A DNA stretch of 47,081 nucleotides from assembly GCA_026646335.1 (NCBI GenBank), contig JAPKFY010000025.1, positions 1 to 47,081 of the forward strand. Direction: 5' to 3'. The position numbers were made by a program, and so were the translations under genes. Below the pieces are notes generated by a model. That model saw only the letters and a list, made by a program, of their open reading frames with translations. It was not told the origin of the DNA and ran no database searches. This document shows, piece after piece, positions 1 through 47,081 of this stretch. Numbering within the stretch: position 1 is the first letter of the stretch; each line of letters opens with the position of its first letter. Source of the stretch: Aequorivita sp. (GTDB taxonomy: Bacteria > Bacteroidota > Bacteroidia > Flavobacteriales > Flavobacteriaceae).

Positions 1-15
1 TTTAATCTCAAAGAG

Positions 16-468
16 TTATTTCTTTTGTAATAATTCAATCATTTCCAGCGCATCACTTTCCTTTATGGTTTTTCCATCAAAATAAAATAGGGTAACAAAA
101 CCAGAACCCGTATCCTGAATATGTTCAAAAATAGCGTCACCATATTTAACTTTTAAATCTCTTTGCCTGAATGTTTTTATAGGAAGCCCAACGGAATCTG
201 CTTTATTTGTCATTTTATAATCATACCACATTAAGTCGTCTAAAATAGTTTCTGCATCATCACCATATTTTTCAATAAGTTGTCCCATTCCTATTGAATC
301 TACATAATGGTTTAAAATTGTAGGCTCCTTTAATGTTTCAATATTCATTATTGTTACTTCATCCTTTTCCAAACCTTTATTTGCTATAGGTTCTGGATTT
401 TTTTTAGTGCCCTTACAGCTAATAAATAACAGCAGGGTTACAATTGTTAGTTTAATGCATTTTTTCAT
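16..468 (-). CDS. Small lipoprotein of unknown function
   Basis: About 150 residues. The N-terminus is a lipoprotein signal: basic MKKC start, hydrophobic stretch, then FISC-K, so the mature protein should be lipid-anchored at Cys about residue 18. The rest is mixed charged and hydrophobic sequence with no domain I recognise. The ATG at 468 is chosen over an in-frame TTG two codons upstream, because the signal peptide starts naturally there. It follows the GH113-like gene with a gap of 6 bases, so the two are probably one transcript. A role with that enzyme is inference only. Confidence 0.7.
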   Translation of the reverse strand: MKKCIKLTIVTLLLFISCKGTKKNPEPIANKGLEKDEVTIMNIETLKEPTILNHYVDSIGMGQLIEKYGDDAETILDDLMWYDYKMTNKADSVGLPIKTFRQRDLKVKYGDAIFEHIQDTGSGFVTLFYFDGKTIKESDALEMIELLQKK

Positions 469-474
469 AGTCAA

Positions 475-1524
475 TCAATTTTTAGAATTATACATTTTCA
501 CAACCGCTTCCGCAGGCTTGTTCTGTGGTGTAAACTGATTGTCATTTTCGCCCCCAACCCTTTCGTGGGCAATAAACCATTTCCACAGAAAACCTCCGGC
601 AAACCAGTCTTCTTTCCAAACAGATTGATACAACCCTTCCAAGGAATTAGCTTGGGCTTCCATGTTTATCGAATTCATTCCCCTATCGCTCTTCCAAGGT
701 TCTTTCCCGCTAAAATCAACGCTTCTGTAGCCGTATTCTGCAAAGAGAATTTTTTTGTTTTCCTTTTCTGAAATGGTTTTTAATTCTGCTTTCCATCGTT
801 CCCAACCTGCTTTTGTTTCTGCAACAGTTGGTGTTTGGTTTTCCGAAACTGGAAAATACGCATCTACCCCAATATAATCCAGAGCATCCCAAAACGGGAT
901 GCGTTTGTATTCGTCCCAATTGGCGGCATAGGTCAGTTTCCCTCTATACACCTTTTTCACTTCAGCTATCAAATCTCGCCAATACTCGGGGCGGTGTTCA
1001 ATAAATTTTTCAAGTTCAGTGCCAATACAGAATATTTCTACCTTTTCTTCTTCGGCAACCTTTGCAAAATCTAAAATAAAGTTGCGATAAGTATCTTCAA
1101 GTTGAAGCCAATCGGCTTCCGAAGCCATCTCTACCAGCCCCGTAAACTCGCCCTTGGAAACCCATATTTGGGGTTTCATCATTACGTTTATTTTGTTTTT
1201 GTGAAGCAGTCTAATATATTGCCCCACACCCTCCATCGACTCACCAAACCATTGCCACGGCTGATTGTAAAATATCTCGGGATGGTCTATGCTTTTAATA
1301 AAGCCGAAGGGCATAATCGTCGCGTAATTTGCTCCTATTTCCTTTAAGGGCATTACATTTTGCTGCAAAAGAGTATCGCCTGAAGCAACAAGGCTGACCC
1401 CGTTTATCTTTAAATTTTTCCCCTCTTTCAGCACTTTCACTTTGGAAGTATCCTTGTTTTGTGCACATCCTGTAATGAAGAAAAAAAGAAAAGAGCAAAC
1501 CACAAAGCGGTATAGTACTATCAT
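475..1524 (-). CDS. GH113-like endo-beta-mannanase lipoprotein
   Basis: 349 residues with a lipoprotein signal (FFITGC, lipidated Cys about residue 20). The mature part looks like a TIM-barrel glycoside hydrolase of the GH113 type. CIGTELE (about residue 168) carries the likely acid/base Glu after beta-strand 4, and LFAEYGYRS (about residue 262) the likely nucleophile Glu after strand 7. GFLWKWF near the C-terminus is typical of the last strand. GH113 enzymes cut beta-1,4-mannans, with the protein here probably exposed on the cell surface or in the periplasm. It is divergent from the oxidoreductase and glycosyltransferase genes. Substrate is inferred from family and not certain. Confidence 0.75.
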   Translation of the reverse strand: MIVLYRFVVCSFLFFFITGCAQNKDTSKVKVLKEGKNLKINGVSLVASGDTLLQQNVMPLKEIGANYATIMPFGFIKSIDHPEIFYNQPWQWFGESMEGVGQYIRLLHKNKINVMMKPQIWVSKGEFTGLVEMASEADWLQLEDTYRNFILDFAKVAEEEKVEIFCIGTELEKFIEHRPEYWRDLIAEVKKVYRGKLTYAANWDEYKRIPFWDALDYIGVDAYFPVSENQTPTVAETKAGWERWKAELKTISEKENKKILFAEYGYRSVDFSGKEPWKSDRGMNSINMEAQANSLEGLYQSVWKEDWFAGGFLWKWFIAHERVGGENDNQFTPQNKPAEAVVKMYNSKN

Positions 1525-1590
1525 TTTCGGTATATATTATGGATGAATTTAAAACTTTATTTTAGAATTTATAGAAATATTAATAGCTGT

Positions 1591-1625
1591 TTTGAATCTG
1601 TCCCAATTGTAATTGCGTAAATTTA
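1591..1625 (+). promoter_or_regulatory. Possible Bacteroidetes-type promoter
   Basis: TTTG, 23 bases, then TAAATTTA. This is one mismatch from the TAnnTTTG -7 element of Bacteroidetes, 33 bases before the oxidoreductase start. The spacing is slightly long, so this is tentative. Confidence 0.3.
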
Positions 1626-1658
1626 TAAACGACTGAAAAAATCTATCATCAAAAAAAT

Positions 1659-2966
1659 ATGGAACATATCGTCATTTTAGGCAATGGAATTGCAGGAATA
1701 ACAGCTGCAAGGCACATCCGAAAACTTTCCGATAAAAAGATAACTATAATTTCCGCTGAAGCAGACCATTTTTTTTCCCGTACCGCCTTAATGTACATCT
1801 ATATGGGCCATATGCGTTGGCCCGACATTGAACCATACGAACCTTGGTTTTGGGAAAAGAACAGGCTGGAACTTAAAAAAGCATACGTCGAAACTGTTGA
1901 CACTAATAACAAAACACTTCATTTTAAAGGCGGCGTAACCATAGCTTACGATAAACTTATTATTGCAACAGGCTCAGTGACAAACACATTTGGCTGGGAA
2001 GGTCTGGAACTCAACGGCGTTCAAGGTTTGGTCTCTAAACAGGATTTGGAAAATCTCGAAAAAAATGCACCCAACAACAAAGACTGTCCACGTGCAGTAA
2101 TTGTTGGCGGCGGATTGATAGGCGTTGAAATGGCCGAAATGCTCCGCACCCGAAACATTGAAGTAACAATGCTTGTTCGCGAAGATGCTTTTTGGACTAA
2201 TGTATTGCCAAATAATGAGGCAGAAATGCTTTCGCGTCACATTGCCTCACACGGTGTGGACCTTCAGCATAACTCAGAACTCGATAAAATAATTGGCGAC
2301 AAAGACGGAAACGTGAAAGCTGTTATCACAAAAAAGGGCGAAGAAATTCCCTGCAGCGTTGTGGGTATAACCACTGGCGTAAAACCGAATATTTCATTTC
2401 TGAAAAATTCAAAAATTGAAACAGATAGGGGTGTTTTGGTAAATAGAAAACTGAAAACAAATATTGAAGGTGTTTATGCCATTGGCGATTGCGCACAGCA
2501 GCGCGAACCTATCGGCAACCGCCCAGCAATAGAAGCTGTGTGGTACACTGGCAGGATGATGGGCGAAGCCCTTGCGCAGACCATCTGCGGCAATCCATTT
2601 GAGTATAAGCCCGGAAACTGGTTTAACAGCGCCAAGTTTTTTGATATTGAATATCAAACTTATGGTTGGGTTTTTTCAGAAAACAGAAAAAAAGATTACG
2701 AAGCGCAATTCCATTGGAAATGCAAAAGCAATTTGCGCTGTGTTACTATTTCATATAATAAAAACTCAAATGAATTTCTGGGAATAAACACTTTCGGAAT
2801 ACGGATGAAACAGGAAGTTTTTGATACTTGGCTAAATGAAAAAAGAAGTGTGGATTACGTAATCCAAAACCTAAAACAAGCCAATTTTGACCCTGAATTC
2901 TTTAAAAGGTATGAAAAGGAAATTTTGAATGAATATTCATCATTAACCGAAACATCATCATCATAA
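1659..2966 (+). CDS. NAD(P)/FAD-dependent oxidoreductase
   Basis: 435 residues of the pyridine nucleotide-disulphide reductase fold. The FAD dinucleotide-binding motif GNGIAGITAA is at residues 8-17; the second nucleotide motif VGGGLIGVEMAE is near 150; the C-terminal FAD motif VYAIGDCA is near 270. No CxxxxC redox-active disulphide follows the first motif, so it is more like NirB, rubredoxin or ferredoxin reductases than a disulphide reductase. The last 130 residues are an unassigned C-terminal domain. The next gene, a membrane polyferredoxin, is the obvious electron-transfer partner, though a terminator-like hairpin lies between them. Confidence 0.85.
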   Translation: MEHIVILGNGIAGITAARHIRKLSDKKITIISAEADHFFSRTALMYIYMGHMRWPDIEPYEPWFWEKNRLELKKAYVETVDTNNKTLHFKGGVTIAYDKLIIATGSVTNTFGWEGLELNGVQGLVSKQDLENLEKNAPNNKDCPRAVIVGGGLIGVEMAEMLRTRNIEVTMLVREDAFWTNVLPNNEAEMLSRHIASHGVDLQHNSELDKIIGDKDGNVKAVITKKGEEIPCSVVGITTGVKPNISFLKNSKIETDRGVLVNRKLKTNIEGVYAIGDCAQQREPIGNRPAIEAVWYTGRMMGEALAQTICGNPFEYKPGNWFNSAKFFDIEYQTYGWVFSENRKKDYEAQFHWKCKSNLRCVTISYNKNSNEFLGINTFGIRMKQEVFDTWLNEKRSVDYVIQNLKQANFDPEFFKRYEKEILNEYSSLTETSSS

Positions 2967-2967
2967 A

Positions 2968-2998
2968 AACCTAACAGGTCTCAATGACCTGTTAGGTT
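2968..2998 (+). terminator. 13-bp stem hairpin, near-copy of the one at 4605
   Basis: A perfect inverted repeat (AACCTAACAGGTC, loop TCAAT, GACCTGTTAGGTT) starts 2 bases after the oxidoreductase stop. There is only a short T run after it, so termination may be weak. Nearly the same sequence follows the next gene, so this is both a hairpin and a dispersed repeat. Confidence 0.6.
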
Positions 2999-3012
2999 TG
3001 ATAACCAAAATA

Positions 3013-4605
3013 ATGTATATGAGCACTGTTCAAAGAAATATGTCCCTAACCGGCGAACCGCCAAAGACCATCAATACCCAACAAAAAATTGCTTCGGCAA
3101 TTGGTATTATAGGCCTAGCGCTCCTGTTCTTGGCAATGTTGAATATTAATTTTCCCAATAAGGCCTTATGGCTAAGCGTTTCCTTGGGAATGATGGCTGT
3201 TGGAATTGTTTGGTTTTCAATTGCTGCTTACGCGAACAAGCACGAGGGAATTAAAAATGACGGGGTATATTTTAAGTCGCTTACGTCTCAAGGCTTTTGG
3301 GCTTGGATTTTAGGTATTCTGCTTACATCATTTTATATAGTACTGTATTGGTTTCCACAATATTTAGGACTGGTGCAGGATGGCAATAATAAAGGTATTG
3401 TTGCTCTTTTTGATCCTTTTAGCAGATTATTGAATGGTGGCCCCGCCAGTCAATGGTTTGTTTATGGAACTTTATATACCCTGGCAATTTTGGCTTTCGG
3501 AGTAAAATTCATCTTAAAATATCGCCATAACAAATACGAAAAACTTCGCACGTTCTCAGTGATGTTTTTTCAGCTGGGTTTTGCTTTTTTGATTCCAGAA
3601 TTTATGCAGCGATTAAACAGCGAGACGTTTTCACTTCCCTATTACGACTTAAAAAATATCTGGCCGCTCAATTATTACAACTTTGAACAGTATAGGATAG
3701 ATGACTTTCTTTCCGCGGGAGATGTTGGGTTGGGATTATTAATTTTCGGGCTTGCATCTATCTTTATAATCACCCCTATTTTAACCTACAAATACGGCAA
3801 ACGCTGGTATTGCTCATGGGTATGTGGATGTGGCGGACTGGCAGAAACTGCTGGCGATCCTTTTCGGCATTTAAGCGATAAAAGTCAAATGGCTTGGAAA
3901 GTGGAACGATGGGTAATACACAGCGTCTTAGTTTTTGTGGTTTTGATGACCACAGCGGTTGTGTATTCCTATTTGGGCGATGATAGTTCCAAGTATTGGC
4001 TCACAAAAAATACTTTCTTAATATCGGTTGCCGTGCTCCTGACCTTGGTTTTCGCTGGAACATGGATTTTTAAAAGAGAAGAGTTAAAAAAAGACGCGCG
4101 TTTGGGAGCAATTGGTTATTTCGTCATTATAATTTCATTGATAGGCTTTCATTACTTTTCGGGAAAAACATTGTTTCTTTTTGAAGCGGAAACCTTGCGC
4201 CAATCCTACGGTTTTCTTATTGGCGCAGTGTTTAGCGGCGTAATTGGCGTGGGCTTCTACCCTATCTTCGGCAGCCGTGTTTGGTGCCGTTTTGGCTGCC
4301 CAATGGCCGCGATTTTAGGATTTCAGCAACGTTTGTTTTCAAAATTTAGAATTACTGCCAATGGCGGACAATGTATTAGCTGCGGCAACTGTTCCACTTA
4401 TTGCGAAATGGGCATCGACGTGCGCGCCTATGCACAAAAAGGCGAAAACATTGTGCGTTCCAGCTGCGTGGGCTGCGGAATCTGTTCAGCAGTTTGCCCG
4501 CGCGGGGTATTGAAATTAGAAAACGGCCCGTTAGAAAAACGCATCAATAGCAACGAAATCCTGCTAGGGAATGATGTGGATTTGATGAACTATGTGAATA
4601 ATTAA
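3013..4605 (+). CDS. Membrane-bound 4Fe-4S polyferredoxin (NapH/NosR/CcoG type)
   Basis: About 530 residues with several membrane segments (near 30-55, 95-115, 150-170, 240-260, 300-320, 335-355, 370-390 and 400-420). NapH/NosR-style cysteine motifs follow two of them (WYCSWVCGC and WCRFGCP), then two 4Fe-4S motifs, CISCGNCSTYC and CVGCGICSAVCPRG, near the C-terminus. It is expected to pass electrons at the cytoplasmic membrane; donor and acceptor are unknown, but the FAD oxidoreductase just upstream is a likely partner. An in-frame TTG at 2998 lies inside the hairpin and is rejected; ATG codons at 3013, 3019 and 3040 are possible starts. Confidence 0.85.
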   Translation: MYMSTVQRNMSLTGEPPKTINTQQKIASAIGIIGLALLFLAMLNINFPNKALWLSVSLGMMAVGIVWFSIAAYANKHEGIKNDGVYFKSLTSQGFWAWILGILLTSFYIVLYWFPQYLGLVQDGNNKGIVALFDPFSRLLNGGPASQWFVYGTLYTLAILAFGVKFILKYRHNKYEKLRTFSVMFFQLGFAFLIPEFMQRLNSETFSLPYYDLKNIWPLNYYNFEQYRIDDFLSAGDVGLGLLIFGLASIFIITPILTYKYGKRWYCSWVCGCGGLAETAGDPFRHLSDKSQMAWKVERWVIHSVLVFVVLMTTAVVYSYLGDDSSKYWLTKNTFLISVAVLLTLVFAGTWIFKREELKKDARLGAIGYFVIIISLIGFHYFSGKTLFLFEAETLRQSYGFLIGAVFSGVIGVGFYPIFGSRVWCRFGCPMAAILGFQQRLFSKFRITANGGQCISCGNCSTYCEMGIDVRAYAQKGENIVRSSCVGCGICSAVCPRGVLKLENGPLEKRINSNEILLGNDVDLMNYVNN

Positions 4606-4637
4606 AACCTAACAGGTCTCAAAGATCTGTTAGGTTT
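4605..4637 (+). terminator. 14-bp stem hairpin, second copy
   Basis: Inverted repeat starting in the stop codon of the polyferredoxin gene: AAACCTAACAGGTC, loop TCAAA, GATCTGTTAGGTTT (one G-U pair in RNA). It matches the hairpin after the oxidoreductase gene at all but a few bases. Probable terminator or transcript-stabilising hairpin. Confidence 0.6.
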
Positions 4638-4710
4638 CGAATCAGGTACCGTCCAATGGATTGTCATATATTTTTCTGAAATTCGCAGTCTATAAAATTC
4701 CCAGTTTTTA

Positions 4711-5412
4711 ATGCCGAAAAACATCAAAGTAATCATTCCCGCATATAACGAAGAAGGCTCTATCGGGAAGGTGATTGCCGAAATCCCCGATATCGTTTCA
4801 GAGATCATTGTGGTCAATAACAATTCTTCAGACAATACTGCTGAAGTTGCCAAACTTGCAGGAGCAACCGTTCTTTTTCAGCCAAATGCCGGCTACGGAA
4901 ATGCTTGTTTGAAAGGGATGGAATATATTTCGCGTTTCGAGTCCGCTCAACGACCAGAAATTATAGTTTTTTTGGATGGCGACTATAGCGACTATCCTTC
5001 GGAATTGACAAAAATCGTGGCGCCAATAATTGAAGATAATATAGACTTTGTAGTAGGCGCACGGGTAAAAGAGTTGCGCGAAGCTGGGTCCATGACTTTT
5101 CCGCAGCGTTTCGGCAACCAACTGGCAACGAAGTTGATGAGGCTTTTCTTCAATTCAAAGTTTACAGACCTCGGACCATTTCGCGCCATTAAATATGAAA
5201 AGTTACTCGCCCTTAATATGGAGGACAAAACCTATGGCTGGACGGTAGAAATGCAATTGAAAGTATTGAAAAAGAAATTTACCTATCTAGAAGTACCCGT
5301 AAAATACAAAAACCGCATCGGCGTTTCAAAAGTTTCGGGTACGGTAAAAGGTGCTATCTTTGCTGGCGTAAAAATCCTGACCTGGATCTTTAAATACAGT
5401 TTCAAAAAATGA
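4711..5412 (+). CDS. Family 2 glycosyltransferase, dolichyl-phosphate mannose synthase-like
   Basis: 233 residues with a GT-A fold. VIIPAYNEEGSI is at the N-terminus, then IIVVNNNSSDNT for the nucleotide-sugar site, then FLDGDYSDYP with the metal-binding acidic motif. Members of this subfamily move a sugar from a nucleotide donor to a polyprenyl phosphate or similar acceptor. No clear membrane segment except possibly the last 20 residues. The stop overlaps the start of the next glycosyltransferase (ATGA), so the two are translationally coupled. Confidence 0.85.
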   Translation: MPKNIKVIIPAYNEEGSIGKVIAEIPDIVSEIIVVNNNSSDNTAEVAKLAGATVLFQPNAGYGNACLKGMEYISRFESAQRPEIIVFLDGDYSDYPSELTKIVAPIIEDNIDFVVGARVKELREAGSMTFPQRFGNQLATKLMRLFFNSKFTDLGPFRAIKYEKLLALNMEDKTYGWTVEMQLKVLKKKFTYLEVPVKYKNRIGVSKVSGTVKGAIFAGVKILTWIFKYSFKK

Positions 5413-6899
5413 TTCTTGAATCAATAATCATTACAATTTATTCCATTGCCCTGCTCCTCATCTTTATGTATGCTTTGGCGCAGTTAAACTTGTTATTCAA
5501 CTATTTAAGAGCTCGAAAAAATCATAAAAATTCTCCAACTTTCGATTTTTCCAAAGAAGAAGAAATTCCTTATGTAACCATCCAACTTCCTGTTTATAAC
5601 GAGTTTTATGTAATGGAACGACTGCTGAGCAATATTGCCGAAATTGACTACCCGAAGGAGAAGTTGGAAATTCAAGTGCTGGACGATAGCACCGATGAAT
5701 CCTTTGAAGAAACCGCAAAGCATATTCAAGAACTTCAGAAAACAGGTCTGGATATTCAACATGTAACCCGTAAAAATCGTGAAGGTTTTAAGGCAGGTGC
5801 ATTAAAAGAAGGTTTAAAAACTGCCAAAGGCGAATACATCGCAATTTTTGACGCAGATTTTCTTCCGAAGAAAGACTGGTTGAAAAATACCATCCCCTAC
5901 TTCAAAGACCCCGAAATAGGGGTAGTACAAACCCGTTGGGGGCATTTAAATCGCGATTACTCAATACTTACACGAGTACAAGCTTTTGCGCTCGATGCAC
6001 ATTTCACTTTGGAACAGGTTGGAAGAAACAGCAAGGGACATTTCATAAATTTCAACGGGACGGCAGGCGTTTGGCGAAAAACCTGCATACTGGATGCTGG
6101 AAACTGGGAAGGCGACACGCTTACCGAAGATTTGGATCTCAGCTATCGCGCACAGCTAAAAAACTGGAAATTCAAATATCTGGAGGAAGTGGAAACCCCA
6201 GCGGAGCTTCCCGTGGTAATAAGTGCAGCGCGTTCGCAACAATTCCGTTGGAACAAAGGCGGGGCCGAAAATTTCCAGAAAATGGCTTGGCGCGTCTTTA
6301 AAAGCAAGGATATTTCCTTCAAAACTAAGATACACAGTTTTCTGCATTTGCTGAACAGCACCATGTTTCTGAACATTTTGATAGTCGCCATTTTAAGTAT
6401 CCCGATGCTTTACATCAAAAATGAATACGAACATCTAAAGATGTATTTCTATGTGATGAGCTTTTTCGTAATAAGTACTATCATCTTTTTTATCTGCTAT
6501 TGGTTTACTTATAAAGCCATTTACGGCGGTGGATTCAAACATTTTTTGAAATATTTCGCAATGTTTTTTACCTTCTTTTCCGTGGCGATGGGGTTTTCAT
6601 TGCACAACTCCATTGCGGTTTTGGAGGGACATTTCGGGAAAAAAAGCGAATTTATAAGAACGCCCAAATTCAACATAAGCACCTTAAAGGAAAGTTGGAA
6701 AGGCAATAAATACCTCACAAAAAACATTTCGCCCAATGTAATAATTGAAGGCGTATTGATGCTTTATTTTGCGTTTGGTATGTACAGCGCTTTTGTTGTT
6801 GGTGACCAAGGTGGCGATTTCGGACTGTTCCCGTTCCATTTGATGCTTTTCTTGGGGTTCGGATTTGTGTTTTTTAAATCGCTCACTTCCAAAGCATAA
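5409..6899 (+). CDS. Processive family 2 glycosyltransferase, CESA/CslA-like
   Basis: 496 residues. One N-terminal membrane segment (about 5-27), a cytoplasmic GT domain and about four C-terminal membrane segments. The processive-synthase signature is complete: LDDSTDES, FDADF, TEDLDLSYR and QQFRW. QQxRW enzymes polymerise beta-linked sugars (cellulose, mannan, related glycans) while exporting the chain. It resembles the plant CslA and bacterial glucomannan or cellulose synthase group, but the product cannot be read from sequence. Its start overlaps the stop of the previous GT gene. No PilZ domain is visible. Confidence 0.85.
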   Translation: MILESIIITIYSIALLLIFMYALAQLNLLFNYLRARKNHKNSPTFDFSKEEEIPYVTIQLPVYNEFYVMERLLSNIAEIDYPKEKLEIQVLDDSTDESFEETAKHIQELQKTGLDIQHVTRKNREGFKAGALKEGLKTAKGEYIAIFDADFLPKKDWLKNTIPYFKDPEIGVVQTRWGHLNRDYSILTRVQAFALDAHFTLEQVGRNSKGHFINFNGTAGVWRKTCILDAGNWEGDTLTEDLDLSYRAQLKNWKFKYLEEVETPAELPVVISAARSQQFRWNKGGAENFQKMAWRVFKSKDISFKTKIHSFLHLLNSTMFLNILIVAILSIPMLYIKNEYEHLKMYFYVMSFFVISTIIFFICYWFTYKAIYGGGFKHFLKYFAMFFTFFSVAMGFSLHNSIAVLEGHFGKKSEFIRTPKFNISTLKESWKGNKYLTKNISPNVIIEGVLMLYFAFGMYSAFVVGDQGGDFGLFPFHLMLFLGFGFVFFKSLTSKA

Positions 6900-6945
6900 A
6901 TCTTTTTTAAGTACATTTATCTTCAAGATTCTGATTGAAATTAAA

Positions 6946-6980
6946 AGTTCCTATTCCCTAACCGCTAATTCCTAATCGCT
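6946..6980. repeat. Phased 7-bp units before the paiB-like start
   Basis: Five consecutive heptamers: AGTTCCT, ATTCCCT, AACCGCT, AATTCCT, AATCGCT. They end five bases before the start codon of the PaiB-like gene. One of several phased intergenic arrays in the window. Confidence 0.7.
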
Positions 6981-6985
6981 TAGAA

Positions 6986-7585
6986 ATGTATCCACCGCCG
7001 CACCACCAAAGCCACGATATTGAAAAAATGATTTCGGTAATAAAACATTTTCCTTTGGGAATGTTGGTTACGGCAGAGAGAGGAAAACCTTTTATTACAC
7101 ACATCCCTTTTATTTACAACGAAACCTCCAAAAAGCTAATTGCACATATAGACCGAAACAATCCGCAGCTTGAAACCCTAAAAGATGGCGCTGAAGTTAC
7201 CGTCGTTTTTAAAGGGCCGGATACATATATTTCTCCCAACATTTACACTACGCCGCAATTGCCAACGTGGAATTATATAATCGTCCACATCACTGGCAAG
7301 TTGAAACTTTTAACTGATGCCGAAACAGTAAAGCAAACAATGATTGCTATGACAGAATTTTTGGAAGGAAGCAAACAAAAATTCACCCTACTAAAAGATG
7401 ACCCGCGAATGGAACGACTTATCAACTACATTCAAGCCTTTGAAATTGAAATCACCCATTGGGAAGGGAAATTCAAACTTTCGCAGGATAAAATTTCACA
7501 GGATTTTAAAAATGCAAAGAAGGAATTAATAGATAAATCCAGAAAGGATGATTCGGGATTTATTGAGGAAATCTATAAAAAATGA
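6986..7585 (+). CDS. PaiB-like FMN-binding protein
   Basis: 199 residues with the PaiB pattern. The N-terminus MYPPPHH leads into a split-barrel flavin-binding domain (FPLGMLVTAERGKPFITHIPF and a GPDTYISP-type stretch). THWEGKFKLSQ near residue 155 matches the conserved TxxxxxxKxSQ stretch of the family. Bacillus PaiB was described as a negative regulator of sporulation and protease genes; here a flavin- or haem-related enzyme role is as likely. A phased heptamer array fills the leader. Confidence 0.85.
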   Translation: MYPPPHHQSHDIEKMISVIKHFPLGMLVTAERGKPFITHIPFIYNETSKKLIAHIDRNNPQLETLKDGAEVTVVFKGPDTYISPNIYTTPQLPTWNYIIVHITGKLKLLTDAETVKQTMIAMTEFLEGSKQKFTLLKDDPRMERLINYIQAFEIEITHWEGKFKLSQDKISQDFKNAKKELIDKSRKDDSGFIEEIYKK

Positions 7586-7654
7586 CATAAGACTATACGA
7601 TTTAAGGCGTAGGACAGAACTATTACTAACAGAGTCTTATGTCCTACGTCTTAT
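7584..7654. terminator. Inverted repeat between convergent genes, with heptamer units
   Basis: GACATAAGAC at 7584-7593 is the exact reverse complement of GTCTTATGTC at 7634-7643; CGTAGGAC at 7608-7615 pairs with GTCCTACG at 7641-7648. GTCTTAT, GTCCTAC, GTCTTAT are three phased heptamers (7634-7654). The pairings can form hairpins in either transcript from the converging PaiB and Mpl genes, so it may act as a two-way terminator. Confidence 0.45.
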
Positions 7655-7666
7655 AGTGCAACGGTC

Positions 7667-9028
7667 TTAAATCTTTTCGACATAACCTTTCACTTCCTCA
7701 AAATCAAGCCCGCCATAATTCCCGCTGCTCATCAACAACAGACAAGTATTGTCGTAATCCTGCGAAAAAAGATAGGTTTTAAAATCGGCCGGATTTGTGA
7801 AAACCACCAAATCCTGTCGGTCAAAAGCTTCGTCAATTTGTTCGCCTTTTATTTCTTCCAACTGTTTTATCAATACTGCATGTGGAGAATAGAAAACCAC
7901 CGCACTATCCGCTGCATCCAGCGTTCCTTTGTATTCTTTTAAAAATTCTGGGTTTAGGCTGCTGTATGTGTGAAGCTCTAAACAGGCGATGAGTTTCCTG
8001 TCGGGATATTGGTTTTTTACGGCTTCCGTTGTGGCTTTCACTTTACTTGGCGAATGTGCATAATCTTTATACGCCACCGCGGTTTTGGTTTCGGCAATTT
8101 TTTCCAAACGTTTGCTAGCGCCTTTAAAAGTCGCAATGGCTTCGTAAAAATCCTCGGCATCCACGCCCATCAATTGGCAAATCCAGCGGGCGCCTTCCAA
8201 ATTGTTTAAATTGTGTTTTCCGAAGATTTCAACAGGCATTGGGCCTTCGGGGGTTTCCAAAAGAGTGGTTCCGTCTTCGACAGAATATTTGGGTGTTTGA
8301 TAGGGGTATTTTTTTATGTGGTTTGTAGAACTTTCCACAACTCGTTTTACCTCTGAATCCTCTTCGTTGTAAATTATCGCACCACCGTTCGTAATTTCCT
8401 TTAGAAATATTTCAAACTGCTCCACATAGTTTTCGTAGGTAGGGAAAACGTTGATGTGGTCCCAAGCAATGCCGCTCAACAATGCAATATTGGGTTTATA
8501 AAGATGAAACTTGGGCCTGCGATCAATGGGTGAGGAAAGATATTCATCGCCCTCAATGACCATAAAGTCATTGCTTTCTGTAATTTTTACCATAGTGTCA
8601 AACCCTTCCAATTGGGCGCCCACCATATAATCCACATTCTTTCCGTGGTAATTCATTACGTGTAGAATCATGGAGGTGATTGTAGTTTTTCCGTGCGAGC
8701 CGCCAATAACCACACGGGTTTTGTTTTTTGATTGTTCGTAAAGAAATTCTGGGTAACTGTAGATTTTTAAGCCGAGTTCCTTAGCTCTTAGAAGTTCGGA
8801 ATTATCTGCTTTGGCGTGCATTCCGAGGATAACCGCATCAATTTCCGAGGTCAATTTTTCTGGGAACCAGCCTTCTTTTTCGGGCAATAAGCCTTTTTTA
8901 TTTAATCTGCTTTTTGAAGGCTCAAATATCTCGTCATCGCTTCCGGTTACGGTATCTCCTTTTTGATGTAATGCCAATGCAAGGTTGTGCATCGCGCTGC
9001 CGCCTATGGCTATGAAGTGGATTCTCAT
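7667..9028 (-). CDS. mpl: UDP-N-acetylmuramate:tripeptide ligase (Mpl-type, Mur ligase family)
   Basis: 453 residues with the Mur ligase layout. The N-terminal UDP-binding motif is IAIGGSAMHNLA, the ATP-binding P-loop is VVIGGSHGKTTIT (about residue 107), and the C-terminal ligase domain begins near 310. Mpl joins recycled murein tripeptide to UDP-MurNAc in the cytoplasm, the recycling route of peptidoglycan. The name rests on resemblance to Mpl rather than MurC: the GGSAMHNLA start and the VEGDEYLSSPIDRRPK stretch. A perfect TATCTTTG promoter element lies upstream. Confidence 0.85.
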   Translation of the reverse strand: MRIHFIAIGGSAMHNLALALHQKGDTVTGSDDEIFEPSKSRLNKKGLLPEKEGWFPEKLTSEIDAVILGMHAKADNSELLRAKELGLKIYSYPEFLYEQSKNKTRVVIGGSHGKTTITSMILHVMNYHGKNVDYMVGAQLEGFDTMVKITESNDFMVIEGDEYLSSPIDRRPKFHLYKPNIALLSGIAWDHINVFPTYENYVEQFEIFLKEITNGGAIIYNEEDSEVKRVVESSTNHIKKYPYQTPKYSVEDGTTLLETPEGPMPVEIFGKHNLNNLEGARWICQLMGVDAEDFYEAIATFKGASKRLEKIAETKTAVAYKDYAHSPSKVKATTEAVKNQYPDRKLIACLELHTYSSLNPEFLKEYKGTLDAADSAVVFYSPHAVLIKQLEEIKGEQIDEAFDRQDLVVFTNPADFKTYLFSQDYDNTCLLLMSSGNYGGLDFEEVKGYVEKI

Positions 9029-9031
9029 AAA

Positions 9032-9066
9032 ATGGTTTCAGGTTTTAAGTTGCAGGTTTCAGGTTG
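9032..9066. repeat. Phased 7-bp units in the mpl leader
   Basis: Five heptamers on the + strand: ATGGTTT, CAGGTTT, TAAGTTG, CAGGTTT, CAGGTTG. They lie between the promoter-like TATCTTTG and the mpl start, in the presumed 5' leader. The unit is the same as in the long array at 10105-10216. Confidence 0.65.
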
Positions 9067-9094
9067 CACACTAATTTTTTGAATTTTACTGTAA

Positions 9095-9102
9095 CAAAGA
9101 TA
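9095..9102 (-). promoter_or_regulatory. Bacteroidetes -7 element, mpl
   Basis: TATCTTTG on the minus strand is a full match to TAnnTTTG, 66 bases before the mpl start. No TTG -33 element is obvious. Confidence 0.45.
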
Positions 9103-9139
9103 CTTTTCTGATTCTGAATTATGAATTCATAATTCAGAA

Positions 9140-10099
9140 TTACATCGCTAAAATGAGGGATTTCTCTTTTTGGGCTTCCTTGAAATCTATTCCTCCTATT
9201 AATGCTTTATTTATCCAAGTAAGCGCAATTTCCTTTTTCCCGAGGTTTTTATATATCTGTGCCAAGCGGTAATATGCCCAATCCTTCGGCACACCGTCTT
9301 TTATGGAATAGTTGGCCAAGTATTCACTCAGACATTCAATGCCGTATTCGGGTTCCACATTATACTGTGCAGCAATTTTGCCTATCTGGTAATTTAATTG
9401 GTTTCGTTTGTGCTTTTTTAAGGATTCTGAAGTGGTAGCAATAGCTTCTTTGGGCTGATTGTTCTTTTCATAGAGTCCTGAGAGCTTTTCGTAGGTATGT
9501 GGCGAACCGCCTACTTCGATTGCTTTCTTGTAATAACGTTCGGCATCTTTTGGTCTGTCAGAATATTCGGCTATGTACCCATTGGCGAGATAGCCGTCCA
9601 CTTTTGAAATCTCTCCCAATTCATTTGCGTAATCAATAGCTTTATCTTCGCTTCCTCCAAAAATTCCAGGTAACTGTATGTAAAATTCTATTAAGGCCCA
9701 GCGCGCTTCTATATGTTTGGAATCTAGTTTTGCCGCCTGTTCGAGTTCATATTTAATGTCACCAATATAAGTAATCGCCCGAATTTTACTGATGGACATT
9801 GCCTTCATCCCCATGGCACCTCCGTACTTAAAATGGTAATTGGCGTTACTTTCCTCATCCTTTACTAAATCTTTGTAATAGGAAATTGAAGCGTCCCAAT
9901 CCTTTTGGTAAGCTGCTATATCACCCAAATATTCCCGAGTTTTTTTATCACCGGGATTTTGTTTCAAATAATTTTCAAAAATAGGCTTCGCTTTGCTAAA
10001 TTTTTCCTGCTTGAAATATTCTTCCGCTTGTTGATAGTTGTTTTGGGCAGCTGCGAACAAAGGAAACAATAAAAGAAGAAATAATATATTTTTGTTCAA
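9140..10099 (-). CDS. Secreted TPR-repeat protein
   Basis: 319 residues with a cleavable signal peptide (LLLLFPLFAAAQ, cleavage near residue 19). Tetratricopeptide-like repeats run through most of the length, such as AEEYFKQEKFSKAKPIFENYL, with helix pairs after it. Such proteins scaffold envelope complexes; no enzyme motif is seen. The start is TTG, as no ATG lies in the leader. The leader consists of phased heptamers. Confidence 0.75.
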   Translation of the reverse strand: MNKNILFLLLLFPLFAAAQNNYQQAEEYFKQEKFSKAKPIFENYLKQNPGDKKTREYLGDIAAYQKDWDASISYYKDLVKDEESNANYHFKYGGAMGMKAMSISKIRAITYIGDIKYELEQAAKLDSKHIEARWALIEFYIQLPGIFGGSEDKAIDYANELGEISKVDGYLANGYIAEYSDRPKDAERYYKKAIEVGGSPHTYEKLSGLYEKNNQPKEAIATTSESLKKHKRNQLNYQIGKIAAQYNVEPEYGIECLSEYLANYSIKDGVPKDWAYYRLAQIYKNLGKKEIALTWINKALIGGIDFKEAQKEKSLILAM

Positions 10100-10104
10100 A
10101 ATTT

Positions 10105-10216
10105 GAAATTTGTGATTTGAAATTTGTGATTTGTGATTTCAGGTTTCAGGTTTTAGGTTTCAGGTTCCAGGTTTCAGGTTCCAGGTTTCAGGTTTCAGGT
10201 TTCAGGTTTCAGGTTA
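10105..10216. repeat. 16 phased heptamers in the TPR gene leader
   Basis: Sixteen contiguous 7-bp units with no slip: five of GAAATTT or GTGATTT type (10105-10139), then eleven of CAGGTTT, TAGGTTT or CAGGTTC type (10140-10216). They fill most of the gap between the TPR gene and the DUF4136 gene. There are three clear units in play (GAAATTT, GTGATTT, CAGGTTT). Confidence 0.9.
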
Positions 10217-10250
10217 AAAAAAATTATTAAAAACTACGAAGCGAGTACTA

Positions 10251-10769
10251 CTATTTTTTTGGTGGATATTTTGCCAATATTTTCTGAAGTACTGACATAT
10301 AATAGGCTTCTTTCTGCTGCGGTGTTGACCGTTCTTTCATTTCGCCTTCGGCAACGGCTTGCCAAACCAAATCGTCTTTTTCAGTATCTATAAAATCCAT
10401 TGTTAATTGTTGGTTGAGCACATTGCCCCCAATGGGAATTCCGCCGCTAACACCAACGCCAACGTTGCTACCACTACCACCAACACCAATACCTATTGTG
10501 TTTTGTGAACGCGAAACATGCTCGCGCGCGTAAAAATTGATATACAATTGTGGTGTTTCACTTTTTACGAAACCGCGTTGCTGCAACAGACTGTCCGTAA
10601 TTTGTATAATACGGCCATCGTCCAATTGGTTTAGGCCAGAGTCTATTGTAGGGAAATAGTTATAGGAATTGTATTTTGAAAAATCCACTTGCTTGTCATA
10701 ATCCACAGCCACGGTGGCGCCGCAAGAGACAAGAAATATTGAGAGAATTAAAATTGGGAGGAGCTTCAT
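10251..10769 (-). CDS. DUF4136 lipoprotein
   Basis: 172 residues. The signal FLVSC puts the lipidated Cys at about residue 16. The mature protein follows the DUF4136 pattern: VDYDKQVDFSKYNSYNYFP near the start, a Gly-rich central stretch (IGIGVGGSGSNVGVGVSGG) that is longer than in most relatives I recall, then LTMDFIDTEKDDLVWQA. Function unknown; members are outer-membrane or periplasmic lipoproteins. It lies 5' of the heptamer array and transcribes the same way as the TPR gene. Confidence 0.8.
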   Translation of the reverse strand: MKLLPILILSIFLVSCGATVAVDYDKQVDFSKYNSYNYFPTIDSGLNQLDDGRIIQITDSLLQQRGFVKSETPQLYINFYAREHVSRSQNTIGIGVGGSGSNVGVGVSGGIPIGGNVLNQQLTMDFIDTEKDDLVWQAVAEGEMKERSTPQQKEAYYMSVLQKILAKYPPKK

Positions 10770-10824
10770 TGCATTTTCTTTTCAATAAAAATACGCAAAA
10801 AAGATGCCTTAGGTTTTAGGTTTA

Positions 10825-11949
10825 TTATTCTTTAACAATTTTCTTGGTCACGCTTCCTTTATCGGTAACCACTTCCACAAAATAGATGCCTGTGGAAAGG
10901 GTTTCGAGGTTGATTTGGTTTTCTGGGGTTTCTAGAATCAATTTACCCAATGTGGAATAAACGGTTGCTTTTTTGAAGGAAAGGGTATTTGAGGTTTCAA
11001 TGTTTAAAACAGAAATTACCGGATTTGGAAACACTGAGAGGTTTTCTGAAAAATCTGTTTCGGTTATTGATAATTGGCATTGGGCTTCTACTTCGGCTTC
11101 GGAGTTGCAACCGACAAGATTATTATTGATAGTAACAGCCGTATTTGGACTAAAGATTGCATCACAGACTGGGCTTACTGCACAAAATGAAAGAAGTGGA
11201 TTATCTTCAATGATCACGCCAATAAGATCTGATGCATCTAAATTTGTTAAAGAGGATATTGAATAAAGAGATTCATTTTCAATAATTGATAGATATTCAT
11301 CACAATATGTCAAACTTTCTATACCTTCTAATGTTTGTAACACATCATTATCACGTATCCCCATCCAACCGTAAACGGAATCCAGATTTTGCAAGCCATT
11401 TAAACTTTCCAAAGAATCGTTCCAATCTACACGAAAACTTCCATGTATCTGGGTGAGGTTTTCAAGACCTACAAAAGAAACCAAGTTATTATTGCTAGCT
11501 ATATGCATTCCCCAATCAGAACCGTTGCCAACCGAATTTAGTGAATTGAAACCAGTAAAATCAATTATTTGACTATTGAAAGTAACTGCAAATTGACCAG
11601 CAATAGTTTCTAGGTTTTGAAGCCCCTCAAAATTTTCCAAAGCATCATTTGAAGTAATAATAAGACTGCTGCTTAAATTTTGAATATTTTCCAGACCCTG
11701 CAAATTTTCAATATTAGTAAGGTCTATTATTAATCCTCCTCCCACATCCTCTATTTGTGATAGACCATGCAGGTTAACAATATCATTTCCACGTATATTC
11801 AAAGAGTATATCAGGTTGGTACAATTCGGATAGTTTAAAGCAAATGCATCAATTTCACTTTGTGTAGTTATATAAAAATCATCTGTTGGACACTGCCCAA
11901 ACCCAACAAAAGAGACCAACAACAAGACGAAGAGTACAACTTTTTTCAT
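10825..11949 (-). CDS. T9SS cargo with leucine-rich (receptor L-like) repeats
   Basis: About 374 residues. The signal peptide VVLFVLLLVSFVGFGQ is followed by repeats resembling the receptor L domain or a short LRR, spaced about 24 residues and carrying NLQGLENIQNL and LESLNGLQNLDSV. The last 75 residues (from LSVFPNP) are a type A T9SS sorting domain ending TKKIVKE. A longer reading to 12078 would translate heptamer repeats into [16 protein letters not shown] and is rejected. Probably a secreted or surface-attached adhesion-like protein. Confidence 0.8.
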   Translation of the reverse strand: MKKVVLFVLLLVSFVGFGQCPTDDFYITTQSEIDAFALNYPNCTNLIYSLNIRGNDIVNLHGLSQIEDVGGGLIIDLTNIENLQGLENIQNLSSSLIITSNDALENFEGLQNLETIAGQFAVTFNSQIIDFTGFNSLNSVGNGSDWGMHIASNNNLVSFVGLENLTQIHGSFRVDWNDSLESLNGLQNLDSVYGWMGIRDNDVLQTLEGIESLTYCDEYLSIIENESLYSISSLTNLDASDLIGVIIEDNPLLSFCAVSPVCDAIFSPNTAVTINNNLVGCNSEAEVEAQCQLSITETDFSENLSVFPNPVISVLNIETSNTLSFKKATVYSTLGKLILETPENQINLETLSTGIYFVEVVTDKGSVTKKIVKE

Positions 11950-12033
11950 AAAATCTTTATTAATTGCTGTAAGAAAAGAGAAAAAAACGACAAGCAAAAA
12001 TTTATTTAAGAATTTTTTAAGAAAAGCAACATT

Positions 12034-12061
12034 GCTAACAGACAACTGACAACTGATAACT
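12034..12061. repeat. Phased 7-bp units after the LRR gene start and into the obg stop
   Basis: GCTAACA, GACAACT, GACAACT, GATAACT. The same GACAACT unit forms the purK leader array. Confidence 0.6.
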
Positions 12062-13058
12062 AATTCAGCATCGCCCAAAGTTTATCCTTCAACTCCGTCA
12101 ACCCTTGTTGTGCCACAGAAGAAATAAATAGATAAGGAATCCCCTTAAACTGCTTGTCGAGGATCTTTTTCATTTCAGCTTTCAGTTCATCATCCAGCAT
12201 ATCGCTTTTGCTGATGGCCACTAAGCGTTCTTTGTCCAAAAGTTGTGGGTTATAACGTCGTAATTCGTCCACCAAAATTTCATACTGTTCCTTGATATCC
12301 GGCGCATCGGCCGGAATTAAAAATAGCAAAGTAGAGTTACGTTCTATATGGCGAAGAAAACGATGTCCAATGCCTTTCCCTTCAGCGGCACCTTCAATAA
12401 TCCCAGGAATATCGGCAACTACAAAAGTTTTAAAATCACGGTATTGCACAATCCCTAAATTGGGTTTTAGAGTGGTGAATTCGTAATTGGCAATCTTCGG
12501 CTTGGCTGCTGTAATCACAGAAAGCAACGTAGATTTTCCAGCATTCGGAAACCCTACCAAGCCTACATCGGCAAGTATTTTAAGTTCAAGGATAATATCT
12601 GCTTCCAAACCTTCTTCCCCTGGTTGTGAGTAGCGAGGGGTTTGGTTAGTGGCAGTTTTAAAGTGTGCATTTCCAAAACCGCCGCGACCGCCCTTGGCTA
12701 CAATTCTTTCTTCCCCATCTTCAGTGACTTCAAAAAGTATCTCCTCAGTTTCTTTATCGCGGACTACCGTGCCTAGCGGCACTTCAATATACACATCGGC
12801 ACCATCGGCACCTGTACTGGTTTGTTTACTACCCGCACTACCGTGTTCTGCTTTAAAATGTCTTTTAAATTTTAAGTGGTAAAGCGTCCAAAGGTTTTTG
12901 TTCGCTTTTACAATTACGTGCCCCCCACGACCGCCATCACCACCATCAGGCCCACCTTTGGGAATATACTTTTCCCGACGCATGTGCTTGCTCCCTTGTC
13001 CTCCCTTTCCGGAAGTTATATGAACCTTTACGTAATCTACAAAATTGCCTTCAGTCAT
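12060..13058 (-). CDS. obgE: Obg-family GTPase (ObgE/CgtA)
   Basis: 332 residues. The N-terminal Obg glycine-rich domain holds [10 protein letters not shown] and GGRGGFGN; the G domain begins with [11 protein letters not shown] (about residue 165), then DIPGIIEGA. It lacks the C-terminal OCT domain found in the 390-residue E. coli protein. Obg is a ribosome-associated GTPase of 50S assembly and stress response. The reading frame ends inside the T9SS gene's leader. It lies downstream of adk and an S23-type gene on the same strand, with 40-bp gaps made of 8-bp units. Confidence 0.95.
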
Positions 13059-13098
13059 TGTTTTGTTGAATTGTGTGTTTGTGGAATTGTGTAATTGT
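13059..13098. repeat. Five phased octamers filling the obg leader
   Basis: On the minus strand: ACAATTAC, ACAATTCC, ACAAACAC, ACAATTCA, ACAAAACA, then the obg ATG. The array fills the whole gap from the S23-type stop codon to the obg start. Confidence 0.8.
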
Positions 13099-13461
13099 TT
13101 ATTTTTTTAATTGTGCATTTCTTAACGCTTTGATTTTATTCGATATCATTAAAAGATGTGCACGAAGTTTTTCATAAGCATCATTGTCGATAAAATTTAA
13201 CCTTTTGGAAATTATTACTTGATTTAACAATTCCATTGTCGAGCTAAATGCTATTGTTGAAAAATGCGATTTATCTTTTTGTGTTATCCGGGAAGTACCC
13301 TCAGCTAAGCTTGAAGCTATTGAAACAAAACATCTTCGCAGTTGATTGGTTAATCCAAACCGTTCGTCAACAGGAAAACTTTCAGTTTTTTTATATACAA
13401 TCTCAACTAAATCAATTGAGTCTTGCCAAACTTCCAATTTTTCAAAAGAATGCCTATACAT
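13099..13461 (-). CDS. Four-helix-bundle protein of the 23S rRNA intervening-sequence (S23) family
   Basis: 120 residues matching the S23 family pattern: [19 protein letters not shown] at the start, [21 protein letters not shown] in the middle, and a long helix with [16 protein letters not shown] at the end. The family is found in Bacteroidetes intergenic regions and in 23S rRNA intervening sequences; function is unknown. It lies between adk and obg, in the same direction, with octamer arrays on both sides. Confidence 0.85.
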
Positions 13462-13471
13462 AAATTACTTC

Positions 13472-13511
13472 ACCCTTAAACAGTTAAACCATTACACGAT
13501 TCAACAATCAA
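13472..13511. repeat. Five phased octamers between adk and the S23-type gene
   Basis: ACCCTTAA, ACAGTTAA, ACCATTAC, ACGATTCA, ACAATCAA on the + strand. The array ends at the adk stop codon. A 10-base gap separates it from the S23-type start. Confidence 0.75.
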
Positions 13512-14084
13512 CTACAAACTGTCTATAACTTTACTCAATCGTTCTGTAATCTCCTCAATACTTCCCACACCGTCAACGCCGTAATATTTGTTCTGCTTTT
13601 GGTAATAGTTTTTCAAAATGGCAGTTTCGTTGTAATAAACTTTTATGCGGTTTCGGATAATACTTTCGTCGGCATCATCAGCTCTTCCACTTGTTTTGCC
13701 GCGTTCAAGCAAACGTTTCACCAAAACCTCATCATCCACTTCCAAAGCTACCATTGCGTCAATTTGGGTGTCCTTATCGTCCATTAAATGACCCAAGGCT
13801 TCGGCCTGTGCCTCAGTTCTCGGGAAACCGTCAAAAATAAACCCATTGGCATCGCTGTTCTTGTCAACTTCGTTGCTTAACATATCAATTGTAAGCTCGT
13901 CTGGCACCAATTTCCCTTTTGACATAAAGGACTTGGCCAGATTGCCCAGTTCTGTTTCATTTTTAATGTTATATCGAAAAACGTCGCCAGTGGAGATGTG
14001 CACCAAATTGTATTTTTCTTTCAAAAAATTGGCTTGTGTACCTTTTCCTGCGCCGGGAGGGCCAAAGAGAATTATATTAGTCAT
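13512..14084 (-). CDS. adk: Adenylate kinase
   Basis: 190 residues. The P-loop FGPPGAGKGTQ is at residues 6-16, then HISTGDVFR (AMP site), FDGFPRTEAQAE (residue 78 on) and ERGKTSGRADD in the lid. It makes 2 ADP from ATP and AMP in the cytoplasm. The lid is the short type without a zinc knuckle, which fits the length. The ATG at 14084 is chosen; a longer reading to 14204 adds 40 residues with no match to the family. Confidence 0.95.
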   Translation of the reverse strand: MTNIILFGPPGAGKGTQANFLKEKYNLVHISTGDVFRYNIKNETELGNLAKSFMSKGKLVPDELTIDMLSNEVDKNSDANGFIFDGFPRTEAQAEALGHLMDDKDTQIDAMVALEVDDEVLVKRLLERGKTSGRADDADESIIRNRIKVYYNETAILKNYYQKQNKYYGVDGVGSIEEITERLSKVIDSL

Positions 14085-14307
14085 GCTTGTGGTTTTATTA
14101 ATAAAAAACGAAGGTGCAAATTTACGAAATATAAGGCAGTTGGGCTTGAAACCAATTAGAAATAAATTGGCATCAATAAAGTTGCCATAAAACCCAGCCA
14201 CCAATAATATGGTTTATTTCTATTTAATGTCAATCCCAAGATTAATTATGACCTATCTTAAATTTAATATTCAAGTTAAATTGCATTATTAATCTAATAA
14301 TGTTCGT

Positions 14308-14315
14308 TAAATTTG
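14308..14315 (+). promoter_or_regulatory. Bacteroidetes -7 element, GEVED T9SS gene
   Basis: TAAATTTG is a full TAnnTTTG match 37 bases before the start. A TTG at 14281 stands 24 bases upstream, a little far for the -33 element. Confidence 0.4.
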
Positions 14316-14352
14316 TATACATTTATTTACTAATCTCTAAAACCTATGCATT

Positions 14353-15132
14353 ATGAATAAAAAAACTACTTTTCCCCTTTTTAACAATCTAAAAATGACT
14401 GCCTTAATGATGGCATTTTTTGGATTTACAGCGGCCAATGCACAATATTGCATTCCGGCCGATAACTGTACCGATGGTGATTTAATACTAAATGTGGAAT
14501 TTGCAGGTATTGCAAACCCCTCTGATTGTAGTCCAAATGGGTATGGAGATTATACCGCTAGTGTCGCTCCTGCTGAAGTGGAATTAGAAGGAGTCTATAC
14601 AATGTCAGTAGAAGTTGGTGCAGGTTGGTCCTCTGAAACCGTTGGCCTTTGGATTGATTTTGACAATAATGAAACTTTTGATCCCAGTGAATTCTATCTA
14701 GTAGGAACAGGTTCGGGGAGTGTTGTTGTAGCAGATTTAGCTATCCCTCCATCTGTGCCTGTTGGCATTAAAAGAATGAGAATATGTGTAAAGGCAGATT
14801 CCGTTCCTTATGATGATCCGTGTCATCCCGACCCAACTGGATTTGGTGAATTTGAAGACTACCTAGTTAACATTACCGATCCTCTAAGCACTCCCGATCT
14901 TGATTTTTCAAACAGCCTAACTCTCTTTAAATCTGGCGCAAGCTTAAACATCAACTCAGGAAGCATTCTTGCTAAAGTTGAAGTTTTTGATCTTACCGGT
15001 AAATTGATTGCTACACAACAGAACATTGCTTCAAGAACTACATCTATAGCCCTTTCGGCTACAAACCAAGTTCTTTTGGTAAAAGTGCAATCTGAGGAAG
15101 GTTATACAACAACCAAGAAAGTCATTTTCTAA
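14353..15132 (+). CDS. GEVED-domain T9SS cargo protein
   Basis: 259 residues. The signal peptide ends near AANAQ (residue 30). The mature part starts YCIPADNC. The GEVED-type Ig-like domain has GLWIDFDNNETFDPSEFYLV and ends with DPTGFGEFEDYLVNI, a known GEVED signature. The C-terminal T9SS sorting domain ends YTTTKKVIF. Likely secreted and attached to the cell surface; no catalytic domain. A strong hairpin terminator follows. Confidence 0.85.
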   Translation: MNKKTTFPLFNNLKMTALMMAFFGFTAANAQYCIPADNCTDGDLILNVEFAGIANPSDCSPNGYGDYTASVAPAEVELEGVYTMSVEVGAGWSSETVGLWIDFDNNETFDPSEFYLVGTGSGSVVVADLAIPPSVPVGIKRMRICVKADSVPYDDPCHPDPTGFGEFEDYLVNITDPLSTPDLDFSNSLTLFKSGASLNINSGSILAKVEVFDLTGKLIATQQNIASRTTSIALSATNQVLLVKVQSEEGYTTTKKVIF

Positions 15133-15155
15133 AAACAAAATTTTAAGTGTAAAGA

Positions 15156-15187
15156 AAAAAAGCTTTGGATCATTCCAAAGCTTTTTA
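15156..15187 (+). terminator. Intrinsic terminator after the GEVED gene
   Basis: AGCTTTGGA, loop TCAT, TCCAAAGCT, flanked by an A run before and a T run after. It sits 24 bases after the stop codon. Confidence 0.8.
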
Positions 15188-15259
15188 ATTATACGCAATA
15201 TTTGATGTTTGTTCAAACAATATCGGAAATTGCAATTAATGTGCTCCTGCAATATTACC

Positions 15260-15574
15260 TCATACAACAACCCCAACCGCTTTATAAAGAAAGTTAACCA
15301 ACGCATTCCAGAGCTTTTCCAAAGTCACCATCAATATCCCTTTCAACGTATTGACAAAGTTGAGCGCCATAGCCTCCAACCCATCGAGAAAGAATTCGCG
15401 GAGATCTTCATCAATATCACCATTGGCCACTCCCTTTTGGATAATAACCGTTTGTTTGGCAATGGCTTCCACTTGCCGTTCACTAAACCCGCGCACTGCG
15501 GAAATATCCTTCTCCAAAATACCAGAGGCAATATCTTTTATGCCTTTTATAATTGTTGTTACATCTTCAGCCAT
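15260..15574 (-). CDS. Small hypothetical protein, amphipathic helices
   Basis: 104 residues, mostly predicted helical (IIKGIKDIASGILEKD, then a hydrophobic end with LWNALVNFLYKAVGVVV). It has no signal peptide and no domain I recognise. It follows the next lipoprotein with a 4-base gap in the same direction, so the pair is probably co-transcribed. Confidence 0.6.
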   Translation of the reverse strand: MAEDVTTIIKGIKDIASGILEKDISAVRGFSERQVEAIAKQTVIIQKGVANGDIDEDLREFFLDGLEAMALNFVNTLKGILMVTLEKLWNALVNFLYKAVGVVV

Positions 15575-15578
15575 AATC

Positions 15579-16076
15579 TTATCGTTTTAAGAAACTTTCA
15601 TATGTTATTGCCTGATCCAAAAAGATTTCTACCTGCCCTTTAAAAGCTTGTAATGCCAAAGGTTTTATACCATTTTCGCGATCGGTTTGCTTCATTTTTT
15701 TAAACGTTGCCGCTATCTGCTCAAAGGCGAAGGCGCTGGGATACTCGCCCGAAATGGCATTGCTTCCCTTGGCTTGGAGCAGTTCGTTTATCTTTTCCAA
15801 AGCGACATTGTTGGGCACTGGCCGGGCTTTGGCCTGGAGTTTCAGCGATTCAAAGGCGCCAATTAGCGTGTTATAAATAGGCTCCCTAACTGCAAAACTT
15901 TCGCTAGTTGTACCGCCATCAACCTCCGCGAAAAACCGCATAGTCAAATCACTGCTCGCGGTTACCTTTTCAACAATGGCTTGGTCATAGGCAGGGGCAA
16001 GTGTAGCTTGGCAGCCCGTAAAAAAAACAAGACAAAAAAGGACCAATAAAAAAATATGCTGCTTCATCAATTTCAT
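15579..16076 (-). CDS. Small lipoprotein of unknown function
   Basis: 165 residues. Lipoprotein signal LVFFTGC (Cys about residue 22). The rest is helical, with no motif I recognise. Coding follows directly into the 104-residue gene. A start at the fourth codon (MKQH) is possible. Confidence 0.65.
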   Translation of the reverse strand: MKLMKQHIFLLVLFCLVFFTGCQATLAPAYDQAIVEKVTASSDLTMRFFAEVDGGTTSESFAVREPIYNTLIGAFESLKLQAKARPVPNNVALEKINELLQAKGSNAISGEYPSAFAFEQIAATFKKMKQTDRENGIKPLALQAFKGQVEIFLDQAITYESFLKR

Positions 16077-16120
16077 AATACCCAGTTTCTATAAGCACTA
16101 AGGTAATGATTCATAACGAA

Positions 16121-16669
16121 CTACAAGACATTATTCAATTTTTCCCACTCTGATTTATTTAGTGAATAGAAATTATGAAGCATTCCGTCATAGGTAAATT
16201 CATTTCGTTTCACCAAACCTATTTTTTGTAAAATCGCATTCGAAGCAGTATGTTCCACCTCTGCCATGCCGCAGATTTCCTTGTAGTCCAGTTTTGTAAA
16301 GCCGTGATTTAATGAAGCTATGGCGGCCTCAGTGGCATAGCCCTTTCCCCAATATTTTTTTAAGAAACGATAACCCAAATCGTAAAAGTGAGATCTGCCG
16401 CCAATAGCATCGGCTATCAACTTAAACCCGCTCCAACCAATAAAATTCCCGCTTTCTTTTTCTACAACCGCCCATCTGCCTATGCCATTTTCAATATATT
16501 GCTGCTTTATAGAATCAATATACTTTTGGGCTTCTGCTATGGTAGCAATCGGTTTGTTTCCCAAATATTTATGCACCTCAGCATCACTATCCATCGCAAA
16601 CATGCCGTGCACATCTTCATCCATCAAATCGCGCATTAGCAGGCGCTCTGTTTCTATGTGGATTTTCAT
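16121..16669 (-). CDS. GNAT-family acetyltransferase (RimJ/RimL-like)
   Basis: 182 residues of the GNAT fold. The N-terminal ETERLLMRDLMDEDV is RimJ/RimL-like. The acetyl-CoA binding core is KYWGKGYATEAA (about residue 108), followed by a helix and EVEHTASNAILQKIGL. It probably acetylates the N-terminus of a protein or a small amine in the cytoplasm; the substrate is not known. Confidence 0.85.
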   Translation of the reverse strand: MKIHIETERLLMRDLMDEDVHGMFAMDSDAEVHKYLGNKPIATIAEAQKYIDSIKQQYIENGIGRWAVVEKESGNFIGWSGFKLIADAIGGRSHFYDLGYRFLKKYWGKGYATEAAIASLNHGFTKLDYKEICGMAEVEHTASNAILQKIGLVKRNEFTYDGMLHNFYSLNKSEWEKLNNVL

Positions 16670-16723
16670 TTTCTTGATTGGTTTATTTCACCGAAATGAA
16701 ACCGACTTTTCACAAAGTATCAA

Positions 16724-17302
16724 TTAAAGCTTCTCAATAATCAAAGCCGCCAATGCAACCGCTTTTTCCTTATTTGAAGCAGCATCACCGGAAACTTTTA
16801 CATGCAAATGAATCATCGTGCCCTTTGCCAAAAAGGTTAGCTGCGACATTGTTGCTCCCCAAATCGCCATATCGCCAAGTCCGTCTATGGCCACTCCATC
16901 TTTATATACCTTCGTTGAGATTCCAAACATTTTTTCCGTAGCATCTTTAACCAAAATAATGGCTGCCTCTGCGGGATAATCAAGACTTACTTCCTGTCCT
17001 GCGATTTTTTTCTTAGTGGAGAATGTGATTGATTCCCATTCGTAAAAGCAGGTGGGGTAGGTTCGCATTACATCCCTCATTTGGGTAGGAGCATCAGCTG
17101 GCAAGCCCAATACTTCCTTGATTTTTGCCTCTGCAACGAAACTACAGGGCGTTGCAGCGCTTTCGGTTGCGGCTGGAGCCGCTGCTTTTTCAGTTATTTT
17201 TGCTTCCGTTTCTGTTTGGGTGTTTTCACCTTTGGAAGTTTCAGAATTGCCGCAAGCTATTGCGAAAATACATGCAGTAATTAATAATAATACTTTCTTC
17301 AT
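16724..17302 (-). CDS. Small lipoprotein
   Basis: 192 residues. Signal ACIFAIAC, lipidated Cys about residue 17, then a low-complexity linker rich in Glu, Thr, Ala and Lys (about residues 20-50). The rest has a single further Cys pair (PCSF, YPTCFYE). No known domain. It precedes the 369-residue gene (17326) with a 23-base gap. Confidence 0.65.
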   Translation of the reverse strand: MKKVLLLITACIFAIACGNSETSKGENTQTETEAKITEKAAAPAATESAATPCSFVAEAKIKEVLGLPADAPTQMRDVMRTYPTCFYEWESITFSTKKKIAGQEVSLDYPAEAAIILVKDATEKMFGISTKVYKDGVAIDGLGDMAIWGATMSQLTFLAKGTMIHLHVKVSGDAASNKEKAVALAALIIEKL

Positions 17303-17325
17303 AATATTGAGGTTTATTTAGGTGT

Positions 17326-18435
17326 CTATTCTTTTTTAATTCCCATTTCATCAGCAAACAGCGCACTAAATTCCTTCACAAAACTTCTCCAAACGGGGGT
17401 TCGGGAATCATTTTCATAAAGGTAATGCGTTACAAGCATCTCATTGTTCCAAATTTTAATATACATCGGGTCTTCGTCGTGATTGGGCAATGATGGACAA
17501 GAAAGGTCTGGGCTTTCAAGACTTTTCGCCACATTGTTTTTATACAGCATCAGCAACTCCGCTATTTTTTGAGGGGAAGCATAGGTAGATTTAACCAATG
17601 GCGCTGGTTCACTAGATTGTATTCTATTTTCGTGTTGATAATTGATTTTTCCATCGGCCATAATCTCAAAAGACCAGGTGCCTTGGCCTCTGCCATCGTG
17701 CCTTCCCATTGCCGCTACAATTCCGGTCAAAGGATAATTGGGCAATTTTGAATTACCCATTAAATCTGCAATGCCTTCGTTTGTTTTTCTTTGTACTATG
17801 GGCGAAAGTTTTATAAAATCCTTCAAGTTTCCTTCAATGTAATGCTCATTACATTCAGCCTCCAAATTACCCAATTTTAGCGGAATACTGGAATTATAGA
17901 AAGCGTTGTCAACATACCAAGTGGAATCGTTCAGAAATACCGCAATTATTCCTTGATAATACCCATCGCTCAATAAGGTATTGTAGCTATTGCGTTCCTC
18001 TTCAGGATAGCTTGAAAAAGCGTATAAATTTTTAGGAAAAAGAGCGCGATGCGCTTCGGTTTTATCAATTGCAAGCGAATTAAAATAATCGCCCAAAGTT
18101 ATATCTGGCTTATTCTCTTTGAAAAAGGTTTGAAATCTCAAATTCTCCTTGAGCAATTCGCTTAATGCGGCTTCACCTAATTTATAAATGCATTTTTTTA
18201 TAAAAGGCTTGTAATCTGCCTTGCCGCCATAGTAAACCGTGCCATCAGAAAATGTAAATGTATCCCCACCGGCATCCGGACGGCCAGCGTCTATTTCAGT
18301 ATAAACTTCTATTCTTGCTTCATTGGGCACTTTCATTTCAGTTTGATTGTTTTTTGGGGTTTGGGCAGCACAATTTATTGCGAAAAGGGCAACGATAATG
18401 TAGCTTTTTGAAATCATTAGATTAATTGCGTTCAT
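17326..18435 (-). CDS. Exported protein of unknown function
   Basis: 369 residues with an N-terminal signal (IIVALFAINCAAQ; the Cys lacks a classical lipobox, so cleavage after AAQ is likely). It contains many acidic residues and no motif I recognise. TGIVAAMGRHDGRGQGTWSFEIMADGKINY suggests a compact globular domain. A start at the seventh codon (MISK) is possible. Confidence 0.6.
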   Translation of the reverse strand: MNAINLMISKSYIIVALFAINCAAQTPKNNQTEMKVPNEARIEVYTEIDAGRPDAGGDTFTFSDGTVYYGGKADYKPFIKKCIYKLGEAALSELLKENLRFQTFFKENKPDITLGDYFNSLAIDKTEAHRALFPKNLYAFSSYPEEERNSYNTLLSDGYYQGIIAVFLNDSTWYVDNAFYNSSIPLKLGNLEAECNEHYIEGNLKDFIKLSPIVQRKTNEGIADLMGNSKLPNYPLTGIVAAMGRHDGRGQGTWSFEIMADGKINYQHENRIQSSEPAPLVKSTYASPQKIAELLMLYKNNVAKSLESPDLSCPSLPNHDEDPMYIKIWNNEMLVTHYLYENDSRTPVWRSFVKEFSALFADEMGIKKE

Positions 18436-18495
18436 CTGTCATATTTTAAATAATATTTTTTATCCTCTTCCCCAAAATTACTTAAGCCCCCAATT

Positions 18496-19575
18496 TTAAA
18501 GAAAATATTTATACTCGGGATAATGCTCTGTGATAATTGGATAGGGTATAGTGCTCTCAAAATGTTTTCCGTGATCGTTAAGGAAGGTATTTAAATCAAA
18601 AAAGCTTCCGGAAATTTTTAAGTCATCAAAACGTACCCGTAGCGGATTTTCATTTCCTTCCAAAAAAAACAAGCTCGGCAAGCTTTGGGTTTTGCTGCCC
18701 GTTGTTTTCGGCTGGGTGTAATCTTTGTGAATTTCAGCAAGTTTAGCGGCATCATTATCCTTAACAAAGCCAAGATAAACCCTTAAGTTAACCAACCCAT
18801 TTACCATTGTATTGTCCAAACCTGCGTTGATTAATCTTCCGAATTCAGCATTCAATGCAACATCCTTATTTTCGAGAACGGAATACATTGAATAATGAAA
18901 AACAGACTGAAAAGCGGGGTCTTTCAACGACCCTCCAAGCGTGCCGGATTCCACTGAAGCCGCGATATAGCCAGTTATTTTTAGGGTATTATTATTTTTG
19001 GTTGCCATCAGTTCTTGTTTTTTAAAATTAAGGTTGTCAAATTTTATAGTGTCCTGTCGCAATGAATCCTCACCGCTTTCGGCAATAATTTCCAGTTCGG
19101 CAGTTTGTCCAACATTGAAAGAGCTGTACAACATGAATAAAAACGAAGCTGTTTTTCTAAGTTTTTTGTCATTCGGTTCAATCGTTAAATATTGGCCTTC
19201 AGAAACAAGGAGTTTCCCGTCTTCCGCCCAAGCTAGTTTTATGCCAGAGCCATTGTCCATATCGCCATTGTCTTGTAGCTGGCCCAGTTTGCTATCGCCT
19301 GCATAAACCAAGCCGTCATTATCAATATGGGCGATGGTTTTGTTGTCCATGTCTTTCAAAGTGCCATCGCTGCCAAGCAAACCAATTTTCTTTTGAAAAG
19401 CCCATACCTGTCCGTCGGCGTCCAACTTTATAAATTCTTCGTCACCGGTTGCCTTGAGTTGAAGGTTTTCAATTTTTAAATTTGGTGTGGAGCAACCCAT
19501 AGCCAAAAGGAGTAATAGGACTATGGATATTTGCGGGTGCTTGTAAACTATGGAAGTACTGCGCTTTGTAATCAT
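18496..19575 (-). CDS. Lipoprotein of unknown function
   Basis: 359 residues. Signal LLLLLAMGC (Cys about residue 28), preceded by a longer basic start than usual (MITKRSTSIVYKHPQIS). The N-terminal half has short repeated segments (FIKLDADGQVWAF, then LKDMDNKTIAHIDNDGLVYAGDSKLGQLQ), like a small beta-propeller or WG/kelch-type repeat. Function unknown. It heads the run of envelope genes going left. Confidence 0.6.
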   Translation of the reverse strand: MITKRSTSIVYKHPQISIVLLLLLAMGCSTPNLKIENLQLKATGDEEFIKLDADGQVWAFQKKIGLLGSDGTLKDMDNKTIAHIDNDGLVYAGDSKLGQLQDNGDMDNGSGIKLAWAEDGKLLVSEGQYLTIEPNDKKLRKTASFLFMLYSSFNVGQTAELEIIAESGEDSLRQDTIKFDNLNFKKQELMATKNNNTLKITGYIAASVESGTLGGSLKDPAFQSVFHYSMYSVLENKDVALNAEFGRLINAGLDNTMVNGLVNLRVYLGFVKDNDAAKLAEIHKDYTQPKTTGSKTQSLPSLFFLEGNENPLRVRFDDLKISGSFFDLNTFLNDHGKHFESTIPYPIITEHYPEYKYFL

Positions 19576-19652
19576 AAAGATTGGGGCCGTTAGATAATTA
19601 GCAATTTCACCTTAAGGTAAATGTAGTGTTTTAAAAGTATAAAAAAAGCAAA

Positions 19653-19734
19653 ATCCCATCATGGGGAAATGTAGGCTTCAGTGCGCCAGGGAGGTAAGAC
19701 CGCAGGCACTGACTTTAAATGTCAGTTTTTTTTT
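19653..19734 (+). ncRNA. ffs: Probable small SRP RNA (4.5S) with its terminator
   Basis: A structured intergenic stretch with the hallmark SRP helix 8 spacing. CAGG (19687-19690) and GCAG (19702-19705) are separated by exactly 11 bases, the same as between these motifs in E. coli 4.5S and human SRP RNA. The flanks pair (TTCAGTGC with GCACTGA). ACTGAC, loop TTTAAAT, GTCAGT and a T run follow as an intrinsic terminator. The apical loop reads GAGGTAAGACC, where E. coli has UCCGGAAGGAA, so it is not the standard GGAA tetraloop. The 5' end is a guess. It could instead be a regulatory RNA, such as a riboswitch-like element, but no gene follows in the same direction. Confidence 0.55.
19708..19734 (+). 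terminator. Intrinsic terminator of the probable SRP RNA
   Basis: Six-pair stem ACTGAC/GTCAGT, 7-base loop, then nine T. The T run overlaps the stop codon of the convergent OsmC-like gene. The 5' arm overlaps the base of the upstream hairpin, so the two can only form alternately. Confidence 0.65.
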
Positions 19735-20137
19735 ATTCAGTTATCTTTTTAATAGTACCCGTGATAGCGCAGGAAATCTTGACGGTATTGTAAATGGTGC
19801 CAAACTTTTCGATATTCTTTTTTAGCAGATCGAGATTCAAATTACTGTCCTGGCTATAAATCCGCAACTCATAAGTTATCTCATCCATTCGCGGCGGTTT
19901 TTCCAATCGGGTGGCATTGATAGTTATTTCGGCACGGGTGTATTCAAAATTCATAAATTCTGAAAACCGTTCCACGTTTTTGAGAATACAAGCCGAAAGG
20001 GAACCCAAAAACAGTTCGGCAGGATTTGCCAATGTATCTGCAGACTCTGGCGTAATGCCAAAACTGATCTCCGATTGCTTAATGCGAATGGCAGCCTTAC
20101 TTTTTGAGGATGCATCCGCTTTTACAGAGTAGTTCAT
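19733..20137 (-). CDS. OsmC-like protein
   Basis: 134 residues resembling the OsmC/Ohr fold, with ESADTLANPAELFLGSLSACILKNVERF carrying the first Cys (about residue 52) and CAITGTIKK near the C-terminus carrying the second. These two Cys are the usual peroxidatic and resolving pair in OsmC-type hydroperoxide reductases. Most of the fold is visible, but it is at the short end for the family, so the peroxidase activity is plausible and not certain. Confidence 0.75.
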   Translation of the reverse strand: MNYSVKADASSKSKAAIRIKQSEISFGITPESADTLANPAELFLGSLSACILKNVERFSEFMNFEYTRAEITINATRLEKPPRMDEITYELRIYSQDSNLNLDLLKKNIEKFGTIYNTVKISCAITGTIKKITE

Positions 20138-20212
20138 AGATGGATATTGTTATAGAGTAAGTTTTATTTTGCAAACACCCGGCTTTAAAAAAAGTGTATT
20201 GGCAATAAAATC

Positions 20213-20854
20213 CTATCTAATTTTAATAGATTCACTTACCTTTTGATAAACCTCCCCAGTAGATAATTCAACAACCACCTTCACCTTATAGTTTTCATCT
20301 AGCGCAGGTTTTTTATCCACCTTTAATTGAATCCCGGGAATCTGAATATTTATGGTGTCATTTAACAAATAGTCTCCCAAATAATAATCTTCCTGTGAAA
20401 AATAATCCCTTACCAAAATCAAATCGTTTATGGTATCATTTGCCAAGTGATCCTCGTCAAAATCATTAAGCGTAATCACAGTAATATTTGAGAGCTTTTC
20501 ATTTTTAGAGCCTTTATACCCATTAGATAAACAAGAACACGCATAAGCACTAGGAACAAGTGAAAAACTAGGCCATTTTGAACGTCTTTGAGCTATATAA
20601 TCCACACTGTATTCAACCCCCAGCCCTGCATAATCATCATACTGAACAACCTCATCCGCTACCATCAAGCTAACAGAATTAGTCCCCACCCATTTGTAGT
20701 TATTCACAACCATCCCATTAATGTCAAAATAAGCTCCAGTTATTGGGTTGCAATTACAATCATCATCATGTGGACTACACATCTGTAGCGGAAGTCCAAT
20801 CATTAAGGCGAAAACCAAAACTTTTGTCCTTATACTCTTTAGAAAAGTTCGCAT
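20213..20854 (-). CDS. Exported protein with a Cys-rich N-terminus, function unknown
   Basis: 213 residues. A hydrophobic signal (VLVFALMIGLPLQMC) is followed by DDDCNCNP, so it may be a lipoprotein although MC is not a standard lipobox. The body is mixed beta sequence with no enzyme motif. It resembles uncharacterised Bacteroidetes exported proteins (possibly DUF5034), but I cannot confirm this. Confidence 0.55.
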   Translation of the reverse strand: MRTFLKSIRTKVLVFALMIGLPLQMCSPHDDDCNCNPITGAYFDINGMVVNNYKWVGTNSVSLMVADEVVQYDDYAGLGVEYSVDYIAQRRSKWPSFSLVPSAYACSCLSNGYKGSKNEKLSNITVITLNDFDEDHLANDTINDLILVRDYFSQEDYYLGDYLLNDTINIQIPGIQLKVDKKPALDENYKVKVVVELSTGEVYQKVSESIKIR

Positions 20855-20934
20855 AATATGTTTGTTTTAATTTAATATTGTCTTGATAGCTATAAAATTA
20901 AACAATCATTTGTATTTCACCAATTGCATTGATT

Positions 20935-23046
20935 CTATTTAACCACAGGCTTTTCCACAAACGGTTTTATACCAAATTCTGGATATATTTCACTCGGGAA
21001 ATAAATCACCCCGCCACGGGACACCATGGAAATCTTCTTTATAGCCTTCAGGTCTTTTGTTGGATCGTTAGGGATAAGAAAGAAATCCGCAAGCATTCCC
21101 GGTTCAATAGTGCCCCTATCTTTTTGCCCGAGATATTGAGCCATATCGTAGCTTCCCAATTTTAATAATTCTGCTGGGCTGTAGCCCAATTGTTGGTAGA
21201 GTTCCAATTCCCTATGTAAGTTAAACGCTCCTCCCAAATCTGTACCCGGTAAAATCAAAATACCACGGGCTTTCATCATTTTTAAGGTTTCCACAATTTT
21301 ATCATACGCACCTCGATATGCTTTATCTTCGGTATCGTTGGCTATACTCGCCATCGCCATTTTAGCATCGCGCTGCACACTGGCGGGCATATGGTCTATA
21401 TAATCTAAAGTACGCGCCTGTGTTTCGCCATTGCGCGAAAGCAATAACAACTCGTGAATTGCCAGCGTTGGATCCATAGCTACTTTATTCTTTACCATTA
21501 AATCCAAGGTTTTTTGAACGGGCGCACTGTTTAAATCCAAATCTGGTAAGCGCTGTAATGCTGTCAATCGCAACAACGTACGCGTGTCTTCCCCAGGTTC
21601 AAGCACCCAGCCCAACATTATTTGGTTAATATGGGTCATTTCATCAAAACCTGCATTTAACATATCGTTGGCATTGGAAAAGGCAGGCACGTGACCGGTT
21701 ACGGGCATCTTCAATTCGTGGGCTTTCTTTACTATGGCAGGCGCCCATTTCCCGTCCATACTGTTGTATAGTTTTATCCCGTAAAACCCTTTATCGGCAT
21801 AGGTTTGCACCGCAGCTAGGGCTTCTGCTTCGCTCTCTACAAGAATGCCATTGTTACTGTTAAACGGACTTTTCCCTTCAATAAATCCCAAACGGGTTGT
21901 GTTTGGCCCTACTAAAACACCTGTCTTTATCTTTTCAACAAGGCTATCAAGCACCTCGTTGTTGTTGCCCATATCGCGAACAGAGGTAACGCCCGCCAAA
22001 ACATTTAAGAGTGCATCGTCTTCGCCCATATGGCCGTGCATATCGTAAAGCCCAGCCACCAAAGTTCCTCCTGCGCCATCTATTTCCACTTCATTTTCGC
22101 CAGTGGCATCAACGGCATCTATGCTCACTATCTTGTTGCCACTTACCACTACCGAAGCCAAATCTGTAAGCGCTAAAGTTTTTGGATTGAATATCTTAAC
22201 GTTGCGAATGCGAATATTTTTATCGTATTTATGCGCAAAGCGTTTTTGTAAATCTTCATAACGTTGTGCCGAATACTTTTCAGCTAGCTTGCGCATGCCC
22301 TTTTCTTCGCTCTCATAACCTTCCCTGATTATGATGAACCTGGGATGTATCATAGCAAAAAACTGATCTTTTTCATCCATAATAAAATAAGAAGGGTCTA
22401 GATCTACGCCAGATAAAGCGTATGTTTTCAGCTTTAATGGCTCGGCGCCTTGCTTTGTTTCAAGGCTCTCTAATTCGGTTAGCTTTAACTGCCCTGCTGG
22501 TAAGGCCGCCACCGACATATCTTTTGATTGTAACAACACCCGCGCCGTCATAAACAGCGAATACGGACTCCCCGACTGATTTACATAAAAGGAAGGGTTT
22601 TCCAAGGTAGCAGAGCCTTTACCAGAAGCATCCGTCCAACTCGCGTTTTTGCCGTCCAGCTTAAAATGTTCATCTACGCTGTTGCCAAAAGTGGTATTGC
22701 CCGCAATGTCCCATTGCACTGGGAAGCCAGCCGCATCCAGCACTACAGTTTCCGCAATGGTTGGGCCTCTGCCATTGTCTTTGTAGTCATAATCTATTGC
22801 AACGGTATCGCCAACACGATCCACGATTAAATGCCCCACTTTTGTTCCGCCCATAATTACGGTAAAGGTTTACTTTTCTGGTAAATCGGTCTGGGAAGAT
22901 ACTTCCGCTGTTTTTTCTTTACAGCCTTGGCTTACTAGCAGTAGCAGTACAAAAAGGAAATAGTACGGTTTTAGTTTTTGGAGGGTTGGGGTTTTGAAGA
23001 TGGATGGCATACTTGTAGCGATTTTGGTTAGTGTTTTGATAATCAT
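20935..23046 (-). pseudogene. Amidohydrolase lipoprotein split by an in-frame stop codon
   Basis: The main frame (22854 leftward, 639 residues) is an amidohydrolase: metal-binding MYDMHGHMG, then VTGHVPAFSNANDM and DEMTHI, and LILPGTDLGG with the catalytic Asp. It lacks a signal peptide. The 192 bases upstream, in the same frame, encode a lipoprotein signal peptide (FVLLLLVSQGC, lipidated Cys at codon 42) and run up to a TAA at 22872-22870. The codons after the TAA (TFTVI) lead straight into the MGG of the main frame. One nonsense change thus separates the export signal from the enzyme. If the 22854 ATG restarts translation, the enzyme stays in the cytoplasm. A sequencing error is not excluded. 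Confidence 0.75.
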
Positions 23047-23062
23047 AAAACTACACTATTAT

Positions 23063-24373
23063 TTATTCAGACTTATCAGATAACCCATCAAATTTTGCTT
23101 TCATGGTTGGATTCCCATAAGTTAACTTCTGAATAGTCAAATCATCCGCTTTATTATTTGCAAGTCGCAAATTGTTTTCCGAAGATAACAATGCATCTTT
23201 TGTTTTTTGCAGATGACTAATGGTTTTATCTATTTCGTCAATAGCCGTTTTAAACTTTCTACTCGCTAAATCATAATTGTAGGCAAAGCCTTTTCTAAAA
23301 GCATCAATCTTTTCTTCGAAATTGGTAATATCAACGTTTTGATTTCTCATCAAATTCAGCTCCGCTTTGTATTTCAAGGAATTCATTGCGGCATTGCGAA
23401 GCAGTGTAATAATTGGAATAAAAAACTGAGGCCGCACCACATACATTTTCTCAAACTTATGCGAAACATCTACTATCCCAGTATTATAAAACTCGTTTTC
23501 AGATTCTAAGAGCGAAACTAAAACTGCATATTCACAGTTTTTTTCTTTGCGGTCTTTGTCAAGTTTCGCAAAGAAATCCTCGTTTCTTTTTTTAGTGGCA
23601 GTTTCATCATTTTCGTTTTTCATCTCAAACATTATTGAAATGATTTCATTGCCCGAACCATCTTGCTCTTTATATATAAAATCGCCTTTATTGCCGCCAC
23701 TGGAGTCGTTGTCTTTTTCAAAATAAGCATTTTGAAAACCTGTAGCGCGCAACTTATTAAATTCGTTTTCACAATGCTGCTCCAAGGTTTCCCCAACCAT
23801 TTTTGTGGAGAGTTTTTGCTTATAATCTTTTAGGCGCGCAATTTCATCGTCCTTCATTTTAATGGTTTCCTCCTTCACCAGTAGGGTATTATTAAACTGC
23901 TCTTTTATGGATTTTTCGAGCAACTGCGTTTCCGTCTCTTTTACTTTTAAATCGTTGGCAAGCGTATCCCGCTCTTTTTCAATCAGCTTCACCGCCTCTG
24001 AAACCGACAGTCTTTTCTCCATTTCCGCATTTTGGATTCTGGATTTCATTTCCGCTAGCTCAGCTTCTTTTTTGGATTTTAGTTCCGCAAGTTCCGCTTC
24101 TTTTTTTGACAGCTTATCAGCAAGATCGGCAGCGCTGTTCGCTTTTAATTGCGTTAGCTCATTATCTTTTTTAGCAAGTTGTTCTTGTAGCGAGTTTCTA
24201 ATATTAGCCTCTGCAAGCTTAACCGCACTATCTTTTTCCCGCTCCGCAAGGGTAAGCCTATTGTTTAGCTCTTCCTCAAATTGATGGTCGCGAACTTGCT
24301 TAAGTATATCTGCAAATCCAGCTTCATCTACTTTAAAGGCTTTTTTGCAGTTTGGACATATTATTTCGTTCAT
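23063..24373 (-). CDS. DUF2130 protein, coiled coil with nuclease-like core
   Basis: 436 residues. [10 protein letters not shown] at the N-terminus has one CxxC pair and looks like half a zinc ribbon. A long coiled coil covers about 35-190 (repeats such as [11 protein letters not shown]). The region 195-300 has residues arranged as in PD-(D/E)XK nucleases: E198/E203 in a helix, D231 (GDFIY), and E250-x-K252 (FEMKNE). This is the DUF2130 family, which resembles RmuC; DNA cutting is inference. A second helical part follows to the C-terminus. The gene lies 190 bases downstream of the AT-rich operon on the same strand but has more ordinary base composition. Confidence 0.8.
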
Positions 24374-24563
24374 TTTTGTTTATTTTAAACGTAACTTGAG
24401 TATGGGTAAATTATAGTATTGAATTTATAATATAATTAATATAGGTTATTTTAATATATTTCTACATCTAGTTGATAATTAGACTATACCTATGTAAAAG
24501 CTTAACATCAAATGTCTTATCAACGCATTTTTGTGGATTATGAACTTGAACTGTAGCCTTATT

Positions 24564-25505
24564 TTAAACATTTTTAATCTGTTCTATTAATTTTTCAATT
24601 TGATTGCATACTTTTTCATAGTTATCATTCTCATTTTCAATCGTTGAATTTGATAATTGTTTCAAACTTTCGGATAAGTTAGTATAGTTATCAAGAATTT
24701 TACGACTGTCCAAAAATGTGTTGAACTGTGTTTTTTCATTCACTAACATTTCTGAAAAATCATTTAATGTATCACGAAACGAAGTACTGCTATTTATTTT
24801 ATGATCCTGATTTGAATTACATTTAATAAGTTCTTGTTTTATATTTTCAAACAGACTCGAATAGAGACTAAAATCTCCATTTCTAGAAATCTTTGTAATT
24901 GCAGATGGACTTAAATTAAAAAGTCTATTGATAGCTATTTGAAGAGTTATTGTAGAAATTTCAGGGTTAATCTTATTTATGTCGATTTTTATATTGTCTA
25001 AATTTTCTTTGATTGTGTCTATCGATTCACTTTTTGCTAAGGCTTTTTCTGTGTTGGATGTTAATTCTTTTAATTTCTCCTTTAAATCATTTACACTAAG
25101 AAGATTTACCAAGATTGGAATAAATATACCGAAAAGGGTCATAAAGCCAATTCCAACTGCCATATATAGATTTAACCTATCAATATCTTTATCAATAATA
25201 CTTTCGGCTCTATTTCTTTCATTAAAAATTTCTTCGGCTAATAAATTCAGGTTATTATTTATTTCTATAATAGATTCCTTATTAAGTAACATTAAGGAGT
25301 CCTTTTGCTGAATTTTGTCAACATCAATAAGGTTTGTTTTTATTTTAACTAAATGATTATATTGCCTATCCTTTTCAACCTTATATGAGTTTAGATTGTT
25401 GGTGCTTTGCCACCAAAAGAATGTAAAAAGACATACAAAACAGAAAGCAAACCCAACAAATATTTTGGATTGCAAATCAAAATTTATTTTTTTCTTTGAA
25501 CTCAT
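24564..25505 (-). CDS. Membrane-anchored coiled-coil protein, partner of the ATPase gene
   Basis: 313 residues. Membrane segments at about 14-33 and 112-137 enclose a stretch (34-111) expected to be periplasmic. The C-terminal 175 residues are predicted coiled coil, probably cytoplasmic. No catalytic motif seen. Two bases separate its start from the stop codon of the ATPase gene, so the two are co-transcribed and likely form one system. It and the ATPase are very AT-rich compared with neighbours, which suggests horizontal transfer. Confidence 0.8.
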   Translation of the reverse strand: MSSKKKINFDLQSKIFVGFAFCFVCLFTFFWWQSTNNLNSYKVEKDRQYNHLVKIKTNLIDVDKIQQKDSLMLLNKESIIEINNNLNLLAEEIFNERNRAESIIDKDIDRLNLYMAVGIGFMTLFGIFIPILVNLLSVNDLKEKLKELTSNTEKALAKSESIDTIKENLDNIKIDINKINPEISTITLQIAINRLFNLSPSAITKISRNGDFSLYSSLFENIKQELIKCNSNQDHKINSSTSFRDTLNDFSEMLVNEKTQFNTFLDSRKILDNYTNLSESLKQLSNSTIENENDNYEKVCNQIEKLIEQIKNV

Positions 25506-25507
25506 AG

Positions 25508-27973
25508 TTAGTTAAATATTTTTATTTCTTTTGGAAGAGTATAAATTAGGTTCCAATATTTAGTTCCATCATTCATTATTTCAGGTATATCTTTATCCTC
25601 CAGACTGAACATCCTAGATAGTAATGTCTTTTTGTTTAGATTGATTTTATTTTCGGCACAATAATCTATGTCAGTGCTTTTCAAGTTGAATTCATCAATC
25701 GCATCTAATGCACTTCTAAAAATTAAATCATCGTGTGAGAATAAAATAAATTGAAGAGGCATATCGGGTGTGTATTTATAGAATAGTCCAATGATTTTTT
25801 GTAAGAATATTGAAAATGAATTTTTGCTTATAAAATCACTAGCAAAAAATAAGTCATCCATTACTAATGGCAAATTTACTTTGTATCTCATTCGTGTTGA
25901 CAGTGCAATACTCAGGCTAATCATTAAACAAAAAACTTTGTATCGAAATGTATTGAAATAAATATCTGGAGTTGTTGTTTCTCCGTTCTTCTGAATAATT
26001 TTTGCCATTATTACTTCTGTTTGAAATATTTCACCATCAATATTTCTTTCAATTTTTTCTAAACTTAGTGCTAAGTTTATCGATTCTTTATCGTCAATGA
26101 AATCATTCATTATTTCTTCGACAACTTCCTTAATTGATTTAAAGTAACTAGTAACGATTCTGTCCTTTTCTTCAATAAGTTTTAAATTGAAGAATTTAAT
26201 CTCTTCTTTAATTCTTTTAAAGTTTTGAACTTGGACATCTGCTGATTTCAATTGCAATTCCAAATCTTTGATTGTCTTTTCGATAATTGGTATGGATGCT
26301 TTATTTTCCTTTATTTCTTTTTCCAGTGCTTTGATTTTTTCGTTGATAGTCAAATCAGAACTAGCACTTAATGTTTCAATGACTTTCTGAATCTGTTCTG
26401 CTCTTTCTTTAATGAAAATATTAATTTCGTCTATTTTCGATGGTATAAATCCACAAATGAGTTCCTTGTTGTCAATCAAAAAAATTGAAAGTTTATTAAA
26501 TTCATTATCTGTTGGGAATTGTTTGTCAGATAATTGTTTTAAGTGATCAAATAATTCATCATCAAGTAAATGAGGTGTCAATAACATCATCAATTCACCT
26601 TCTTTGTTTATTAAATTATCCAAACTTGTTTGTTTAGATAATATCGAGCGTTGATTAAAAAGTATTTCACTCAAATTCTTTAAAGCATTTAATGAATCAA
26701 ATAAATTATTTGATAGGTTTCTGTATGCAAGTTTTATTTTTCTTTCAGTTTCTTCATGTTTTTTAAGATTATCAATTCTTAATTTAACACTTCCCTTTAT
26801 TTCCTCAATTGTCTTTTTAGAATCTTGGCAAAATGGACAATCATCTTTATTTTCAGATAAACTTAAGCCTTGTTCTAAAAATCCCTTTTCAATATTAATA
26901 TCTTGAATACCAGAAATTGAAATGTATTCTTGATTTGCTTTTTGAAATTCCTCAATATCATTTTTAAGTTTTGATGAATCTAAATTTTTTGCAGATGTTT
27001 CTTCAATTGTTTTCTTGAGTTCATTTATTAATTCGATTGTATTGATTGAATTTGGTTTTAATTCTTCCCTTTTTTTTAATTCATCTAGTTCAATTTGCTT
27101 TGACTGAATTAAGGCAAGCCTATTTTTTATAGTTTCTTCATTCGTTTTAATCTCAGCAGATAGCTTATTTTGCTGATTTAATTCTTTTCGTCTTGAATAT
27201 GTTGGTATTTGTTCAGTAATTGCCAATAGGTCTAAAAACTCATTCAGTCCTAGTGCTTTGGCAATTATGTTATGAAAAGAATAATCTAATTTTTGAGATG
27301 ATGATTCGTAATCAATTCTACCGTTTTCTATAATATCATATTCAGTAATAAAGTGGCTTATAGGATTAAATACTTCAATGTATTCTTTGGGAAATATTTT
27401 ATTTTCTAAGGTATATTCACCTTCAAAAGTTTCAATTTTGCATATTGGTTTACCTAAAAGAGGAAATCTTTTTAAATAATCAAAAAACTCACTTTCGTTT
27501 ATATGATTTTTTTTAGTTCTTAATTTTTTCTCACCTATTTCATTAGCATAAATCATTTCTAAACCAGCAAAAAGCGATGATTTACCTGTGCCATTATTAG
27601 CCAAAACTATGGCATTATGGCAAATTTCATCTTCATTTAAGTTAATACCATATGGTAAGTTTTCGCTCTCTTGAATAGAGGGTATTCCTCGAAGGTTTGA
27701 AATTTCTATATTTTTTATTCTATAGTCCTTATTTTTAAAAGTATCTGGATTTATAATAGTTTGGTTATTCTCCATGTCTTCTTTTAATTTACTAAAATCA
27801 AATTCTTGTTTATCCGAAATTGAAAGTAAACTCATCAAGCTATCAAAAAAAGTGCTTTTATCCTTCAAATCAAGTCGAGGGTAATAAAAAGCGATTACTT
27901 TCGAAATCACTCTTCCAGCCGATTCGTTCTGAGCAATATCGATTAGGGTTTTTCTAAAATTTGCCGTTTCCAT
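25508..27973 (-). CDS. SMC/Rad50/RecF-like ATPase with a CxxC hook
   Basis: 821 residues with the split ABC-type ATPase layout. Walker A ANNGTGKS is at about 125-132. A long first coiled coil leads to CPFC (379-382), which fits a Rad50-type zinc hook; a second coiled coil (about 515-620) returns. The C-terminal ATPase half holds Walker B LPLVMDD (about 701-707) and the switch His FSHDD (745-749). The signature motif near 675 is degenerate (FRYKVFCLMIS). Similar ATPases serve in DNA repair and in phage-defence systems such as Lamassu; this one does not match a named system I know. The N-terminal 85 residues before the ATPase are unassigned. Confidence 0.85.
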   Translation of the reverse strand: METANFRKTLIDIAQNESAGRVISKVIAFYYPRLDLKDKSTFFDSLMSLLSISDKQEFDFSKLKEDMENNQTIINPDTFKNKDYRIKNIEISNLRGIPSIQESENLPYGINLNEDEICHNAIVLANNGTGKSSLFAGLEMIYANEIGEKKLRTKKNHINESEFFDYLKRFPLLGKPICKIETFEGEYTLENKIFPKEYIEVFNPISHFITEYDIIENGRIDYESSSQKLDYSFHNIIAKALGLNEFLDLLAITEQIPTYSRRKELNQQNKLSAEIKTNEETIKNRLALIQSKQIELDELKKREELKPNSINTIELINELKKTIEETSAKNLDSSKLKNDIEEFQKANQEYISISGIQDINIEKGFLEQGLSLSENKDDCPFCQDSKKTIEEIKGSVKLRIDNLKKHEETERKIKLAYRNLSNNLFDSLNALKNLSEILFNQRSILSKQTSLDNLINKEGELMMLLTPHLLDDELFDHLKQLSDKQFPTDNEFNKLSIFLIDNKELICGFIPSKIDEINIFIKERAEQIQKVIETLSASSDLTINEKIKALEKEIKENKASIPIIEKTIKDLELQLKSADVQVQNFKRIKEEIKFFNLKLIEEKDRIVTSYFKSIKEVVEEIMNDFIDDKESINLALSLEKIERNIDGEIFQTEVIMAKIIQKNGETTTPDIYFNTFRYKVFCLMISLSIALSTRMRYKVNLPLVMDDLFFASDFISKNSFSIFLQKIIGLFYKYTPDMPLQFILFSHDDLIFRSALDAIDEFNLKSTDIDYCAENKINLNKKTLLSRMFSLEDKDIPEIMNDGTKYWNLIYTLPKEIKIFN

Positions 27974-28278
27974 AATTACAACTCTTTAAATATTTTATTC
28001 ATCTTGCTATCGCATTTGGTACGATTAGGTCTTGTTCCCATAAAATTCTTATTTAAGACTTTCAAGTTAATTATTTTATCAATTGCAAATAACCCTCAAT
28101 GTGGCACATTATCCTTCACATGCACGAAGAATAATTCAATATATTTCCAAATGTAACAAGAATTCAACCCCACCAAATACGGAAAACCGTAAAGGGGGCA
28201 TATTTAACTGGGGAGAATACCAAATATACCTTTTAATTTGAAAAAACCAAAGTACCTTTAAACACCAATACCTTATCC
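27974..28278. other. AT-rich intergenic stretch before the ATPase operon
   Basis: About 300 bases holding the operon's 5' end. No full promoter match seen. A minus-strand frame of 21 codons (28041 to 27976) ends two bases before the ATPase start; it could be a leader peptide or the 3' remnant of a lost gene. Nothing else found. Confidence 0.3.
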
Positions 28279-28904
28279 GTGAAGAAGAAAGAAAACCAAC
28301 CCAAAAAACCAAAAACCCCCTGGCCCACAAAGGCAGCCATGGAGCAGGTTTATGAAAAGAACCTTTGGGGTGGCAACCAAACTGATTTCTATTCTGGGGA
28401 GGGCTCACACCAGCCCAAAATCGTAAATCCATACATAGCCGCGGTAACCTCATTTTTAACTTCCTTTAAAACCCCACTAACGGTATGCGATTTAGGTTGT
28501 GGCGATTTTAATGTAGGCAACCAATTGGTACCCCATACCAAAAAGTATGTTGCAGTAGATATAGTGCCAAGCCTGATAGCCCGCAACAAAGAAACCTTTA
28601 AAGCCGCAAATTTACAGTTCCAGTGTTTGGACATTGCAGTAGCCGATTTGCCGGCTGGGGATTGTGCTATACTACGGCAGGTGCTGCAACATCTATCAAA
28701 TGCTGAAATAGAAAGCATAGTAAACAAGTTGGTTGCCTATAAGACATCATTTCTGGGCAGGGCAACAGACTAAAAGTGCAAAGCGGTGTAAACCTCTTGG
28801 CTTCGCCCTTTAATTTTAAGGTTAAGGAAGAAACCCAATTATCGGCTGTTGTTTTGGGTGATGGGAAAGGGGTTATTGTTACTACGCTTTACAAACTATT
28901 TTAA
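28279..28904 (+). pseudogene. Class I SAM methyltransferase, broken by an internal deletion
   Basis: The 5' part has the methyltransferase core: CDLGCGDFNVG (motif I, about residue 70), VAVDIVPSLI, then CAILRQVLQHL. The frame then breaks after LVAYK. A second frame continues from IISGQGNRLKVQSG through VVLGDGKGVIVTTLYKLF to a stop at 28902. The join and shift fit a deletion of roughly 20 codons (size not a multiple of three) between the two. The start is GTG. It lies beside the AT-rich operon. Confidence 0.75.
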
Positions 28905-28982
28905 AAAGATCTAATAGGTTGTCCACCGTCATTTATCCAATTGTCATCACTACCCGCTACTCGCTACCCTCTACAAACAAGC

Positions 28983-29885
28983 TTATTTTCCGCCTTTAAA
29001 CCGCAATTGCCTAAAACTTATCTTGTCGAAAGTAAGCCCGCCCACAATAAGGAAAAGACCAATGATTGTAGGAAACCCAATAGGTTCTTCCAGCACAAAA
29101 TAAATTACAACCAACGATAGAAAGGGCACTAAATAAACAAGATTGCTCACTTTAGCAGCCGTAATTGATTTTCTAAGGGCAATGGACCAGATAACAAATG
29201 TGATTCCCATTTCAAAGAAACCTACATATACGGCACTTCCCCATGCTTTTAGGTCTATAAAAACGATTTCTGAAGTGAGGAGCAAGGTGATAACAATATA
29301 AATAAAGCCGAAGAAGAAGTTGAGAAAGAGCTTACTGAGTTCATCGCGTTCATCCTTAATATTAAAAATCCAGAACAAGGCCCAGATAATAGCAGAGGCG
29401 AGACCAAATAGTACACCTTGGCCATTGGTAAACGACAAATTAATCAAGTTTCCACCGGTGGCAATAATTAGTACTCCTATAAAACTAATGCCAATTGCAA
29501 CTACATTTTTAAACCCTATTTTTTGTTTGAGCAATGGCACAGCCAGTAAACTGAGCATTATGGGCCAAGTATAATTAAGGGCTTGCGCTTCTTGGGCTGG
29601 CAATAGTTCATAGGCATTAAACAAAACGATATAGTACAAAAACGGATTGACGGCACCATAAAAAGCAGAATTCAAGAAAGCTCTCGCAGGAAGTTTAGCT
29701 AGATTAACGTATTTCTTGGTTACCAACATGAGAATGCTCAAGGTAAATAATGCAGTTGCCGAAGACCAAAACAACAACTGCATGAAGGTGTAACTTTGCA
29801 GTGCTATTTTCATACTGGTAGCTACCGTGCTCCATAAAAGAACAGCTACACCTGCATATATATATGCCTGTTTTTGATTTTTCAT
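28983..29885 (-). CDS. EamA-family (DMT) transporter
   Basis: 300 residues with ten membrane segments in two EamA repeats of five; the second starts near residue 150. The pattern GVAVLLWSTVATSMK at the N-terminus and YLVPFLSLVVIYFVLEEP in the second half are typical. It exports or imports small metabolites across the inner membrane; the substrate is not known. Followed at a distance by the broken methyltransferase. Confidence 0.85.
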   Translation of the reverse strand: MKNQKQAYIYAGVAVLLWSTVATSMKIALQSYTFMQLLFWSSATALFTLSILMLVTKKYVNLAKLPARAFLNSAFYGAVNPFLYYIVLFNAYELLPAQEAQALNYTWPIMLSLLAVPLLKQKIGFKNVVAIGISFIGVLIIATGGNLINLSFTNGQGVLFGLASAIIWALFWIFNIKDERDELSKLFLNFFFGFIYIVITLLLTSEIVFIDLKAWGSAVYVGFFEMGITFVIWSIALRKSITAAKVSNLVYLVPFLSLVVIYFVLEEPIGFPTIIGLFLIVGGLTFDKISFRQLRFKGGK

Positions 29886-30110
29886 TTAAGACCTTATTTA
29901 AGAGTTTAAATGTAACAAAAACAAGTCTCACCAAATTACAAAAAACTGTAAATAGGCTTATTTTAGAAAGATAATAGCTGTAAGCTTTAGGCTTTTCACA
30001 TCACATACGCCCAGTGAAGGCTTCAACAAACCAGAGGGGAATGACAATGGTCATAAAATTTCTTTCTATGAAACCATACCTTTATTCTACTTCAAAAAAA
30101 CATTAATCTT

Positions 30111-31778
30111 ATGACAGAAATACAGATTGCACAAAGCGTTACCCCTAAGCACATTAAAGAAATAGCGGCAAAATTGGCAATTCCTGAAGAGAAACTGGAG
30201 TACTACGGGAACGACAAAGCAAAAATTCCTTTAGCTATTATTGATGAAAAAAAAGTAAAAGAGAACAACCTCATTTTAGTGACTGCAATTTCGCCTACTC
30301 CTCCCGGCGAAGGAAAAACAACAACTTCCATTGGGTTGGTAGATGCGCTCAATATTTTAAATAAGAAAGCGGTTGCGGTAATACGGGAGCCTAGTTTAGG
30401 CCCCGTATTTGGCATTAAAGGTGGCGCTGCCGGTGGCGGATGGAGCCAGGTTATTCCTATGGTAGACATTAACCTGCATTTTACGGGCGATTTTCACGCT
30501 ATTGAAAAAGCCAATAATCTTCTTTCTGCCCTTATAGAAAATAACATTCAAAGTAAATCGAGAAGCCTTGGTATTGATCCTAGAACTGTAATTTGGAAAC
30601 GGTGTATGGACATGAATGACCGAGCCTTGCGGAATATTGTCTCCGCACTTGGCGGCAAGGCTGGCGGCATTCCGAGAGAAACGGGTTTTAATATTACTGC
30701 GGCATCCGAGATTATGGCGATTCTATGTATGGCTTCAGATTTAGAAGACCTAAAAGAAAGATGCGGAAATATCTATGTGGGTGATTCTTGGGAAGGGAGG
30801 CCTATTTTCGCAAAACAATTGAATGCAGAAGGCGCCATGGCTGTGCTTTTGAAGGATGCCATAAAACCTAATTTGGTGCAAACCCTGGAAGGAAATCCCG
30901 CAATTATCCACGGCGGACCTTTCGCTAATATAGCACAAGGCACCAATTCTATTGTAGCGACAAAAATGGGGATGACCCTAAGTGATTATACCATAACTGA
31001 AGCGGGATTCGGATCGGATTTAGGCGCAGAGAAATTTATGAATATCAAGTGTCGTGCAGCTGGAATTTCGCCTAAAACCATTGTCTTGGTCGCTACCATT
31101 AGAGCCTTAAAATACCACGGGGGCAAATCGTTAAAAGAAATTACGCAAGAAGATGTAAAAGCGCTTAAAAAAGGACTTCCCAATTTGGAAGGGCATATTG
31201 CCAGTCTAAAAAGTTTTGGAATTCCTATTGTCGTTTCCATAAACGCCTTTAACACTGATACGGAATCAGAAATGCAGGTTGTGGAAGACCATTGTAGAAA
31301 ACTGGGCATTCCCGTAGCCTTGAGTTTTGGTTGGGAGAAGGGTGGAAACGGGTGTCTAGCTTTGGCTGGAGAAGTTATCAAGGCAGCTGAATCCTGTACC
31401 AACGAATTCAACCCTACCTACAGCCTGGATGATAGCGCACTCTCCAAAATGGAAAAGATTTGCCAAACTATTTATGGTGGAGAAAACGTTGTGTTAAGTG
31501 ATTTAGCTAAATCGCAATTGCGCAAATACGAAGCGATGGGCTATGGAAATTTACCTGTCTGTATTGCAAAAACAGAAAAAAGTTTTAGTGATGACCAGAA
31601 GCGAGTGGGCCGGCCAGAGCACTTTGATATAAAAATTAGGGAATTTGAGATAGCAACAGGCGCTGGGTTTATTGTTCCCATTGCCGGTAATATGTTGCGC
31701 ATGCCGGGATTACCAGCTACTCCTGCTGCCGAGAAAATCACGATTGATAGGGATGGTGTTATTGAAGGCTTGTTTTAA
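30111..31778 (+). CDS. fhs: Formate--tetrahydrofolate ligase
   Basis: 555 residues, the normal length. The P-loop PTPPGEGKTTTSIGL is at about 63-77; EPSLGPVFGIKGGAAGGG follows. The enzyme makes 10-formyl-tetrahydrofolate from formate, ATP and tetrahydrofolate in the cytoplasm, feeding purine synthesis. It lies near purK and purE but is a separate transcription unit. The upstream TACCTTTA is one mismatch from a -7 element. Confidence 0.95.
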   Translation: MTEIQIAQSVTPKHIKEIAAKLAIPEEKLEYYGNDKAKIPLAIIDEKKVKENNLILVTAISPTPPGEGKTTTSIGLVDALNILNKKAVAVIREPSLGPVFGIKGGAAGGGWSQVIPMVDINLHFTGDFHAIEKANNLLSALIENNIQSKSRSLGIDPRTVIWKRCMDMNDRALRNIVSALGGKAGGIPRETGFNITAASEIMAILCMASDLEDLKERCGNIYVGDSWEGRPIFAKQLNAEGAMAVLLKDAIKPNLVQTLEGNPAIIHGGPFANIAQGTNSIVATKMGMTLSDYTITEAGFGSDLGAEKFMNIKCRAAGISPKTIVLVATIRALKYHGGKSLKEITQEDVKALKKGLPNLEGHIASLKSFGIPIVVSINAFNTDTESEMQVVEDHCRKLGIPVALSFGWEKGGNGCLALAGEVIKAAESCTNEFNPTYSLDDSALSKMEKICQTIYGGENVVLSDLAKSQLRKYEAMGYGNLPVCIAKTEKSFSDDQKRVGRPEHFDIKIREFEIATGAGFIVPIAGNMLRMPGLPATPAAEKITIDRDGVIEGLF

Positions 31779-31818
31779 ATAGTGAAATTTGTTTTTGCAG
31801 CTCACATATAAGAGCGTA

Positions 31819-32166
31819 TTAACCAATTATCATTTTATAAGGACGTTCTATTTTTTGCTGCAATTCTTGTATCCCCATCAGCCTTACCTTTCTTAAAAAT
31901 TCTTTCCCTTCAAAGAAAACCAATAAGGTTGGCGCAGAGAACACACTGTATTCTCCAGAAATTCCGGGCGATTTATCGATTTCTACTTGAACGAATTTTA
32001 CTAAAGGAAATTCTTTAGAAAACAAGGCCTCAACTTTCGGTCTCAAGGCAAGGCATACGCCACAATTGGGCGCGGAAAAGTAAACGGCTACAGCAGCTTC
32101 CGTCTCAATTCTTTCTTTTAAAGCAGCGACATCCATTGTTTGAAGAAGTTCTTTTTTTGAGTGCAA
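31819..32166 (-). CDS. Thioredoxin-family protein
   Basis: 115 residues with a CGVC active site in a thioredoxin fold (VYFSAPNCGVCLALRPKVEAL) and the cis-Pro stretch VFSAPTLLVFFEG. The start codon TTG directly follows the stop of the thioesterase gene, so they are co-transcribed; an ATG at 32136 is a possible start that loses ten residues. CGVC is not the standard CGPC, so the redox potential may differ. Role unknown. Confidence 0.8.
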   Translation of the reverse strand: MHSKKELLQTMDVAALKERIETEAAVAVYFSAPNCGVCLALRPKVEALFSKEFPLVKFVQVEIDKSPGISGEYSVFSAPTLLVFFEGKEFLRKVRLMGIQELQQKIERPYKMIIG

Positions 32167-32625
32167 CTATTCCTTTTGGGCATCTTCACTATCGTCGCGA
32201 TGATCATTCATTCTAACAAAATTATAAACTCCTTTCCCTTCAGCAATCAATTGGTCATTTTGAAAGGCTTTCATGCGGACCACAAGTATTCTATTGCCAA
32301 ACCTGATGATTTTACCTTCCACCATAATCGCTTCGGGTTCGGCGCCTCTTAAGTAATCCACTCTTAGATCAATGGTCGATATTTTATCTTCGAGAGAGGT
32401 AAAATGCGTAGCGCCTATCACTCCGCCCACAGAATCCATTACGGTCGCAATAACGCCGCCGTGCCATCTGTTATTCCTAAAATCGCCCACCAATTCTTTT
32501 CTAAAAGGCACCGTTATTCTAGCAAAGTTTTTTTCGAGCAACACTATTTTCAATCCCAAAAACTTATGCATCGGGATGCTTTCCTCAAAAGTGGTTTTTA
32601 TAAGTTCAATATTGTTTTGGAGCAT
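32167..32625 (-). CDS. PaaI-like hotdog-fold thioesterase
   Basis: 152 residues of the hotdog fold. NNRWHGGVIATVMDSVGGVIG carries the HGG motif typical of PaaI-type thioesterases, and STIDLRVDYLRGA follows. Expected to cleave acyl-CoA or aryl-CoA thioesters in the cytoplasm. Coupled to the thioredoxin-family gene downstream. Confidence 0.85.
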   Translation of the reverse strand: MLQNNIELIKTTFEESIPMHKFLGLKIVLLEKNFARITVPFRKELVGDFRNNRWHGGVIATVMDSVGGVIGATHFTSLEDKISTIDLRVDYLRGAEPEAIMVEGKIIRFGNRILVVRMKAFQNDQLIAEGKGVYNFVRMNDHRDDSEDAQKE

Positions 32626-32745
32626 TTTATTTCTTGTTTTTTTAAGCCACTAAATTCCATAATAGTAGGTCTTTTAATGGCTGAAAGTATAGTATCTAAT
32701 TCTTCAAATGTAAAAATAAGCCTTCAGATTGGTTTAAAAAATTAG

Positions 32746-33096
32746 TAATTCAACTTAAACCCCAACATCCTAAACTTAGAAATAAATGCTTCTTTGAAAA
32801 AGCAGATTTAGTTGAGGTTTAAATGGGTTATCTTATAGCTTTCTTCCTACTTTGTTCGAACGTTGTTCGCAAAAAAACCAATTTCGCGAACAGCAACTGA
32901 ACAACACTCGAACAACACCCGAATAAAACTACTAAAAAAGGGCTCTTTCTATTCATTTGCGGTCATCTTCGGTCAATTGCGGTCATCTTCGGTCAATTGC
33001 GGTACATTTCGGTCAATCATTTTCAATTGTACGCATTTACAATAATCCAACCACACATACTCACAAACTCACCCATTCACCTACTAACCATTTTAC
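32746..33096. other. Long intergenic region with short repeats before purK
   Basis: About 350 bases with no convincing gene. It holds an imperfect inverted pair (CTTAAACCCCAAC near 32755, GTTGAGGTTTAA near 32811), a stretch with repeated GAACAACAC units near 32895-32922, and the 20-bp tandem repeat listed separately. No promoter is seen except the TATCTTTG at its right edge. Confidence 0.5.
32961..33020. repeat. Tandem repeat of a 20-bp unit
   Basis: GGTCATCTTCGGTCAATTGC occurs twice exactly (32961-33000) and a third time in degenerate form (33001-33020). It holds the CGGTCA word repeatedly. Too short and without spacers to be a CRISPR. Confidence 0.8.
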
Positions 33097-33104
33097 TATC
33101 TTTG
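33097..33104 (+). promoter_or_regulatory. Bacteroidetes -7 element, purK
   Basis: TATCTTTG, a full TAnnTTTG match, 66 bases before the purK start. No clear -33. The heptamer array lies between it and the start. Confidence 0.5.
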
Positions 33105-33118
33105 CATTCAAATTAAGC

Positions 33119-33167
33119 GACGAGCAAAGAGCGACGAGCGACAACCGACAACTGACAACTGACAACT
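33119..33167. repeat. Seven phased heptamers up to the purK start
   Basis: GACGAGC, AAAGAGC, GACGAGC, GACAACC, GACAACT, GACAACT, GACAACT, then GAT and the ATG. The unit GACAACT is shared with the array near 12041. Confidence 0.85.
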
Positions 33168-33170
33168 GAT

Positions 33171-34325
33171 ATGAACTACTTCTCCACCAGCTTCACCCTC
33201 GGCATCCTAGGCGGCGGGCAGTTGGGCAAAATGATGCTTTACGAAACCCGCAAATGGGACATCCGCACCAGCGTTTTAGATCCAAGCGCCGAAGCCCCTT
33301 GCCGTATCGCCGCAGACCATTTTCAGCAAGGCGACCTGATGGATTTTGAAACCGTTTATAACTTCGGAAAAAAGGTGGATGTGCTTACTTTTGAAATTGA
33401 AGGCGTGAACATAGAAGCCTTGGAAAGACTTGAAAATGAAGGCGTGAAGGTTTATCCAAGCGCAGGAACTTTAAGGAATATTCAAGATAAGGGCATACAG
33501 AAGCAGTTTTACAAGGAACACCAAATCCCCACTTCGCCCTTTAAGGTTTACAAAGACAAAAACGATTTAAACGAAGCCATAGTCCGCAAGGAATTGCATT
33601 TCCCTTTTGTATGGAAAAGCTGCACTGGCGGGTACGACGGCAAAGGCGTAAGCATCATCCGCGAAGCCGAAGACGTAATTCCACTTTCAGAAGGCGCTTG
33701 CATAGCAGAAAAACTGATTCCCTTTAAAAATGAGTTGGCGGTAATAGTAGCCCGCAATCCTTCTGGGGAAGTGAAAACCTATCCCGTGGTAGAAATGGAA
33801 TTCCACCCCGAAGCCAACCAAGTAGAATACGTAATCTGCCCCGCCAGAATAGACGAAACTGTTGCCAACAAAGCAAGAGCCGTAGCCACCAAAGTTTCGG
33901 AAGCGTTTAAGCACGTAGGTCTTTTGGCGGTAGAAATGTTCCAAACCGAAGACGATGAAATACTGGTTAACGAAGTTGCACCACGCCCCCACAACAGCGG
34001 TCATTACAGCATTGAAGCCAGCTACACCAACCAGTTTGAACAACAAATAAGAGCCATATTAAACTTACCTTTGGGCAATACAGATAGTAAAGTAGGCGGT
34101 ATAATGGTTAATTTAGTAGGCGCTGAAGGCCACACCGGCCAGGTAGTCTATAAAAACATAGAAAAAATATTGGCGATGGAAGGCGTAACGCCCCACATCT
34201 ACGGCAAAAAAGAAACCCGCCCCTTCAGAAAGATGGGCCATGTAACCATAGTAAACAAAGACCTCAGCAAAGCGCGAAAAATTGCGGAGGAGGTTAAGAA
34301 AACAATAGAAGTAATTAGTAAATGA
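33171..34325 (+). CDS. purK: N5-carboxyaminoimidazole ribonucleotide synthase
   Basis: 384 residues. The N-terminal dinucleotide-like motif GILGGGQLGKMM is at the start. The ATP-grasp domain runs from about residue 100, with KSCTGGYDGKGVSII and NEVAPRPHNSGHY. PurK makes N5-CAIR from AIR, ATP and bicarbonate in purine synthesis. purE follows after the inverted-repeat element. The leader is a heptamer array. Confidence 0.95.
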   Translation: MNYFSTSFTLGILGGGQLGKMMLYETRKWDIRTSVLDPSAEAPCRIAADHFQQGDLMDFETVYNFGKKVDVLTFEIEGVNIEALERLENEGVKVYPSAGTLRNIQDKGIQKQFYKEHQIPTSPFKVYKDKNDLNEAIVRKELHFPFVWKSCTGGYDGKGVSIIREAEDVIPLSEGACIAEKLIPFKNELAVIVARNPSGEVKTYPVVEMEFHPEANQVEYVICPARIDETVANKARAVATKVSEAFKHVGLLAVEMFQTEDDEILVNEVAPRPHNSGHYSIEASYTNQFEQQIRAILNLPLGNTDSKVGGIMVNLVGAEGHTGQVVYKNIEKILAMEGVTPHIYGKKETRPFRKMGHVTIVNKDLSKARKIAEEVKKTIEVISK

Positions 34326-34355
34326 TAGTTTTTGTATCTTTCATAAAAGTTTTGA

Positions 34356-34532
34356 AATGAGACACTATTAGAAAAAAAAAGTTTTAAAAAGGCCATTGAA
34401 TCCTTATCTGATGAGCAACTTGATGAAGCACTCTACCTAATTGAAAAGGTTAAAAGTCAAGACGAAAAACGTAAAGAGTATGTAAAGGATTTGCTCAAAA
34501 AAGAGAAGAATCTTTTTGTTAGACTAAGTTGA
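34356..34532 (+). pseudogene. Startless reading frame, probable gene remnant
   Basis: 58 codons open from a TGA to a TGA. The sequence is strongly charged and helical (FKKAIESLSDEQLDEALYLI, then KEYVKDLLKKEK). No ATG, GTG or TTG lies in this frame; an ATG at 34357 is in another frame and meets a stop at once. Looks like a decayed small helical protein. Low certainty. Confidence 0.35.
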
Positions 34533-34546
34533 GAATCAATATCACG

Positions 34547-34947
34547 ATGTCCGGTCGAGCGCAGTCGAGACCTCATTTTGAAATCAAAGCTTTATTCTGA
34601 AATGAAATCATATTACATTTACAAATTGGAATGTTAAGCCGGTTTACTTTACACAGGATTCACTAACAATATTTCAAGAAGACTTGAAGAGCATCAACTA
34701 GGAAGAAACAAATCTTGTTTCACTTACAAACGAAGACCTTTGGAGTTAATATTCCATCAAGAATTCAATGATGTGGAGCAAGCAATATATTTTGAGAAGA
34801 AAATAAAAAAATGGAGTGCGCAAAAAAAGAAAGCTTTGGCTAATGAGAATTTTGAAATGCTTCAAATACTCGCAGAATGTAGAAATATGACACATTCAAA
34901 ATATAAGCCAACTGCCGAGGAGGTCTCGACTGCGCTCGACCTGACAT
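34547..34947 (+). mobile_element. Putative GIY-YIG inverted-repeat element between purK and purE
   Basis: The element is bounded by 28-bp inverted ends: left 34547-34574, right 34920-34947, 27 of 28 bases matching. Each end holds two copies of GTCGAG spaced by CGCA. Between them lies a single frame of the GIY-YIG nuclease fold. Its last codons run into the right end. A target-site duplication was not recognised. The layout resembles a small transposon or a REP-type element with its own nuclease. A related remnant lies at 35515-35622. Confidence 0.6.
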
Positions 34948-34949
34948 AG
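34602..34949 (+). pseudogene. GIY-YIG nuclease frame with an in-frame stop
   Basis: About 115 codons. The start MKSYYIYKLEC is followed by a TAA at 34635 in place of a codon that would naturally be AAA. After it, AGLLYTGFTNNISRRLEEH carries the second half of the GIY-YIG motif and the Arg; YFEKKIKKW carries the conserved Glu. The tail EVSTALDLT is encoded by the right inverted repeat and the stop follows it. One nonsense change breaks an otherwise full-length gene; a start further in (34740, TTG) would lose the catalytic motif. Family known: UvrC-like and short YhbQ-like nucleases. Confidence 0.7.
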
Positions 34950-34960
34950 AACTAGAAAAT

Positions 34961-35452
34961 ATGAAAAAAGTAGCCATAATAATGGGAAGCACCAGCGACC
35001 TGCCAGTAATGCAGGAAGCCGTAGATATTCTAAAGGAATTCAACATTGAAGTGGAAGTGGATATCGTTTCCGCCCACCGCACCCCCGATAAACTTTTTGA
35101 TTACGGCAAGAATGCCCACACCCGTGGCATTTCGGTAATCATAGCCGGAGCAGGCGGCGCGGCACACCTTCCAGGGATGATTGCTTCCCTGTCGCCATTG
35201 CCAGTTATTGGCGTGCCCGTAAAATCCAGCAATTCTATTGATGGCTGGGACAGCATCCTTTCCATCCTCCAAATGCCCGGCGGGGTGCCCGTTGCCACGG
35301 TTGCATTGAATGGCGCCAAAAACGCTGGCATCTTGGCCGCACAAATTATCGGCTCTTCCGATAAAGCTGTTTTGGACAGGATTATTGCTTATAAAGAAAG
35401 CCTTAAAACAAAGGTTGAAGAAGGCGCCAAGAAAGTTCGCAGTAATAAGTAG
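34961..35452 (+). CDS. purE: N5-carboxyaminoimidazole ribonucleotide mutase
   Basis: 163 residues with GSTSDLPVMQEAV at the start, then VSAHRTPD and GAGGAAHLPGMIA, all PurE landmarks. It converts N5-CAIR to CAIR after PurK. The ATG is 13 bases after the element's right end. The gene's stop codon lies inside the start of a heptamer array. Confidence 0.95.
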   Translation: MKKVAIIMGSTSDLPVMQEAVDILKEFNIEVEVDIVSAHRTPDKLFDYGKNAHTRGISVIIAGAGGAAHLPGMIASLSPLPVIGVPVKSSNSIDGWDSILSILQMPGGVPVATVALNGAKNAGILAAQIIGSSDKAVLDRIIAYKESLKTKVEEGAKKVRSNK

Positions 35453-35495
35453 TAAGTAGTCAGTGATCGGTTATCAGTTATCGATTCACAGTCAT
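35440..35495. repeat. Eight phased heptamers after purE
   Basis: CAGTAAT, AAGTAGT, AAGTAGT, CAGTGAT, CGGTTAT, CAGTTAT, CGATTCA, CAGTCAT. The first units overlap the purE stop codon. Confidence 0.75.
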
Positions 35496-35514
35496 AATGA
35501 TTAAAATATATACA

Positions 35515-35622
35515 ATGTCCCCTCGAATAGCCCGTACTGAGCGCAGTCAAAGTACAGCCGAGAGGTCCTTATTAAGCAAGATTACCAAAAAGAAGTAGGT
35601 CTCGACTGCGCTCGACCGGACA
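35515..35622 (+). repeat. Remnant or non-autonomous copy of the GIY-YIG element ends
   Basis: The right end (35597-35622, AGGTCTCGACTGCGCTCGACCGGACA) matches the right end at 34920. The left part begins ATGTCC but continues differently; it holds GTACTGAGCGCAGTCAAAGTAC (35534-35555), a related palindromic word, and CCTCG...CGAGAGG around it. No nuclease frame. It ends 7 bases before the M3 peptidase start. Confidence 0.6.
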
Positions 35623-35629
35623 AAGTACT

Positions 35630-37651
35630 ATGAAAAATCCCTTATTACAACCCTACAACACCGCCCCCTTTTCCAAAATAAAAAACGCACACTTCCTCCC
35701 AGCAACCAGCATATTGATTGAGGAAACAAAGGAAGAAATAGATACAATCACATCAAATACTGATGTGCCCACTTTTAAAAATACGGTAGAAGCATTAGAA
35801 AACACCGGAGAGAGATTAGACCGGGCAACGAGTATTTTCTTCAACCTGAACAGCGCTGAAACAAACGATGAAATCCAGAAAATAGCGCAGAAAATCTCAC
35901 CTATGCTTACGGAATTTAGCAACGATATGTTGCTAAATGAAGCGTTGTTTAAAAGAATAAAAACGGTTTATAGCCAAAAGGACTCTTTAAGCCTTTCCGA
36001 AGAACAGCAGATGCTGCTCGACAAAAAATACAAAGCCTTTTCAAGAAACGGCGCCAACCTTTCCGAAGAAAAGAAAACGAAACTGCGCAAAATTGACACG
36101 GAACTTTCTAAACTGAACCTCACTTTCGGCGAAAACGTCTTGGCGGAAACCAACAAGTTTGAACTTCAAATTTCAGATAAAAAAGACCTTTCCGGCCTAC
36201 CCGAAGGCGTAATTGAAGCTGCAGCCCAAACTGCTGAAGAAAAGGGCAAAACTGGCTGGATTTTTACATTGGATTACCCAAGCTATGTTCCGTTTTTAAC
36301 ATACGCAGACAACCGAGAACTTCGCAAAAAGTTGGCGATTGAATTTGGTGCCCGCTGTTTTCACAATGATGCATTGAACAACCAACAAAATGTTTTGCAG
36401 ATTGCAATCCTTCGCCACAAACGAGCCAAACTGTTGGGCTATAAAAGTCACGCCCATTTCGTTCTTGAAGAACGCATGGCCGAAACCCCTGAAAAAGTAA
36501 AAGCATTTTTAAACGAACTTCTCGAAAAAGCAAAACCTGCCGCCCAAAAAGAGTTTGAAGAATTAACTGCTTTCGCAAAAAAACTGGACGGCATTCATCA
36601 TTTGGAAAAATGGGATGGCGCTTATTATTCTGAAAAACTAAAACAGAAACTTTTCAATCTAGACGATGAAAAACTGAAGCCATACTTTGAATTAAAGAAT
36701 GTAATCAAAGGGGTTTTCACAGTTGCCGAAAAACTCTACGGACTTCATTTTAAGGAAGTGCAAAACATCGATAAATACCACGCAGACGTAAAAACATACG
36801 AAGTAAAAGACGACGAAGGCGAATTGGTTGCCATCTTTTACGCAGATTTCCACCCGCGTGCAGGAAAGCAAAATGGCGCGTGGATGACTTCCTATAAACC
36901 CCAACAAATAAAGGGCGGAAAAAATGATAGGCCGCATATTTCCATAGTTTGCAATTTCACGAAGCCTACGGCAAGCAAGCCTTCTCTTCTAACTTTTAAT
37001 GAAGTGACAACACTCTTCCACGAATTTGGTCACGCCCTGCACGGAATGTTGGCAAACACAACCTACCCTAGCCTCTCTGGCACCAGTGTGTATTGGGATT
37101 TTGTGGAATTGCCAAGTCAGATTTTGGAGAATTGGTGTTACGAAAAAGAAACCTTAGAGCTTTTCGCCACACATTACAAAACTGGGGAAATAATCCCGAT
37201 GGAATACGTTGAAAAAATAAAGGAATCTGCTACATTTCTTGAAGGAATGGCAACCCTGCGCCAGTTGAGCTTTGGAATGTTGGACATGGCTTGGCACGGC
37301 CAAGACCCTTCCAAGATCAAGGATGTAAAAGCCTTTGAAGTCGCAGCTTTTGATGATACCCAACTGTATCCAGACGTGAAAGAAAACTGTATGAGCACTT
37401 CCTTTTCGCATATTTTCCAAGGCAGATATTCCGCAGGATATTACAGTTATAAATGGGCCGAAGTGCTGGATGCGGATGCTTTTGCTCTGTTTAAACAGGA
37501 AGGCATTTTCAACAAAAAAGTAGCGGATCGCTTCAAAGGTTTTGTGCTTTCGCAAGGGGGAACCGTGGACCCTATGGAACTCTACATAAAATTCCGCGGA
37601 CAAAAACCAGACCCAGAAGCGCTTTTAAAACGTGCGGGACTGCTCCAATAA
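35630..37651 (+). CDS. M3-family metallopeptidase (oligopeptidase A / Dcp-like)
   Basis: 673 residues, normal for the M3 family. The zinc site TLFHEFGHALHGML (HExxH) is near residue 465, with the third ligand Glu about 25 residues later. No signal peptide, so cytoplasmic; it degrades short peptides. It is expected to be co-expressed with purE only if transcripts read through the element remnant in the gap. Confidence 0.9.
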   Translation: MKNPLLQPYNTAPFSKIKNAHFLPATSILIEETKEEIDTITSNTDVPTFKNTVEALENTGERLDRATSIFFNLNSAETNDEIQKIAQKISPMLTEFSNDMLLNEALFKRIKTVYSQKDSLSLSEEQQMLLDKKYKAFSRNGANLSEEKKTKLRKIDTELSKLNLTFGENVLAETNKFELQISDKKDLSGLPEGVIEAAAQTAEEKGKTGWIFTLDYPSYVPFLTYADNRELRKKLAIEFGARCFHNDALNNQQNVLQIAILRHKRAKLLGYKSHAHFVLEERMAETPEKVKAFLNELLEKAKPAAQKEFEELTAFAKKLDGIHHLEKWDGAYYSEKLKQKLFNLDDEKLKPYFELKNVIKGVFTVAEKLYGLHFKEVQNIDKYHADVKTYEVKDDEGELVAIFYADFHPRAGKQNGAWMTSYKPQQIKGGKNDRPHISIVCNFTKPTASKPSLLTFNEVTTLFHEFGHALHGMLANTTYPSLSGTSVYWDFVELPSQILENWCYEKETLELFATHYKTGEIIPMEYVEKIKESATFLEGMATLRQLSFGMLDMAWHGQDPSKIKDVKAFEVAAFDDTQLYPDVKENCMSTSFSHIFQGRYSAGYYSYKWAEVLDADAFALFKQEGIFNKKVADRFKGFVLSQGGTVDPMELYIKFRGQKPDPEALLKRAGLLQ

Positions 37652-37660
37652 ATAAATAAA

Positions 37661-37695
37661 TAAGGCTTCAAAAGCAGGTAACTTTTGAAGCCTTA
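37661..37695 (+). terminator. Perfect 14-bp stem terminator between convergent genes
   Basis: TAAGGCTTCAAAAG, loop CAGGTAA, CTTTTGAAGCCTTA, followed by TTTTA and preceded by an A-rich run. Works for the M3 gene and, on the other strand, for the M28 gene. Confidence 0.85.
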
Positions 37696-37729
37696 TTTTA
37701 TAGCCTACAGCTTAAAGCCTACAGCATTT

Positions 37730-39175
37730 TTAATTCAATATAAATTTTTTAGTAAACGCGTGCCCATTTTCCAAAGTGAACCGTGCAATATAAAACCCTT
37801 GCGCGAACTGCTGAAGCTGAATGCTTCCCGCTTCATCGTTCATTTCTTCAGAAATTATTCTTTGTCCGGTAACATTGTAAACGGATACTTCCTTTACGTT
37901 TGAAACGGTATTGTTCAAGCGATAATTCAAGGTTTTGTCTTTCACAAATACACTTATTGCATTTTCAGAAAAATCATCTACGGAAAGGGTTCTTGGCTTG
38001 GCGGCTTCAATCAAAAACTCCAACCCGAGCTTTGTGAATTTCACGGCGTGGTCCGGGGTGTTGAAAAAAGAATAGACATCACCAGAACTGTGGATGTTGG
38101 GGTTGTCCTGCCCCATGGCAGCCTCAAAAGGGAAAGCCGCAGCATACCCATTATCAGCCCAACTGGCGTGGTCTGAACAGCCATAGCCGCATTGGGTAAA
38201 GCTATATGTAAAACTATGGGCACCCGAATCGTTATAATGATCCATCAAATCAGTCAAATAATCATTTAGCTGTGAACTGTTGTAGGAATCCGTAGTGATG
38301 TAAATATCACTATTGGAACCTTTATAGCCAGTCATATCAAACTGAACGTAAGCAGCTACCTGAACGCCGTTATTGGCGTACTCTTCCGCAATTTCGGCAG
38401 AGCCAACCAACCCGATTTCTTCTGCGGCAAAAGCCATTACTTCAATGCTTCTGCTGGGTACAAAATTCTTAACTAAAAGCACCCGTACCATTTCATTCAA
38501 GGATGAAATCCCTGAAGCGTTGTCATCTGCTCCGGGAGCATCGTTTTTGTTGCCAAAAGTTGTTGAATCTATATGTCCGCCAATTATCACAAACTCATCT
38601 GGCGTATCTGCACCGTCAATGGTTAAGATAACTGAAGGCATTGGTGTGTTCACATGATTGTAAATACGGGTGTGGACATCTGTTCTTCCGGAAGCCAGAA
38701 TCATATCGTCCCATTTTGCCTGTTGGTCCATCACCGCCTGAACGGCCTGTGATTTTGTGTGATACCGTGTTCCGTACCCCTGCAATTCCAAAATATTGTC
38801 CTCAATATTCTGCCCGTTTACCAAATCCAAACATTCGTTTACAAGAATGTCCTCGGTAATGGTAAAATCTATCACTGAATTTCTGCGTGGCACTTTATTC
38901 AAAGCCAGTAGTGCTTTTTCTTCGGAAGCCCTAAAAATATAGCCGGGACCGTGGGTGCGAACGTTGTCATGGATTTTATGGGCCACTTCTTCGGAAAGAA
39001 AAACCGCAGCCTGATTGTCTTTGCTGTCCAAAATCTGCATTTCGTTTGGATAGAGCGCTTTAAAGGAAATAGCATCCTCGGCATCCATAGTTGCATAAAA
39101 GGACGTGCCGTTCTGTGCAATTGCGGCAATTGAAAATAAAAGGAACGTAAAAATTCCTACAGTAAATTTTTTCAT
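37730..39175 (-). CDS. M28-family aminopeptidase with T9SS sorting domain
   Basis: 481 residues. Signal peptide FLLFSIAAIAQ; then an N-terminal region, and the M28 zinc site: GHIDS (about 197), GADDNASG, and EEIGLVGS (about 251). The last 75 residues (from ISVFVKD) are a T9SS type A domain ending FTKKFILN. Expected to be exported and bound at the surface to trim peptides. The gene is divergent from the ECF sigma factor. Confidence 0.9.
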   Translation of the reverse strand: MKKFTVGIFTFLLFSIAAIAQNGTSFYATMDAEDAISFKALYPNEMQILDSKDNQAAVFLSEEVAHKIHDNVRTHGPGYIFRASEEKALLALNKVPRRNSVIDFTITEDILVNECLDLVNGQNIEDNILELQGYGTRYHTKSQAVQAVMDQQAKWDDMILASGRTDVHTRIYNHVNTPMPSVILTIDGADTPDEFVIIGGHIDSTTFGNKNDAPGADDNASGISSLNEMVRVLLVKNFVPSRSIEVMAFAAEEIGLVGSAEIAEEYANNGVQVAAYVQFDMTGYKGSNSDIYITTDSYNSSQLNDYLTDLMDHYNDSGAHSFTYSFTQCGYGCSDHASWADNGYAAAFPFEAAMGQDNPNIHSSGDVYSFFNTPDHAVKFTKLGLEFLIEAAKPRTLSVDDFSENAISVFVKDKTLNYRLNNTVSNVKEVSVYNVTGQRIISEEMNDEAGSIQLQQFAQGFYIARFTLENGHAFTKKFILN

Positions 39176-39219
39176 GGGGAAGTAAATTAAATTAATCTGT
39201 AAAAATAAAGTTTCTGCTG

Positions 39220-39244
39220 AACTTTCGGTTGTATTCCGAAAGTT
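39220..39244. promoter_or_regulatory. 9-bp inverted repeat in a divergent promoter region
   Basis: AACTTTCGG, 7 bases, CCGAAAGTT: perfect. It lies 45 bases upstream of the M28 start and about 100 bases upstream of the ECF sigma gene. It may be an operator or a leader hairpin; no protein is suggested. Confidence 0.45.
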
Positions 39245-39313
39245 TAACTATTTCAGCTTAGATTAGTTCAAACTAAATGAGTTTCATTTTCGTATATGTT
39301 CTTAAAACTTCCC

Positions 39314-39321
39314 TATTTTTG
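39314..39321 (+). promoter_or_regulatory. Bacteroidetes -7 element, sigma factor gene
   Basis: TATTTTTG is a full TAnnTTTG match 22 bases before the sigma-factor start. It sits in the palindrome CCTATTT-TTG-AAATAGG. Confidence 0.45.
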
Positions 39322-39343
39322 AAATAGGCTAAAAACTATTCTT

Positions 39344-39892
39344 TTGGAACTACTGAATCCCGACCAATGGGTTGACAACTATGCAGACTACCTTTACAAT
39401 TACACTATTGTTAGGGTAAACGACCACATAGTTGCGCAGGACCTAATTTCTGAAACTTTCTTGGCGGGACTTAAATCGAAGAAAAACTTTAAGGGAGAAG
39501 CTTCGGAACGCACTTGGCTCATTTCAATCCTGAAGCGAAAAATTATCGATCACTACAGAAGGACAAATTCCAAAAAAGGAAAGGCTGAAATACATATTTC
39601 ATATCGCGACCAAGATTCAGAAGGAGATTGGCTGGAAGAAAACGCCGCCGACCCTTTTGACAGAAACGCCGAGAACAAAATGGAAAACGAGGAACTGGGA
39701 CTTGCAATCTTGGAATGTTTGGACAAACTTCCTGAAAAACAAGCAACCATTTTCAAAATGAAAACCATTGAAAATTTTGATACCGAAGCTATTTGTAAAG
39801 AATACAATATTACGCCGTCTAACCTTTGGGTAATAATCCACCGGGCGCGAAAAGCCTTGGTAGAGTGCCTTGAGAAAAATTGGTTTAATTAA
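39344..39892 (+). CDS. ECF-type RNA polymerase sigma factor
   Basis: 182 residues with sigma region 2 (DHIVAQDLISETFLAGL) and the recognition part RTWLISILKRKIIDHYRR, then region 4 (LDKLPEKQATIFKMKTIENFDTEAIC, and LWVIIHRARKALVECL). The start is TTG; no ATG is found in frame. A small Cys/His protein follows after 5 bases, so it is probably its anti-sigma partner. Confidence 0.85.
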   Translation: MELLNPDQWVDNYADYLYNYTIVRVNDHIVAQDLISETFLAGLKSKKNFKGEASERTWLISILKRKIIDHYRRTNSKKGKAEIHISYRDQDSEGDWLEENAADPFDRNAENKMENEELGLAILECLDKLPEKQATIFKMKTIENFDTEAICKEYNITPSNLWVIIHRARKALVECLEKNWFN

Positions 39893-39897
39893 AGAAT

Positions 39898-40146
39898 ATG
39901 AAGTTTTTTTTAAAGTGTGATGAAGCCGCTCACGTATGTGACAAATGTCAATACAAAGAGGCCGGTTTTCTTGATAAACTAATGATGAACGTACATTTAC
40001 TGATGTGCAAATTGTGCCGTGGCTATTCCAAGCGCAATGGGAAACTTTCAAAGACAATAGAAGCTGCAAACCTCAAAACTCTTCGCCCTGAAGAAAAAGA
40101 GAATCTAAAAACACGGCTCCAACAGGAAATAAACAACGGTAAATAA
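39898..40146 (+). CDS. Small anti-sigma-like Cys/His protein
   Basis: 82 residues, no membrane segment. C7, H12, C14, C17, H33, C37 and C40 make a zinc-binding pattern like that of zf-HC2-type anti-sigma factors. It lies 5 bases after the ECF sigma gene, the usual place. The lack of a membrane domain suggests a soluble redox- or metal-sensing partner; this is inference. Confidence 0.65.
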   Translation: MKFFLKCDEAAHVCDKCQYKEAGFLDKLMMNVHLLMCKLCRGYSKRNGKLSKTIEAANLKTLRPEEKENLKTRLQQEINNGK

Positions 40147-40149
40147 TCT

Positions 40150-40968
40150 TTAAAGCTGTTCAAAAAGCACAAAAAGCAAGAGCCAAATTATAGGCAACCC
40201 TTCCACCCAAAAAGAAGCGAAGTAGCGAGTTTGATAGGTTTTGGAGATAACCAGCAACCAGCCCAAAGTCACACAAAACCCCAATAGACTTATTATATAG
40301 GCCACTTCAGAACGGTATTTAAAAAACTCAAAAACCAGACAAAACAGCAAAACGGCTAAGCCCAATAATTTTGTGTTGCGAACGCCAAGCTGTTGCGGCA
40401 AAGTTTTAAGGTTGAGTGAATCGTACGGTATATCGCGAATTTCAAAAGGCAGAATGAGTGCCACAACTATCAAAATCCGCTGAAAAAAAGTGAGTAGCAC
40501 ATCGCCAGAAACAACTGTTTCCGAAGATATAAATGGAACAATTACAGTAACGCCGGCCCATACAAAAGCAACTATAAATATCTTTAGGCTCGAAAAATTT
40601 CGAAGGTTTTTATGTCTCAAAAAAGGTACTGCATAAAAAAAAGTGGCCAAGCCAAATCCAGCCGTGACCAAAAGTGTACTTATGGACAGTTTGAATGCCA
40701 TAAAAGCAAGCAAAACAAAACATATCCCTGAAAAAACCTGAATGGTTTTTAAGGAATTTGTCAAACTGCGGTGGTGCAGCCCCGCTACTTTGGCGTATTT
40801 CACAAAATTATAGCCAGTTAATGCTCCCAAAAAAACGAAGGCCCAGAGCTCAAATGGGATCGTTAAATCGTATTCCAAAACCGTAATCGCCAGCAATGCC
40901 ACAACTGCCAATGCAACGTGGATACTACTGTTAACGTAAAAGGCAAAAACACCGTTTAAAAACTTCAT
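40150..40968 (-). CDS. UbiA-like prenyltransferase family protein
   Basis: 272 residues with about eight membrane segments. GYNFVKYAK (about residue 54) and FEIRDIPYD (about residue 178) are in the places of the two Asp-rich motifs of UbiA enzymes, though the first lacks the DxxxD Asp. The loss makes activity uncertain; it could be a relative with another role. The ATG at 40968 is taken over a TTG six codons upstream. Confidence 0.7.
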   Translation of the reverse strand: MKFLNGVFAFYVNSSIHVALAVVALLAITVLEYDLTIPFELWAFVFLGALTGYNFVKYAKVAGLHHRSLTNSLKTIQVFSGICFVLLAFMAFKLSISTLLVTAGFGLATFFYAVPFLRHKNLRNFSSLKIFIVAFVWAGVTVIVPFISSETVVSGDVLLTFFQRILIVVALILPFEIRDIPYDSLNLKTLPQQLGVRNTKLLGLAVLLFCLVFEFFKYRSEVAYIISLLGFCVTLGWLLVISKTYQTRYFASFWVEGLPIIWLLLFVLFEQL

Positions 40969-41066
40969 AATACCAAAAATAGCCAAAGAGTTAGTAACCT
41001 ATACATTTAGTTGAAAAATTTAATTTTTCGGACACCTAAATATGAAGTGTTTTGCGTTAAAAATTG

Positions 41067-41074
41067 TAATTTTG
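41067..41074 (+). promoter_or_regulatory. Bacteroidetes -7 element, gcvP
   Basis: TAATTTTG is a full TAnnTTTG match, 26 bases before the gcvP start. No clear -33 at the normal distance. Confidence 0.5.
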
Positions 41075-41099
41075 CCAGCTCAATTTCAACCGCAAATTA

Positions 41100-43949
41100 A
41101 TGAATACAGATTCTTTTGCTTTAAGGCATATCGGTCCCCGGGAAAACGACCTTCCCGAAATGCTTAAAACCATTGGTGTAAGCTCTATTGACCAACTTAT
41201 TTACGAAACCGTACCAGATGATATTCTGCTTAAAAAAGCACTCGATCTGGACACAGCGATGAGCGAACAGGAATACCTGGAGCACATCACAGAACTTTCC
41301 ACAAAAAACAAGCTTTTCAAAACATATATTGGGCTAGGTTATCACCAGTCCAACTTGCCTCCCGTCATCCAACGAAATATTTTGGAAAACCCGGGATGGT
41401 ACACGGCTTACACACCCTATCAGGCAGAAATAGCCCAAGGCAGGTTGGAAGCATTGCTGAATTTCCAAACCGTGGTAACCGATTTGACCGGAATGGAGCT
41501 TGCAAACGCTTCCCTTTTGGACGAATCTACCGCTGCGGCTGAGGCAATGGCGCTCCTTTATAACGTTCGTGAAAAAGAAAAAAAGCAGAGCAACGCTTCC
41601 AAGTTTTTTGTTTCGGAGGAAGTGCTACCGCAAACGCTTTCAGTACTTGAAACTCGCTCTATTCCATTAGGAATTGAATTGGTAGTGGGCAAGCACGACG
41701 ATTTTGACTTTTCTGAAGGATTTTTTGGAGCAATTGTTCAATATCCAGGCAGAACCGGCAAAGTTCACAACTATAAAAATTTCATTGAAAAGGCGAACGA
41801 CAACCAAATAAAAGTTGCCGTTGCCGCAGATATTTTGAGCCTTGTAATGCTGGAAGCTCCAGGAAAATTTGGAGTAGATGTGGTTCTGGGAACAACGCAG
41901 CGTTTCGGAATTCCATTGGGTTACGGCGGGCCGCACGCAGCTTTCTTTGCAACTAAAGACGAATACAAACGAAGCATTCCGGGAAGGATTATTGGTGTTA
42001 CTAAAGATACCGATGGCAACCGCGCCTTGCGAATGGCACTTCAAACAAGAGAACAGCACATAAAGCGCGACAAGGCAACTTCAAACATTTGTACTGCCCA
42101 GGTTTTATTGGCAGTTATGGCTGGAATGTACGCTGTTTATCACGGCCCGGAAGGTTTAAAATACATTGCCAGAAAAGTTCACAACGGTGCCGCAACCCTT
42201 GCAAACGCTTTGGAAAAACTGGGCTTTGAGCAAATAAACGACACTTATTTTGACACCATCGCCATCAAGACAGATGCTACCAAAATCAAGTTCTTGGCAG
42301 AAGCAAAAGAAGTGAATTTCTACTATCCCAACAATGAAACGGTTTCAATATCCATCAATGAAACTACTACAGTAAAGGATTTGAATAAAATAGTTGCAAT
42401 CTTTTCCGAAGCCATCAAAAAAGATTTTCAAAAGATTACCGAACTTGAAACTGGCAATAAAATTCAACAGGAAGTTGCCCGTAAAACCGAGTTTTTGCAA
42501 CAGGAAGTCTTCAATAAATATCACAGCGAAACCGATTTGATGCGTTACATCAAAAAACTGGAGCGCAAAGATCTTTCATTGAACCACTCTATGATTTCCT
42601 TGGGCTCCTGCACCATGAAATTGAACGCGGCGGCAGAAATGCTTCCGTTGAGCGACCCTATGTGGGGCAATATGCATCCTTTCGTTCCTGTGGAACAAGC
42701 GGAAGGTTATCAAATTGTATTAAAGAAACTGGAGAAGCAACTCACTGAAATTACAGGATTTGCTGGAACTTCCCTTCAGCCAAATAGTGGTGCTCAAGGC
42801 GAATATGCCGGCTTGATGGTTATTCGTGCCTATCACGAATCGCAAGGTGAAGGCCATAGAAACATCTGTTTGATTCCTGCTTCCGCCCACGGAACAAATC
42901 CTGCAAGTGCTGTTATGGCTGGAATGCAGGTGGTTGTAACCAAATCTACTGACGAAGGAAATATCGACGTGGAAGACCTTCGCGAAAAAGCGATTAAACA
43001 CAAAGACAATCTCTCCTGTTTGATGGTTACTTATCCGTCAACACATGGCGTTTATGAATCTGCCATTCGCGAAATAACCAGTATAATCCACGAAAACGGC
43101 GGTCAGGTTTATATGGACGGTGCAAATATGAACGCACAGGTTGGCTTGACCAATCCCGGTGCCATTGGCGCAGACGTTTGCCATTTGAATCTTCACAAAA
43201 CCTTCGCCATTCCACACGGGGGGGGTGGACCGGGCGTTGGACCTATCTGTGTTGCCAAGCAATTGGTTCCATTTTTACCTTCAAACCCTATTATTGCCAC
43301 TGGTGGCAAAAACGCTATTACGGCAATTTCCGGAGCACCTTATGGCAGCTCTTTGGTCTGTTTGATTAGCTATGCATACATCTGTATGCTCGGTGTAAAT
43401 GGTTTGAAAAAAGCAACCCAATACGCCATTTTGAACGCCAACTACATCAAAGAACGGCTGAACGGCCATTACGAAGTGCTTTATGCAGGCGAACGCGGTC
43501 GCGCAGCCCACGAAATGATTGTGGATTGCCGCCCTTTTAAAGCGAAGGGAATAGAAGTAACCGACATCGCAAAACGATTGATGGATTACGGTTTCCACGC
43601 GCCGACGGTTTCCTTCCCTATTGCAGGGACTTTGATGATTGAGCCTACGGAAAGCGAAAGCAAGATAGCTCTGGATCAATTTTGTGATGCGATGATCTCT
43701 ATCAGAAAGGAAATTGAAGCGGCAGATAAAGACGATTCAAACAACGTTTTGAAAAATTCGCCACATACTTTGGGAATGCTTACCGCCGATCATTGGGATT
43801 TCCCATATAGCAGGCAGGAAGCAGCTTTTCCAATGGAATACATCTCAGACAATAAATTCTGGCCTTCAATTAGAAGAGTGGACGATGCTTATGGCGATAG
43901 AAATTTAATTTGCACTTGTAATCCTATTGAAGCTTATATGGAAGCGTGA
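41100..43949 (+). CDS. gcvP: Glycine dehydrogenase (decarboxylating), P protein
   Basis: 949 residues, a one-piece (homodimeric) P protein. The N-terminal half starts FALRHIGPRENDLPEML; the C-terminal half holds the PLP lysine in LNLHKTFAIPHGGGGPGVG (about residue 700). It decarboxylates glycine and passes the aminomethyl group to lipoyl H protein. H and T genes are not in the window. A run of nine G (about 43219) is a possible error spot, but the frame is intact. Confidence 0.95.
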   Translation: MNTDSFALRHIGPRENDLPEMLKTIGVSSIDQLIYETVPDDILLKKALDLDTAMSEQEYLEHITELSTKNKLFKTYIGLGYHQSNLPPVIQRNILENPGWYTAYTPYQAEIAQGRLEALLNFQTVVTDLTGMELANASLLDESTAAAEAMALLYNVREKEKKQSNASKFFVSEEVLPQTLSVLETRSIPLGIELVVGKHDDFDFSEGFFGAIVQYPGRTGKVHNYKNFIEKANDNQIKVAVAADILSLVMLEAPGKFGVDVVLGTTQRFGIPLGYGGPHAAFFATKDEYKRSIPGRIIGVTKDTDGNRALRMALQTREQHIKRDKATSNICTAQVLLAVMAGMYAVYHGPEGLKYIARKVHNGAATLANALEKLGFEQINDTYFDTIAIKTDATKIKFLAEAKEVNFYYPNNETVSISINETTTVKDLNKIVAIFSEAIKKDFQKITELETGNKIQQEVARKTEFLQQEVFNKYHSETDLMRYIKKLERKDLSLNHSMISLGSCTMKLNAAAEMLPLSDPMWGNMHPFVPVEQAEGYQIVLKKLEKQLTEITGFAGTSLQPNSGAQGEYAGLMVIRAYHESQGEGHRNICLIPASAHGTNPASAVMAGMQVVVTKSTDEGNIDVEDLREKAIKHKDNLSCLMVTYPSTHGVYESAIREITSIIHENGGQVYMDGANMNAQVGLTNPGAIGADVCHLNLHKTFAIPHGGGGPGVGPICVAKQLVPFLPSNPIIATGGKNAITAISGAPYGSSLVCLISYAYICMLGVNGLKKATQYAILNANYIKERLNGHYEVLYAGERGRAAHEMIVDCRPFKAKGIEVTDIAKRLMDYGFHAPTVSFPIAGTLMIEPTESESKIALDQFCDAMISIRKEIEAADKDDSNNVLKNSPHTLGMLTADHWDFPYSRQEAAFPMEYISDNKFWPSIRRVDDAYGDRNLICTCNPIEAYMEA

Positions 43950-43953
43950 AAAT

Positions 43954-44041
43954 AGTTGGCAGTGGCCAGTGGTCTGTAATCAGTGGGAAAACGAATAGCG
44001 TTTTTGAAATGTGATTACTGAACACTAATTACTAATTACTA
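43954..44041. repeat. Two phased heptamer tracts before the KAS III-like gene
   Basis: 43954-43988: AGTTGGC, AGTGGCC, AGTGGTC, TGTAATC, AGTGGGA. 44014-44041: ATTACTG, AACACTA, ATTACTA, ATTACTA. They are about 25 bases apart. Confidence 0.7.
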
Positions 44042-44077
44042 ATTTTTCCGTATTTTTAACAAAAACTTTTTCAATAT

Positions 44078-45136
44078 ATGAATGTCAAGATAACCGGCAT
44101 AGGAAGTTACATTCCGAGCGAGATTGCGAAGAATGAACATTTCGGAGAACATCATTTTTACAATGAGGACGGTACCCGTTTTGGCAATGAAAACGAAGTG
44201 ATCATTGAAAAATTCAAAGCCATTACTGGCATACACGAAAGACGCTATATCCCGAAAACACTATTAACTTCAGACATTGCCTCTTTTGCGGCTGAAAATG
44301 CTATCAAAGCAGCTGGAGTAGATAAGGAATCGCTTGATTATATTATTGTTGCGCATAATTACGGCGACGTAAAACACGGTTCCGTACAGAGCGATACCGT
44401 ACCGAGTATTGCAACCCGCGTAAAGCACAATCTTAAAATTCAAAACCCAACTTGCGTGGGTTACGACGTGCTTTTTGGATGTCCAGGCTGGATTGAAGGA
44501 ATGATTCAGGCTAATGCTTTTATAAAAGCCGGAATAGCAAAAAAATGTTTAGTTATTGGTGCCGAAGCCCTCTCTCGTGTTGTTGATCCACACGATCGCG
44601 ACTCCATGATTTATAGTGATGGTGCCGGTGCGGCTGTGGTTGAAGCTAGGGACGAAGATGGCGGAATTCTTACGCATTTCAGTGCAACCTATGCTTTTGA
44701 GGAAGCGCATTTTATCTTTTTTGGTGAAAGCAACAACCTAAAAAAGAAGGATAACCGCCGATACATAAAGATGTACGGCAGAAAGATTTATGAATTTGCA
44801 CTAAACCATGTGCCAGATGCCATGAAAACCTGCTTGGACAATAGCGGGATTGGTATTGACGAAGTGAAAAAAATCTTTATACATCAAGCCAACGAAAAAA
44901 TGGACGAGGCCATCGTAAACCGTTTTTACAAACTTTACGACAAAACCCCACCTGAAAAAATAATGCCTATGAGCATTGACAAACTGGGCAATAGCAGTGT
45001 GGCTACAGTCCCTACACTTTATGATTTGGTATTGAACGGCGAGTTAAAAGGCCATTCCATCCAAAAAGGCGATGTGGTTATTTTTGCAAGTGTCGGTGCG
45101 GGGATGAATATTAATGCGATTGTTTATAGAGTTTAA
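44078..45136 (+). CDS. Beta-ketoacyl-ACP synthase III-like enzyme
   Basis: 352 residues of the thiolase fold. The active Cys is in FGCPGWIEG (about residue 130), His in HQANEK (about 270) and Asn in GNSSVATVP (about 305), all in the right order for a KAS III (FabH). It is longer than FabH (about 320) and the nucleophile surround FGCPGW differs from the AACAGF of FabH, so it may work on other acyl donors. The methyltransferase gene follows. Confidence 0.8.
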   Translation: MNVKITGIGSYIPSEIAKNEHFGEHHFYNEDGTRFGNENEVIIEKFKAITGIHERRYIPKTLLTSDIASFAAENAIKAAGVDKESLDYIIVAHNYGDVKHGSVQSDTVPSIATRVKHNLKIQNPTCVGYDVLFGCPGWIEGMIQANAFIKAGIAKKCLVIGAEALSRVVDPHDRDSMIYSDGAGAAVVEARDEDGGILTHFSATYAFEEAHFIFFGESNNLKKKDNRRYIKMYGRKIYEFALNHVPDAMKTCLDNSGIGIDEVKKIFIHQANEKMDEAIVNRFYKLYDKTPPEKIMPMSIDKLGNSSVATVPTLYDLVLNGELKGHSIQKGDVVIFASVGAGMNINAIVYRV

Positions 45137-45159
45137 AAAAATGACTTAAGACAAAAAGA

Positions 45160-45179
45160 CCTGCCTGCCGGCAGGCAGG
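45160..45179. repeat. Perfect 20-bp palindrome
   Basis: CCTGCCTGCCGGCAGGCAGG. It interrupts a repeat with TTAAGAC and GTAGGAC, GTAAGAC units, close to those near 7584-7654. GC-rich palindromes like this are dispersed in flavobacterial genomes (from memory). Possible transcription stop after the KAS III-like gene. Confidence 0.7.
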
Positions 45180-45282
45180 CGTAGGACGTAAGACAAAATA
45201 TTTTAGATTCCTTTAGTCCTATATCATAAATCTTCCCATCCTAAGTCTGAACATACTATTTTACGATCAACAATCCAATTAG

Positions 45283-45804
45283 ATGTACGAAGGCAAATTT
45301 CCGAAGAAAAGATACAAACACACCCTGCGTTTTCTTAACGAAGTTATTACCAAGGAAGAAAAAATCCTTGATTTAGGCGTTCCCAATCCCTTTTCCGAAA
45401 TTCTCACAAATGAAGGGTTTAACATTACAAACACTAAAGGCGAAGACCTTGACCTTGAAACTAAAGTCGTAAAAACCAATGAATTCGATGTGGTTACGGC
45501 TTTTGAAATCTTTGAACATCTGGTTTCGCCCTTTAATGTCTTGAAAGATATTCAAGCCAATAAATTGGTCGCCTCCATTCCTTTAAAACTTTGGTTTGCC
45601 TCTGCTTACAGAAGCAAAACTGACAAATGGGACCGTCACTATCACGAGTTTGAGGATTGGCAATTTGACTGGCTTTTAGAAAAGGCTGGCTGGCGAATTG
45701 TGAAAAGCGAGAAATTTACCAATCCAGTGAAAAAAATTGGGATAAGGCCTATTCTTCGCAGAATTACACCACGCTATTATTTGGTTTATGCGGAACGCAA
45801 TTAA
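45283..45804 (+). CDS. Class I SAM-dependent methyltransferase
   Basis: 173 residues. ILDLGVPNPFSEIL is in the place of motif I (the Gly-rich loop is GVPNP, so it is degenerate), FDVVTAFEIFEHL matches motif IV, and a HEFEDWQFDWLLEKAGW end follows. Such small enzymes methylate a small molecule or a lipid head; the target is not known. It stands apart from the KAS III-like gene by a short gap with repeats. Confidence 0.75.
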   Translation: MYEGKFPKKRYKHTLRFLNEVITKEEKILDLGVPNPFSEILTNEGFNITNTKGEDLDLETKVVKTNEFDVVTAFEIFEHLVSPFNVLKDIQANKLVASIPLKLWFASAYRSKTDKWDRHYHEFEDWQFDWLLEKAGWRIVKSEKFTNPVKKIGIRPILRRITPRYYLVYAERN

Positions 45805-45904
45805 AACATTTAAACGACAAAATGTTAATTTAATAGATTAAACACGTGGTTTCATAAAAAAAACGTTATATTTATATTAAATATTAACATTAAATACTCC
45901 TATT

Positions 45905-46591
45905 ATGAAAACTCTTTATCTTATAACTTTTTTTATTTTCTGCACCATTTTATCTAAAGAAGAAATTGATTCAAATTATTTTAAAACCGTGGGTCAAAAT
46001 ACTGAATCAGTAGATCATAACTGTTTAAATACTATAACCTTAGTTGGTTCGGTTGTAACAGAAGATACTCAGGTACTCAGTTCGAGGCCTAATAACAATT
46101 TTAATTATTCTGTAAGTAATACTGTTTATAGTTGGACTGAAGGGGGCGACCCATCAAGCAAATACATTCTTATAAATTTTGATTGGCCAGATGGAATGAA
46201 TCCTAATAGTGAAATTTGCTTGGCATATTTATCTTTATATTTTAATGCCACCGACCCATATGAACCTTTTGATTTTCATTATGGAACAGATAATGGTTTT
46301 ATTATAAGCCGCACAACTCAAGCTTGGAATCCTGCAACTGTTACTTGGAATACAAAACCAAATGTTACATCTGTAAATGAAGTTACATTGCCAGCGCCAA
46401 CATCTAATACTCAAAACTATACTAATATTGATGTGAGATATCTGGTAAGAGATATGTTTTCCAATAACCAACCTTACGGATTTCAAATAAGAATGAAAAA
46501 TCCAAATTATTATAGGGGTCTACTTTTTGGCTCTAGTACAAATTCTAATAGTTCAATTCGTCCTAAATTAGTACTGGCCTATAACATTTAA
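45905..46591 (+). CDS. Exported DNRLRE-domain (CBM96-like) protein
   Basis: 228 residues with an N-terminal hydrophobic signal (LYLITFFIFCTIL). The rest is one DNRLRE-type beta domain: it starts VTEDTQVLSSRPNNNFN, has NPATVTWNTKPNV (the classic WN-P motif), then DVRYLVRDMFSNNQPYGFQI, and ends RPKLVLAY. Such domains bind polysaccharide in surface enzymes. No catalytic domain and no T9SS sorting domain is present, so the protein is short for the type. Confidence 0.75.
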   Translation: MKTLYLITFFIFCTILSKEEIDSNYFKTVGQNTESVDHNCLNTITLVGSVVTEDTQVLSSRPNNNFNYSVSNTVYSWTEGGDPSSKYILINFDWPDGMNPNSEICLAYLSLYFNATDPYEPFDFHYGTDNGFIISRTTQAWNPATVTWNTKPNVTSVNEVTLPAPTSNTQNYTNIDVRYLVRDMFSNNQPYGFQIRMKNPNYYRGLLFGSSTNSNSSIRPKLVLAYNI

Positions 46592-47081
46592 ATAATACAC
46601 CTGATCCTGATGCTTAGGATTTAATAAATAAATTATGGACATAAGATTTTAACAAAAAATCATTTATACAAATTACCTGTATCTGATTCTAAAAATCTGA
46701 TAATGGTGGATATTTATTCCAGAGAGGTTAAATTAGTTTAAAATTAAGAAATTAAAAACAGGAAATCTCTTTGGAATTTGTCATATTCTTTGCCGGGCTA
46801 TTTTCGAAATGATAATCTTAATTAGTTTATGGAAATTTATTAAACTATAAGATTTTGCTATTACACACAGATTTAGTTTTTTTCTTATATTATAAAAACC
46901 GTATTTTTACTGACTTATTTAATTGCAACAAATATAACTAATCACCAAAGTAATTTATTATTGTTAATGTAAAGTGTTTCGTCAATTTATGAAACGGGAG
47001 TATCCTAACAAGACGATTGACAAAAATAAAAATCAGTGTTTTATATATATTGCACAGTTGGTTTTATTAATGTATGTATAG
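46592..47081. other. AT-rich end of window without a gene
   Basis: About 490 bases. No frame on either strand looks coding, no strong hairpin. TTGAC at about 47028 with a TATATATTG 20 bases on might be a promoter for a gene outside the window. Confidence 0.4.

Follow-up and report, generated by a model that had tools for sequence, protein, structure and literature searches.

CGTC-tagged REPs have been described as a superfamily without a dedicated transposase (Di Nocera 2013, PMC3733652). In many of these REPs the CGTC tag is altered to TGTC or CCTC, and head-to-head dimers predominate. The superfamily includes dRS3 of Neisseria and the RPE repeats of Rickettsia, Bacteroidetes and G. forsetii are named as well, and the text contains no word beginning with 'GIY'. 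In the RAYT/TnpA-REP systems (REPtrons, REPINs) the enzyme gene is bracketed by its own class of tagged palindromic hairpins, which carry a bulge in some groups (PMC8266576, PMC6006769). Small COG2827 genes of unknown role, which we take to be the same as the small UPF0213-type GIY-YIG proteins, are widespread in alphaproteobacteria, and in Caulobacter one such gene carries an SOS box; the sections of that report that bear on the matter mention no association with repeats (PMC1839093). GIY-YIG homing endonucleases share the catalytic domain and the selfish position of the gene; the bracket of hairpins sets the present genes apart from them. Here we propose small GIY-YIG nucleases as a partner enzyme of CGTC REPs; binding, cleavage and mode of spread are inferred, and there is no biochemical evidence. 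No link between GIY-YIG proteins and REPs was found in the open-access literature that we searched, and earlier work may exist.

The window is the whole stretch of 47,081 nucleotides analysed from Aequorivita sp. (contig JAPKFY010000025.1). Two arms at positions 34547-34574 (plus strand) and 34920-34947 (minus strand), 345 nt apart, are complementary in inverted orientation at 27 of 28 nt (96%). They lie between purK (33171-34325, plus strand), an open reading frame whose name comes from the sequence-only reading with no family search behind it, and purE (34961-35452, plus strand), named in the same reading, relatives of which were found in 27 of 28 Aequorivita genomes, the window genome included. 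The left arm is a TGTC-tagged hairpin unit, recognised as an inverted repeat and present as the same unit at other GIY-YIG loci; it consists of TGTC (34548-34551), the spacer C, the foot GGTC (34553-34556), GA, the loop GCGCAG, TC, a GA bulge and the foot GACC (34569-34572). Between the arms lies a small GIY-YIG nuclease frame of UPF0213 type (34602-34949, plus strand), supported by relatives and by a PF01541 profile match (E 4.5e-16, with the stop written as X). The inverted copy of the unit at the right end also codes the C-terminal tail of this frame, EVSTALDLT, as it does in several relatives. At codon 12 (bases 34635-34637) the window frame is interrupted by an in-frame TAA; five relatives carry a sense codon there, and none of the five congener versions with 88-91% identity to the frame has the stop. 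The TAA thus leaves the window copy broken or, at most, restarting downstream.

The 16-nt core TCGAGCGCAGTCGAGA matched the window three times, each time exactly, in a search tolerating three mismatches, compared with a mean of 0.05 matches in 100 shuffles. The 3.05 Mb draft genome holds 18 copies (11 exact and 7 with one mismatch), copies are present in 27 of 28 Aequorivita genomes, and the window repeat class meets the dispersed multicopy criterion of the CGTC/TGTC REP superfamily. Like the members of that superfamily, which have an unpaired CGTC, TGTC or CCTC tag at the foot of the palindrome, the window element has TGTC at both ends. However, the window class does not meet the description of an 8-9 bp stem that almost invariably starts with A-T pairs and a loop of 4-5; it has an N4 foot, a GA bulge and a six-base loop, the Bacteroidota classes A, B and P5 all having a 4-bp covarying foot with a GA bulge instead of the 8-9 bp stem. 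It also differs from the RAYT systems, since RAYT is a Y1 HUH transposase with a GTAG or GTGG tag, whereas the window ends enclose only a GIY-YIG frame and the tag here is TGTC/CGTC.

Downstream of purE, between it and a 673-aa open reading frame (35630-37651), lies an inverted two-unit dimer that is REPIN-like (35516-35622, no strand assigned). Similar dimers occur elsewhere in the window genome and before purE in other Aequorivita. The loop of the left unit nests a second GA-loop hairpin, and this nested form was seen again near two other loci (L021, L022). On the purK side, positions 34326-34546 resemble the start of a longer purK-purE insert in genome G021 and, less closely, in G006. The purK-purE gap varies in length within the genus, the shortest being 10 bp and the longest over 1200 bp, and it may be an insertion hot spot, which is no more than a possibility.

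The claims of the sequence-only reading held in their description of this locus and were amended in part. The inverted 27/28 ends around a GIY-YIG frame in purK-purE, the enclosure of that frame alone (no other frame was found between the ends) and the coding of its tail by the right end were all confirmed; the frame itself had to be amended for the stop at codon 12. The family had been inferred from one element and one remnant; the remnant is the two-unit dimer downstream of purE, and many further copies are now known around GIY-YIG genes. The unit is the repeat class and not the exact 28-bp end. The suggestion of REP-type palindromes paired with their own enzyme, GIY-YIG taking the place of RAYT, is supported by the wider data, while that of a small transposon-like unit remains unproven, with neither target duplication nor active movement seen.

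Comparing copies side by side, we found that the unit reads TGTC, a single base (A in most copies), a foot of four bases, GA and a five- or six-base loop, after which come TC, an unpaired GA and the foot's complement. A search pattern that fixed only TGTC...GA...TCGA and left the feet free yielded 394 units in 135 distinct GIY-YIG loci, and 295 of these have feet that are fully Watson-Crick paired over all four pairs. Among distinct stems, 33 of 106 were fully paired, against a mean of 1.8 and a maximum of 7 in 2000 permutations. At foot positions 1 and 2 all four bases occur and pairing is mostly kept, and a foot that varies yet stays paired points to a folded strand or cruciform and not to a fixed duplex site. 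The six-base loops are nearly fixed as GCG-N-AG (each fixed base in 308-316 of 319), N being variable. The C-GNA-G triloop of DNA is unusually stable, and the GCG-N-AG loop resembles it. The loop and foot counts come from a 139-locus set that includes four duplicates, and the class labels rest on one search pattern. In class C the foot and GA bulge are the same but the inner stem is longer, and the class E hairpin is imperfect. Taken singly, units of classes A, B, P5 and E had folding energies no better than those of shuffles (z -0.06 to 0.76), which lends no support to a special stability of the Bacteroidota classes. Adjacent pairs of units near the genes were inverted in 83 of 122 cases (47 head-in and 36 head-out, the latter with a median gap of 32 nt) and on the same strand in 39, and thus were not mostly head-out. 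As a separate observation, contig C1 of genome G005, a genome without a close class A gene, holds clusters of class A cores that lie mostly on one strand (627057-629770, 2281087-2285574, 3028786-3029608, 3169508-3170109 and 3281580-3282013).

Small GIY-YIG genes are bracketed by these tagged hairpins. With genes chosen only by the similarity of their proteins, an inverted repeat with a score of at least 16 spanned the gene in 47 of 79 named loci, compared with 5 of 822 other open reading frames, and the same score was reached in 2 of 1722 shifted windows. The 79 loci are the best 80 of at least 541 confirmed relatives, minus one at a contig edge; the main sets take one genome per species, and the loci are related to one another. 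A further set shares four loci with the first. There, a score of at least 12 was reached in 40 of 59 loci against 4 of 118 shifted controls, one of which scored 300; 59 of 64 loci were tested, three being too short and two near contig ends. With duplicates removed (135 distinct loci), there were 346 units in the 175 kb within 500 bp of the gene and 48 in 1,367 kb elsewhere in the same loci, a 56-fold higher density near the gene. Units flank the gene on both sides in 79 loci, and in 64 of these the nearest ones had TGTC outward on either side; this count, the adjacent-pair set and the tree described below still include one duplicate pair (L050/L079). No unit with at least three of four foot pairs was present within 500 bp in 24 of 136 loci, some of which carry class C or E repeats that the search pattern misses. 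The loci are mostly from Flavobacteriaceae, and were also found in Chryseobacterium, Dyadobacter, Algoriphagus, a Chitinophaga bin and bins labelled Nitrospinota and Nitrospirae. As a control, flanks were also exchanged between loci, and 74 of 177 swapped pairs scored at least 12; since repeat classes are shared across genomes, this control was weak and was set aside. An Rfam search of 11 loci returned only a tmRNA at gathering scores.

In the plasmid collection, hairpins with a CGTC, TGTC or CCTC tag were found on both sides of the gene, within 300 bp, in 10 of 18 loci compared with 13 of 486 control positions. The ten loci are from Sinorhizobium meliloti, Sinorhizobium K101, Shinella, Rhizobium, Neorhizobium, Azospirillum, Neisseria gonorrhoeae, Aeromonas, Novosphingobium and Sphingobium, and several of the proteobacterial units fit the 8-9 bp stem type of CGTC REPs. 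By the strict test, two of the remaining loci had hairpins on one side only and six on neither. Among these six, the Planktothrix, Spirosoma and Methylobacterium loci show tagged imperfect palindromes by eye; in the Sphingomonas and two Cupriavidus loci no tagged palindromes were seen even by eye. The plain inverted-repeat test gave 11 of 18 against 5 of 198. The two-sided test was devised after the tag count had been seen; that count (29 of 92 near and 37 of 162 far) is uninformative because the 5-kb flanks hold REPs too. The set comprises 16 proteobacterial loci, one cyanobacterial locus and one from Spirosoma, taken from 58 match rows with near-copies skipped and the flanks unseen when choosing; some distinct organisms, such as Variovorax, Xanthomonas, Legionella and Radiobacillus, were skipped as well.

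Repeat class follows enzyme clade. When three class labels (foot ending in TC, foot ending in CT, five-base loop) were placed on a tree of 128 proteins, they required 8 changes, compared with a mean of 37.6 for shuffled labels, and none of 200 shuffles was as low. The labels cover 95 of the 128 proteins and the other 33 fell in no group; adding a mixed label, 'other', raised the requirement to 18 changes, for which there are no shuffles for comparison. The tree took 128 of 136 loci, eight being short or broken, with proteins cut at the first stop, and single placements are unsure because there are few columns and many open forks. The cleanest test comes from genomes with several enzymes; some Aequorivita genomes carry two to four with different repeat classes. 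The window genome has enzymes of class A (L001), the five-base class (L002) and class E (L004, with the ends GTCATTCCGACGNAGGAGGAATC). Genome G016, also Aequorivita, has a class A gene (L020), a gene of the class B clade (L043) with unit feet ending in GT and CT, a gene among class C repeats, which we take to be a class C gene, and, flanked by two class E repeats, a class E gene. Because clade and class match, a reading of the repeats as terminators or regulators was set aside.

The class E repeat, allowing one mismatch, was found in 4 of 28 genomes, all of them belonging to the five whose class E gene is intact (Fisher p 2.4e-4), and was absent from all 23 genomes that lack an intact one. The fifth, G017, has the intact gene and no class E repeat, and a sixth genome has a broken class E gene and no repeat. 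Class C copies averaged 9.75 in genomes with the gene and 1.25 in those without, many of them clustering at the gene itself; the class C gene was assigned in eight genomes by protein match, seven of them also on the tree and G016 by match alone. For class A the difference in copies with gene presence was not significant (16 against 11, p 0.08), in a test that counted the interrupted G000 copy and two G027 pieces as present, and class A copies persist in genomes without a class A gene.

The protein has the marks of the GIY-YIG domain, with Tyr, Tyr, Arg, His and Glu (Y7, Y17, R27, H31, E65) invariant in 39 relatives. Conserved GIY-YIG residues have catalytic roles. The nearest solved relatives by profile are 1zg2 and 1ywl, and the predicted fold (mean pLDDT 86.5) is nearest to UPF0213 and then, more weakly, to Slx1 (E 0.007-0.04, TM about 0.5). 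The protein thus shares its domain, and by prediction a similar fold, with UPF0213/COG2827 proteins and Slx1. Slx1 is a nuclease of branched DNA that carries a zinc-finger domain in addition and acts together with Slx4 (PMC7017083). NCBIfam gave no match, the window protein had no relative in the viral contigs scanned, and current records label such proteins 'GIY-YIG nuclease family protein', 'excinuclease ABC subunit C' or 'hypothetical protein'. The enzyme is under strong purifying selection: comparisons inside classes A, C and E gave dN/dS of 0.02-0.13 for 28 of the 30 pairs, and the other two pairs were saturated and gave no ratio.

The element is present at some orthologous sites and absent from others. 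Among 25 Aequorivita genomes in which the purK-purE gap could be measured, five had the gene with repeats, five had repeat dimers only and 15 lacked the core even with up to 2 of 14 mismatches allowed; two further loci were cut by contig ends and not counted. In G009 a GIY-YIG gene lies after purE instead. The ends are therefore not a fixed purK-purE leader, since the gap may hold gene and repeats, dimers only, or no core. The sequence-only reading had asked whether other copies of the ends lie around GIY-YIG genes, whether the ends are a fixed leader in relatives and whether empty-site orthologues exist; many copies do exist, the leader is excluded, and sites without the core are those of the 15 genomes. 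In Azospirillum lipoferum 4B a unit with repeat dimers on both sides lies between sufB and sufC, and is missing from three close relatives. Three aligned Sphingobium plasmid records carry the gene with its ends (the TYG73 frame has a one-base gap), another Sphingobium plasmid has a single fused hairpin, CGTC-stem-GACG, at the orthologous site, and yet another has no such hairpin there. The fused hairpin is what loss of the interior through paired ends would leave. No clear target-site duplication was seen in the Azospirillum and Sphingobium empty-site alignments, in which the flanks have partly diverged.

Sister small GIY-YIG genes, three in the window genome (L003, L005, L006) and others in congeners (L224-L252), follow tRNA genes. 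This linkage was found in 18 of 30 sister loci tested and in none of 80 REP-class loci; the three window-genome genes were the seeds, without which the count is 15 of 27, and two loci (L228, L236) were left out. The linked tRNAs are Val, Phe, Arg, Gln and Met, with the match starting 37-54 nt after the tRNA, and 139 nt after a tmRNA. A degenerate copy lies downstream in 15 of the 18 tRNA-linked loci, scoring above 100 shuffles, several only marginally. A tandem array of five GIY-YIG genes (L225, L243, L246, L248, L237) occupies G005:C1:1928167-1929976; the first four are 357-360 bp apart and the fifth follows 519 bp on, with a tRNA-Val before the first gene and tRNA-Gln-like genes between some.

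We consider it likely, at a probability of roughly 0.72, that the element is a repeat-enzyme pair, in which a GIY-YIG nuclease gene is bracketed by the hairpins that its product most probably recognises. The bracketing, the covarying foot, the agreement of clade and class, purifying selection and the presence or absence of the element at orthologous sites are observed; binding, cleavage and the route of spread are inferred. In this view, the hairpin would be marked by its (T/C)GTC tag, covarying foot, GA bulge and GNA-type loop, and the nuclease would recognise the hairpin of its own class as a folded single strand or cruciform, reading tag, bulge and loop. It would be structure-specific and cut beside the tag, and host repair would then spread or maintain hairpins in intergenic DNA, singly or as inverted pairs, and now and then the complete unit with its gene. 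The nuclease would thus serve the CGTC/TGTC REP superfamily as RAYT serves the GTAG REPs. GIY-YIG enzymes are hydrolytic, and direct strand transfer of the RAYT kind is therefore not expected. A bolder reading, which we regard as no more probable than its opposite, is that small GIY-YIG nucleases are the missing mobilising enzymes of CGTC/TGTC REPs in several phyla, and that sister clades took tRNA and tmRNA genes as their repeat, giving rise to units of tRNA and nuclease and to tandem arrays that include degenerate copies of the tRNA.

The strongest rival, which we consider unlikely, is of the homing type: the gene would use existing REPs as an insertion site without spreading them, the REPs being made otherwise. 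In its favour, class A copies persist without a matching gene, and the units often resemble a single gene set down between a pair of REPs or dimers. Against it, class E repeats are lacking in every genus genome without an intact class E gene, class C copies are far fewer without their gene, and no transposase is tied to these REPs in the sections of PMC3733652 that bear on it. Less probable still is a host-domesticated nuclease that treats REP hairpins for the host (cruciform removal, repair, gene regulation) with no present movement. The low dN/dS in three classes, the Slx1-like predicted fold and the SOS box of the Caulobacter gene (PMC1839093) would fit; the presence and absence between close relatives and the site inside the sufB-sufC operon speak against it. 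That gene and repeats merely gather in the same permissive gaps, with no functional tie, can all but be ruled out: long stretches without the repeat core in the Aequorivita purK-purE gap would suit such hot spots, but other reading frames in the same loci rarely have a bracket, and distinct repeat classes accompany the different enzyme clades of a single genome.

The repeat-enzyme pair offers a concrete, testable enzyme candidate for a large REP superfamily, including dRS3 of Neisseria and the palindromes of Rickettsia, that was reported without a transposase, and REPs would gain a second, chemically different class of partner enzyme. It suggests a possible function for small genes now labelled only generically or as hypothetical, and the matched enzymes and hairpins form a natural set of pairs for studying structure-specific DNA recognition. 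If true, bacteria would have a second, non-HUH route by which to acquire populations of short hairpin repeats.
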